DNA of 64,000 bases from the NCBI GenBank assembly GCA_030386875.1, contig CM059557.1, positions 57,428,514-57,492,513 of the forward strand. The letters are read 5' to 3'. The notes beneath the pieces are model-generated. The model was not told the DNA's origin, did not search any database, and saw nothing but the letters and a program-made list of their open reading frames with translations. The stretch comes from Morinoia aosen (lineage: Eukaryota; Arthropoda; Malacostraca; Amphipoda; Talitridae). The position numbers and the translations under genes were made by a program. Shown in pieces: positions 1-64,000 of this stretch; position 1 is the stretch's first letter; every line of letters starts with the position of its first letter.

Positions 1-2000
1 CATTCTGCTCCGGTGATGAAGCTAATGAAGAATGGCTATCAGACAGGCAACGTTCTCGTTGATCGTATACAGGTATTGGAAAAGCTGCTCCAGAAACAAC
101 ATAAGAAAGTAAGAAAGAAATACCCTATGTCCTCTCACTCAGAACAAAAACACCTTTATTCGGTTACCTATATTGTATAAGCATTCGTTTCTTTTAATAA
201 GGGACAAAGCAGAAGCACAATATAAGATGGTCGGTTTGACGTAAAAATGTCTGCCTCTCGTGGAAATTTGAGCTTTGAGAAAACCTCAGGACGCAGACAA
301 GGGCGGAAGCCCGGCGTGTCCGACTAGCGCCATTAAAAGGCGTTCTTTTGAGGCGGCCACCTGTAGCAGATTCTATCTCGAGAACATCTCGCGAGATTCG
401 CGTCGGGGCCGCCGGAGGAGTTGCGCGACTCCTAGTCATTAGGGTTGCAATCTCTGCCGCAGAACATCAATGAGAAAGTCAAACAAGCCTCTTCTTTTCC
501 GCGGGCTCTCAGCTTCAAATTTTCCATTTGCTGCCTAAATACTTGACGAATCTTGATAGGGTTGCTTCGGACGGCTGTGGAGGACTCGTAAAATGTTTGA
601 AGAGGAGCCAAAGGATATTCGCAGACTCAAATTTTTCTCAATCTCGTGTGAAGTGTGGAGGACGTTTCGAGGCCCTCTGTCTTGCCCCACACGCTGCGGT
701 GTTTGCTGTAGCAAAAATGGTAAATATTGTCCTGCTCTTTATTGAAAGACGTCGAGATATGTTGAGGGGAAAACATATTAGAAAGTATCCTATTCCTCTG
801 ACTAGACATTGATAGAGCGATATTCTACGACAGTAAAGGATAATTTAAACGAAAGAGCTAACTGGAGATTCATTAAATAGCATTGGTCATCAACTTAGTA
901 TAAATCTCTGCGTAAATAATATGCCTGAACTCCTATCCAACTTCTACCCTAGGAATCTTAATAAAAATCACCGCTATCGACGTAAGTCTCTTATTCGTGA
1001 CTTGAGGTGTAGATCAAAAAAGGACCGAGTTCCGTGATTAGTGAAAGGAGCGCCAAAACACGACTCTTGTTTTGCGCAAATTTTAATTAGTTCTTCAAAG
1101 GCTCGAATTAAACGGATGCTCTACACGGAGAATATTTTTGGAAAACTCTTCCAACGCAGCAATATCCCACAATCTTCATGAGAAAACAAAAAAAAAGAAA
1201 GTAAAGACACCTCCGTTTGAAAGGCCTTAGAAATATTAGCGAGCGTCTGCAAGGGAAAAACGCGTGTGCTTTTCACTCTGTGTCGGGCGGAGAGAAGCCT
1301 GAGGCTGATTGGATGCCAGACCTAACTCGTTCTTTTGAGATAACTCGAGACCGATGAAAAAATCTCTTTTACTTGACTTTATTGTTCCGCTCCCTAGCTC
1401 GCATCCTAATACCTGCAACAACTCCTGCGAGCGTTGCTAAGATTAAAAAATACATAATTATTTCAATTGTTTAGTTTCCTGGAGTAGATATGAACATTCA
1501 GATTCTGTTGAGGCAATACTTGCGGTCTACAGATATTTTACTTCTAAAAACATGGTTAGAAGCATTTCGTGGGAAACTGACAGGCACCGTCATGTTCTAG
1601 CTAAACTGAAGCTAACCATTGGGGTAATTCATTGAATTTCAAGCGCAAAACATTTATTAGTTCCCATTATTTTACAGCTTGAAAGATGATCAAGGAAGTT
1701 TCTGAAAATATCAGATAATTTTTTCAAGAGTGTATCAAATTTTTCAAGGCCACGTCGCCACTCACGTCTAAGAAATACACAATAATGCAATGCTGCGTGT
1801 TTATTAGTTAGAGCTTAGTTAGGCTTAGAGCAGTAACACTGGACAAAGTGCTACAAAGTACCTATAAGCCAGCAGTTAATTATAGGAGTCTTCAAAAAAT
1901 TTTAGTATTTATTGAAATGTTTTTGCAGGGCTACTTAAATCCATTAAATAATAGCAAAAATACAGGATCTGAAGTGTTTGCATTATACAGCGTGATTCGT
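1..2000. other. intergenic, no gene recognised
   Basis: AT-rich sequence. Open frames here are short, lie in unrelated frames on both strands and contain no domain I recognise. The last part, from about 1850, is unique sequence leading into the 30-bp array. I see no convincing RNA gene or mobile-element terminus. Confidence 0.6.
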
Positions 2001-3420
2001 GTTGCCATTATGTGCTCTGAACACCATTGTGTTGCCATTATGTGCTCTGAACACCATTGTGTTGCCATCATGTGCTCTGAACACCATTGTGTTGCCATTA
2101 TGTGCTCTGAGCACCATTGTGTTGCCGTTATGTGCTCTGAACACCATTGTGTTGCCAATATGTGCTCAGAACACCATTGTGTTGCCATTATGTGCTCTGA
2201 ACACCATTGTGTTGCCATTATGTGCTCTGAACACCATTGTGTTGCCATCATGTGCTCTGAACACCATTGTGTTGCCATTATGTGCTCTGAGCACCATTGT
2301 GTTGCCGTTATGTGCTCTGAACACCATTGTGTTGCCAATATGTGCTCTGAACACCATTGTGTTGCCATCATGTGCTCTGAACACCATTGTGTTGCCATCA
2401 TGTGCTCTGAACACCATTGTGTTGTCATTATGTGCTCTGAACACCATTGTGTTGCCAATATGTGCTCTGAACACCATTGTGTTGCCAATATGTGCTCTGA
2501 ACACCATTGTGTTGCCGTTATGTGCTCTGAACACCATTGTGTTGCCAATATGTGCTCTGAACACCATTGTGTTGCCATTATGTGCTCTGAACATCATTGT
2601 GTTGCCAATATGTGCTCTGAACACCATTGTGTTGCCATCATGTGCTCTGAACTCCATTGTGTTGCCGTTATGTGCTCTGAACACCATTGTGTTGCCATCA
2701 TGTGCTCTGAACACCATTGTGTTGCCAATATGTGCTCTGAACACCATTGTGTTGCCAATATGTGCTCTGAACACCATTGTGTTGCCATCATGTGCTCTGA
2801 ACACCATTGTGTTGCCAATATGTGCTCTGAACACCATTGTGTTGCCATTATATGCTCTGAACACCATTGTGTTGCCATCATGTGCTCTGAACACCATGGT
2901 GTTGCCATTATGTGCTCTGAACACCATTGTGTTGCCATCATGTGCTCTGAACACCATTGTGTTGCCAATATGTGGTCTGAACACCATTGTGTTGCCATTA
3001 TGTGCTCTGAGCACCATTGTGTTGCCATTATGTGCTCTGAACACCATTGTGTTGCCATCATGTGCTCTGAACACCATTGTGTTGCCATCATGTGCTCTGA
3101 ACACCATTGTGTTGCCATTATGTGCTCTGAACACCATTGTGTTGCCATCATGTGCTCTGAACACCATTGTGTTGCCATCATGTGCTCTGAACACCATTGT
3201 GTTGCCATCATGTGCTCTGAACACCATTGTGTTGCCATTATGTGCTCTGAGCACCATTGTGTTGCCGTTATGTGCTCTGAGCACAATCGTGTTGCCATTA
3301 TGTGCTCTGAACACCATTGTGTTGCCATCATGTGCTCTGAACACCATTGTGTTGCCATTATGTGCTCTGAGCACCATTGTGTTGCCGTTATGTGCTCTGA
3401 GCACAATCGTGTTGCCAGCA
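2001..3420. repeat. 30-bp minisatellite, about 47 copies
   Basis: The unit is tgtgctctgaacaccattgt followed by gttgccatta. It repeats head to tail with exact 30-base spacing. Variants are concentrated in the last bases (ccatta, ccatca, ccaata, ccgtta) and in aacacc versus gcacc. Because 30 is a multiple of three and the unit lacks stop codons in several frames, long frames run through the array on both strands, one of them 537 codons. Each just repeats a decapeptide such as VAIMCSEHHC. I treat these frames as by-products of the repeat and not as genes. Confidence 0.97.
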
Positions 3421-3743
3421 TGCATGTGAGGTGCGGTGTAGTTGCGCCATTGCAAAATTGAATTTATTTTGCACACTCGAGAAGAGATTATGGAAGTGAT
3501 CCCATCAAAAGTTCGATGCATTTCATCTTAAACAAGACCGGGTGAAATGGAGGCAGGTGAGGCTGTTAGGTCCTCAGCTTAAGCTGTTAAAAATATTTTG
3601 CTCTAAATATACGAGTGCGTGACGAAAAACCCCAGTTGGCACAAGTGATAGAAATAAAAATTTGTATTGTCTTACTACAAGAGTAATAGAATTACAGCTG
3701 TCTAAATATAAAGGATTTGTAAGCCCTGCTGACTTGTATCATA
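3421..3743. other. short intergenic spacer
   Basis: Unique AT-rich sequence between the minisatellite and the Tc1 element. I see no gene or repeat in it. Confidence 0.5.
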
Positions 3744-3745
3744 TA

Positions 3746-3939
3746 CAGTGAGGGACAAAGTATTACAACACGTTAATTAAATCGCCAGATCCCACATTTC
3801 TAAACTGCGTACAATTACGAAAATTAAACTATTTATCAACAAATGTACAAAAGAATAATGAAATATCTAAAACCCAGAAATATTCAATAAAAAAATACAT
3901 AGGGACATGTATAATAAATACGTGAACAAAAGTTTACAA
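3746..3939 (+). repeat. left terminal inverted repeat of Tc1 copy 1
   Basis: It pairs with 5151-5359. The match covers the outer 45 bases closely (gttaattaaatcgccag against gttgattaaatcgccag). It then continues more loosely through the shared inner block catgtataataaatacg near 3905-3922. Confidence 0.85.
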
Positions 3940-4100
3940 TACCCGACTTTTTTCTCGATATTATACGCTAAAATTATTTTAACATTATTCTAGAATGTTC
4001 TAATGCTATCTACTATTTGGCAATCGAACTTTTGTCAGCTTTTACCTCCACTAACGTGTCATTGGAACAGCAGATCTCGTTCTGAAAGGTCTTAAGCCTG

Positions 4101-5126
4101 GGTAAGAATACGGACATCAGCCAAGACCTTTGCGTACGCATTGTAGAGCTCCATAATGAAGGTTTGAGATATCGGAAGTTATGTGCACAACTGTATGTTC
4201 CTATAGCCTCGGTTGGAACCGTAATACGCAAGTAGAAATGCCGGAATACGATTCTCAGCATGCCTCGAACCGGCCGTCCACGGATGATTAACGACCGTGC
4301 TGTTCGAAAATTAGTCCGAACAGTAATGCTGAGGCCTCAAACTACTCGTAAAGAATTGAAGGATGATTTCAAGGCTTCTGGGATCGAAGCCAGCAAACAC
4401 ACCATTAGCAGGGCACTACGCCGTGAAGGTCTTCGCTCCTGCACCCCTCGTAGGACACCTCTTCTCCAGAAACTTCACGTCGAGGCCAGGCTGAAGTGTG
4501 CCAACGACCGTTTAAACAAGCCAGCAGCGTTTTGGAGCTCAGTACTGAGGTCACATGAAACCAAAATCGAACTATTTGGGAGAAACAGCACAAACCCTGT
4601 TTGGAGGCAACAAAACGAAGAGTATAAACCAAAGTACACCATTCCCACTGTTAAGTTTGGAGGTGGCTCAATCATGGTGTGGGGATGTTTCGGCTCATCA
4701 GGAGTAAGTATGTAAATTTCACATCATTGAAGGAACCATGAATGGCAGGAAATATCGTGAAATATAGGAAGACCAGCCCCTATAACTTCAGCTCGTTTGT
4801 TAAAATTGAAACGTGAAAAGATCTTCCAACAAGACAACGATCCAAAGCAAACTGCAAACGAAACGAAGGATTGGTTGAGGATGAAGAGGATAAATATATT
4901 AGAATGGCCAAGTCAATCCCCGGAAATTAATCCGATCGAAAACTTGTGGAGGGAATTGAAATTGATGATTCAGAAGAGAGGTCCGAATAACATCAGTGAA
5001 CTCAAAGAAATTTGCATTGAAGAATGGAATAAGAATATACTAGAAACTTTTCAAAAGCTGGTAGTGAACTACTCAAAACGTCTAGAAGCCACAATTGAAA
5101 ATAGCGGCCATGGAACGAGTTATTAA
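4101..5126 (+). pseudogene. Tc1-like transposase, decayed (copy 1)
   Basis: This was a DDE transposase catalysing cut-and-paste movement of its own element. In order it shows: an N-terminal helix-turn-helix starting near DLCVRIVELHNEGL (from 4125); a second DNA-binding part after GRPRMIND (about 4272), with QTTRKELKDD; the first catalytic block SHETKIELFG; FGGGSIMVWGCF; then FQQDNDPKQTA (second Asp); and NPIENLW (the Glu of a DD34E triad). Breaks: an in-frame TAG at 4233-4235, a frameshift near 4710 into another frame that reads KFHIIEGTMNG, and a shift back before about 4797. The first catalytic Asp, normally in SDETK, is His (SHETK). The frames at 4260-4715 and 4797-5126 are pieces of this one gene. 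It cannot encode an active enzyme. Confidence 0.92.
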
Positions 5127-5150
5127 TGTTTGTATATCTTGATGTGTGGT

Positions 5151-5359
5151 GTAAACTTTTGCTTTCGTATTTATTATACATGTTCCTATATTTTTTCTAC
5201 TAATTATTTGTGTGTTTTAGATATTTTATTTGCATTTTTTAATTAAGAAATTTTATTTACGAATTGTTTATACATAGTCCAATTTTCGTAATTATATGTG
5301 GTTTAGAAATGTGAAACTGGCGATTTAATCAACGTATTGTATTATTTTGACCCCCACTA
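5151..5359 (-). repeat. right terminal inverted repeat of Tc1 copy 1
   Basis: It is the reverse-complement partner of 3746-3939 and ends in cccccacta just before the flanking TA. The inner boundary, near gtaaacttttgctttcg, is less certain than the outer end. Confidence 0.85.
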
Positions 5360-5361
5360 TA

Positions 5362-8300
5362 TGTATTTGGAGCTTATAAGTGTCCTTCTCGCAGCTGAAG
5401 TTTTCTTCTGAATTTTGCTTCCGGTATTTCCGTATGAAGGACAATGATGTCATTTAACTTGTATTGGGGACTTAGTTCATTATAAGACTCAAATGATTTT
5501 AGACAGAATTGAAGTTTGCTAGATAAACCACCGTTATTCAATATTTTTCAATTCACAGGCCTCGCTAAAAATTTAACTCATTGTTTGAAACTTTCACACA
5601 AGCAATTTTTTTTAGGTGATGTGAGGGACTCAAGACGAACCACTTTAGAGCACTCGAATATTCTATCAGAACTCGATAGAAAAATCTTAGGCCGATTCCC
5701 GTTCACTTGACTTCGTGCTTCAGAGGCGCAGATTTGCAACAGCTTGCATGCTCAAGACGTTTTTTCGAAGTCGGGAAGCTGTGGCTCGAGCGGAACCACG
5801 AGGCCACTTAAAGAAAGGGGCCCCGCTGCCCCCAAGGGCCTTCAAATCTCCCCTGGGGCCGGTTTTCTTGGGCCGTTTTCTGAAAGCGCGCATGAAATTT
5901 TCAGGTGCTCGAGAGCGTAAAATCTGTGAGTGACGGGGTTGCGAAATCAATGAACTTTGAATTCAACGAGAGATTTTGCAAATCTTGATGGACTCCGCGC
6001 AACGGACGGCAGGATTGTGGAATGGTTTGAGCTCAAATTCCCGGAAGAGGATGGGATCATTCAGAGTTCGCTTCATTCGAGGGAAAATTTGTTCACTAAA
6101 AGTGCTCTTGTGAACGCGTGCGTATCGGAAGATTTCCGCTTACATGCTCCAGTTTGTACCTTCCTTATTGCACTGCTGAGGTCTTCAGACCACGTACTAC
6201 ATGCGAATTCCATATTCTTAAATGGTGAAACTTTTCGTAAATATCAACGTGCCTCTAAAGTTATGACGGATTGTGTTCTAGCACTCTGAAAGCTAATTTT
6301 GTGATGAAAAACAGAGACCCAACGAGCGATTTTTAATTATATTATTTGGCATTGCGTGCTATCGAACATCAAATATAGCCACTCTGCTATGTTTCGTGCG
6401 GTGAGGCAGGTAACTCAAACTAGTATCTAGCTCAAACTTGAGGAACTTGCCTTCAAAAAAACAGTGTAGCTAAGTCGGCGTAGCTAAGTCGACAAAAAAG
6501 CTTACGTTAACGTCTCGCTACGACGGCAAATTAAACATTCTGCACTAGCTGAATAAGAACATTGCACACCTCGTACTAGTGAGGTATTCTATAATAAAAA
6601 TCAATCACACTTTACACACGCTTTACCATCTTTAACCGAACACAACTGCTTAGGCTTTTCAAAACTAGTATAAAACTCATCAAGTGCAAAGTTTGAGGTC
6701 TTCAGATTCAACTTGCATCTGTATTCACCGGAATCTCCCACGCTATGCCAGTAATGAAGAGACCGATGCAAGAATCTATACCCTCCCGTATTTAATTTTG
6801 ACACGAAGCTTAAATTCGTTCAAGCCCATTTTGCTCCCCTATCTACTCATCTCAGAAACTTCGAACGCTGGTCTCAACTAAGGAGAATGCAACGCATCAT
6901 TTCGTGTATCGATTAAAACATTTATTTGAGCGGCCTCTGGGTTGCAGAGAAAGCCTTCTGCCTCCCCGAGTCCCTGCAACATTCTGCCTGAGCTTCAGGG
7001 GATTAAGTTGGATTTTGTTCTGAATTGGCCGGACCTGAGCTCTGTATGGAGTTGCTTGGCCAGAAAGGATTTCACTAATTGCTAATGCAGAGCCACGGTC
7101 TGTTCCCCTGGAGAAGATCTCACTTGGCGCATGCAGCTTCAGTGTGGAGGAGCGGACAAGTGCGCGCAGGCGCACGGATGCGAGTGTGTGCAAACACGGA
7201 CAGTCTCAACTCGGTGACGCAGGGCTGTTCTCACCTCCAAAATACGCGCGATTAGAAGAAAGATGGGTCTCGTCACTAAATCTTCGTGCTCTTGTGTGCT
7301 TTGAACGAAGCACGTATGGTATTAGGTTGGAATCCTTGGCAATCCCTTGGTTTTGAAGATTACGGTGTGAAGAATTCAGAGTAAACTTGCAAGTCAGTTA
7401 CAATTACTAAACAATCTTGGAGGATGATCGTCAATCAGTTTACGCCTTCATAGCAGAACGGATAGTAGCACAAATTTGGTTGCGACGCTTCGTGCCAAAT
7501 CGTTCATTTAAGTAAAAGTTGAGCAGAAAGAGCACTCTTTATTTGACAACAAAATAGGCACTATAAACTTTTAATGTTCAAATTTTGTAGACAAAATTTA
7601 CTCGATGTACAGAATTGGAGTGTATCTAAGTCAACTTACAAGAACTTACGTCATCAGTTGTGCTGTCGCTACCACGTTGTGAATTTGCCGAAAATTCGGT
7701 CTATGACTGCTACAGAGAAAACTTTGATGCCATGCTTACAGAAAGGGGCACGGGTATAATATCATTTTGCATAACTGAAGAAATAGGTAATAGTTCGAGA
7801 CTGCAAAACTCTAAAAGTAACTCCATTTATGCGTAGAATATTAAAAAGACACTGTTGGAGTTCGTTTGGACATAGCTCCTGATGGAATGCTTTAGACTTC
7901 ATTATTCTCTACACGTCACAAGCATTCTCTAAAGGAAAAACTTACTCCATCGTAATGTGGAGAATATCTTGAGCCTAGAAGTAAAGAGTTTAGCGATACT
8001 GACATTTTTTGTCAGACAACGCCTGACTTTTCAAAGTGCATACAGAATTTTCAGACATATTCCTTCACCTCACCACAGTCCCGCGTCTTCAAAATTGCGC
8101 CGGCATTTTGACGAATGTTTGCTTATTTTTCAGAGCGCAGAGATTAGTTCGAGTCGAGCCTGCAAATTACAGAAGCATCAGCATCAAGAATTCTGTTAGG
8201 CCGGCGAGCAGCCGCGGCAGCATGTGCGGACCACAAGCCTCTGGAGTTTTTTATTTATATCTTTTGATTTGTCTTTGGTGAGGGGCTTTGACGAGCTTTG

Positions 8301-9622
8301 CTCTTAATGGCTTTGACCAGAGGCCCTGCGAACTTTATTGGATGTGCCTCAGTAGAGTGGCGTGGTGGATGCTGGTGGAGATCGGCTTGGTGGATGAAAA
8401 AACAGCATGGTAAGCCACGGTAACTTGGTGGAGATGAGAAACTTGTAAGTGGCGAGTTAAAGGTGATTGAGCAAATATTAATTATTGTTCCGCCTTACTA
8501 ACTCAGCTGGAGCGGACTCCGGTACACTAGTGAACGGTGCTAGTGATGGTGATGGTCGGTGCTAGTGATGGTCGAGCAGGCGTTGTGACACTTTTGGTGA
8601 CGTGTGATGAAAAACATGAACAAAAAAGGGTATTTGGTGCACAATTGTGTCAACGGCTATTGGACTTCAATGGAGTAATGCAAAAAATTCAAAAGTAATC
8701 GTTTCATTAAATTGGATATTGAGAAAACATAAATCAAATTGCATTAGGATAATTATAATAGTTTAGCTGACTTGCAACCGTACAGTGTTGGACATGATGA
8801 ACAAGAAAAGGGACTCACGTTTGTGCAATACTGTCTCGTGTATCGTACAGGACGATGTGTGCTGATGACTTTCATTAATGCGCATGCGAGTGTGTGTGCG
8901 TGTGTATGTGTACAAGTGTATGTGATGTGTGTGTCAGTGTGTCAGTGTTTCAGTTGCTCATACAATATCCAGAAAAATAATGTTTCACTCTCACTGGAAC
9001 ACGATGAAATTGTCATCTATTCATTATTGAGCGAGTATTAACAAATTTCGATCAATTTTTCTCAGCTTGGGTTGACTAGGACCTCACACTGGGTGAGACC
9101 AGCGGCTCGGTCTGGCGTTCAGGTGTGGGAAATCATCAGGCATGTCATTCAAACCTCACACTGCCTGCAGCCACTCACTGCAAACCAACTGATATATCAT
9201 CATTGTTCAATTTTTGCTACATTTGTATGAGCAAGCTGATCTATCGTGAAACTCACCAGTAAGCTGATTTTTCGAAAAAATTATACTACCAAATACAAAC
9301 TTCTTTCGTATGCAACCGAGCGTCAAAACAAAACGTATATCCAGCGTTCAGTTGGACTATTTCAACACGGACAAAAACTTGTGCCATCTTATAACGCAAA
9401 ACCAGATCTAATTTTGCAAGAACATTATTGTTGGGTCCACGATTGCGAAGTAATCGATTTCTTTAGGCTTCTCTTAACTCGTCATCAATGAGATCAATTT
9501 ACAGGCGGCACGACAATCACTTCGAATTACAGAAAACTTCGCTAAATGAGAAGGATTTGCAGCTGGCCTTTGTTGTTCCATTTAGTATCGCAGAACTGAA
9601 TTCCTCCTGAGTTCCAGGTGAT
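5362..9622. other. intergenic, no gene recognised
   Basis: Mostly AT-rich unique sequence. A GC-rich patch at about 5785-5905 carries overlapping open frames on both strands, which is expected from composition. A frame of 110 codons at 5957-6289 has no recognisable domain. Small local repeats of ggtgctagtgatggt lie near 8535-8575, and a TG-rich stretch is listed separately. Confidence 0.5.
8880..8955. repeat. TG-rich microsatellite
   Basis: An interrupted TG run containing short pieces such as gtgtgtgtgcgtgtgtatgtg and gtgtgtgtcagtgtgtcag. It has decayed and has no coding significance. Confidence 0.8.
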
Positions 9623-9623
9623 A

Positions 9624-11085
9624 CCCCACAGCTGGTACCACCCTCTCGCATCCCCCGGCACCACACAGCTGGTACCACCCTCTCACATCCCCCTGCACCA
9701 CGCAGCTGGTACCACCCTCTCACATCTCCCGGCACCACACAGCTGGTACGTCCCTCACACATCCCCCTGCACCACACAGCTGGTACCACCCTCTCACATC
9801 TCCCGGCTCCACACAGCTGGTATCTCCCTCTCACATCCCCCTGCACCACACAGCTGGTACCTCCCTCTCACATCTCCCGGCTCCACACAGCTGGTACGTC
9901 CCTCACACATCCCCCTGCACCACACAGCTGGTACCACCCTCTCACATCTCCCGGCTCCACACAGCTGGTACCTCCCTCTCACATCCCCCTGCACCACACA
10001 GCTGGTACCACCCTCTCACATCTCCCGGCTCCACACAGCTGGTACCTCCCTCTCACATCCCCCGGCACCAAACAGCTGGTACCTCCCTCTCACATCCCCC
10101 GGCACCACACAGCTGGTACGTCCCTCACACATCTTCCGGCACCACACAGCTGGTACCTCCCTCTCACATCCCCCTGCACCACACAGCTGGTACCACCCTC
10201 TCACATCTCCCGGCACCACACAGCTGGTACCTCCCTCTCACTTCTCCCGGCACCCCACTGCTGGTACCACCCTCTCACATCTCCCGGCACCCCACAGCTG
10301 GTACCACCCTCTCACATCTCCCGGCACCACACAGCTGGTACCTCCCTCTCACATCTCCCGGCACCCCAAAGCTGGTACCACCCTCTCACATCTCCCGGCA
10401 CCCCACAGCTGGTACCACCCTCTCACATCTCCCGGTACCACACAGCTGGTACCTCCCTCTCACATCCCCCTGCACCACACAGCTGGTACGTCCCTCACAC
10501 ATCCCCCGGCACCACACAGCTGGTACCTCCCTCTCACATCCCCGGCACCACACAGCTGGTACCTCCCTCTCACATCCCCCGACACCACACAGCTGGTACC
10601 ACCCTCTTACATCTCCCGGCACCACACAGCTGGTACCACCTTCTCACATCCCCCGACACCACACAGCTGGTACCACCCTCTCACATCCCCCGACACCACA
10701 CAGCTGGTACCACCCTCTCACATCTCCCGGCACCACACAGCTGGTACCACCCTCTCACATCTCCCGGCACCACACAGCTGGTACAACCTTCTCACATCTC
10801 CCGGCACCACACAGCTGGTACAACCTTCTCACATCTCCTGGCACCACACAGCTGGTACCACCCTCTCACATCCCCCGGCACCACACAGCTGGTACCACCC
10901 TCTCACATCTCCTGGCACCACACAGCTGGTACCACCCTCTCACATCCCCTTGCACCACACAGCTAGTACCACCCTTTCACATCCCCCGGCACCACACAGC
11001 TGGTACCACCCTCTCACATCCCTCGGCACCACACAGCTGGTACCACCCTCTCACATCCCCCTGCCCCACACAGCAGGTATGTGGG
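9624..11085. repeat. 37-bp minisatellite A, about 39 copies
   Basis: The unit is ctggtaccaccctctcacat followed by cccccggcaccacacag. Recurring variants are cctccctctc, cgtccctcacac, cccctgcacc and tctcccggc, so each copy mixes two or three variable blocks. The period is not a multiple of three, so a frame cycles through all three phases every 111 bases. None of the three phases has a stop, which gives the 513-codon plus-strand frame at 9618-11159. Proline- and histidine-rich repeats (HSWYHPLTSPGTTQLVPPS) are its translation. I read this as repeat read-through and not a gene. Confidence 0.97.
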
Positions 11086-14000
11086 ACCACCACATAGGCC
11101 AGCTGCTCCCTCATGCCGCAACACGCAGGTATGTGGGAGCATCACTTGGAGTAAAATAGATATTTGTTAACTCCATTGTAATATATCCCGCATAGGATTT
11201 CTTTTCTTTAAACGCTGTTCAAAAGTGCGAATAGGATTTCGCGATGTTGATTAAATACTGAAAAGTAATCAAGCCTCTGGTTCATCAAAATTATAGCACC
11301 TACGAATATGCTATCCCGACAGAGAACGGAAACTCATGATCGATCCTAAGCACCCCGAAAAGCATCAACACTTCAACAAACCGCTCAGTCTCGCAAAGAT
11401 TCTCGATGGTAATTATTCATGACGAGCCACTCATATTTGCATGAAGGCTGGTGACGGAATTAGGCACATGATTGACCAAAGAAGCCCACACGCGCGCGTC
11501 GAGCGGTCAATAATTTGGAGACGGGTACGTGAGATCGATTGCCGGCAGATCGATGAGTTGGGTGCTGCGAGGCACCTGGACGTCGACGGCCGGCACCGAC
11601 ACTGCGCCTAATGAAGAGATAAGCTGACAGATGCTGCGGGGACGGGAGAGCGAGGTGGCGGCGAGGAAGGTGAGCTCAGACATCTAAGAAATGACGACTC
11701 GTTTGCGGAAAAGAAGGATGTGTAAGAATAATGGGGAATGAGAGGTCGCTGAGGGAAAACGATTGAGACGCGCAAAAAGCGGTAAAATCGATTGAATGTG
11801 AAAAGAACTTGCAGACATAATGTGCAAATATTGGAAAAAGCACATGGCAATTTTAGTAATTTTGCCAAATTTCTTGAAACACGAATAACAAAATATCATA
11901 CTACATGCTATGGCGAAACAGACTTATGGGACGTTATGGACGACACAAGAATTTGGAAGATAAAAAAGAAACCAAGCACGTGGGTACTATACAAAACTGA
12001 GTAAGTTTATTATCCGGAATTTGATGAACGTAAAGTGCCGACACTATAAAGAGGGAAATTTTTTTATGAACCAAGATCAGTAGTCGAGAGGACTACTTAA
12101 TGCGTAAAACGTTAATAAACCATGTAATTTAGCGACCGTAATGTTACTGCGTATTCATTAGAGTCGAAAGTCAGTCGTGAAACTTCCATCACAAATTAAA
12201 CCTATTTTTTAATAAAATAAAATTGGTACACTCAATCAACAATATTAATTCTCTAACCCTGAAATTTTCAGTCTACAAGCTGCGATCAGGTAAGGCAGGG
12301 AATGTCCCTTAATCTTTATATGCAGCTTTTAGTTCACAGATGCACGGTATATCATCTAGGACACAAAATAATAACGCACGAATAATTAATGATGAAAATT
12401 TCGAGGATTTTTAAACTCTAGTTGCGTGACGAAGTATGTAAGGTGTGAAATCACTAGCCAGAGTTTGGTCACATTTTTTGGAAGCGAAAATCGAAAAAAG
12501 AGTTCACGTTTTTCGTCAGATTTTGAAGAAATGAACACATCTCTTGAATACAGATTAAGGCGACAAATCCGTGTGACATAGTCTGGTTCCTGCTTGAATC
12601 CATAGACATTATTTCGTCAATAAATACTTCATTTAACTTCATTTATGCTGTTATTTCTAATGACACCTGCTACAAATAAATTTTCAAGCTGCTTAGTGGA
12701 AGTGATTGGCTGAGTTTTAGGATTAGACTGCGTTGAGCGATCGATGGCATCCTGATCAGGGCTTGTGAGGATAGCTCAGATATGGACAAACAAGCCTAGG
12801 ATATAACAAGAGCTATGCGATAGTTCTTTGTCTGCTGCATGAGAGAGAGCAGGTGACCTGGTAGCCAGACACCAGCTGGGATGATCATCAGGCTTCATGG
12901 TCAGTGAGTGGATACGAGCTGCTGTTGCTCTGTCCACCTTTGTTAGGCTATTTAATGCAATGTCACACACTGTAGAATTGGCAGTAGAATAATTCGTAGA
13001 ATTGACACGTCTTCGCTGCTCCTCCAGATTCAGTTGACATATTGACTCTATCTGCTCTGACAACTGCGGGTATTTAAAGTACAGTATATTATGAATTTTT
13101 CCAGGACAAAAGTTCAAGATACTTGTTGAGGGCAGTTCCACCAAAGCAATTGCTGCCTACCTCCTAAACTAGGCGTCTGTTACCGCTTTATAATGTAAAC
13201 GCTGGATCTTCAAGCTATAATTAAAACCCTTATGCTAAAAGAAAGCTCGCACACTTGAAAGAACTTTACCTACAGCACACAAGCTTATTTTACAGCTTTG
13301 TCACCGAAGAATTTGTTTTCGCCCCTCTTTTTGATTGAGCCGCATTCCTGCGTGCCATGTGAGTCCAGCAAATTGTCGGCACTGCTGTAATTGCAGTGCG
13401 GTCGCGTGCTGGGGACACGGCGAACCTCTCCCTCCGCTGAAGGAAATACCAGCGTAATGGCGGCGTCGCTATACGTGACACCAACAGCTGGTCCGCACGT
13501 GCTCCGCTCTGCACGACATCGTACAATTCCGCGTGCTGATGTGTGCCCCCTGCGCGCAGGCTTCGTAGACGCTCGTGTCAACTAGATGCAAATTTACAGG
13601 CACCGCTGCAGTTGTCGCGGTTGGTGGCTTCTCGACTGGGCTTGCTTTTTTTTCATGAGTTCACCCGAGCACCATACGTCCTTTGAAGTTTTTGGTACGA
13701 GGTGGTGAGGTAAATTGCTAAGCTGATATTTTCTTGCTCATTAAAAGCACCAATCGACACAATTTAATATGGTAAAGGAAACCAATCAGCCATAAGCATT
13801 TTAAAATATGAATCTGCTCAAATTATCCACGAATGGCAGCAAATTAACTCAGTGTCGGTCAGTTTCATTCACTTTAGAAATTCAGTGAACGCAAGAGAGT
13901 GCATTTATACTGACGGGGCCTGATAATTAAGGGTGCGTCAATGAAATTTAATTTCATCTTCCACCTCAGCTTTCATGCAAGTGTTTTTGAGTTTTTAAAT

Positions 14001-16728
14001 TTTCCAATTAGTCCTGAAAGTCCTCGATTAATTTCGTAAAAAATTTTTGTTATACTACGGGCTTCCATGGGATGATTTCCCTATCTGACACATTTTTAAG
14101 TGATAACCGCATCTAAAAATATATAAATCGACGTGCATCAGCATACCAAATAAAGAATTTATCAATAGTTTCAACGAAGTGAGAACCAATTCTTCTTTTA
14201 ATTCACAATTGACATCATAGAAACCTATTCACTAAGAAACACGCTTTCACGTCACATTTACAAAAACACAAATTGAACCCAAGTGCCAGCCTCATTTTCA
14301 CAAATGCCTAATTTCATGGCGCTAGATAAAAGCTCGCCAGAACATGACAACGCGCAGGCCCTCGCGCTGAGCCGAGGGCGCGTTGACGCAGCCGGCGCGT
14401 GGGAACAGCAAACACGGGCGGCTGATGCACGTGGAAAGCCTTTCATCAAAATTGCCTAGGACGAGAGCGGCTAAACTCTCCAAAAATGGCTTTCGAAGCT
14501 CCAGCGACGGTAATGGATGCACGTTTTTGAATGCGTGTTGTTCTTACAGTCGAGTTATTTGTTTGTTGGTGCGTCCCCCCGCGCGAGACAGGGCACGCTG
14601 GCAGCAGCGACTATAGTTCAAAGCCTCGTGCATTGCTTTAATTAATTAAGTTAAGAGCACTTAGCAAGCTCCAAATAAAATTAAAGAGTCTAACGAGTAA
14701 CAGCAGTAAATTGGACTACGATTAACATGTTCAGATGCAAATTCTTACTTTAAATAAAGTAAAATCATTCGTTAGGGTATTCATTCGTGAGGACTATATA
14801 TCAAGCCAGTAAGAAACGAATAACGGTAAATAATTCACATGAGCATAGTGAGTTAGCACCCCCTTAGCAAACGATCCAACCCTCAACTGTGCGTGAGAAA
14901 GCGAGGGGAATGGAACCGATAAACATGAGCTTGTTGTAGATTTTTCGTTGGAATGACTAGCTGAACTACAACTTCGACCTTTGAAGATATTTTTGAACAG
15001 ATGCCCAAAAATTTTCTCTCTGTATTGTACTACAAAAAAATTGCTGAGCAATATACTAACAACTTGCACACCAGTGTCATGCATTTGCTTAACTCACATT
15101 TTCATTGCTACTATTTACCTTTCGTGTGTTGTGGTAGAGCATAGAAATATTTCTCACATAAAAACGTTCCGTTCCGAGCATTGAGACCTCGCCTTTAACA
15201 CCAATGAAGAAACAAGCAATGTGCGGTACACGCATGCAACTGCTCGGGAACATTTTAATTACAAGCTTGACGTACCAAAACGGTAATAAGTCTCATTCTC
15301 TGCGCGAGCTGTGAGAGTATGATGCCGTTTAGGCCGCGCTGATCACGAAAGCCTATACAAGCGCATCAGGAGATCGCCGCCCGTCCATATTGCGCGTCTA
15401 TCTGGCGTCTCATCAGCGCGAGACAGCAGCGTGTTGACACAGCCGCGTTATCGCCGCTGCGCTGAAACAGTAATGGATACCCCGCTCAATACATGGATTT
15501 TTGATAAGCTTCTCTCGCCATGCACTTTGACCCCAGCGAACACAGAATATTAGCGACCGCATAAAGCACGCGGGACACTCTAGGACTTTCGGATGCAAAG
15601 CCCTCTTGTGGAAATGAAGCATGTAACTGCATCTGATAGGAACCGAAGGGATTTTATTGAGGTTTGGAAACGCAGTCGCAGAACCGTTGTGGTCGTAATG
15701 AAAGGTCTAACCGTATTCGTCGGACCGTCGTGATCGTTACCGCCTTCATTATGGCGGTGCTTGATTATAAGTTAACTAAGAGATATTGATTTTAAAAAAC
15801 CTTGCCTCAAATATTGATTGAGTAAAGTTGAATCATGATTGCTTGATATGCACACGCGAGCTTTTCACTTCAGCTGTGATCAACATTTTCTGTAATGGTC
15901 GAAAAAGATTGCTATATTTTTAGAAGGACTTGCGATATCACCAAGAGATAGTGAAAAATGAACTCTGCGGCAACTATTACTTTACCAGGGGTGCTGTTTA
16001 ACGTTCGAAGTGAGAAGAACTGAAGGTTGATGAAAAACATTAATATTAATGTAGAATAAAGTAAGGTGCAAAAAAGCACCCTGGCAAAATACGACATTTT
16101 TCGTACCTCTTACTCGGACCTGGCACGGTTAATTACAAATGATGAAATTTTCCTGGATAAAATGGTAAAATAAAAAGAGACCAGCAGGCATATGAATGAG
16201 ACACTCGTCCGAATTCCTAATTAGCACGTGAAGGTTAGAAGACAAATACATAACGAATGAGAGAACTGTCAGCTGATGTTCAGGGATCATATACTTAGAG
16301 TTAATGAACAATGAAGTTACTCCTCATCAACAAATTAGATACCAAACACACACATTTTACGTTAAGTTGTCAGAACAACAATCCACATAACGAAGTTAAT
16401 GAAGCACTGAAGCCAAATCGCATTAGTGATGCGACAAAAGCTGCAGCCTCGTTCTTCCACAGATGATCACAAAACAAAGCAATGTCTTTCCAGTGAAGTC
16501 GGTGTCCAGGAATAGCACAACTGGTGTTTAATCTGCGTCACTGGACGAATTCCTGGGCTCGTGAATCACGCTACCCACCCACGCGTTGCATTACTCAGGC
16601 GAGTCAGGCGTAGCGGTGCGTGAGTCAATAGACGACCTCGTGATTCACGCGAGCTTCGTGAATGAAGTGAGTCACGGAGTCGCCAGAATACTTGGACGGA
16701 CACCCATTGATTGAAGCCAGGGGCCCTT
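11086..16728. other. intergenic, no gene recognised
   Basis: Unique sequence. GC-rich patches sit near 11560-11680, 13385-13570, 14330-14430 and 15290-15480. The 14.35 and 15.42 kb patches share a loosely similar string around gttgacgcagccg / gttgacacagccg. An inverted pair cgtgaatcacg (16562-16572) and cgtgattcacg (about 16650-16660) lies just before the G-rich array. The largest open frame (122 codons, minus strand, 12776-13144) has no recognisable domain. Confidence 0.5.
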
Positions 16729-18250
16729 GCTTGCTGCGGGTGTGTGGGGCTCCGTGTGCTGGGTGTGTGGGCCTCTGCCTGCTGGGTGTGTGGGGCTCCG
16801 TGTGATGGGTGTGTGGATCCTACATAATGGGTGTGTGGGCCTCTGCCTGCTGGGTGTGTGGGGCTCCGTGTGCTGGGTATGTGGGGCTCCGTGTGCTGGG
16901 TGTGTGGATCCTAAATAATGGGTGTGTGGGCCTCTGCCTGCTGGGTGTGTGGGGCTCCGTGGGCTGGGTGTGTGGGGCTCCGTGTGCTGGGTGTGTGGGG
17001 CTCCGTGTGCTGGGTGTGTGGGGCTTTGTGTGCTGAGTGTGTGGGCCTCTGCCTGCTGGGTGTGTGGGGCTTTGTGTGCTGGGTGTGTGGGCCTCTGCCT
17101 GCTGGGTGTGTGGGGCTTTGTGTGCTGGGTGTGTGGGCCTCTGCCTGCTGGGTGTGTGGGGCTTTGTGTGCTGGGTGTGTGGGCCTCTGCCTGCTGGGTG
17201 TGGGGGGCTTTGTGTGCTTGGTGTGTGGGCCTCTGCCTGCTGGGTGTGTGGGGCTCAGTGTGCTGGGTGTGTGGGGCTTTGTGTGCTGGGTGTGTGGGCC
17301 TCTGCCTGCTGGGTGTGTGGGGCTTTGTGTGCTGGGTGTGTGGGCCTCTGCCTGCTGGGTGTGTGGGGCTCCGTGTGCTGGGTGTGTGGAGCTTTGTGTG
17401 CTGGGTGTGTGGGCCTCTGCCTGCTGGGTGTGTGGGGCTTTGTGAGCTGGGTGTGTGGGCCTCTGCCTGCTGGGTGTGTGGGGCTCAGTGTGCTGGGTGT
17501 GTGGGGCTTTGTGCGCTGGGTGTGTGGGCCTCTGCCTGCTGGGTGTGTGGGGCTTTGTGTGCTGGGTGTGTGGGGCTAATAGTGCTGGGTGTGTGGGACT
17601 GCTATTGCTGGGTGTGTGGGGCTGCTGGTGCTGGGTGTGTGGGGCTGCTAGTGCTGGGTGTGTGGGGCTGCTAGTGCTGGGTGTGTGGGGCTACTAGTGC
17701 TGGGTGTGTGGGGCTACTAGTGCTGGGTGTGTGGGGCTGCTAGTGCTGGGTGTGTGGGGCTGCTAGTGCTGGGTGTGTGGGGCTGCTAGTGCTGGGTGTG
17801 TGGGGCTGCTAGTGCTGGGTGTGTGGGGCTACTAGTGCTGGGTGTGTGGGGCTGCTGGTGCTGGGTGTGTGGGGCTGCTAGTGCTGGGTGTGTGGGGCTG
17901 CTAGTGCTGGGTGTGTGGGGCTACTATAGTGCTGGGTGTGTGCGGCTACTAGTGCTGGGTGTGTGTGGCTGCTAGTGCTGGGTGTGTGGGGCTGCTAGTG
18001 CTGGGTGTGTGGGGCTGCTAGTGCTGGGTGTGTGGGGCTGCTAGTGCTGGGTGTGTGGGGCTGCTAGTGCTGGGTGTGTGGGGCTACTATAGTGCTGGGT
18101 GTGTGCGGCTACTAGTGCTGGGTGTGTGTGGCTGCTAGTGCTGGGTGTGTGGGGCTACTAGTGCTGGGTGTGTGTGGCTGCTAGTGCTGGGTGTGTGGGG
18201 CTGCTAGTGCTGGGTGTGTGGGGCTGCTAGTGCTGGGTGTGTGGGTCCCA
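16729..18250. repeat. 23-bp G-rich minisatellite, about 66 copies, two domains
   Basis: The core unit is ctgggtgtgtggggct plus a 7-base variable tail. In the first domain (to about 17570) units alternate between gggcctctgcctg and ggggctttgtgtg or ggggctccgtgtg, giving a 46-base dimer. In the second domain (17570-18250) nearly all units end in gctgctagtg or gctactagtg. The plus strand carries GGG and GGGG runs in every unit. Frames of up to 250 codons, all cysteine-, tryptophan- and glycine-rich (CWVCGALCAGCVG), are read-through of the array. Confidence 0.97.
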
Positions 18251-18419
18251 CACCTTCTGGGGGCGGTAAATGTCGCTTGCGAGGTGTGACTTCGAACACA
18301 CGTGCTGTGTATTCATATTCATGTGCTTCTATATAGGTCAATTTGTCGAAAACGACCTGAAGTGGGGTTTAATAACACTTAAAATTAATATGACCACAAG
18401 AAACAGATTTACAAATTAG
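18251..18419. other. spacer after the 23-bp array
   Basis: Unique sequence with no gene. The 3' end of the transposon fragment that follows on the minus strand was looked for here and not found. Confidence 0.4.
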
Positions 18420-18640
18420 GTTAGTTGTTAGCAAATGATTTCAACAAGAAACCCATGTGTTGCGATGCAGGCGTTCAAACCCTGTGCAAAGATTGCCGGA
18501 CGCGATCGAAGACATCAGGAGTTTCACGAATCCTTGCGGTGGCTTCAGCAAAGCTAAATAAGGACTTCTTCGGAATTAATCAGTGTTTCGTATGCCAGAA
18601 TCTTCCAATGTCCTCTGTACAATAGTTGAAATCTAGATGT
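18420..18640 (-). pseudogene. C-terminal fragment of a DDE transposase
   Basis: Read on the minus strand, this gives the tail of an IS630-Tc1-mariner-like transposase of the kind common in arthropods. YETLINSEEVLI is followed, after a frameshift, by ATARIRETPDVFDRVRQS. A second shift then leads to RLNACIATHGFLVEI. The equivalent family motif is an arginine- and glutamine-rich helix, then C-I-x(3)-G-G-x-F-E. No catalytic domain remains. Its partner at 52083-52230 has the same RETPGVFDRVRQSLH motif. It lies between the 23-bp array and a matching terminal sequence at 18690-18801. Confidence 0.75.
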
Positions 18641-18689
18641 CTAATAACCGGAGGTCTATAGGTGGTTACGCAAAAGTTGTATTCCCTTG

Positions 18690-18801
18690 TAACTCTTTAA
18701 CGAAGCATTTTCTACCCTACGGTTATTGAGTAAAAAGTGTCTATTTTAACGGTCCAAAACTGATGTGAAAGTTTGTTCAACAAAGTGTCGGTCACCCTGT
18801 C
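18690..18801 (-). repeat. terminal sequence of the same DDE transposon family
   Basis: The plus strand reads cggttattgagtaaaaagtg and then aagtttgttcaac, cggtcaccctgt. The reverse complement of 51847-51935 gives the same series in the same order: cggttattgagtaaaaagtg, aagtttgttcaac, cgatcaccctgt. This is the 5' terminus of the element whose transposase tail lies at 18420-18640. Its outer edge is at about 18801. Confidence 0.75.
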
Positions 18802-18879
18802 TAAATACATATAAATGTACCCAAACTTCTGCGAGTGGGATGCAATCTGCAGAGTTTATTTCCTGCTCAGAGACTAGGG

Positions 18880-19258
18880 CAATCACCCTCGCTCTACCCT
18901 CAACTCTGAAACCCTACCCTCATCCTCCCTTCCCCTCACCCTCCCTCCCCTTCCTCACAATCACTCATCCCTCACCATCAATCCTCCCTCACCCTCACTC
19001 CTCCCATGCTCAACTCTCACCAGTACCCTCACTCCTCACTACATCCTTCTGTACTACATCATTCCTCACTACATCATTCACTCATTACTCGTCCATTGGC
19101 ACCATCTCCAGTTCTCCACCCTTACCTTCATATCACTTCTATCCTCACTTCTTCCTCACTCCCCCTCACTCTCCCTCCACCCTCACCTTACCCTCACCCT
19201 ACCCTCACCCCCTTCCCCCCTCACTCTCCCCCCCACCCCCTCACTCCCCAGCAGCCCT
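18880..19258. repeat. pyrimidine-rich tract (CCCTCA-like)
   Basis: About 380 bases of irregular CCCTCAC / CTCCCTCAC / CACTCCTC on the plus strand, densest after 19150. Proline- and serine-rich frames across it are compositional. It is not a regular telomere repeat. Confidence 0.85.
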
Positions 19259-19311
19259 CGTAATGCAGTAATAAGAGACACGGGCTCATCACAGGACGCC
19301 TTCGCTCAAAG

Positions 19312-19810
19312 GACGCGTTATTTAATACGGCCGTGTGTGTGTGTGTGTGTGCTTGTGTGCTTGTGTGTGTGCTTGTGTGTGTGCTTGTGTGTGTGTGAGT
19401 GTATCTGTATGGCGTTATTTAATCCGGCCGTATGTGTGCGTGTGTGCTTGTGTGTGTGAGTGTGTGCTTGTGTGTGTGTGTGTGAGTGTATGTGTGTGTG
19501 TATGGCGTTATTCAATGCGGCCGTGAGCGGGGATTTATTTAAACCGCAGTGAGTCTGTAGCATTATTTAATACGACCGTGTGAGGGGCATTATTTAGTGC
19601 CACCCTACCTCGCAACATCATTTACTACAGCCGAGTGTGTGTGGGTGTGTGTGTGTGTGGCGTAATTTGATACAGCCGCCTTGTGTGTGTGTGTCTATGT
19701 GTATATATGCGTACGAGCATGTGTATAGCGTAATTTAACACGGTCATGAGTGTGAGCCGTTATACAGTAAAGATGCGCGTATTGCGTTATGCTGTACGGC
19801 CATGTGGCGT
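19312..19810. repeat. degenerate repeat: conserved core plus TG microsatellites
   Basis: A core close to gcgttatttaatacggccg recurs at about 19314, 19412, 19504, 19562, 19585, 19612, 19660 and 19727, with a weaker copy near 19780. The spacing is 25-100 bases. Most copies are followed by a variable tgtgtg or cttgtgtg run. The cores diverge progressively to the right (atttaatccggccg, attcaatgcggccg, atttgatacagccg, atttaacacggtc). It looks like an old tandem array whose spacing was changed by TG slippage. Confidence 0.8.
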
Positions 19811-19907
19811 TCTCACGACCGGCGTGTCTCCAATTAATTCGAGTTAATTTGTTACGCTGTTCAATACACTCGTATGTGATGTAACAAATCGTTCGTATGT
19901 GTATTGA

Positions 19908-19939
19908 GTGTATTGATCACTCGTATGTGATCAATACAC
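19908..19939. other. perfect 13-bp hairpin
   Basis: gtgtattgatcac (19908-19920) and gtgatcaatacac (19927-19939) are exact reverse complements, with a six-base loop tcgtat. A partial version of the same sequence lies just upstream (caatacactcgtatgtgat, 19862-19880). Function unknown. Confidence 0.85.
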
Positions 19940-19943
19940 ATTT

Positions 19944-22254
19944 TTGCATCAGTTGATAGTAGTTAGTAGCAAAATGCAAGTAGTTTTGCATTTTGTTTTA
20001 GGTGCAACTAAGTTTTCTGTAGTGAAATTTTTATTTTTAAAATTTGAGGTTATTTTCTTGGACTTAACTAATGAGACTTCTATCTATGGCAATAAACACC
20101 TGCATCAAGACAAAATCCCTAAGCATTCTCCAGTCAAAGAATGGGAAACATTTTTTCGGGACACCCTGTACAATGGTATACATACATGCAATCACATTTT
20201 GTACAAAGGAATATTTTTGGAGCCTCAAGCACATGTCCGTACTTTTCTGTACAGATTCTGTGCGCCTTTCGAAAACTTGTACCAAGTTTAACGTTGATGA
20301 TATTTGAGCATATTTTTCTGTAATAACAGAATCAGCGTCCAGTCGACATTCTTAACATTGTTTTTATTACAATGTGTATCTTTGAGATAATATAGTCATA
20401 GTTCAGTCCTGAACGTAAAAAATTGCAAAGAGGTCGAATAAGTGCAAAATTCGATCAATGAATAAATAAATGAGTTCTTATCAATTAAAAGAATATGGTC
20501 TGCAGGTGATGCTACTGAAAAAAATTACACATATTCTATGAAGTTCCTAAGCCATGCCCAATCATTATTAAAATTCAAAACTCATACTTTGGATAGTCCA
20601 TTGACTGAAACGGAACTCGAGTTTGAAAATTTTCAGTTCCTCTGGCTGTGCAGGCGCCGACACTGAGCCCCCTATTTGGCTGGGACCTCAGCCCTACCGA
20701 GCGCGGAGGCCGTGAAATTCTCTACCAATCACGAGAAAAAATTGCATGTTCTTCTTTTGTGGTCGTGTTGATCAACGGAGCTGCCTGGAGCAAGAAAACC
20801 ACTCGCTTCTTGATCGCGTTGCCGATTCCATTTGGCAGGAATTCGTCGTGAGTTTCGTTCGATCACAATAACTGCAGACTCCGGCTGCTGCCAAATTGAC
20901 AGACACGATAGGGACGGGATTTGCTGGCAAGGGTCTAGAAATATTTCTCTGACATGGCAAGGGCCTAGAGATATCTTCCTTGACATGGCGGTTGCTTAGC
21001 AGTACTGATATTTGATGCGTCTGTGGTTGTCAGCGACGGATCGAAGAATGGAGATGTCGAAGTCATGAATTTTAAGTGAGAGATATGCGCGTCGTCGTGT
21101 GGCGGCAATATTCTAGGCATACTTCGCGTAATAAGTAGTAAAAATTATTCTTCATTTTCTATAAAATTCTTATTTTAGGTCATGTGAAAAGGTTCACGTT
21201 TTAGTGACTAAATTGTTTTCATTACTGACATACAGACTTCACAAAATGACCTCCTACATCTGAACGAAACCGAGCCAGAAAAACAGGACTTAGTACATAT
21301 TATTCTTAAAATGCGCCGAATTTGTGTATTTTTTGAGCCAAGTTATATTTTCGGTCTTTCCTATTTTTGGTATACGAGCTAGAGATATAGAAGATAAGCT
21401 GACTTCGGCTCCTCAGATCACCGTGAGGAATCGTTGTTCTCAAAACGGACACTAGAGAAGCTTCGGTTCGAAAACACCTAAAATTCTAAAAACATTCCGC
21501 AGGAAAATGGTCCAGCTTGAGATGTTCAGAACATTTCGAGAGTATAAATTGTTTCTCGAACACTCAGGGAAATACTTAGAGACAAAGCTTATCCATTTAT
21601 TCTATGTTTACATACCTTTTTCAGAAAAGGAATTAGGGTATATATATTGTATCGTTGTATCTGCAAAGATATCCTGAGCATACTCAAACTCTCGAAATAT
21701 TTACTTTAAAATGTTTCCCTACGCGTCCACTACGGCGTTTGCCAACTACAATAATAGGCGTCGAGTGAATTTAGAAACAATAAGCAGGTGAACATTTTAC
21801 TGTTGAGTGGTATAGCGTCTGTGAGTTATAGTCCAAAAGGCAACAAATTAAACCATTGCACAATGGCTTAGCGAGATGAAGCAATTTCTTTCCAGTAATT
21901 TTGAGAGATTGCATGGAAGGATGTTTGTCATACTTCACCTCTTGTGCAAGTCAACTCTCAAGTGCATAGACGCGCCATGCACCTATATCTGAGTTAATTT
22001 TCTCTTCTGATATTCCTCGTCCGTATTCTTTATTATTAAAATACTCAACCTAATTCATCAACTGCACAGTTTCAATAACACGTATTACTGTTGGAATGTT
22101 GTAAATGAAATAGGCAGATTTCTAGCAAATCTCACTTTTAGATAAAAAAGAAAGCTACCGTAATTAAAATTTTAATGATAAAAACAAACGTTTCGTATTG
22201 TAAAACATCCATTTTTATATTTCCAATAGGGCGATTCGTCGAGAATCTTACTCG
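19944..22254. other. intergenic, possible transposon end at 20158-20171
   Basis: No gene recognised. The string cgggacaccctgta near 20158-20171 resembles termini of arthropod DDE elements of the type seen elsewhere in this window, but I found no transposase next to it. A two-copy 31-base repeat, catggcaagggcctagagat and flanks, lies near 20921-20990. Confidence 0.45.
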
Positions 22255-22381
22255 TAGAATAAAAAGAAGAACCAGAGTAAAAACGAACATTAAATTTATT
22301 GCAAACGTTTTGGAATTAAAATTCGATCATCCGTGCTGAAACAGGAGAAAAATCAAAAGTTGTTTAAAAAATCTCAATAAC
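22255..22381 (-). repeat. left arm of Penelope-associated inverted repeat
   Basis: Its reverse complement matches 22853-22972 with scattered substitutions and short indels, from attgagattttt through to the shared tttattct end. Confidence 0.85.
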
Positions 22382-22384
22382 GAT

Positions 22385-22690
22385 ACTAAACCAATACCAG
22401 TTTGATACCAAACTCCAACAATTCATCAGACATAGCCAACAAGCGGGAATATCGCATAGAACCGGTCGTGCACTAACCCTTCCACCCCAATCAGCAATTA
22501 GAGATCACTGCGAGAATTCAAACCATTCATTCAAAAATACCAATTTTTCAATTTCATGCAAAGCTAATAGTGAGCATGACCATAGAATTTCAGAGTCCGT
22601 TTTCATATATACCCATAAACCTAACCTCAACAAAGACATTAGTGCCGCAAAGTTATCAATTGCCCCACCTATTGACGTAATTCTGTGTAT
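22385..22690 (+). pseudogene. Penelope-like GIY-YIG endonuclease tail, decayed
   Basis: The readable frame gives NQYQFDTKLQQFIRHSQQAG and then ISHRTGRALTLP, IRDHCENSNHSF, FSISCKANSEHD and SVFIYTHKPNLN. This follows the order of the C-terminus of the Penelope-like protein at 46079-47758 (SQYVGSTYRALFMKVAEHAG, SHRTGRPLGTP, IRQHCIGPCEQI, LESLYIHKLKPALN). The YVG of the nuclease motif has become YQF, and the conserved Glu before the Ser/Tyr-Ile-His segment is shifted in context. Reverse transcriptase is absent. The copy is old and truncated at its 5' side by the inverted arm. Confidence 0.75.
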
Positions 22691-22852
22691 GTGTGTGCGT
22701 GTCCGTATGCAGAGTGTGTGATTGCTAGTGTATCTGAATTAGCGTGTACATGTTTGATTGTGTGCATTAGGAGTATGCTATTGTTTGTGTATGAATGAAT
22801 GCAAATTAGGGTTCTTAGAAATTTGGAGAATTTTGCGGAATATTCATGTTTT

Positions 22853-22972
22853 TTATTGAGATTTTTCAACAATTTTGATTTTTCTCGTTTCAGCTCTGAT
22901 GATGAAATTTTAATTCCGAAACGTTTGCGATAAATGTAATGTTCGTTTTTACTCTGGTTCTCCTGTTTATTC
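22853..22972 (+). repeat. right arm of Penelope-associated inverted repeat
   Basis: Direct-orientation tail of the fragment. It contains the hammerhead-like core at 22896-22922. The post-core sequence gaaacgtttgcgataaatgt resembles gaaacgtttcataaatat in the larger Penelope copy. Confidence 0.85.
22896..22922 (+). ncRNA. hammerhead-ribozyme-like core (candidate)
   Basis: The sequence is CTGATGA (22896-22902), then a 15-base segment able to form a short imperfect stem (GAA against TTC), then GAAAC (22918-22922). CTGATGA and GAAA are the two invariant halves of the hammerhead core, and Penelope-like elements are known to carry such motifs in their terminal repeats. Stems I and III and the cleavage site were not demonstrated. 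Activity is unproven. Confidence 0.4.
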
Positions 22973-23527
22973 TGATCCATTTTTATACCTAAATGATACA
23001 TCTGGGTGTTTAGAACTAAAGTTCTCACTACTCTTACTGAACAAACTGAAAACAAAACATTCACACTGAAAAGACAAATATAAAAAAACATTGAAAATGT
23101 TTACGCACAATAAAAAGTTTCACCGCCGATTCTCATTCGTTTATTTATTGGCACTTTTTTAAAATGTGCATAGACTCAAAAATGTAGTTATCGGACGAAT
23201 TTGGTCACTTGGAATATTTGCTTGCTGCACTCTGGACTCCAACCGTCCTGTGCCTCTGTCGCAGTAGGGGACCCAAAGATAGGAAGGGATTTGCTAGCCC
23301 ATGGATGATTTTCAACGAACCCCTCTTGCCATCCTCACATGATACCAGCCTCGTAGCAGTACAGCTGGAAGTGTCAAGTTCTTTTAATTTGAATTATATA
23401 CACGGTGTGCTTCAGCATGCAACATAACTGAACTGAGTCTACTTAGAAGCACGCTGCCATTTCTTCCGCTGAAACGACGTGAAATGGTTCAAAATCATGC
23501 CCGTGGATCTGAACATGTTTTGTTGGC
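22973..23527. other. spacer, no gene recognised
   Basis: Unique AT-rich sequence between the Penelope fragment and the second 37-bp array. A 72-codon frame at 23209-23427 has no recognisable domain. Confidence 0.45.
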
Positions 23528-24628
23528 TTCTTTCGCTTGGACCTGGAATGAGCTTTACTTTGTGTCCTCTCGCGTGGACCTGGAATGAGCTTTACTTTGT
23601 GTCTTCTCGCGTGGACCTGAAATGAGCTTTACTTTGTGTCCTCTCGCGTGGACCTGAAATGAGCTTTACTTTGTGTCCTCTCGCGTGGACATGAAATGAG
23701 CTTCACTTTGTGTCTTCTCGCGTGGACCTGAAATGAGCTTTACTTTGTGTCCTCTCGCGTGGACCTGAAATGAGCTTTACTTTGTGTCCTCTCGCGTGGA
23801 CCTGAAATGAGCTTTACTTTGTGTCTTCTCGCGTGGACCTGAAATGAGCTTTACTTTGTGTCCTCTCGCGTGGACCTGAAATGAGCTTCACTTTGTGTCC
23901 TCTCGCGTGGACCTGAAATGAGCTTTACTTTGTGTCCTCTCACATGGACCTGAAATGAGCTTTACTTTGTGTCTTCTCGCGTGGACCTGAAATGAGCTTT
24001 ACTTTGTGTCTTCTCGCGTGGACCTGAAATGAGCTTTACTTTGTGTCCTCTCGCGTGGACCTGAAATGAGCTTTACTTTGTGTCCTCTCACATGGACCTG
24101 AAATGAGCTTTACTTTGTGTCTTCTCGCGTGGACCTGAAATGAGCTTTACTTTGTATCCTCTCGCGTGGACCTGAAATGAGCTTTACTTTGTGTCCTCTC
24201 ACATGGACCTGAAATGAGCTTTACTTTGTGTCTTCTCGCGTGGACCTAAAATGAGCTTTACTTTGTGTCTTCTCGCGTGGACCTGAAATGAGCTTTACTT
24301 TGTGTCTTCTCGCGTGGACCTGAAATGAGCTTTACTTTGTGTCTTCTCGCGTGGACCTGAAATGAGCTTTACTTTGTATCCTCTCGCGTGGACCTGAAAT
24401 GAGCTTTACTTTGTATCCTCTCGCGTGGACCTGAAATGAGCTTTACTTTGTATCCTCTCGCGTGGACCTGAAATGAGCTTTACTTTGTGTCCTCTCACAT
24501 GGACCTGAAATGAGCTTTACTTTGTGTCTTCTCGCGTGGACCTGAAATGAGCTTTACTTTGTATCCTCTCGCGTGGACCTGAAATGAGCTTTACTTTGTG
24601 TTCGTTAGCGTGGATCTGGAATGAGGTT
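23528..24628. repeat. 37-bp minisatellite B, about 30 copies
   Basis: The unit is tcgcgtggacctgaaatgag followed by ctttactttgtgtcctc. Variants alternate between tgtcctctcgcg, tgtcttctcgcg, tgtatcctctcgcg and tgtcctctcacatgg. The cacatgg variant recurs at spacings near 148, 111 and 297 bases, which are close to multiples of 37. The outermost copies (cgcttggacctggaatg at the left, agcgtggatctggaatgagg at the right) are the most diverged, as is usual for array edges. It is unrelated in sequence to minisatellite A despite the equal period. Confidence 0.97.
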
Positions 24629-25336
24629 TTCTCAAAAAAGTGTTTATTCTAATTTTAGTCAGACTAAAGTAAATGTGGGAACAATGCAAATTTAAAACAC
24701 GATGAAGGATATTAATAAACGATATCGTCCATACGGGATATCATAACACTGAAAACTGGCACTCGTAAAACCGTCCATAGTTTCGTTATTTCCTAGGAAA
24801 TGTCCCTTATTCACAGTAAATCCCAAAAAGGAACATTTAAATCTAAATGACTAGAAATACGTGAATAAAAGCATTTATCGTCATTTCAAAGGTATAAAAT
24901 AGTTTTCAATTAATGTTAACCCCACCGAACGGTCTTAACTAATTCACGGTGCCGCTATTGTTCACTTCCCCCATAACGTTGAACAACGTCTATATTCTTA
25001 GATGCAAGGCCACACTATTTTACGAGCAGCACACAAGTCGGTGAAAACACAGATTTGACCAAGAACTGCAGAGATAGCCATTCTTTACTGAGGCATTTCT
25101 GGAGCAACGCGGCGCCCTGGAGGATCGAGTTAATGGAGCGGCAGCGCTGATCTCGTGACGCCCCCCGCATGCAAGCCGCGGAGTCGACGTGCTGGCCAGC
25201 CTGCCCGTCACCGAGCGTCTGCTTCACGGGCGTCTAGTGAGCAAACGGACCACGTTGTCAGACGTGCTCATCCCTGTGGACTGCCGTGTGTACGGGGAAA
25301 TTCCGAGTATACCTCAGTCTGTCTACTGTATATACC
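24629..25336. other. intergenic with a GC-rich patch
   Basis: No gene recognised. A GC-rich patch at about 25090-25260 has overlapping frames on both strands. Confidence 0.45.
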
Positions 25337-25690
25337 GGATGTTGTGTAATTCGATGCGCATATTTTAACCATATACAGAGAAAAGCTAAATAAAACGATT
25401 TTCAGGAGTGGCAAAAACCTAAAGACTCATTCTTTTTCGAGAAATGAAGATCTGAAATACTTTTAGATTCCCATAGGAATAGGCTTACAATGCAGCCTAC
25501 GAGTAAAATCTAACTTCTTATGCTGGCTGTTGGCGTGCGCTTTAGCCTATTCGTACGGGAATCTAATATTATTTTATGATATCATTTCTCGAAAACGAAT
25601 GAGTTTTGGGGTTTTTTCACCCATGAAAATCGTTTTATTTAACGTTTTTCTGTACATGATTAATATATGTGCAGCAAATTACACAACACC
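25337..25690. mobile_element. fold-back / MITE-like element
   Basis: The two halves are imperfect reverse complements over roughly 145 bases each, with a ~65-base centre. Matching blocks are ggatgttgtgtaat against attacacaacacc at the outer ends, aaataaaacgattttca against tgaaaatcgttttattt, tttttcgagaaatga against tcatttctcgaaaa, and tagattccc against gggaatcta near the centre. There is no coding capacity. The shape fits a non-autonomous inverted-repeat element. No target duplication could be fixed. Confidence 0.75.
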
Positions 25691-25696
25691 ATGAAC

Positions 25697-26450
25697 ATCT
25701 GGTCATATAAGTTCTGTCCGAATTTTACCTTTATTCAAATTGAACGAAATTTAGAGTATTTTATAATGTCTGAAGGAGCTGAACATTATTTTTATGTTTA
25801 AATGAATTTAAGCGGACCAAATTTTATTTTACAGAACAATAAAATTAAAATTTGTTTGATTAAAACCCTGCTGACATGGAAGTACCCAAGAATCATTTGA
25901 GGCACATAATATTTTATGAGCTCAAAAAAGGAAACTCAGCAGCCGAAGCAACTAGAAACATTCCCTCAGTTTATGGAGTGGAATGTGTGAATGAAAGAAC
26001 TTGCAGAAGATGGTTTGCGAAATTCAGAAGTGGAGATTTCACACTCGAAAATGAAGATCGAACCGGATGTCCAGTTGAGGGTGATCATAAGCTTTCTGCA
26101 AGCCACAACAAGAATTACGTCACAAAAGATCGAAGAACTTTGTAGGGAGATAATTCTTCATTCAACTTATTCTCCCCCCTTGTTCTTTCAGGCTACCATT
26201 TGTTTCGTAGCTTACAAAATCAATCAGAAGGAACAGCTCTTGCACCACAGGAAGAGGTTAAAACTGATATTTGTGATTTCTTCGAATCAAAACGGAAAGA
26301 ATTGTACAGTAATGGTATTAATAAGATTATGATAGATGGAAGGAAATCATAGATAATCAGGAAAAAAACATTGATGACTGAATCTTCAATTAAATGTAAC
26401 ATTTGGTCACTTGGTTCATTGATTCCAAGTTCGGACAGTACTTGACCTGA
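25697..26450 (+). mobile_element. mariner-like element, internally deleted
   Basis: The left end (catctggtcatataagttct, then gtccgaatttt) and the reverse complement of the right end (tatcaggtcaagtactgtcc, then gaact) match as about 28-base terminal inverted repeats. A TA lies outside the right end at 26451-26452. Inside are the N-terminal and C-terminal parts of a mariner transposase without its middle. At about 755 bases it is roughly 60% of a normal mariner length. Confidence 0.85.
25876..26350 (+). pseudogene. mariner transposase, internally deleted
   Basis: The first part begins MEVPKNHLRHIIFYELKKGN. It has the mariner helix-turn-helix sequence, including ECVNERTCRRWFAKFRSGDF and a decayed PRSGRP-like block (DRTGCPVE). 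Near 26080 the frame shifts and continues FLQATTRITSQKIEEL. Directly after that, from about 26158, the protein resumes at the far C-terminus: HSTYSP, then SGYHLFRSLQNQ, FFESKRKELYSNGINK. About 200 residues carrying the first two catalytic Asp residues are missing. The third catalytic Asp (normally PSDYHLF) is Gly. The gene is dead, but the ends could still have been mobilised in trans. Confidence 0.9.
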
Positions 26451-26452
26451 TA

Positions 26453-29005
26453 GAAATAAAAGATACAAGTTGAGCTCATGCTCAGTTGTGTTAAGGCACA
26501 CTCATTGAATTTTGGTGTATGAATTTAAGGTTAATGCAAATTCCAATTCTACCCACGTCTGTCATTAAACAGGAGATCCATGTCGCCTATGCTAACTCAG
26601 ATTAAGTGAGGTATTTTTAACAATTTCTCATGTTCCGGTCAACGTCAGAAAAAGTGCGTGAACAATTTACCTCCGTACCACTTCAAAATTCGCGTCCTTG
26701 ATGCTTGAGAAGTAACGTGCGTCACACGAGTTTGCAACGCAGCTGGTCTCGTGAGATGAGTTTAGGTTCTTGAGATTCTCACACCAGGTAGTTTGAACGC
26801 ACAAGGAATCGATTTACAACGATTTTGTGATGCGAGCACACAGCAAACATTACGTTACTGATGGCACTCTATAAATACCTTGGCTTATCACGCTGGTGAA
26901 CGCCTTGGGGTTCTATCTTCACATTTTATCGCTGCGTTGAGACGTCACTAGGCTGCAGCAGATAGCTTTTTTGTGTGAATTTTGATAAAAAACTAGACTC
27001 TCCTAACCTACTGGTCAAGGTTGCTTCCATGATTAATTTCGGAGAACTATTCTTCGTAAAATGTTATTTGATTAGATCGGATCCACATAGCCGCGTCAAG
27101 AGACGAGTCTGGTGCCTCTCATTGATTTGCATTAACAAGGGAGACCAAATTCTCGGATTTGAGGGATTGGCATACATCCATGAAAATACACAAGAAAATT
27201 ACATGCACCCAAATGCACGAAAATATGGAAATTCAATGATTACAGATTACAAGGACACAAATCATGACGGTACTCACCTAGTGTAGAGACCCACTTACAA
27301 TCCGCGGTCTCCATTCTCACTTTCTTCCAAAGCGAAATCCATTTGTTCACGTTAGGGCTTAGTTCGCACAAATTTATCAATTTCGAAATTATATTAGAGG
27401 CAAGATCTACTACTATACATTGTATAAAGCTGCTATACAAGTCAAATCATTGATAACGTCGGATGAGGACTGATAATCGTTGATACTGATTAACACGCTA
27501 ACGATTACCTAGTAGTTCTACCCGCGTTAAGGACATCCTAATGATTGGTTATAATTGGAACTGAATTTTGCCGGCCAAACAATCCCTTTATAAGTTTAAC
27601 TACACACTGGATACATAACAGAAATGCAACCTCTCCTACACTGCGTTTCTTCCAACAGTGCGTTTCACAATTATGCCTCCAGGCTACAAGTTCATTTCAT
27701 TCGGACATCAGTTCATAATCTCGGGCAATATGGAAAACATCAGTTCATCAAACGTGCTCCGACGACTGTGCGATTGATCATTCCGACTCTCAGTGCTCCG
27801 GCTTTTCTTCCCACCCTCCCTGCTCGTCTCCAGATGACATTAGATTTTCTTTTTCTTCAACCGCCCCGGTCTTGTTTTAATTTTTATTTTGCACCTCAGA
27901 CGGTTTTCGACGCACAACTCCCTTTCCCCAAGGGCTACACATTAAGTGTTTCTTGAGGGATGCCCTCTTTTTCTTATTCGACCAATAATGCCTTTAGAAA
28001 TTTCAGAAGTGATCGTCTAAGCCCTTCCTACGTCAGATTTGGCTGTTTTATTGGGCACCCTGGGGCTCGAATTATCCTCCCCTTGGGATACAGAGACCCC
28101 TTTGAGCCTGTAACGTTCGATTATTTCTTGTACATTTTCTAAGGCCTGCGCGTTTGGGTTTCCCGCAGTCCTGACATCCCGTCGCAATGAGCGACTCTTA
28201 GTTGTTCGCCTACCCTCTAGCTCAAGTGGCATGTTATATAAAAACCTCTTGTGGTCACCTGCACCTGTTCCTCAGCCTGACGGAATACAGCCCTTCCCGC
28301 TTACACAAGCTCATATCAGCTCCACACCCACACATTTTGAACACAAACACACAAGAACTCGCAAGGCACATAAAGTGCTGATGCAACAAGAACGCACAGC
28401 TGCAAGATGTAGGTTTTTATTACGCGTTAAAATTTCAACGAACGAATCTAAATACAGTGCTACAAAAACTACATTGCATCCTTGTAATAACTTAAAAAAC
28501 GAAACGAATTAAAAAAACACAATTTAGTGATTTCACAAATAAAACACATTCTACTCATTAATTCATTAATTTAAAATATTTTGGAACTGCTGCGTGTGGT
28601 ATTTTAAAACATTTCCTATGTTATAACTTATAGCACTGATTGTGAATTTTGTTCCAAGTTAAAACTGAGAACTAAGCAAGCGATAAAAGAAGATTATCAA
28701 AGTTTGAAAAGCAATAAAGTTTTCCCCAGACAGATGATATACCCGAGAACCTTTCCTCGAGAAGATTTTAAATTACAATTAACCATTAGCGTTGGCACTA
28801 TAAGAGAAAATCAGTTTTTGAAAGTCATATATTTCGTAATTGGGCGCAGTAAAACAAGATCAACATCGTGTCAGCAAGTCAAACTTTTTGCTCCAACGAA
28901 GTCAAGTAAATGAGAAACGTACAATGTCATCGTCAGTTGACTGTACGTGTCGTGATGATGGCCTCTGAAATCCTATAGAGTATTCCTGTAGCTACACCAT
29001 AGTCT
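26453..29005. other. intergenic, no gene recognised
   Basis: Unique sequence. Frames of 90-110 codons at 26975-27286 and 27624-27956 have no domain I recognise and no sign of a conserved protein. No transposon ends were noticed. Confidence 0.5.
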
Positions 29006-29115
29006 GTGCATCCAGTACCCCAGTACACCCCAGTCTGTGTATCCAGTCTCCTAGTGCACCCCAGTCTGTGCATCCAGTCTCCCAGTACATCCCAGTTTGT
29101 GCATCCAGTCTTCAT
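29006..29115. repeat. 31-bp degenerate repeat, about 3.5 copies
   Basis: The unit is close to catccagtctcccagtacac followed by cccagtctgtg. It directly precedes the 33-bp array and shares acaccccagtctg with it, so it may be an older or diverged edge of the same array. Confidence 0.8.
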
Positions 29116-29138
29116 GCAGTATTCCATACTTCACACCC

Positions 29139-29732
29139 CAGTCTGCAAGCAGCACCCCATGCTACACACCCCAGCCTGCAAGCAGCACCCCATGCTACAC
29201 ACCCCAACCTGCAAGCAGCACACATGCTACACACCCCAGCCTGCAAGCAGCACACATGCTACACACCCCAGCCTGCAAGCAGCACCCCATGCTACACACC
29301 CCAGCCTGCAAGCAGCACTCCATGCTATACACCCCAGCCTGCAAGCAGCACCCCATGCTACACACCCCAGCCTGCAAGCAGCACCCATGCTATACACCCC
29401 AGCCTGGAAGCAGCACCCCATGCTACACACCCCAGCCTGCAAGCAGCACCCCATGCTATACACCCCAGCCTGCAAGCAGCACTCCATGCTATACACCCCA
29501 GCCTGCAAGCAGCACTCCATGCTATACACCCCAGCCTGCAAGCAGCACTCCATGCTATACACCCCAGCCTGCAAGCAGCACCCCATGCTACACACCCCAG
29601 CCTGCAAGCAGCACCCCATGCTACACACCCCAGCCTGCAAGCAGCACTCCATGCTATACACCCCAGCCTGCAAGCAGCACCCCATGCTACACACCCCAGC
29701 CTGCAAGCAGCACCCCATGCTATACACCCCAG
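29139..29732. repeat. 33-bp minisatellite, left segment, about 18 copies
   Basis: The unit is cctgcaagcagcaccccatg followed by ctacacaccccag, with ctatacac as the common variant. Two 31-32-base units read agcacacatg and one reads agcacccatg. The array stops abruptly at 29732 in atacaccccag and resumes in the same orientation at 35824. Several frames on both strands are open through it (CKQHPMLHTPA, ASSTPCYTPQP), but these are read-through. Confidence 0.96.
29722..29732. repeat. putative target-site duplication, left copy
   Basis: atacaccccag at the last position of the left 33-bp segment. An identical copy begins the right segment at 35824-35834. Confidence 0.65.
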
Positions 29733-29743
29733 GGGGGGGGGGG
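29732..29743 (+). repeat. G12 homopolymer at the retrotransposon 3' junction
   Basis: Twelve G residues join the minisatellite to the element. The first may belong to the target copy. On the element's own strand this is a terminal C tract. Confidence 0.9.
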
Positions 29744-29976
29744 CGATGCCATTAGGAAAGAGAGGAAAAAGAGAGTTTGGCACAGAGTGTGCCAGAAGAA
29801 CAGAAAGCGAAAGGGAAGAGGATAGTAGGAGAGGGAAGAGACGCGGAAAAAGCGCATAATTTGGTGATCCTGTTGACGTAATTTCACATATAAGGTTTCC
29901 CTGGGGTATGGGATAAGGGAACCTTTCAAGGCTTTATATGTACAAATTATCAAGTTCTAAAGTGCCGATGTGGCTA

Positions 29977-29996
29977 TTACCTAATATTATAGGTAA
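29977..29996. other. small hairpin in the retrotransposon 3' region
   Basis: ttaccta (29977-29983) and taggtaa (29990-29996) form a perfect 7-bp stem with a six-base loop. A further short stem, tggcac/gtgcca, lies at about 29780-29800. Confidence 0.6.
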
Positions 29997-30111
29997 AGCG
30001 TAACTATATATACATATTAACCTTATATTACATTTAAAGGCTGAGGTATATCTACAAGGTAATCTCATGTACCCATCCCTAACCGACTAATTCGCAAAGT
30101 AGTTAGTTATT

Positions 30112-30633
30112 TTACACACATTTATACAGATTGAGGAATAATTTACATAAAGGTATGTATGATGATTGCTGTGGGTATTTCTAAAATGATGGTTTACATA
30201 TAACATTATTATAGTACACATATACATAAATACACATTTTTTCATTTTTTTATTTTTTATTTTTTTGTTTATTTTTTAATTTTTTTTACATTTTTTTTCT
30301 TCTTTTTTAAATATATGTGCACAAATTGAGGAATATATTACATATAGATATGTATGATGCTTGCTATGGATATTTACAAATTGACAATTTACACATATTA
30401 CTGCTGTACATACATACTCATACATACACGTACATATGTATTGAGCAGAACAAATATGTATAGATATTTTTTTATATTATTATTAAATGTTTTTTTTCTT
30501 TTTTTTTCCTTAATAACATATGTACAAATTTGAAAATATTTTACAGAAATAAATGTGTGATTGCTATGGGTATTTTTAAAATTGTCAATTTACAATTTAC
30601 ATGTAACAAAATATACATATATACACTCATATG

Positions 30634-30640
<7 letters not shown>
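30112..30640. repeat. three diverged ~200-base direct repeats, T-rich
   Basis: Similar modules start near 30117, 30312 and 30518. Each reads roughly: (g)tacaaattgaggaatat, then ttacat, then atgtatgatgattgct, then atgggtatttctaaaat, then a tttacat/ttacacat block, then a T-rich stretch. They lie in the 3' region of the retrotransposon. Spacing is near 195-205 bases. Confidence 0.75.
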
Positions 30641-30723
<83 letters not shown>

Positions 30724-30762
30724 TATATATATATAAACCATCATATATATATATATATCTAT
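30638..30762. repeat. (AT)n microsatellite
   Basis: An almost pure TA run of about 80 bases to 30719, followed by interrupted atatataa and atatatatct pieces. It lies within the 3' region of the retrotransposon, and open frames rich in Tyr and Ile across it are artefacts. Confidence 0.95.
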
Positions 30763-31030
30763 ATAAACCAAAGAGAAAAATATATATATATATTTTTTTT
30801 CTCTTCATTTTTTTACAATATCACAACAAAGCCCTTATGCAGCCTTGTCACCGGCATCTCCACCACATGTCCCCCCCGGGACGCTCCACCTCAAAAAGGA
30901 CGTAAGAACATGTAAGGTTGGCGACTGATATTTTACTGAAAGGTTATGAATATGTGGTGAGTGAGGACGGAATGATCAATGACTATTTGGAGGTTGACTA
31001 TTTAGTGTTGATTGAAAATTGAGGTTGTGG

Positions 31031-31094
31031 TTTGGGGTTTTGGCTTCCCGCCCGTGGGGGGAAGACCGTTCCGTCCGCTCGCCAAAACCCCAAA
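31031..31094. other. perfect 14-bp stem in the retrotransposon 3' region
   Basis: tttggggttttggc (31031-31044) and gccaaaaccccaaa (31081-31094) are exact reverse complements, about 36 bases apart. The site is about 70-130 bases past the ORF2 stop on the element's strand. Confidence 0.85.
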
Positions 31095-31163
31095 TAAAAA
31101 ACAAAGTAAATAAGTAATTGAAAATTGTTACGGTCTTCCCCATTGATTGCTGATGAAAATTTA

Positions 31164-33893
31164 TTATAAGTATCTTGGTTCCGGGGGAGGTCCTAATGCT
31201 GGAAGTTTGGAGCTCTTAAAACGTGAATTTTGGCTATTGGCTGTATCTTCTAGAAATGTCAACTGTTGAAATAGGTCTTGGTCAAACTGCTGTAAATTAT
31301 CCCATATTCTGTTGGCATGAGTGTGAAGCAGAAGGTTTATAGGAGGTAAGTCGACTTGATGATGCAGTGATAAAGAAGAGGTACGGTCCATGCGTGTTGT
31401 ATTGGTGATGAACCGGAGTGCTCTGTTTTGGACTTTTTGTAGCTTCGAAATGGCAGTTGGAGACAATGTGTGGAGTGGGATAGCTGGATAGATGAGTGCT
31501 GATCTGACGAATGATAGATATAATTTGCGTTTTGTTGTCTGTGAAAGGTGCATAAATCTGTACAGTTTGCTCAAGTTGCTGAATCCTATTGCCGTGTGTT
31601 GAATCCTAAATCCGTGTGTTGAAAAGTTTAGACCTAGAATTTTGCCTTTATTGGAGTATGGAAAATGTTGATCATCTATGAAGATGTCTGCGGTTTTGAT
31701 TCTGCTGATTGGAATTATCTTAAATTTTTTGACGTTGGTGGAAATTTTCCATCTGGCTTCGAAATTGTTAATTTGTTGTATGGCATGCTGTGTTTGTTCA
31801 GCTGCAAAGTTCGGAGTGTAACGGCCAGCAGAAATTTGGGTGATGTCGTCGGCAAAGCATATGTAATCAGTATTGGGTATTGGTCCCGGGATGTCATGAG
31901 TATAGAAACTATATAATGTCGGCGATAAACAAGCTCCCTGTGGTACCCCAGTTTGCAGTATAAATGATGGACCTATGAAGTTCCCTATTCTTATTGATGC
32001 GCTCCTGTCTGTTAAGTAGTCGGCCAGTGTCCGTAAAAATAATGGATGAATTCCAGATTGTGAGAGTTTGAATATCAATCCTAAGTGCCATACCTTGTCA
32101 AAAGCTTTGGTCACGTCTCTGAGAACTATGTCTATGGTAAATTTATTGGCTAGATTTATTGCTAGTGTTTCGGTAAACGTTGCCAAGGCGGTGTGGGTTC
32201 CCTTGCTTCTCCTAAAACCATGTTGTCTATTGTTGTATAAGTTGTTAATGGTCAAATGGTCTGTAAGTCTATTGTTGAGTATCTTGTCTAAAAGTTTGCC
32301 ATGGATGTCTAATAGAGATATTGGTCGGTAGTTCTGCACCTGTTTTTGAGACGTGAGGGGTTTTGGGAGAAAAATCATAATGGCGTGTTTGAGACTGTCT
32401 GGGAAGTAGCCTGCTGAGATGGAGTTATTGAAGATATTTAACAAGTATTGTAACATATTAATCGGTAGGTTTTTTATTTGAAGGGTAGTTATGCCAGTTG
32501 GACCTGGAGCTTTCTGCTTGAAGGATCTCAATGTCTGTTTTAACTTATCTATTGTTATAGGGGGAAAATGAAGTTGGTCAAGTCTGTTGGTATTTCCGGT
32601 ATGAAATGGTATTACTTGCTCTGATAAATTGGTCATGTGTTCCTTTACTGCATTGATGTGGTCTAAGTCAAATTCTTCGTCCTCATCTGTCTCGGTAAAA
32701 ATGTTTTTCCAGTGCTCTCTGAATACTATTTCCTTTTCTTGCGGAGTGTGTAATTCTTTTTTGTTATGAATTAGGTATGGGATTGTTTGTTTGTTGTTGT
32801 AGCCTATCATTCTCTTAATTGACGACAAGAATATCTTGGGATCTTCTTGCAATTCTAATGATTGAAATAAAGTATTCCAAGTTTGTGCGTATGCCTGTTT
32901 GTATAGGTTTAGTATTTGCCGTCTGAGATTGATGAGAAGTCTATGGAGTTCTCTGGTTGTTCCGTTGTTGTGAATATAATCTATTGTATGTTGGTATCTG
33001 ACTTGAGTACGGAGTATTTCGGGTGTAGGTTTTATTCCGGGGATAGTTCTATGGGTTATATTTGGAATGGCAATTTTTGTGGCTCCGTGAATATGCTCGG
33101 TCCACTTCTCCAGATGATCATCTATTTCCTCTAACGTTTGTTCTTCTTGCATATCGGGGGATACAACGGCTAGTTGTTCTCTGTATTTCCTCCAATCTGC
33201 TCTATGATATTGTTTCCTTGGTTTGATGGGAATCTGAATTGGGTTTGCTGTTATGGTTGCTATTATAGGGATATGGTCAGAAGGTGTTACAGGTCCTGGT
33301 TGAAAAAATATATTATGGTAGGCTAATGGGTTCTGTAGAGCAATGTCTGGTGTAGAGGTGCTTTTGTGGGTGATCATTGTGGGAAAGTATGGACCTATGT
33401 GAATACATTTTTGTCTCTCTATCAGGTAGTGAAGATGGTTTCCTCTTCTGTTGTTATGTGAGTTTCCTATGGTTCTATGGGATGCATTGATGTCGCCTAT
33501 GAAATATACAGGGTTTGGTCTGTTGAATAGTGTGTGGAAATCTGCAAAGTGAAGATAATCGACTCTCGGTGGGGTGTAAGTTGTGCCTATTGTAAGTGGT
33601 CATTGAAGAGTGTCGACGGTGACTGCCATCATGTCTGAGTAGAAATCGTCTTGTAGTCTACATGGAATGTTCTTTTTTATTGCTATTGCAGCCCCTGCAT
33701 GTTGTTCGTTTGTCTTGTTTGCGTAAAAAGTATTATAGTTGAATATCTTCATATGTTTATCTCCTGTTAAGCTGTGAGCGTTTATTAAAACTATGTCAGG
33801 ATCTATGTGATTTTTGATGCTGGTTAGGGCTATTTTGTTGGTATTCCAGCACTGTACGTTATGTTGTACTATTGTCAATTTGCGTAGATTCAT
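31164..33893 (-). pseudogene. non-LTR retrotransposon ORF2: endonuclease and reverse transcriptase
   Basis: ORF2 nicks target DNA and copies the element RNA by target-primed reverse transcription. The start ATG is at 33893 and one TGA at 33600-33602 interrupts an otherwise continuous ~909-codon frame; the part after 33377 alone is 737 codons. N-terminal endonuclease: IVQHNVQCW, GAAIAIKKN, then after the stop TIGTTYTPPR, YFIGDINASH and SDHIPI. Reverse transcriptase: KAPGPTGITTLQIKNLP, NYRPISLLDIHGKLLDKIL, motif A with DVTKAFDKVWH, motif B TGVPQGACLSP, motif C FADD. A C-terminal conserved tail follows (VQNRALRFITN). All three catalytic Asp residues of the polymerase are present. The endonuclease position usually Glu in L-N-E reads INAHSL. 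One point change separates it from a full frame. Confidence 0.92.
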
Positions 33894-35576
33894 TGTGTAG
33901 TGCGAATATTTTTAGGTTTTTTGGTTGCTGTGACCATTGATTGGTGTCTGGGGAACGTTATGAATTGTTCGTGTGGTATTATATTTATTTTAATCCGGGT
34001 GAATTGAACTCTTTTTGCAAATATGTATTCCAGAAGTGTCGCTGATCTCATTTCCTGCACTGAAAATTTATACCCGCTTTCATTGTCTTTTTTTGGCTCA
34101 GATATATAACAGTCTGCGTCTGGTTCTTCTGGTATTGGTGATCGATCCTGAAAATTACGGTACAGTTTAATGGGGTGGCTATGTTTCTTGTCTATGATTA
34201 TTGTTGTATTCTCTACTTCATCGCTGATCCTCCTCTTTTGTCTAAGGTCGGTCTCTGTATAAATTCTGTTTCTGTTTGGGTATCCATGGTTTCCTCTACT
34301 ATGTGGTGTTCAGGTGGAGTTGCTTGTGCGATTGGTGTTTCATCGTTTCTATAATAAAAGTTGAAAATAGCAGTCGAGTCTCGTTCTGGGAATGTTGTAT
34401 CATTGTTAAAGTTGTCTTTGAGGAATCTGGACAGAATATTGCCAAATTTCTTTGTTCTGTCAAGTGCTGCTATGTGTGCCTCTAGTATTAAGGCTGTAAG
34501 TTTAATGTGCGTATGGTTGGTGAGGGTTAGGGTGTGTTGCGGTGGATTTGTCTGTTGGATTGCTTGTTTGGTTATTTCTGCGTAGGTAGTATGAGATTTT
34601 TGTTGTTTTTTCAATTGTTCCTCTTCCCGCTTTAGTTTATGATATTTTTTCTGTACGGACAGCTGGCTGCGAGTGTTCTATGCATTCCTTGACAGTTGAG
34701 ACATTACTTCAATGTATTTGTGCAGTTTTGATATGAGTGTTCCTGGGATGAGCATTCAGAACAGAACTGAGAACTTTGTGTGCATTGGAAGGTGGTATGA
34801 TTTTCAAATTTATAACATTTGTAGCAAATCAATATGTGGGTGTATTCTTCCTGCTCGCATTGATGGGGTGTGATTTTTGTATGAAACATGTAGAAACCGT
34901 CTCTGAGTATCCTTTGTGCTGTTAAGGTATCTGTCGTTACTATTTTCATTAGGTGGGTGTAATTTTTTATTTTGATTATGTCTGTTACCTTTATCCAATT
35001 ATTTTGATTTTCGATCTCATTCTTTATTTCGTCTGTTGGTCTCACTCCAATGTCTGAATCAATTTGTCGAACGAATATTGTTCTCTTTGCTCTTAAATCA
35101 GGTGGTATTGCTGGAACGAGGTTTAATTTTTCAAAGACTTGGGTGGCCTTAGGAGATGTTAATTCATCAACGGAATTGGTATCGTCTGTCACAGCGTAAA
35201 ATCCATTTTTGGTGCCTGTGAGCCGGATGAGAGGGGCATTTAATTCTTTGAAAGTGGCTTCGAAGATTTTTGCTTTGTCTGTCTGTTTAGAGGTGTCGAT
35301 GGTTTTGAGTTGGACAGGGTATGTTGGTGTTTTGGCTGGTCGAGGATTTGGAAAGAAGGCTGTCAGCGGTTCCGGAGGATGTAAAATAGTCGGTGGCGCA
35401 GAAGCCGGCCCTGACTTCCCAGAAAAAGAATCAGATCTAGTCCATGAGGTGGAACGGCCCGAAGGCTGGAGAAAAGGTGCACGGGGTGGTTGACTACCCT
35501 GTCCTCCACGACCACCCCCAGCCCCCCTCCCCCGCTCAGGGGGGGGCATAGCAGCTAAAACACCGGTTAACAGCAA
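33890..35576 (-). pseudogene. non-LTR retrotransposon ORF1: zinc-knuckle nucleic-acid-binding protein, broken
   Basis: ORF1 proteins bind the element RNA. The first intact piece (35576-34704, 290 codons) has a Gly/Arg/Pro-rich N-terminus and a fold-like segment around KRTIFVRQIDSDIG. Two zinc knuckles follow, CYKCYKFENHTTFQC and CSECSSQEHSYQNC. It is ended by a TAA just before a third knuckle that is still readable (CLNCQGMHRTLAASC). The frame then changes near 34640 and runs 34614-34213 (TTYAEITKQ). It changes again to reach the natural end. There the last codons read into TGA at 33890-33892, overlapping the ORF2 ATG as ATGA. At least one stop and two frameshifts make it non-functional. The chosen start is the first Met of the longest piece; the true start could be the internal Met ten residues on. 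Confidence 0.85.
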
Positions 35577-35823
35577 TACAAATCAACAAGATCACCAAAA
35601 ATGCACAAAAAAGAAGAAAAACAAATAGAAATGATCACAAGAAATAATAGTCACGAGGCAATCACCCCCTATATGGCTACAATAATAGTAGCTTACCTCT
35701 CACTCCCAAGACAAAAGTAAGGCTATTTAAGAGACAGCACAATTCCCAAGGGGACCAAAACCTTCTCCAAGCAGAGAGCACACGGCAAAGCACACATCCA
35801 CTCGGCACGGTAACCGGAGTGAC

Positions 35824-35834
35824 ATACACCCCAG
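35824..35834. repeat. putative target-site duplication, right copy
   Basis: atacaccccag at the point where the 33-bp array resumes. It is identical to 29722-29732. Confidence 0.65.
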
Positions 35835-36630
35835 CCTGCAAGCAGCACCCATGCTATACACCCCCAGCCTGCAAGCAGCACCCCATGCTACACACCCATG
35901 CCTGCAAGCAGCACCCATGCTATACACCCCAGCCTGCAAGCAGCACCCCATGCTACACACCCCAGCCTGTAAGCAGCACCAGTGCTACACACCCATGCCT
36001 GCAAGCAGCACCCATGCTACACACCCCAGCCTGCAAGCAGCACAAATGCTATACACCCCAGCCTGCAAGCAGCACCCCATGCTACACACCCCAGCCTGTA
36101 AGCAGCACCCATGCTACACACCCCAGCCTGCAAGCAGCACCCATGCTATACACCCCAGCCTGCAAGAAGCACCCCATGCTACACACCCCAGCCTGCAAGC
36201 AGCACCTCAGGCTACACACCCCAGCCTGCAAGCAGCAGCCCATGCTACACACCCATGCCTGCAAGCAGCACCTCATGCTACACACCCCAGCCTGCAAGCA
36301 GCACCCCATGCTACACACCCCAGCCTGCAAGCAGCACCCCATGCTACACACCCATGCCTGCAAGGAGCACCCCATGCTACACACCCCAGCCTGCAAGCAG
36401 CACCCATGCTATACACCCCAGCCTGCAAGAAGCACCCCATGCTACACACCCCAGCCTGCAAGCAGCGCCCCATGCTACACACCCCTGCCTGCAAGCAGCA
36501 GCCCATGCTACACACCCCAGCCTGCAAGCAGCACCCCATGCTACACACCCCAGCCTGCAACCAGCACCCATGCTATACACCCCAGCCTGCTAGCAGCACC
36601 CATGCTATACACCCCAGCCTGCAAGCAATA
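35824..36630. repeat. 33-bp minisatellite, right segment, about 25 copies
   Basis: Same unit and orientation as 29139-29732 (cctgcaagcagcacc, catgctacacacccc). More 32-base units occur here than on the left, and variants such as acacccatgcctg, gcctgtaagc and caagaagcac appear. The last unit reads gcctgcaagcaatatcc and then unique sequence begins. Frames up to 300 codons are read-through. Confidence 0.96.
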
Positions 36631-39600
36631 TCCCGGTGCACACAAGAGGGCGGTGGGATAGCAGTCCACAGAGTCCGACGTCCACAAGCTTGTGTCCGTG
36701 CAAGTGTCCGAGTTCGCAATCAAGTTTCCAGCCTCCTGGGAGCTCAAGTCTGAGCGACGCTGTTTCTGCATGCATTGCTTCTTTTCCCTCAAGAATTGCA
36801 AGCTTTGGAGCGCTAAATGATCATTGCTTTAAAGGGGAATTAATGCCGCGTGTTTGCCAGCGAAAGACAGGAAAGCGCGCGATATTTTTGTGTGTATGAA
36901 TAATATTGTTGCCTCAAGGTTCTACCGCGGTGGCCGACACATAAAAAACTGCAGAACTAAAACATGGATCGGTAATTAATCTAATTCCTTGTTTAAAATA
37001 AACCTCAGTCAACAAAACACGTGGAAAATCTGAGACTTGCTGTTCGCGCTCTCGGCACAAATCGCAGAGAAGCCCTACATTTCACCACCGGCCCATAGTT
37101 TATTCACATACTAACTGGAGATAAGGACTCAAAAAGCCATTAGCTTTCACGCAGAGCGCTCCTCCAGCATCTGAGACCTGCAAGTACATGGACATGCCAG
37201 AGATGTCAGTGTTTTCTTCATCAGTTTCATTCAGTATCTATAACATTTTATTTGCGCTCTGGAGGGGTTTTCATTCTGTTACCGATCTGGTTAAATGATT
37301 TACAAAACTTGTCGAATATCATCAAATCACGTTATTTTTGGCGGTACATGTACGCCAGTCATATCATAATTCTGCTTGTGCCTTCGTTACTTCGCCCGTA
37401 ACGCCATCAGCACAGTACCGTAACCTAGATGCAAATCATTTTGTGCTGCTATTTCTACTACGAAAATTTAGCATTGGGGACATGGAATACTGAAAAAGAA
37501 ATCGAAATTCCGTTGTAGATTAGGTTAGGTTAGAATTCGGTAAATGAGGATAGGTTTGGTTTGGATGAATTAGGTGAGGATGGGTAAGGCTGTGGTAAAT
37601 TAAGATTCAATTTATTAGTTAAGATATATTATTTTAGGATAGTTGAAATGGAATCGGTTTAGATGGATCAGATTAAGATAGGAGGGTGGGGTTATTTAAA
37701 CAAAATAAGCAACAGTGAATGTATTTTCAGAATCCAGTTAGTACATGTTATTTCTCCGTTTAAAATAAGCTGGTCCTGCTTAAAGTCTTCGTGATGCCGT
37801 TTACCATCCGATCAACGAGGCAGCAGACCACACGAGTTCTGCAATGAATACGATAGATACAAGGGAAAAATTAAGTCTGTTTATCGTAATTTTAAGTGAC
37901 GAAGCGAATGAAGTAACTTTAATGGTTACCCATATGTTTTTATGCGTTTATACAGTAGCACTCAGAGAGGTGATTCCTTTCCTTACTGTTATTCAAAATT
38001 TTTGGTATATCTTTCATCGGCTCTCATGAAAAACACTTCTAGTTACACACTTGTATAAGTTCCAATGACTACGTCGGGCATTATTTGCGTGGAATTTGCT
38101 CAATATAAATTGTGAAATCTGGAGAGATCAAATTGAATTTATTAGTATTTAAATTTGAACTATGAGAGTGAGCTACTATATTTAACGAAAGAAGCCTCTC
38201 CACGTAAACGCTGTGTTATGATGAAAATATTTTTTTCAACACTATCTGATTCTTAGAATTTAAGAATAGAATATACTAATAGAAGAGTAATACTTTACAT
38301 CAGAAATAGAAATACATTCCATAGAAATACTTAGAGAAACTCATTCTTAAATTGATCTGGCACGTAGTAACGTGGAGGTTCTGAACGCATGCATGTATTT
38401 TGTTGCTTTTTGTTAAGCTGTCACCAGAGTCTGTTCTTTGTAGGTCCTGGCATCTCAACGCCGAGGCAAACTCACGAGAAGTATGGCGCTGCTTAAAAAT
38501 TGAGTCACGAAAATATTTATTTATTATTTTAAAATATTTCATAGAGTGGTTAGCTGCTCTTTGTTGTGAAGCGATCAGAGTGAAAATGAAGCTCCTCAGT
38601 CTAACTTTTTCGCCGCCTACATGCATGTTTTTCACCACCGAAGTAATTAAATCCCTTAGGCAGCGAAAAACATGCATCCTCCGGCTGGAAGTTTGACTGG
38701 GTCACTACCTTTCCGCAGGAGTTCATTACAGGACTTTCCGTAAATTATAGCCTTGCATGGACTGGATGTCGAATGTAAAAATTAACGTGGTGAAATATTC
38801 CCTTCCCGTCACGACTGTCGCAGCAGTTACAACTGCAGTGAATGACTTTCAGTTGCAGAATCGGATCGATTACGATCGGGGAACCTGAAAGCGTAGTAAT
38901 TTCCAGTTACTTATGGAATGTAATGCTGACTCCTAATTTAATGCAGGTAATTATGTTCATTCAAGAATTACTCAGTGCCAAGCGCATAATAATTAATAAA
39001 TAATACAGAGTAGACAGCTGTGATAACGCTATTCACATACTGCGTGCAGCAGCTTATTTACTGACTGTTTACACCTCTGGCCCGCGTTCACTATGATGTC
39101 CCAGAGCTGATTCATAGTAGATTACATTTACTTTGATAACCCTATAAAAAAATTCTTCAATCAAATGTCACATAATTACAGGACACGTTTTCACAGGTAC
39201 TTCAATTGTGTGATGCGTGGAAATGTGTCATACCCATGTTCAGCAAATCATGGAATACATTTCATTTATAATTCCTTTATGGTGAAGTTTAAAGGCTGTG
39301 ATTTTGCCTGGGATTTTTTTAAGCTTTTCATAGATGTAAAGCCGCCCATCAAGCTGTTACGAGCAGCGTGCGGTACGCTAGCTACGCAATAAATGCCTGA
39401 GGCATAAAATGATCTTTGTACCGCACCCATTGTACACAGCGTGGACTTAATACTAAATTAAGTATTATGTAATCAAAAGTCGTTCGCAAGCAAAAGCATC
39501 TCCGTTCTTTCGTGTGGAGATATTTGCTCCTGCTGGCATGTCACAAGTGTTAGTTTAAATGCACCTGGCATTAATGGCTGTCACTCAGCGGAACTGTCTT

Positions 39601-39827
39601 CAACTTGTTCAGAGCAGTGGCATCTGATCGCGAGGTGTTGTGCTTGCTCAGGTGGTTTCAAGTCTTGTAATTGTCTATATCAGCTTTATTGACTTTGGCT
39701 AATGGTTCTTCAATTTCTTTGACCCTCCTAATGAGTTTTGTCGCGATAGCGGTCTGTCTGCGGTGGAGGGACAGCGGAGAGGTGCCTGACTGCATGCAAT
39801 ACCCCGCCTCACCCGGGCACCTACATG
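36631..39827. other. intergenic, no gene recognised
   Basis: Unique sequence. A short gattaggttaggttag string at about 37518-37533 matches two to three TTAGG units, the arthropod telomere motif. It sits in a G- and T-rich 170-base stretch and is too short to call a telomeric insertion. Frames of about 98 and 125 codons at 38300-38696 on opposite strands have no recognisable domain. Confidence 0.5.
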
Positions 39828-40082
39828 TAGTAGGGGTCAAAATAAAACAACACGTTGACGAAATCACCAGATTCCACATTTATAGACCACGTACAATTGC
39901 GAAAATAGGACTACATATAAACAATAATATATAAAGGTTAATAATATGTCTAAAGCCAACAAATATTTAATAGAAAAAATATATAGGAACATGTGTAATA
40001 AATACGCGGACAAAAGCTGGCAACAAATTTCGAGATATATGTACATACATTAATACTTCTTTACATAACTGTTATTATTAAT

Positions 40083-41062
40083 TTTGGCATCGAGACATTA
40101 AGAGTAGTTTACTGCCAGCCTTTTACAAGTTTCGAGTGTAATCTTATTCCATTCTTCAATGCAAGTTTCTTTGAGCTCAGTGATGTTATTGGGACCTCTT
40201 TTCTGAATCATCAATTTCAATTCCCTCCACAAGTTTTTGATTAGATTCATTTCCGGGGATTGACTGGGCTATTCTAATATATGTTTATCTTCTTCATCCT
40301 CAACCAATTCTCCGTTTCGTTTGCAGTTTGCTTTGGATCGTTATCTTGTTGGAAGGTCCATCCAAGTTTCAATTTTAACAAACGAGCTGAAGGTAGGGGT
40401 TGGTCTTCCTAATTTTACGATTTTTCCTGCCATTCACGGTTCCTTCAACAATATGGAGTTTACCTACCCCTGATGAGCTGAAACATCCCCACACCATAAT
40501 TGAGTCACCTCCAAACTCAACAGCGAGTATGGTACACTTTGGTTTATGCTCTTCGTTTTGTTGCATTAAAACATGGTTTGTGCTGTTTCTCCCGAGTAGT
40601 TCGATTTTTGTTTCATCTGACCACATAACTGAGTTCCAAAACGCTGCTGGCTTGTTCAAATGGTCGTTGTCATACTTCAGCTTTGCGTTTACGTGATATT
40701 TCTGGAGAAGAGGTGTCCTACAAGGGGTGCGGGAGCGAAGATCTTCACGGCGTAGTGCCCTGTTGATCTTGTGTTTGCTGGCTTCGATCTCAGATGCTTT
40801 GAGATTATCCTTCAATTCTTTCCGAGTAGTTTGAGGCCTCTGCACTGCTGTTGGGACCAATGTCCGAATAGCACGGTCGTTAGCCTTCCATGGACGGCCC
40901 AGTTCAAGGCTTCCTAAGAGTCGTATTCCGGCATTTCCCCTAGCGTATTATGGTTCCAACCGAGGCTAAAGGAACACACAGTTGTGCACATATATTCCGA
41001 TAACCCAAACCTTCATTATGGAGCTCCGCAATAGGCTCGCAAAGGTCTTGGCTGATGTCCTT
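40083..41062 (-). pseudogene. Tc1-like transposase, decayed (copy 2)
   Basis: On the minus strand the helix-turn-helix region near 41040-40930 is recognisable, and the open piece 40860-40375 covers the middle. It includes QTTRKELKDN, the first catalytic block WSDETKIELLG with its Asp intact, and DSIMVWGCF followed by GKLHIVEGTVNG, the segment that is frameshifted in copy 1. After a further break, QQDNDPKQTA is readable. Then comes SPEMNLIKNLW, where the third catalytic residue, Glu in copy 1 (NPIENLW), is Lys. Several stops follow to about 40083. It is inactive, by lesions different from those in copy 1. Confidence 0.88.
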
Positions 41063-41074
41063 ATCCTTAACCGT

Positions 41075-41636
41075 GTGTTGCCGCAGATCTTAATTTTGAC
41101 TTAGGTTAAGAAGTAGAACACCTGTGTCCGTGATAAGCACGGATTATTTGATCGTTAGTTTTTGCTGGAGTGACTTGTAAAATTGCGCCTACATTTTTGT
41201 GATTATTCGCTAGGTTCATTTACTGTTATATTTGATTTGACTTTAAATAATCTAAAATGATTTATGATGTTAGATTTTTTCCGAGTGTAGGAAGCAAGTT
41301 AATTGCGTTAGTTTACTCATATATATTTCCTTTATTTACAGAACGAACCTCATATTATTTTCAACCTGCAGCCACTCATTGTAGCCACTGTAGCCGTTCT
41401 GTAGCCATCTCTGGAACTACTGTAGCCGTTCTGTATATAGCCTTTACTGTTTCCTCTCATTGTAACTACCAATTATTGTTACCTGTTTCACTGTGATGTC
41501 GACTAACGGAAAACAAAAACTAAATTAATGACTATTGTTTCAACTTGAATGCGCTCTTGTTCATTTTGTGTTCAGTAAAATAGTGGTAATGAATAACTAA
41601 GGCCGGTGATGCCTAGCGAAGGTGTGTGGCGCCTTC
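41075..41636. mobile_element. 562-base insertion inside Tc1 copy 2 (unclassified)
   Basis: It interrupts the sequence just upstream of the transposase helix-turn-helix, which is continuous in copy 1. The six bases accgtg occur immediately before (41069-41074) and after (41637-41642), consistent with a target duplication. No terminal inverted repeats or coding domain are visible. It contains a local ctgtagccgttctgtagcc repetition near 41380-41435. Identity unknown. Confidence 0.55.
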
Positions 41637-41995
41637 ACCGTGCTCACGACCTTTCAGAACGAAAGCTGCTGTTCCAATGACACGTTATAGGCGATGAATG
41701 CTGACGAAAGTTCGGTTGCCAAACAGTAGAATGTATTAGAACATTGTGGAATAATCCTACAATAATTTTAATGTATAATAATATCGAGAAAAAAGTTGGG
41801 CTTTGTAAACTTTTGTTCACATATTTATTATACATGCGTCTATATATTTTTTCTATTAAATATATGTGGGTAGATGTAATATCAACCATTTTATATTACT
41901 GTTTATACGTAGTCCAATTTTCGTAATTGAACTTCGTTTAGAATATATGGAATCTGTAGATTTAATCAACGCGTTGTATTATTTTAGCCCCCACT

Positions 41996-44055
41996 GAACA
42001 TAAGTAGAGTTGACATGCTAAGATCCCATTCGAAGTCAGTAGGTTAGGGTTCAAAAAAGCTGACCTCGCCGATCCTACAATTATTGAGGTACACGTGGCA
42101 GAAAATTTATTTCGGTGTAAAAGTCTAGCCAATTAATTCAATTTAATTTAATTCGAAGTGGACTTCTTGCAGACTAACTGCTTCTTCGGGCTGCTACTTG
42201 ATTCCCATAGCACTCAATTCTATGAAATGCTGCGCAATGGAACGTACAAGGAATTTTTGGCTACTAGTGATGAGGAATCACCGTGCTTGATATCAATGAA
42301 TGATGACTTATACATACTTCCGTCTTCACGATATAATAAGATGCTCAACACACACATGTGATGTTTGAAAATGCTGGCACCTCTAAAAATTAGCGTCTTG
42401 TGCGCAGTGTAATGACGTGCAACGCCAACAGTATCCGGCGCGCTACAAGGGAAATAAATTCTGCACATGACCTTAAGCAGACGCAAGCTGGTGGCTCGCC
42501 TCCGCCGTGACGCCCTGACTCGCTTCCGATATTCTGCCAGGAATTCAGCGTGAAATGACCGGCGTGAGGAATTCTATTGGGCGCGTAACACAAGCCGCGG
42601 GAAGCACGCGGCATTCCCTCGGCAGCACGCGTGAAAAATTGATGACGTGACCTTAAGGGTTTTTTTCACGGCGTCGACATGCTTCGAGACCCGTGGCGTA
42701 GCGGCGCTGCAAGCCCTGCTCTGAGTAGGGCGTTGCGGTGACGAGCGGCTGGTGATGTGGTTCTTCATGACCCGGAGTTATGTTCGAGCTATTCGAGGAG
42801 TGAATTGTAGGGCAAGCATGTCCATAAGTGCTTGGAAAATATTATCCTGTCAAAATTCTTTCGATAATTTGAGATAAAAACCCTGATTGAAAGAATTTAA
42901 GTTCAAATGTGAATGGAATTCGGTTGAGGGTGTTGTCAGTTTCATTTTTTCATGTTTATAGTTGTTCCTGTCCGGCTGACGTACACATCCCGGAACACCA
43001 CGATAGTTCATTGTGAACATTCTCATTTTTGGTAAATGATGCACAGAACAATGAGCTCGGAAAACGCAAGTGAGAATATCCATGATCTTAACAATTTTCT
43101 GACGTGCATTCAAATTAATTTCTTAGAACTCCTTTTCTTATAAGCTAAAATTAGTGCATAATTAACGACTTGAGAGTTCATAAGCTTTGAGTTCTATTAA
43201 TGATTTCAGTAGCTGAAGGAAACACCTTCAGATGAATAAATTTGTAATTTATGAAGTTATTTTCATTAAATATACATGCTGAAAGAGACAATATTTTGAA
43301 AGACGAAGTCCTAACTGGTTTAATTCAAATTTTAGAGATACCTCCGATCACATTTGCTGAACCGAAAGACTTCCAGTAAATAAACTTGAATGTGAAAGGG
43401 TCTTATTATTTTTTCAGTGTTTTCACAGCTTGTGAAGACAATCGTTATCTTGTTTATAGAGTAGAGTTAAAAGCGAAATTTACAACCATTTTGTAATATG
43501 ATTACACCCTGATTATTCCATTCCCACTTGTGTAGAGAGACGATAATGAATATCGTTGGAGAAACAATTGCGAATCACGCAATCATGTTTGAAGAGCGTA
43601 CAGGTACGGCGGAGATTTCTCATGCATGAGCATATTAGATGATGAGTACGAGGATGAATGATACTATATTACACTTAGTATGAGTACAATCTGAGCACCC
43701 CGCGCGATTTACGTCCCTGGCTGGCATTCCACGTATTTGAGCTAGCCCTCATTTACGAAATCGCATACTCATGAACTTCCTCAACATTAGTTCATATTTT
43801 GCAACTTTGTCTAAAGCTGAAATTTTACGTACAGAGCGTCGTACAGAATTTGTTCATTCTTCATTCTTATTGGCAGCATTCCTAATAGAAATTTACTGCG
43901 AAATAAGATCCGTAAGCCATTCATGAAATCGTTTCGCTTTTTAGGCATGAAAGTGATATTTTTTCTTTTCTGCCTGAGATAAAAACTCTAACTAAAAATA
44001 ACATTTTTCCATTCTCACTCGTTAAAATCAAAAGGATAATACCCTAGATAAGATA
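41996..44055. other. intergenic, GC-rich patch at 42490-42740
   Basis: No gene recognised. The GC-rich patch carries short frames on the minus strand with no domain. The rest is AT-rich unique sequence. Confidence 0.5.
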
Positions 44056-44250
44056 AGTTGTCTCTAAACTATGGCCCGCAGGCCAAATCCGCCTGCCAGA
44101 GTGATCAATCCGGCCCGCTACAGCTAATGGCTTATTAATTGTTGTTATTGTTAACAAAGATAATGGCAGGAAAATTAAAACGGTTTTAGCTCTTGGAACT
44201 TACTGGAGCAATCAGTATGGCACCAAGACAGAAAAGTTTGAAGGCCCCTG
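44056..44250. mobile_element. short hAT-like non-autonomous element (candidate)
   Basis: The left end (gtctctaaactatggcccgc) and the reverse complement of the right end (caggggccttcaaactttt) are alike. They have the look of hAT termini, with aactatggcccgc and a second ccggcccgc inside. Total length is about 195 bases and there is no coding capacity. An 8-base target duplication could not be identified, so the class is tentative. Confidence 0.5.
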
Positions 44251-45599
44251 CCTTATAGCGAACCGGACAGGCAAGAGCGTTCCCTACATTGCAGCGAGCT
44301 CCGGTTTTTAAATGTCATGGCTACATTAGTCGTTTTCTTTAACGAGGCTTTGAAGTATTGTTGAGGCTCATGGTTTGTAATGACTACGTTGTGAATTTAA
44401 TTTGAAGTATGTATTTTGAGAATAAAAATCACATACTCATTTCACGTGAAGTTTTTCATCATTAATGTAAGCAAGAGATGTAGAGAAGTCATCCTGCTGA
44501 CTGTTCGATGTTTCATCAAAATACTGTAAAGTGTCTTTTAGAATTTATAAGTAATAATCTTCAACGAAAATATGCGAAAATATGAGTGGAGGAAACTGGG
44601 CGACCATGTCTGGCGACTCTCAGCGCCTGACCTCTAGCTTGACATAGCTTCTCTTCTAGTTCCTTTATCGTAGTTTTCTTTATTTAGGAGTTTGGCTTTA
44701 GGCTAGGCTCTGATGTTTCGAAGTCCCTCATTTAGAAGCTCTACTTTAGAACAATAATAGATTTGATTTTACTGTACATGAGAATGTCACTCGAGTATGC
44801 GACATACGCTGAGAACGACTCGCACCAAAGAGTACGCGCATTTTTCCTCGTTCTGACTTTTTATATTTTAAGTGTACAATTGGTCTGTGTCTTATTTTTT
44901 AAATATGTTCCATAGTGTACAAGCCAAAACTTAACATCCACATATTATGTTGATCCTAGATGCCTAGCCCTCAGCTGCTAGTTTCTCATTGAACTAATAT
45001 CTGCAAGACGAATCCTAGACATCATAGAAGATGAAGATGCTCCTGCCCATTAAAAAATACAATTTTTTTCACCGACAATAAAACAAATTAACCATGAGAA
45101 GGAAACAAGCGTCTCGAGCACGGAATTTATGACCAAATTCCATGCGCTGAATGGGAGCCGTGAGTTGGATTAGAAGGCTGGGAATCTCGCTGACCTTTAG
45201 CGAAGTTCCCTCGACAATGGGAAACAGGCGTGGCGGTAGTCACTGGTGCTGATATTTGCCAGCTTGGCCTTTTGTGATACTTCAAGCATTGATGACGAGC
45301 GCGACGCGGCTTTGTGCACCAGAACATTGAGTTCCTTAACAAAAGCTTTGATCGATGGCAAGTTTTCCGCAGCTTCTTCCTCCGTGTACGCCGTGCGTCC
45401 TGACAACTTCCGCCCCGGCAACGATGCCTTGTGCCTGCATGCGCCGTGGTACTAGCCGCGCATCTGCATGCAACCGTTTGCTCTAAAGCGCTCAGTTATA
45501 GTGATAACGCGCAGAGCTCACTACAACGTAAAAAACATGTGAAGGCAAGCTGTATAGAATTTCTTAACTCACTCGACATAAGATTTTATGTATGAAGGT
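44251..45599. other. intergenic, GC-rich patch at 45190-45480
   Basis: No gene recognised. Overlapping frames of about 70 codons on both strands in the GC-rich patch are compositional. Confidence 0.5.
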
Positions 45600-47757
45600 A
45601 ATAGCAAAGAAAAATTTTAAAATCATATTTATGAAACGTTTCAAGCCTCAGCTCATCATCAGTCATACTCTGTAAAAACAAAATACACGCATTGAATAAA
45701 ATACGAAAAATTGGCAAAAAAAAAATTGTTCTTCAAGAATTCAAAAATGGTGCCTAAATAAAACAATGACATTACCTAAAAAAGCAGATGAAACTAAATA
45801 ACAGAATTTTACTTTCGAGTATCGTACACACGAGTTAAAACGGAGAAAATTTCCATAGGAGTAACACATAAAAGCCGGAACGGTCGTAAGGAAAATTAAC
45901 TAGCTAAAATAAAATTCTATCAAAGGGAGAAGAAGAGGGGAATAAGGGAGAGAGAAAGAAAGAGAGGAAAAAGATAAACAAGGAAACAGAGAAGAGGAGG
46001 TAAGAGGAGAAAAATAAATAAATATATTTCTTCTAAAGACTAGTAAAAATTGAATCGAATGTGAGTATTGCTGCACTACTAGCTTCCTATAATTTTTAAG
46101 GGGTAAGCACTTTGCATATCATTCAGGGCCGGCTTCAATTTGTGAATATACAGAGACTCCAACATGCGCAGCTCACCAGGATTTGATGCATAGTCCACAA
46201 TTTTAAACTGGTCGTTACTGATAATTTGTTCACAGGGACCTATACAATGCTGCCTTATGTTAGAATGGGAAGGTGTTCCTAGTGGGCGTCCCGTACGATG
46301 ACTTCTTCCGGCATGCTCTGCGACTTTCATAAATAATGCTCGGTAGGTTGATCCTACATACTGCGATGCGCAATGCGCACAACTAAGTTCATAAATGAGA
46401 GAAGAACGCAAGCCCTTGGGTAGGTCATCTTTAAAACGAAAGAGAGAACCAATGGTGAATTTGTTCAATAAAATTATGCGGAAACGAGTCGTAGGAAATA
46501 ATTTGCCAAGAATATTCGACAGTTCAGTTTTTAATTTTTCGGACTGGTAGCCAAAATATGGTAGTACGCAATACATAATAGAGGAAACCTGTTCAGGCTC
46601 CCTAGGGCTATAGACATTAGAAAGAAAAGTATTAATCGATTTATAAAAGGCCACGACAGGAAAACCGTTAGAACAGAAGTAAGACTTAAGGAACTCGAAT
46701 TCATGGTGAAGGTTGCCATAGGTGGAACAAATCCTATAGGCTCTATTGATCAAAATGAATAGACTGTTTGTTTTAAAAGATCTGCAACAGAAACTAAAAA
46801 AGCTGAGGCCTAAACCGGTAAAACTTTGTTTCCTAAAAACAGAGGTAAAAAATCTATTGTCCGCCCTGTAAACTTTAACGTCAAGAAAATTAAGAGAATT
46901 TCCATGCTCAAAATCTACTGTAAACTTAATACTAGGATGCTGAACATTCAAATATTGCAGAAATAATTGCACATCAGTTTCACGTTTGAACAGAACAAAG
47001 GTGTCGTCAACATAACGCTTGTACAGGATAGGTTTAAAAGAGGAAGGACAGTTTTGGAGCCACAATTTTTCATGGAAACACATAAAAATGTTTGCAAAAG
47101 TTGGACCGAGTGGAAGGCCCATACCCAAACCCTCAATTTGTTTGTAGACACTGCCATTAAACAGAAAAAAAGAATTAAACACGGCAAGTTCCAAAAGATT
47201 CTTAAAATAATTTCGACTTAATCCTATGACTAGAGAAGCTGGACTAGTGAAAAGGGAACTGAGACAGATATTGATAGTCTCCGACAACGGAACATTGGTG
47301 AATAAGTTCTCAATATCGAAAGATGCCATGCAATACTCATTCGCATTTTCTATACTTGTAATATGCTTTACAAAGTCTGATGAATTGGACAAAGAATACT
47401 CATTCGATGCTAAAGGACTTAATATTGGTGCTAAAAACTTTGCTAGTTTGTACGTGGCACAGTTGTACGCAGCAAAAATTGGACGGAATTGAAAAGATCT
47501 AAAGAAATCAGGCTTATGAATCTTTGGCAAACCATACATGATACCGGGGCCTGAGCCAGAAATGAACAGCTGTTTATAAAGATCTTCATTTAGTAGATTA
47601 AGGGACTTTAATTTGCGTAAGAAATTGTTCACTTTATCTTCAACTTTCATGGGATATTTTAGAACACAATCAGTGATGGGTAAAAATTTGCTAGTGTCTG
47701 ATATGATTTCTTGCATTTTAGTTAAGTCACTAACTAAGTCATAAGTCACTCCCATCA
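45600..47757 (-). mobile_element. Penelope-like retroelement, 5'-truncated
   Basis: A minus-strand element made of a reverse transcriptase / GIY-YIG reading frame, a ~440-base 3' region and a terminal hammerhead-like core. The 3' region includes a purine-rich tract (plus strand agagagaaagaaagagagg, near 45948) and the core lies at 45638-45662. Upstream of 47757 I find no matching N-terminal coding sequence and no copy of the tail, so the 5' end is probably truncated. Boundaries are approximate. Confidence 0.8.
45638..45662 (-). ncRNA. hammerhead-ribozyme-like core (candidate)
   Basis: On the minus strand CTGATGA (45662-45656) is followed by TGAGCTGAGGCTT and GAAAC (45642-45638). The middle can fold as GAGC/GCTT around a UGAG loop, after one unpaired base. 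Penelope-like elements are known to carry hammerhead motifs, and the related fragment at 22.9 kb has the same arrangement. Stem III and the cleavage site are not established. Confidence 0.45.
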
Positions 47758-47758
47758 A
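46079..47758 (-). CDS. Penelope-like reverse transcriptase with GIY-YIG endonuclease
   Basis: This is an uninterrupted frame of 559 codons, with TAG at 46079-46081. It copies element RNA into DNA using a 3' end made by its own nuclease. Reverse transcriptase blocks in order: YGLPKIHKP (about residue 75), FRPIFAAYNCATYKLAKFLA, motif A SFDIENLFTNVPLSETI with the catalytic Asp, motif B GLGMGLPLGPTFANIFM, motif C YVDDTF, and LNFLDVKVYR. The C-terminal GIY-YIG part reads IYELSCAHCASQYVGSTYRA, with AEHAG and the conserved Glu region LESLYIHKLKPALN. Typical full-length members have more sequence before KMQEIISDTSKF, so the N-terminus is probably missing. No frameshift or stop and all catalytic residues present suggest a young copy. 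No promoter was seen. Confidence 0.93.
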   Translation of the reverse strand: MMGVTYDLVSDLTKMQEIISDTSKFLPITDCVLKYPMKVEDKVNNFLRKLKSLNLLNEDLYKQLFISGSGPGIMYGLPKIHKPDFFRSFQFRPIFAAYNCATYKLAKFLAPILSPLASNEYSLSNSSDFVKHITSIENANEYCMASFDIENLFTNVPLSETINICLSSLFTSPASLVIGLSRNYFKNLLELAVFNSFFLFNGSVYKQIEGLGMGLPLGPTFANIFMCFHEKLWLQNCPSSFKPILYKRYVDDTFVLFKRETDVQLFLQYLNVQHPSIKFTVDFEHGNSLNFLDVKVYRADNRFFTSVFRKQSFTGLGLSFFSFCCRSFKTNSLFILINRAYRICSTYGNLHHEFEFLKSYFCSNGFPVVAFYKSINTFLSNVYSPREPEQVSSIMYCVLPYFGYQSEKLKTELSNILGKLFPTTRFRIILLNKFTIGSLFRFKDDLPKGLRSSLIYELSCAHCASQYVGSTYRALFMKVAEHAGRSHRTGRPLGTPSHSNIRQHCIGPCEQIISNDQFKIVDYASNPGELRMLESLYIHKLKPALNDMQSAYPLKIIGS

Positions 47759-48086
47759 ATTCTTTATACATGTGGAGCTATTTATTACTGAGCTATGACT
47801 CAGATTTTTAATTTATTTCAATTATTCAACAGCTAATTTTTTAGTTAACTTATGTTAAATTCAATTATTACGAGTTAATTAATGTGTTAATTAATGTGTA
47901 ATTTATGACTGAGTAGAATAATTTGAATTAATAGTGAACTCAGATAAATTAATTTGCTCGGTTATTCTTCTACGGTTTGAAAATCAGAAATCAGGGTTTT
48001 GATTAACTCGCATATTAATTCCAGTACTATGTTTTCCTTCAACAGTTTTACAGTGACATTTGTTAAAACATGTTTTATAAGGGTCA
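47759..48086. other. AT-rich spacer
   Basis: Rich in ttaatt strings (47810-47950). No coding similarity to Penelope N-termini was found here. Confidence 0.4.
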
Positions 48087-48330
48087 ATGTTCCCTCAACG
48101 CGTCCACACACTGACAACCTTCAATTCAGATGTCAGAAAAGTACAGCTTGTCTCCAGAACACCACATTGCCACCCATCGGTTCAGGTCCCAAAAAAGATC
48201 AGCGTTCCCTCTAGAACTCCACATTGCCGCCCGTCAGTTCAGGTCCCAAACAGAAGATCAGCGCTCCCTCCAGAGCACCACATCGCCACATCAGTTCAGA
48301 CTACAAACAAAGGTTCGTGTTCCCACAACA
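48087..48330. repeat. ~60-bp tandem repeat, about 4 diverged copies
   Basis: Units are anchored by gttccct, then ccagaacaccacattgcc, then gttcaggtcccaaa, then gatcag. Two central copies (48150-48270) are close, the outer two are decayed. The short frame through it is not a gene. Confidence 0.8.
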
Positions 48331-48944
48331 TCGGAGGCACAAGCCCGTGAGTTAGAGCCCACACAGCGCCCCCTGCCGGCGCCCCAGCATCAACTCCCGC
48401 TGCAAGTTGCTCATCAGCCTCAGGGCGGCGCTATGCGGCCAGGAATCTTCCCCATTACCCTGGGAATGCTGATGGGCTTCCTCGCCACAGGATCGCATCC
48501 TCCCACAATGAACCGGGGCTTCGAAGGATTGCGCCCTCAATGGATGTTGCGTCCGCGCGAAATCTAGCCAAATTTTAGCCCATTCATTTCTTGATACAAC
48601 CTCCGCCACTCTCGGGAACAATATATCACGGCAGAATTTCGCTGTTATTTCCGTACTCTAAAAATGCAATTTTTGGGTGATATTTTCTACGAATCCATTA
48701 GGGAAAGGTTGGGAATAAATGAGATATATATTTTTTCAGTCTCTGAAATTGATTTGTAGTATCCACTTTCAGATTACAGTTCTCCACTACAATACTTGAA
48801 ATTATTTTATTGAGTTAAGCATCAATTAATTGCTGAAAAATCCAATAATCTCTTCTCAATAACGCGTGAAAAACATATCTTACACCAACCAAAAATAATT
48901 ACCTCAGCAATGAACCGAATTAAGTATAGAATAATTGTCAATTG
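48331..48944. other. intergenic, GC-rich patch then AT-rich
   Basis: A GC-rich 200-base patch (48350-48560) is open on both strands. No domain was recognised. Confidence 0.45.
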
Positions 48945-49240
48945 AGGCGTGACCGTGTGCAAAGGCGGTGGCACTGCGGTTCACTTTGGATGAGATGGTC
49001 CTCGGTTCGATCCCACGGCTCACGGTGCATATGATCAAGAAATGACACGAAGAACACCCAGGCGCAACAATGCCGTTGCTCCTTCACTAAGAGTCGTTCA
49101 TCTCGCCCGAAGCACCCTGCCGGGCTGCTGTGTCTGGTGGTCATCATTGACCGTGAAGTGAGGTACGAAGAGATTCAATCTGTCCTGACGGCCGATAAAC
49201 TTAGATCAGGACGGTCATTAACGCCGCTTTATTATTATGA
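48945..49240 (+). mobile_element. tRNA-derived SINE (candidate)
   Basis: It has an internal RNA polymerase III promoter pair. The A-box-like tggcactgcggtt is at 48969-48981 and the B box ggttcgatccc at 49004-49014, about 23 bases further on. The tRNA-like head is followed by a ~200-base unrelated body, and the element ends in gctttattattat, the ATT-type tail of many invertebrate SINEs. The head does not fold into an obvious full cloverleaf, so it is not called a tRNA gene. No target duplication was fixed. Confidence 0.65.
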
Positions 49241-51846
49241 TCTCCAATGATTTTGCGCATATATCTGTATGGAAAGGTCATGAATCGTCGGGGCAAGTTG
49301 CTGAACGTGTGCTAACGTTACTGCACATGTGCATAGCCTCCATGGACTTTTTTTTTCTCTTTCTTTTTGATCACTAAGCAAGATAGGACTGGAGATATTC
49401 TCCTTTACACGCGTGCTGAGAACCCGAAGCGTAAAATTATTATTTCTGCTTGTCTCAGCGATCTCCACAGCAGAGTAGTAAGTTCCCAAACATAATTTTT
49501 ACGTCATTTTTCATATTCTGTGTTGTTTACGCATGTGTCAGGGGTGTACGTTCTCTGCCAACTCAATGTTGATCAGCACGAGAATGTATCAAAAATATAA
49601 AAAGTGCGAATCTATTTACAGAAGACTGCAAGAAATCGACTAGCATTTTCGCCATTATTCAGTTGATATGGAAAAAGGTTTACAAATGTGGTAATTAGAT
49701 GATGCCAAATTACCGTTCTCTGTTACAAATTAGGTACAAACTACAATCATCTACACCTTGCGAAGCATTATGTTTGCCGAGAGTTGTTGAAATATGCATG
49801 TGCGTCGAGCTGTTAAATTTGTATGATTGTTCCCACTGTTTCTTCCACTTCGAAATAATTTTTAGTGAATTCTATGCATGGATAAGTCACTTGCTTGAAG
49901 CCACACAATCAAGTTGTTTAAAGCTGTGGTTTTATTCAATTATTTGGGCGAATATAGAAGAATTGAAGTGCATTATATCATTTTTGAAAAACTAACATCG
50001 GGCTCGAATTAAGTTACTGAGTGTACAATTGACAGGAAGATCTCGAAGTTTGCATCTTTCTTGAAAGACATTACGTGTGAATGTAAATTTAAAAGTTATG
50101 ATTTTAAAATATTTGAATTCAGTGAAAGTTTATAATGCAAGACTCAATATTTTTTTAAATTAAAGAATGGAAAATTTTCGATTTAGCGGGGAGCTTGAAA
50201 TAAGTGCGCTTCATTTACAATTGTTTCACTAAATTATTAATAAAAATTTACTTCACTTGCATGAAGTTCAGCTTTTTTAAAGTTAATTACACTAGACCAT
50301 TTTATTTATTTCTTTTCCGGTGAACACATTTCTAAGGAGACGCATGCCAGATATGCTCCAACACTCACCGACTTTTCAGTTTCCACCGGCACAAATGAAG
50401 ATCCTTTTTGTCTCACAAAAATCAAAACCATCCGAGCAAATTCCAACCGTCATTAGCATCGTCGACCTGGAAAGCCGCTCCCAAAAATGAATTCGATGGC
50501 ACGGCACTCCACTCGTGGAAAAGTGCTCTATCAAACGCTTTAATTTTGCTGTTGAGTCAATTAGAAAAATGACCGCATAGCTGGCATAGTCGCATCATTC
50601 CGGGGGCCGTAGCGCTCCTCTCTTACGGCTCACTTACGCGCTCTTCCAGGATTCCAGACGCAGCATTGCCACTGGATTCCAGACTGCGCCCCTGCGAGCC
50701 ACTGTAATTATTGCGCAGGTATTGGCAGCACAGATTCCTGCCATTGCTGGAACACCGGACGCGTTGGGACAGCCTCGCTGTCCAAGGAACACAAGGGACA
50801 AAAGATGACAAAATATGTGGAGACGAGCGTCAAAATGGGACCTGCTTCTTTCTTCAGCGATTTTCTTTCTTCTGCTTCTTGTTTGTGAAGGACCTCAGAG
50901 TGCAAGGCAGTCAAGCTCCTGTAGTTTGGGTCTCAAAATTCTTTTGCTCAGCTGTAAGGAAAATATTGGAAGTTCATGTTATACTAGTAGGTAATATTTA
51001 TGTTAATGATGTTTCATAAAGCCACGATTTTAACTTGTAAATAGAATTACTGAGTGATGGTTGTACGCGTGTTGCACTAATACAAACAAAACATAATACA
51101 AAAAACTAATTCATAGCATTTCCATGAGATTTCAATTTTTAACTAAATATTATTCACAATTAACAGCTCGGAAAATTCTGGCGATAATTCGCCATGTTTC
51201 TACAATAATCCATTAATTTTAGGCTGGAGTCGATCAAGCAACACTTGAGATTAGGATTAGGAGTATAAGTTAGTTTAAGCCTTCCTAACCGCTACAAAAA
51301 AGAGCGTATCGAAGAGAGGAAGGACGAAGGCATCATTTAGTATGCAGATAAGAGCATGAGGAATCCATGCAGAAGGGGCATAGAAACAGTAAGTTGAGAA
51401 AGAAGTTCATGAAATAAGATAAAAGTTGAAGAAGAAAGTCAGAGGTGCCGAAAAACAGGACAGTAGTGAACCGAAAAAAAGTGGTCCTTAACATAACAAA
51501 AAACATTTTATTTCAAAAAAAGAAGGCCTACCTAACTCTCAGCTCGGGCCCTCACATTTTCCCCCTGGGAGCGCTAATTCCCATAGATACAATATTTGTA
51601 TCCCCCTGAGGGGATGCAACACTTAAGATCCCAGCCTATGCTGATTCAGCGTTTTCTTAAATTCTCAATCTTGCTCCGCTTTAATTTTCAGAAGTGTTAT
51701 CAACTCGCCAGTTTTCGCACTCTGTGCCTCAAATTGTTTTCGCAGAACCCAGATGAACTGCGAGTGTAAGCGCTGATTGCGAAAACACGGCCCACATCCG
51801 GCAAAAATTGTCCGTAGACTTTCAGCTCCTGTAGAGGCAGGAACAC
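49241..51846. other. intergenic, no gene recognised
   Basis: Unique sequence. The frames at 49699-49995 and 50711-51019 (98 and 102 codons) have no domain. Confidence 0.5.
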
Positions 51847-52485
51847 AGGGTGATCGGCACTTGGTTGAACAAACTTTTACGTAAGGTTGGGGCCGTTCAA
51901 ATAAACACTTTTTACTCAATAACCGTGGGGTCTAAAATAATTTGCTAAAGGCTTACAAGCACTTGGAATTTGAAAGGTATTAATTGTAGAGAAATTTGTT
52001 CCTTGAGAGTTGCATGAAAATGAAAACCAGAAGTTAGGAAAGCTATTTTATTATGATCAAAAGATAACTAATGACCAAAATAATAAAGGGATATGCTATG
52101 ACATTATGCGTGAAACTCCTGGTGTTTTCGACCGTGTCCGGCAATCATTGCACAACGTTTTAACGCGTGCACAGCAACAGATGAGCGTCACATATAGATG
52201 TCTTGTGTTACTACCACAAATAATTTTAAAATGTTTTTCTTCTACTCACAATAATAAAGGCTTGTATTGTGTTTCTTGTGTTCATGAAAAATGTTTTGCT
52301 AACTTTTACGTTTCATTTCCCTGCCACTCTCAGAGGACAAATTTCTCCACCACGTTTCAAATTTCAAGCCCCTGTAACTCGTAAACAAATCGTGATCGAC
52401 TGCACGTTGTAGAGTAAAAAATGTTTTCTCGTCAGTCCCAACCTTACGTTGAAGTTTGATCAACAATACGCCGGTCACTTTGTAT
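51847..52485 (+). mobile_element. internally deleted DDE transposon
   Basis: About 80-base terminal inverted repeats. The left end acagggtgatcggcacttgg matches the reverse complement of the right end (acaaagtgaccggcgtattg). Internal shared blocks are aacaaacttttacgtaaggt against atcaaacttcaacgtaaggt, and cattttttactc against cactttttactc. Only the C-terminal part of a transposase remains between them. The left arm is shared with 18690-18801. Confidence 0.8.
52083..52230 (+). pseudogene. C-terminal fragment of a DDE transposase
   Basis: It reads GICYDIMRETPGVFDRVRQS followed by LHNVL. In a shifted frame it continues RFNACTATDERH, which lines up with the tail RLNACIATHGFLVEI of the 18.4 kb copy. 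In this class of arthropod transposase the segment is the last helix of the protein before the stop. No catalytic residues remain. It sits between the two terminal repeats of the element at 51847-52485. Confidence 0.72.
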
Positions 52486-55400
52486 GGGTGTGGACTGGAA
52501 GGAATAATCTCTTCATTTGACTGTCATTTGGAGGGCACAATGCGTCATTGCCTATGTTAAATTATATGGTGCATGGCTTTGGGTGATTTACGTATGGAGA
52601 TTATTCGTGGTCGCATTTTGCACTATGGTATAGTCATTTTAAGTCGCTTACGTTAAACTGTTAAAATGACCACAAGAATCACGATGAATATTTAAATCAC
52701 GTTTTAATTATAGGTCTCTGCGACATCATGGACTCACTTTCAGAACTGCGTGTAAAAATTTGTGCACATTTTAACGGTATTGTAATTAAAGTTTATTTTT
52801 AACTTTTTAATTGTCTACTTCCGATATAATTAAATGTCTTAAATTCTTGTTCACGTCTCTCTGATACAGGCCCGCAAGAGTAATTAAAATTAATTTAGTT
52901 TATTTTGAGTAAAATTTGAAGCGCATTTTGCAGTTCTCAGCGCTATGTTAACGAAGCAGAAAACTTCTATACGAGATACGAATAAACACTTCTCAATTTC
53001 TAAAACTACTGATCAAATTTTTCAAATTTTAGTTAAAACGGGAAAAATTATTTGGATCGTACATACTCATAAACAGCTTTTTGGACATAGGATAAGGATA
53101 TTACAGATGGAATATAGAGAATAGTAGTAGATTTTAAATTATTAAAACTCTACACTATCGGAATTTACTCTAATAACCGCCGCTTATATATATGCATGGT
53201 TCTCCCGAACGCTAAATGCACTACACGAACGAATTCATGAGCTTCTCTGTCTCTTATGAATTAAAGCAAGATCGATAAGCCATCAGTTTTACTCATTTCA
53301 TTTATGTAACCTTGTACGAAAACAGATAGTTCTGACAAATTGTTCTAGTGAATTGAATATCGCCAACGAATGAGAGTCTCAATACAAAACTGATTAGTGT
53401 AAACGTGTAAATTCTCAAGATTGGAGTCATATAGAAGAAAGTACGTGTGTTAGAATAAATTTATTGTTACAATTGCTGTCATGATTAAGAGTAAGTAACA
53501 CAAAATAAAATATTTGAGGCTGCGTACCATCCCGATGAAGAGTTAGTAACATAAAACAGTGTCCGGTCCATCCATATCGTTTTAAGAGCAAAATTATAGC
53601 AAGTGTCGCGTTAAGAGCATTTCATACCTGCAATTTATAGTGAATGCGAGTATTTAACAAGTTTAGTTGACTAAATAAAATTACCGCTCGACCTGGATGA
53701 CGAAGTGCTTCACTTCAAACGTAGTTGAGCTCACATGCAGACGAAGGGACTTGGATTTTCACCCCTGGCTTCTGTTGGTTAGTTCATTGACGTTTGTAGC
53801 ACAGTCGCTCTGGCCATATGATTTAATGATATAAGTTATTAGGTTCAGACAATATCATGATTGAAGTATTGGTGTGCTTTTTCAAAATAACCCTGAAATT
53901 TTCTGCGCTCAGAGAATTCAATAAATAAACCATATGAAGTGTATATATTTTTATGAACCGATTAAATGATCTCTGGCTGTGTAAATCAATGCTCCAGGTA
54001 TTTCTTCTATTGAAATTTAGCGATGAAGATAGATCGTCTTTCACCACTCAGTGACCCATGTAGATATATTTTTGTAATTTAATAATTCGAGTGAATATTC
54101 TTTCACAGTTCAATGATTTCTAAAATTTGTGCATGTATGTAAAATTTGACCACTCGTGTCACGGACACAGCTCAGGTTCCTGTTTTACGTTATGGAGCTA
54201 AACCTATTTTCCGAATGAAATCGAAGATTTGCCGTCGACTTGAATTAACTTAGAATATTGTTAGGCACTAAAGCTTAAAGAGGGTCATTAGCAAATACCC
54301 TATATTTAATTAAACTTATTTAGGAAGGGTTCGGTAAATTTTTATCGGCTGGCTTCATTTAATTGTAGTGGCAGTAATGCTATCCGTGAAGTAAAAACGT
54401 TTTGATAATCCCTAATGATAAAAAGAATCCCTCTCTTCTTCAGGTACACATGAAACATACATTTGAAATGTTTTATGATTGTTGTAGTATTGCAGTAAAG
54501 AAATCAAAATATTACAGAAAATTAAGCCTAAATGTTACAATTAAGTAGTTCAGTTGAAATTAGATGGGCAAGTTACAAATGACGGCAGTAAAAAACACGT
54601 ACCACACACAAGTATTCAAATATGGATTATAGACAGTTCGCAAACGTTACATGCTCTAGTTAAAATTTCACGTTATTCATAGAGCGAGATTTGACTTGAA
54701 AATAATTCACTGCTAATGAAATTGCGTTGGAAATTTGCAGGTTTAATTCGCAGCCTGTACTTCCTGAACGGGCAAGTGATTAGCTCCGTAATATCACAAT
54801 GACTTTTTGTACCGGACGTCCTGTCGGCAGCAGCACGTGTTCCTGATATTCCAGTCAGTTCCCGGCGTGCAGTGGGCCACCTGCCGCATTCCCGACCAAT
54901 GAGCGCCCACCTCCAGCACACGCAACCAATCGCGGGCCGCGGTTGCTGGGGCAGATGCTGCTCTTCTCTCCTCTTTATTGTGTGTTTCTGAAGCCCACAT
55001 ATGTGGGTATCCCGGCTCTTATTTATGCCTGTGGTAGCGTACACGGGTACCGGCATGTGTGTCTTCTGTACAGAAATGTATTTCTTCAAAGTGTGCATTA
55101 ATTTATTCAAAACAAACTCAATTTTATCATACACCCTCTGAAGTTCTCCACAAAAACTGCCCGAAACCCTAAACGAGAAGTTATGTTTCAGGTCCTCATG
55201 CGTACATGATGTCATTGAAGTTCCATCTGGTAGTCATATTATACAACTTATTCGTGATGAGTATAGAAAATACAGGCACGTTTTTACGTGACAGACCATG
55301 ACGTGAGCACCTGCCATGCGTGGGAATCTGCATCTTTCTTCTGAATAGGTGGCGCTAGGCTGTGCCGGCTGGTCGGTCTTATGGACCACCGCTCCGCAGG

Positions 55401-58400
55401 CAGGGTACAATGGTGCTTTGTGGTGCTCTTTTGTGCCCGCGTAGTACTACGCTGGAGTATTACTACGGAGGATAGTACTATGAATGATAATACAGTGAAA
55501 CGTGTTTTTTCGATGCAAAACGCGTAGTACGATGAAATCGAGGCTGTATAAAGGTGATATCGGGAAATGTAGAAAGTTATTCTAAACTTTACAAACGCTA
55601 CTGAAGATAGGAGTAGTCATGAGTTACTAATGATCCTGAATTTACTTTTATATGTGTTATAAATATTAACCGAAACCGATCGCTGCCTGGAAGATTTTCC
55701 AGTAACACTAACAATCAGAGGGAAAATTTCTCTACATAGAAATGTTTATATTTAACAGTAACATATACTGAGAATTCCCACACAAAGCCTTGCATAGTGC
55801 AGATGACAGATGGTTGACAATTGTATCCTGCAGCACGATCTTGTTCGGAAATTTATCAGATAACCTTAACACACATGAAGTTTATGTGACACTTGAACTC
55901 ACTTCAAACTTAATACAGATCGCATTACACAAGACCATTAAACACATCTTATTAAGGCGTAGCTCTGCCGCGCGCATGGCAGTTTAATCTTTTAACGCAA
56001 ATGTCAACCCAAACCGTGAATCCTGAAGACGAGACACGAGAGCCGTTCAGTTATTGAGCTCACAGGTGATTTTTTAACGCTAATAACCAGCGCACAGCAT
56101 ACATGGTCAGTCGCGCTTATGTGCGGCATAATAGCGCTGGACCGGGCCTTCAGGGGCCCAGTCACCTGTTAAAATCGCCTTCAAAAACACTTATACAAGC
56201 CTTTCTTCGGCTTCGTGAAAGGCTCACAAGGAAAATCCATATTAATCTCTCGCTTGATCTTGCGCTGGAGAATGGGTTTTGCTGCTCTCTACAGTTGTGA
56301 TTGATAGAAGAAAGTGGTGCGGTTATTAATGGCCTCATCAATGGGACCGTGACCACTGAATGTGCCACCAGGAGTTGTTTAAGCTCTAGGTTCTATTATA
56401 TACCTCGATATGCACACCAGATTAATGTATTAGTCTAAAAGTTTCTTGCTTGCTCAGTACAAAGATTTGTGCTCATTATATATTTGGTTGATGAACTTAC
56501 AGCAGATGCTGTTTAGATGAACTAACAGAAGAGAGTTGCATCCCAGTGGCGTTTGACTTCAATTTTTATTAAGCCCTTAATTTATGATAGCATGTAGTTA
56601 GAGATAACCTCTTTCATTTGTTTTCAAAAAAATATAATAAAAATTTCTTCAACTTTTTACTCTGAAAAACGGAAAACAGAACAAGTAACCGAATAACCCT
56701 GCGCGTATAATTTTAACGTGCTTGCTGACGTGGCCTACTATAAACCAATGAGGCAAGCAACACACTTGTGAGCGCTACATGAATTTTAAAAACAGGATTC
56801 TTTACTCTCTTCCAGTATTTAGGAATTAATCAATCACATACACCTCTCAATGTGTGCGTCAGCAATTAACACACACACACTCAATCGCATGAATTATTTT
56901 TAGTTAACCTCGTTTCATTTCGGTGCAAAAATCTGTTCGGACAATTTCAATCAAAATTTCTCATCATGAAACGAATTCTAATGATAATATCAATATCATC
57001 TTAGATTAATTTTTTACAATTCAAGCGCTCAATGTTTCTGCTTTTATGAAAGATTGAACTAAGCTTAATTTGAAATAAAGACGAAACGAATTAAGCTGCC
57101 GCGCAGAAGTGTCCGCATGCAACGCCTTCGTCAGATCTTTGATGGGACAGCAAATCGATTTTTGAACAGCGGCCGAGAGCCGCCCTCCAATATGCTCCGT
57201 CACTCCCATGAGTTCATTCGCCGGAACTGGACGCAAATAAGAGGCGCACGAGCAAAGTTTTATTAGTCCAGCATCAAGGTGCTCATGGATTTTATTGCCT
57301 TCTCTTGAAGTCCTGCAAAATTTTTAATTTAGCCAGATCAATGTTCAGTGTTGCTGTCGCAAAATTACGAAATGTCGCTTCTCGGTGACACCCAACCAGC
57401 GGATGCGCGCGCTTTATTGACGCGAAACTGGCCTTCAGTCGCGGGAAATGCACGCTGCTTCAAAGGATAATGTGTTCATGCAGTGCTGCGTGACAGCGTT
57501 GATTGGGCCATGCAAACTCTTGCGACAGGAAATTGTTGGAATAATTGTTGGAAGTGATTTATGTGCATTAAAAATCCACTCAGCTTCGCGAGACGTACTT
57601 TTTGGACAGTTTTTGTATACATGTGGCGTTTTCATAATAGACGACACATTTAATGAATGTGATGATTATCAAGAAATACTCTAACATTTTGAATTTCTCA
57701 TTGTATTCAATATACGAATTCTCTAGCGCCTTCCTCCGTCGACCTCCGACGTCGCAAAGATATACGCTGCGCTCAGAAATTTCATGCAGAAGAGTAGCTT
57801 TTAAATATTTACTTCGGAGAAAATCTATTTTTATGCCAAGTTAATTTTCGAAAATATACTTGTGCTTCAAATCTACTTTCACTACTCATGTTTTTTTCTA
57901 ATTCTGCTTCTGATTCAAGTTCGATCATCGGAGAATAAGCCCCGACTTTGCAATCGGCTATTACATTAATGACCGTAAAATAAAATCTGAATGATGTCAT
58001 GCATGAAATCAAATTCACTTTACAACTAAGCCTCGAGCAAACAAACGCCTCCTGTGTGTCTTTTTGCCGAGTTGTAGCATTGCGGTAACCGATGAAATAT
58101 TAAAAATTATTAAATATCCGATTATCTTAAAGAATTTGAATGCCATACCCATGTTCCCTGCATCCCACTTATGTAACGTGGAAAAAATACCCCTTCATCT
58201 TGCTCGAGTGTTCTTTCCCTAACGAAGTATAGACACGAGAGTGCTCGCGTCGAATCGCCTGAGTTGTAAAGGCTCGGGCACCTCTCTGGACCGCCTGTCG
58301 TTTCCTACCTGCGTCGCGCTCGCGCCTCAACGGCTGTTTGTGTCTTGCGGCGCCGCACTTGTGCGCTTCCTGGGGCTTTTCTTGTGCGTGCCTTGCGGTT

Positions 58401-58739
58401 ACTACACGCCTTCTTCCGCTCCAGCGACCATTTAACAGCTCCAGACTGGGTGCCGGAGTTAAAGGGACACACAAGGAGCCTTCCGATGTGCCCGCGTCTG
58501 GGGCGTCAAGTCAGCCAGCTGTTTGAGAACACAGCGAGCGAAAGTTACCGTTCTTAGTAGTATTATGAAAGAATTAAAGAAATAATGAACAAGTAATCGT
58601 TAAAATAATGCAGACCGCATAAAGTCGTACTGTTGCAACAAAAAAACTTAAACACGATTTACGAGGCGAATGATTTAACCTGACGTCTTCCGTCACGAAC
58701 CTTTCTTTCAGTCTTTTCTTCAATGTTAATATGTGGCCA
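52486..58739. other. intergenic, no gene recognised
   Basis: The longest repeat-free stretch. The largest frame is 180 codons on the minus strand (54673-55215), crossing a GC-rich patch at 54820-54960. It has no recognised domain and is treated as unproven. Another GC-rich patch lies at 58220-58500. Short CA runs occur near 56868. Confidence 0.5.
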
Positions 58740-58744
58740 TTCTA

Positions 58745-59035
58745 CCACATGTCACGTGTCATTGGAGTTGGACAAGTGGTGGAATGGCCACCACGGTGTC
58801 CCAACCTGACCCTTGCGATTTCTTTCTCTCGAGTTATTTTAAAAATAAAGTCTATGAAATACCTCCAATTAACTGGCATACGAGAGCGTATCATCCACAA
58901 TGTTAACGAGCATAAAGACAGCCGTGAAATGAATCGGAAATCGATACGAGCAATGAGAGACCGATGCCAAAAGTGTTTTGCGTGCAACGGTAGCCATTGG
59001 TTTGAAGAAATGAACTTATAGGGACTGGAATTTAA
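58745..59035 (+). pseudogene. C-terminal third of a DDE transposase, decayed
   Basis: VIGVGQVVEWPPRCPNLTLA matches the family block W-I-G-R-G-G-P-V-E-W-P-P-R-S-P-D-L-T-P in order. Further on come IRERIIHNVNEH and RCQKCFACNGSHWFE, the usual end of these proteins. The catalytic Asp of PRSPDLTP is Asn here (PRCPNLTL). The FFLWG block has become ISFSRV. Everything N-terminal is missing. A possible 3' terminus, gtacaacgccctgtac, lies at about 59343. Confidence 0.75.
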
Positions 59036-59609
59036 AATTGTGTTGTTATTGAAAATAAATGTTTTCCTTTTAAAAATTGCTGTTCTTTGTATTTTTCATA
59101 TTTTGATATTCAGCTCTATTCAAGCAAATGAAGTTAGTGATTACGTTTTTAAAGACCCATTTGCGCAGTGGGCAAAAAAGAACAGTCTTACTTTCTGCAT
59201 AAGAGTTCATAAACTGTAACTATGACAAAAAAAATTTTAATTAGTAAGAGTAGATATTTCATGCTTCAAAATTAGACTAAGTTCAAGTACTTACTATCCA
59301 TACTTAATGAGTAATGAATATTTGAAAATTAAAAAACTTTTTTGTACAACGCCCTGTACTATAGAAACTAAAAAGGCTTGTTTTTTATACCGAGTGCAGC
59401 AGAAGCGATTGAGCAGTTTTGAAGGTTCACTGTTTAGGGGGATGGGGGAGAGGCAGATGCACGATACCTCGTTCTTTTCCACCGCGTGCAGTTACTTTGA
59501 GAATATCCAACGTGAAAAAGATTCTGCACATGTATTTGAGTCTCTATCCCTATAAAATAATGATGGCTCAATAATTTACCCAAACAAATTATGCAAAACC
59601 CCAAAATCT

Positions 59610-60222
59610 GTGAGAGCAAATGCTCGATGAGTGGTGTCAATAATCAAAATTTTTGCTACTGGGCACTAAATAACCCCCGACTTATCCAGGAAACTAAGCT
59701 ACGTTCCCCTAAACTAACGGTGTGGTGTACCGTATTATGGTTTGGTGTTATAGGCCCATACTTCTTTGAGGAGGAAGGGATGATCACCGTGACCGTAACT
59801 TCTGAACGTTACGTCACTATGTTGTACAGTTTTGTGCAGCCCTAAATTGAAGAGATTCTTGAGAAAGAGGGTTTGGGGGACTAAGGGTTCCAACAGGATG
59901 AGGCTACAAGCCACACAGCTCGAAATTCACTCACTGTTTTGCGAAGAATGTTTCGTGGACGACTGGTCTCTCTAAGGAGTGATTTAGGGTGGCCTTCGAA
60001 GTCACCTATTTTGAACATTTGAAGTTCCTATACGTGTAGATATCTGAAAGTAAAGGTATTTAAACGGCACCCTCACACCCTACCAGAGCTGAGGGAGCGA
60101 AATGTTGAAGTCAACGCCATACCACGTAATGTATATATGTGTGAATAGCTGTGCAAAGCTTTATAGACCGACTCCACCAGTGTTGCTTATAATGGCCGCT
60201 ATCTTGAGGACATTATTTTCAT
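59610..60222 (+). pseudogene. second DDE transposase, central and C-terminal parts, decayed
   Basis: In order it shows: MSGVNNQNFCYWALNNPRLI, LRSPKLTVWC, GVIGPYFFEEEG, VTVTSERYVTMLYSFVQP, a stop, FQQDEATSHTARN with the second catalytic Asp, RLVSLRSDLGWPSKSPIL where the third Asp is lost, LKVKVFKRHPHTLPELRER, and finally NGRYLEDIIFIT before a natural-looking stop at about 60220. Several frameshifts and stops separate the blocks. The block sequence is that of arthropod IS630-Tc1-mariner-like transposases. It is a different subfamily from the copy at 58745-59035 because the tails differ. Confidence 0.82.
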
Positions 60223-61879
60223 AACTTAATGATTATAAATGTTAACTACCGCTAACTTCGAGTATGATAACATTTCATCTCTATATACTCCTATCAAAAT
60301 TTTATAACTTTTCAAAATTGCTGAATAGGTTCTGCCGCACCCAGTATAAGGAAGGGCCTAAGGAATGTTAATTTTTTTGTCTTTTGCAAATGGAGTAACT
60401 CTTTTATAAAACGGCTCCCGTAAATGCCACAATGGAATTTCCAATAAATATGCTACAGCCCCACGCACTTTCCAACGTGGTGCCGATTACTGCGGCAGGA
60501 AAAGAGCGCATGTGTTCCGCTCCAGCGAAAGTGACCTAACAAATTTCGGTTTCTTTTGTTGCAAAAGCTGAACTGCAGCCAGACTCTTCATGGTCAGCTG
60601 CGATCGATGACCTGCGGTAGATCAACCAACATCTGCGCCGCACTCCATAACAAGCGGCTCAGGAATACCAGGCACCGGTAGCAACAACCCAACACTTGCA
60701 TGCTATCGGGGCCAAGGACCTCATTTGTGGTCTGGTATAAGTGAAATACGAGACACACGCGCCTCTGGTCTCAGACAAGTGATGAGTGAGTCACTCGCGC
60801 AGACTGCACCTTTTGATTCGCGAAACTCATTAATTTCTTGGGCTATTTTACCCGCATTTTTACGGATAGAGCTCCAAATTTGATAAATGTGTACATTCAT
60901 TTATTATCTGGCACTAGTCCACCCCCCTTTATTTGAAATAGAAAAGAGGGCGAAATGAGAGAAAGGCCGTAAGAAATAAAAAAATACAATCTCTCTAGAG
61001 CTGATGAGGCGGCGTGAACACGGCCCGTCAAAATATATAGGGCTGGAGCTTGTATCACATGTAGATACGCTCATCACACACTTTCGGCTGGCTTCGGACA
61101 GACCGACCGACGGACGGACGCGGCTCTTATTATAGTATAGATTTTTGCGTGGAGACTTTGAGACTTCGAGCACTCAAGGTATTCGTGAGATCACGCACGT
61201 TTCCTTACAAAGGAGATCTTTGCTTGACTCAAAAGCATTTCATTCCATACGACGATGCATGAGCTTCAAAACTAGCAAATAATTGGACTGTTATTAAAAT
61301 CGGTAGCCAAGATACAGTATCATTTATCTTGTTCCTTCTGGTACCGCATCGTGTTCATGAGACTCATGTTTACATTAATTTGAATAAAGCTAATACGTAA
61401 TGTAAGGCTTGTTCAGTTAGTCCAAGCGAGATGATATAGCGAACATTCATCAATATAATACATCAGAGTTAGTCGGTTGCGGTACTTGCTTGCTTGCCTG
61501 TTTGCTTGGTTGTTTGGTATCCCAATCACTCTGCTGCGATGTGGACGCATGAACACTGTATGTAAGTAATGAATGCAAATTTGTGTATTTCCACCTCTAT
61601 TTACATTGCTTGCAATTTATTTGAGAGTAATCCCTACTCAAAAATGGAGGAATCAAGAGTAAACCACACACACGTAAAAAAATTTATTCAAAAATAGTTT
61701 TAACGAATGAAACATTACGTCAACTTTATAATAATTCCATCATGTTTGATGGCCCGGTCTTGCATATTTATAAGTGGAGGAATGAGTTAGTTTCTTCCTA
61801 TGACTCAGCACGGGAATAATTAATTTGAGCACAATTGCATGAGAGCCAGGAGGTGAAATGCGTACGAAAGATAAGGAAT
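60223..61879. other. 3' end of the fossil transposon, then intergenic
   Basis: A likely element terminus, ctgccgcacccagtat, lies at about 60332-60350. A short GACG-type run (gaccgaccgacggacggacg) is at 61102-61121, followed by tcttattatagtatagat. No gene recognised. Confidence 0.4.
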
Positions 61880-62085
61880 GAGAAGCGGAAGGCATAAGAA
61901 GCACAAGGTATGAGAAGCGGAAGGCAAAAGAAGCCGAAGGCAAAAGAAGCAGAAGGCTTGAGAAGCAGAAGGCATGAGAAGCAAATGGCAAAAGAAGAAG
62001 AAGGCTTGAGAAGCAGAAGGCATGAGAAGCAAATGACAAAAGAAGAAGAAGGCTTGAGAAGCAGAACGCGTGAAAAGCAACATTT
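61880..62085. repeat. 16-bp purine-rich repeat, about 13 copies
   Basis: The unit is gagaagcagaaggcat with variants ending ggcaa, ggctt and tgacaa. In the second half the units follow a 48-base three-unit cycle (…ggctt, …ggcat, caaatggcaa). The plus strand is almost all purine. Open frames here (leucine- and phenylalanine-rich on the minus strand) are read-through. Confidence 0.9.
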
Positions 62086-64000
62086 ACACGACACAAAAAG
62101 CATGCGAAGCCGATGGGAGAAGCTGAATACTTGCACGCAAGTGAGAGGTGAAGATCCTCCAGCTGCTGCATGCGGGCGTGCTGCAACGCTGCACGTCTTG
62201 CTGCTGCCTCACTGAGTTCACAGCATTGCAGCGCATGTGGTGATGCAGAGTAACCGCACTCTCATGCACCTACCATTGAACGCAGCAGAAAAAGCTGTAC
62301 AATTCTAACATTGCACGCCGCAACAAAGCGGTGCGGCTATGACAAAACGTCTTCACAATTGAGGAACTGAAGGGTTGAGGCGTTGCCCTCTGCTTTATAA
62401 GTAGGCACCCGACCCAACAGATGTGCGTAAAGCATGAATTAGATTAGCTGTAGTAAGTTGTCGATAACACCTGGGCAGTGTGACTGCATGCATTACCATC
62501 GCTCTGGAGTTTGGGTATTTCTGGAGGCCGGCACAAATAGACATTTTGTGGCACTCAGAGATACCATAACGTGGCATTGTGAATCTTATTGTATTGAGAC
62601 ACCTCGTGCCTGTAATTGTGACGTGACACGCCTGCGTCTTTTTGTGACCTCATACACCGCACGTTAAACACCCAAGTTCCGTCGGCCCACGGAATGCTTA
62701 TGGAAAGAAGAATAAGAAGACAATTCACCACAGAGAGCCCACAGACAGGAAAAGATGTCTGACTAACACAAAGTTCTCAGAAAAAGAGCAAAGGATGGTA
62801 AAATCGAGATGACTGGCGAGAAAGATGTAGAAAGTAGCCAAGTACGCTGCAGGGGTTGCAATGCCGCGTGTCACGCTGCAGCTCCAAGACTCGAGCACCC
62901 AAGGAGTCCCGGCAGACTCCTGCATCGCGGCGGAGTTGGTGTCTAATTTCTCCTGTGATCAGAAACAAGAGGCAAAAATGAGCAGGAAGCTCCATCTGCC
63001 TCCTCGAGAGGCTTCTCTTTCCTGGAGCCTCCGTCGCCGGCATCGATTACCTGTGATGAACTCCACGTGATCTGGTGCTGGTGCATCGCGTGTATTCCAC
63101 GTGGTCTGGTGCTGGTGTATCGCGTGTACTCCACGTCATTGTACATAGCGAGTACACAGGGAGATAAAGGACTGCATTACGTGTACACCAAATGCACGTC
63201 TCCTGACGTCCTGTACTTCTGTGTAATGTGTAACGTCTGCACGCCGTTGGCTAATTTCTTCAAACAAGTAAAATTCACAACATCTTTCTTCGTTCGGCTT
63301 CAGCAAACTGTCATTTACTTCAACTGTGATACTTTTCCGTTATTTCTAGAGAGAAAGAAAACTTTGGTAACAATAAGTTCACAAAATTGAAGCGAAAATT
63401 GAATATTGAAGTAATGTTTTTTCATTACCTGATTTCAGTATTATTTCACATGCCAGGCTTCCATGTGAGCCCATTTGTTCAGTTGTAGACGTGCAACATG
63501 TGGTCTACCAATAATGGCAATTAAGGTATTATGTCAAATAAATTACGGACAAGACCTCTCACCTCTGCGAGAACATTCGATAAACGCACGAGCATGCGAC
63601 TCAAGAGATCCTACGTAGAAGAATATAAGCTCATCCTCGCCTCTGATTTGCGCACTAACTTTTAACTCTTTTTTCAGAGGAGCTCGCTGTGCTACGATCT
63701 CAAACCCTGAAGCTGGAGGCGTTTCAAAAAGTTTCACTGCCGTGGCACGAAATCAATTTTTACTTGAGGCTTTCACAATGAATTTCTGTGCATCTGAGGA
63801 CGTCTACACGAGCTAGATTGTGAACCAACTAACGTCGGCGATGAGGTATATAATTCAACTTAACTTTCAAGTCGACACGGTCACGCGGCGCGCTGGTTAA
63901 AAGTTGAAATTTTTCTAGTAAAATTTATGCACAATAAGCAGTCATAATATGGGTGAATTGTTAGGTTAGTAGTTCCAGGAGGGCTAAAATTTTTATGAAA
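62086..64000. other. intergenic, small duplication at 63062-63132
   Basis: No gene recognised. Two copies of a ~34-base unit, ccacgtgatctggtgctggt plus catcgcgtgtat, lie at 63062-63132, with a partial third copy ending at about 63150. Confidence 0.5.

Follow-up and report, generated by a model that had tools for sequence, protein, structure and literature searches.

A non-LTR retrotransposon family in Morinoia aosen appears to insert at the transcription start of TATA-type Pol II promoters, in sense and by way of the initiation machinery, and to be transcribed afterwards from the promoter that it has joined, a reading to which we assign a probability of about 0.77. The element, in short, seems to find promoters and to use them for being copied. 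The insertion points are equated here with transcription starts on the basis of their spacing from the TATA box. Under this reading, the RNA-protein particle of the element would be brought in by TBP or by the assembled initiation complex and would nick the DNA around the start, possibly in its melted part; transcription of the new copy would then be driven by the captured promoter, beginning a few bases before the first base of the element.

The window is the whole stretch of 64,000 nucleotides that was analyzed (C2:57428514-57492513), in a genome of 1.99 Gb in 29 contigs. The copy that it holds splits a 33-bp minisatellite, and the features of the locus are as follows.

29124 to 29732, plus strand: 33-bp minisatellite, left part, 18.5 units (tandem-repeat search)
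29722 to 29732, plus strand: 11-bp target-site duplication, left copy, ATACACCCCAG
29733 to 35823, minus strand: non-LTR retrotransposon of 6,091 bp, 5' end at 35823 and 3' end at 29733
29733 to 29743, minus strand: poly-C tail of the element (a G run on the plus strand)
30611 to 30765, no strand: AT microsatellite within the element, between its ORF2 and 3' end (tandem-repeat search)
31164 to 33599, minus strand: main piece of ORF2, predicted to encode the last part of the endonuclease, then the reverse transcriptase (RVT_1, Exo_endo_phos_2)
33600 to 33911, minus strand: first piece of ORF2, which lies in a different frame and is predicted to encode the beginning of the endonuclease (the frame is broken in the window copy)
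33890 to 35582, minus strand: ORF1 in three pieces (33890-34309, 34213-34677 and 34704-35582), CCHC-like motifs by eye
35824 to 35834, plus strand: 11-bp target-site duplication, right copy, ATACACCCCAG
35826 to 36627, plus strand: 33-bp minisatellite, right part, 24.6 units (tandem-repeat search)
35853 to 35858, minus strand: TATA-like TATAGC, 35 bp upstream of the element 5' end on the element strand

Joined minus one copy of ATACACCCCAG, the two flanks match themselves at 83% at a lag of 33, compared to 42% at 32 and 31% at 34; since they are in 33-bp phase once joined, the array was originally single and the insertion duplicated 11 bp. An earlier note on this DNA had described a 33-bp array on both sides of an insert, an 11-bp repeat at the joins and, between them, a single minus-strand non-LTR retrotransposon with exact ends. 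The array was recovered by tandem-repeat search on both sides (29124-29732 and 35826-36627), the repeat at 29722-29732 and 35824-35834 proved to be a true target-site duplication with phase kept, and the nature of the insert was confirmed by the RVT_1 and Exo_endo_phos_2 matches in 31164-33599. The ends were likewise borne out as family ends: the first 29 bases of the element have 80 genome-wide matches (at most 2 mismatches) and its 3' end has 254 (at most 1 mismatch), with none for the reversed-pattern control in either case, so that the check for copies ending elsewhere returned a 5' end common to 80 places and a 3' end common to 254. That 3' ends outnumber 5' ends suggests that some copies are truncated at the 5' end or have diverged. 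The low-coordinate end of the window copy is a G run, that is, a poly-C tail on the sense strand, which corrects an earlier description; in other copies read this tail is about 8-26 long and interrupted in some.

The reading frames are broken in the window copy, and both are open in copies L044 and L045. A Pfam scan of the L045 ORF2 identified RVT_1 (2.4e-29), Exo_endo_phos_2 (2.5e-09) and Exo_endo_phos (1.7e-05), and this predicted combination of a reverse transcriptase and an APE-like endonuclease in one ORF2 is that of an APE-type non-LTR retrotransposon. Consistent with a non-LTR element, the 3' end is fixed and, by script, a duplication of 8-12 bp (one with a mismatch), whose leading C may be part of the tail, is present in 28 of the 33 copies with both flanks. 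These 33 of the 80 copies were paired with the nearest 3' place within 26 kb, using 87 such places (86 out of 100 that were listed from the total of 254, plus that of L046), and pairs 12-18 kb apart may be wrong. No RNase H was found in the Pfam scan of the element, and Pfam named no gag or RRM domain in ORF1, in which three CCHC-like motifs were recognized by eye; the type I ORF1 of the Jockey lineage combines an RRM with CCHC motifs, according to the consulted part of PMC4120745. In a sequence search of solved structures, the reverse transcriptase was closest to LINE-1 ORF2p and then to R2, with a group II intron protein also matched. Its motifs are, we presume, closer to those of Jockey.

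To locate the copies, the 52 bp preceding each of the 80 5' ends were read and sorted by script into classes. Recurrent promoter classes hold 53 of the 80 5' ends, 18 of them at a single site in the histone H2B promoter and 35 in LTR-like sequences (15 LTR-B, 10 LTR-C, 7 LTR-A and 3 LTR-A2), leaving 27 others. By eye, 7 of these 27 are also at promoter starts: L106 and L108 in LTR-C (the former without a TATA box at the expected place), L022 and L093 at starts reading TATATAAA and TACATAAG, respectively, L105 at LTR-A in reverse, and L013 and L016 at the LTR-A start, where they are stacked on another element. Reading therefore places 60 of the 80 copies at promoter sites, with starts put where TATA spacing predicts them, and 20, the window copy included, away from any recognized promoter; two of these 20, L038 and L082, may likewise sit at recurrent starts.

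The protein encoded downstream of L041 is H2B (full-length match to solved H2B, 2.8e-68), and in L012 a divergent H2A gene lies upstream. Other histone promoters were not recognized among the flanks by reading, and the region upstream of L012 matched no flank. The LTR-B promoter occurs at 819 genome places (at most 2 mismatches), with at least 423 uninterrupted starts, and we take LTR-B to be an LTR because at least 10 same-strand pairs of the promoter lie 4.66-4.86 kb apart, as LTRs would, among the 100 of 819 matches listed. Furthermore, an integrase frame adjoins the L063 site (rve 2e-14, Integrase_H2C2 1.4e-17), a weaker one adjoins L071 in LTR-A (rve_3 0.00029, below cut-off), and L008 and L045 share a DUF7041 frame adjoining LTR-B that we read as putatively gag-like. 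LTR-C and L022 are called LTRs by likeness only.

The property common to these targets is their distance from the TATA box. With extra junction bases subtracted, all 53 classed copies have their 5' junction 31-36 bp after a TATA-like box, counted from its first base, the boxes of H2B (TTATTA, TCATTA) and LTR-A2 (TCTACAAG) being weak ones picked post hoc with the junctions already known; without subtraction, 45 of the 53 lie at 31-37 bp and 8 outside. Extra bases number 5-12 in 8 copies (10 in L035, 9 in L085, 5 in L046 and 12 in five C21 copies), and 7 further copies have one each. We then considered the unclassed copies, for which 25 flanks remained after dropping L122 and L123 as duplicates. 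A TATA-like 7-mer at 32-36 bp is present in 9 of these 25 flanks when at least 5 of 7 bases must match, compared to 3.4 in shuffled flanks (P 0.0015), and in 4 when 6 of 7 must match, compared to 0.5 (P 0.0005). Sliding the tested window gave maxima of 11/25 (looser match, start 33-34 bp) and 5/25 (stricter match, start 34 bp), both overlapping the tested 32-36 bp, and the peak is therefore at the expected place. The flanks with a box at this distance include L022, L093, L105 and L108; once promoters and duplicates are removed, it is found in only 5 of 18, namely L009 (the window copy), L010, L038, L088 and L092.

Two natural experiments agree with a fixed TATA distance. L108 and L140 lie in an LTR-C variant whose TATA-to-start interval is about 11 bp shorter, and the insertion is still 34 bp from TATA; in L108 (duplication TCGGACAGTTC) this shifts it some 9-12 bp onward in the LTR, compared to the usual LTR-C site. 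L105 and L142 are hits on LTR-A in reverse, 32-34 bp from a palindromic TATA. Furthermore, with the TATA box set at -31 the duplications cover about -7 to +3, which is near the stretch that Pol II melts.

A sequence-specific endonuclease reading a motif that coincides with these starts would also account for identical sites being hit repeatedly, and 8 of 14 distinct targets start with G. With one 10-bp target taken per class or site, however, the 14 distinct sequences were as unlike one another as shuffled ones (mean identity 0.249 vs 0.246, P 0.38), and a shared target sequence was rejected. The LTR-C variant of L108 is hit further on in the sequence with its TATA distance unchanged, which likewise argues against a motif, and we regard this explanation as unlikely.

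All 53 classed copies point with transcription, in part by construction, since sense-strand sequences served to define the classes. A loose scan of the 80 flanks for antisense insertions at H2B, LTR-B, LTR-C and LTR-A found none convincing, and its 6 matches, which fall in 4 flanks and differ by 6 edits over some 20 bases each, were taken as spurious. The reverse cases are L105, seen in its 5' flank, and L071 and L072 at the LTR-A start, known from 3' flanks only; at least one of the 47 places in the scan behind the latter two (C23:37060494) is not an element end, and the printed flanks alone were used.

The H2B promoter illustrates how heavily such starts are occupied. Its 36-base core is found at 163 genome places (at most 3 mismatches), and 41 H2B starts are intact (at most 2 mismatches), while junctions of the H2B start to three 5'-end patterns number 43, 31 and 28, some of them stacked. 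Among the 100 of 163 promoters listed, all exact matches, 33 are intact, 47 are joined to such an end and 20 are unassigned. In 22 of the 47, the joined end is that of this element or of the L068 kind, whereas 12 have the L069 kind and 13 a third kind (GTTACCTCATGATC) recognized by its first bases alone. Six non-intact promoters were read, and such a 5' end was present in 5 of them, the third kind in 2. The ORF1 of this element is 74% identical to that of L068 (196 columns), 82% to that of L070 (398) and 51% to that of L069 (414).

Near-random insertion, with only promoter copies persisting or multiplying, would draw on the fact that promoter copies could be better RNA sources, but the location of a source does not decide where its daughters land. 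Moreover, junctions, tails and duplications differ between copies at the same few bases, and so many joined H2B promoters among those listed are not what near-random insertion predicts; we consider it very improbable. Equally hard to sustain is the proposal that a few insertions multiplied as histone repeats or LTR elements were duplicated. Some copies are indeed plain duplicates (five identical LTR-A flanks on C21, and L121-L123, which are three alike), but LTR-B copies are on 11 contigs and H2B copies on 6, the 18 H2B copies have 12 distinct flanks in their last 16 bases, and tail length and junction point vary between copies at the same sites.

The suggestion in the earlier note that the lineage prefers minisatellites, prompted by the window copy itself, is scarcely credible, since the 33-bp array is seen only at that copy among the 80 5' flanks (52 bp read), and an array at the junction is present in only 1 of the 12 unclassed copies with about 1.5 kb of upstream flank, again the window copy. 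The tandem-repeat search places that array 2 bp from the junction, and the next nearest among the 12 is in L023 (2.1 units of 21 bp, 35 bp from the junction); unclassed copies beyond these 12 entered the comparison with short flanks only. The TATAGC form occurs in 15 of the 42 units of the window array, and the window copy represents either targeting of one of the array's TATA-like boxes or a plain background insertion, between which one copy cannot decide.

Insertion at promoter starts is joined by indications that the promoters are then used. The H2B start is GAAATTGT. L035, which lies in LTR-B, presents the duplication GAGCCTCAG, then GGAAATTGTA and then the element, and L082 presents the duplication GTCGCGAGGC, then GAAATTGTG and then the element, with a next G that could be in either part. 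GAAATTGTA corresponds to the H2B start, and in L018 and L036, both located in H2B, the last bases ahead of the element are GCGAAATTGTA. These bases suggest that RNA of H2B-located copies began at the H2B start, carried its bases and was inserted elsewhere, giving rise to L035 and L082; with two copies elsewhere bearing H2B start bases before the element, RNA begun at a captured promoter is the simplest reading. L116 was considered as a captured LTR-C start at H2B and set aside, as its 3' flank leaves the duplication ambiguous, and its extra bases were not used.

APE nucleases contain a metal-binding Glu, which in APE1 is Glu96. In all 10 copies read, an Ala (LINAH, once LINAN) stands opposite this residue in a weak alignment to L1 (-4.2 bits), in which it is Glu43 (PMC8565326, consulted part), and a 49%-identical relative has Ser at this position. 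The GDIN and SDH motifs of the endonuclease are kept in the copies read. As placed by this non-significant alignment, the endonuclease would lack the Glu of APE nucleases. A comparison of the endonuclease alone to the PDB returned chance matches only, and its predicted structure (pLDDT 30) was discarded. A fuller picture, which we put forward only tentatively and consider less probable than its converse, would make the element a Pol II counterpart of Ty3 that uses target-primed reverse transcription, in which docking on TBP or the initiation complex would deliver a Glu-less endonuclease cutting only bent or melted start DNA, the captured promoter would yield RNA from the duplicated bases, and the family would share host H2B promoters.

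The telomere elements of the Jockey lineage also depend on a neighbor's promoter, and the present element resembles that lineage (Jockey, HeT-A, TART) in the three CCHC motifs seen by eye in ORF1, the predicted APE endonuclease and reverse transcriptase, and the lack of an RNase H match in the Pfam scan. For Ty3 of yeast, the consulted part of PMC5911963 names TFIIIB, with TBP and Brf1, as the targeting factor at Pol III genes. Like Ty3, the present element would insert at the transcription start itself; unlike Ty3, an LTR element that employs an integrase at Pol III genes, it belongs to the non-LTR class and is found at Pol II promoters. TRE5-A of Dictyostelium, which targets tRNA genes (Pol III) through TFIIIB and whose ORF1 protein contacts TBP, Brf1 and Bdp1 (PMC5911963, same part), shares with it a non-LTR organization and an APE-type endonuclease, but TRE5 elements are oriented opposite to tRNA genes and lie some 44-54 bp upstream of them, whereas here insertion would be at a Pol II start and in sense. 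R1, R2, Utopia, TRAS and SART also have multicopy targets and exact ends, but they read sequence, whereas the targets of the present element share a TATA distance instead. Among the known non-LTR targets in the consulted part of PMC4640811, neither a histone gene nor a Pol II start is named, and the words "histone" and "promoter" are absent from its main text. In the open-access literature, we found no report of a non-LTR element that locates Pol II starts by their distance from the TATA box.

For Pol III, retrotransposons that target start sites are already known, and the new part would be non-LTR targeting of Pol II starts measured from the TATA box. If the proposed reading is true, the junctions of the element would constitute a natural map of start sites, and target-primed reverse transcription could offer a possible way of placing DNA at promoters. 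It would also raise the question of how the animal tolerates start insertions at up to 47 H2B promoters among the 100 of 163 listed, and it would explain how a LINE survives without an upstream promoter of its own.

The four further long minisatellites of the window are the following:

1999-3417, long minisatellite with a 30-bp unit
9623-11079, long minisatellite with a 37-bp unit
16738-18245, long minisatellite with a 23-bp unit
23533-24629, long minisatellite with a 37-bp unit

A search of the window placed the element solely at 29733-35823, and no copy was found inside any of these four arrays. At the 3' ends of the window copy (29733-29743) and of other copies, the poly-A or microsatellite tail is replaced by a poly-C tract, the length of which varies among copies. 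In all ten copies read (the window copy, ORF2 of the L045 copy and eight more), the metal-binding Glu of the APE-type endonuclease, as positioned by a weak alignment with L1, appears to be replaced by Ala.

The genome contains 163 core promoters of histone H2B, the first 100 listed of which lie on contigs C4, C22, C23 and C26, and only 41 intact H2B starts were found. Several element families occupy H2B start sites. At the start of LTR-A, a recurrent LTR-like promoter class, two copies (L071 and L072) are inserted in reverse orientation, as seen from their 3' flanks.

Five copies within contig C21 (85.0-86.0 Mb; L020, L021 and L100-L102) share 12 identical extra bases ahead of the 5' end, which repeat bases 9-20 of the element itself. 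These copies are probably duplicates of a single locus bearing a 5' template jump.
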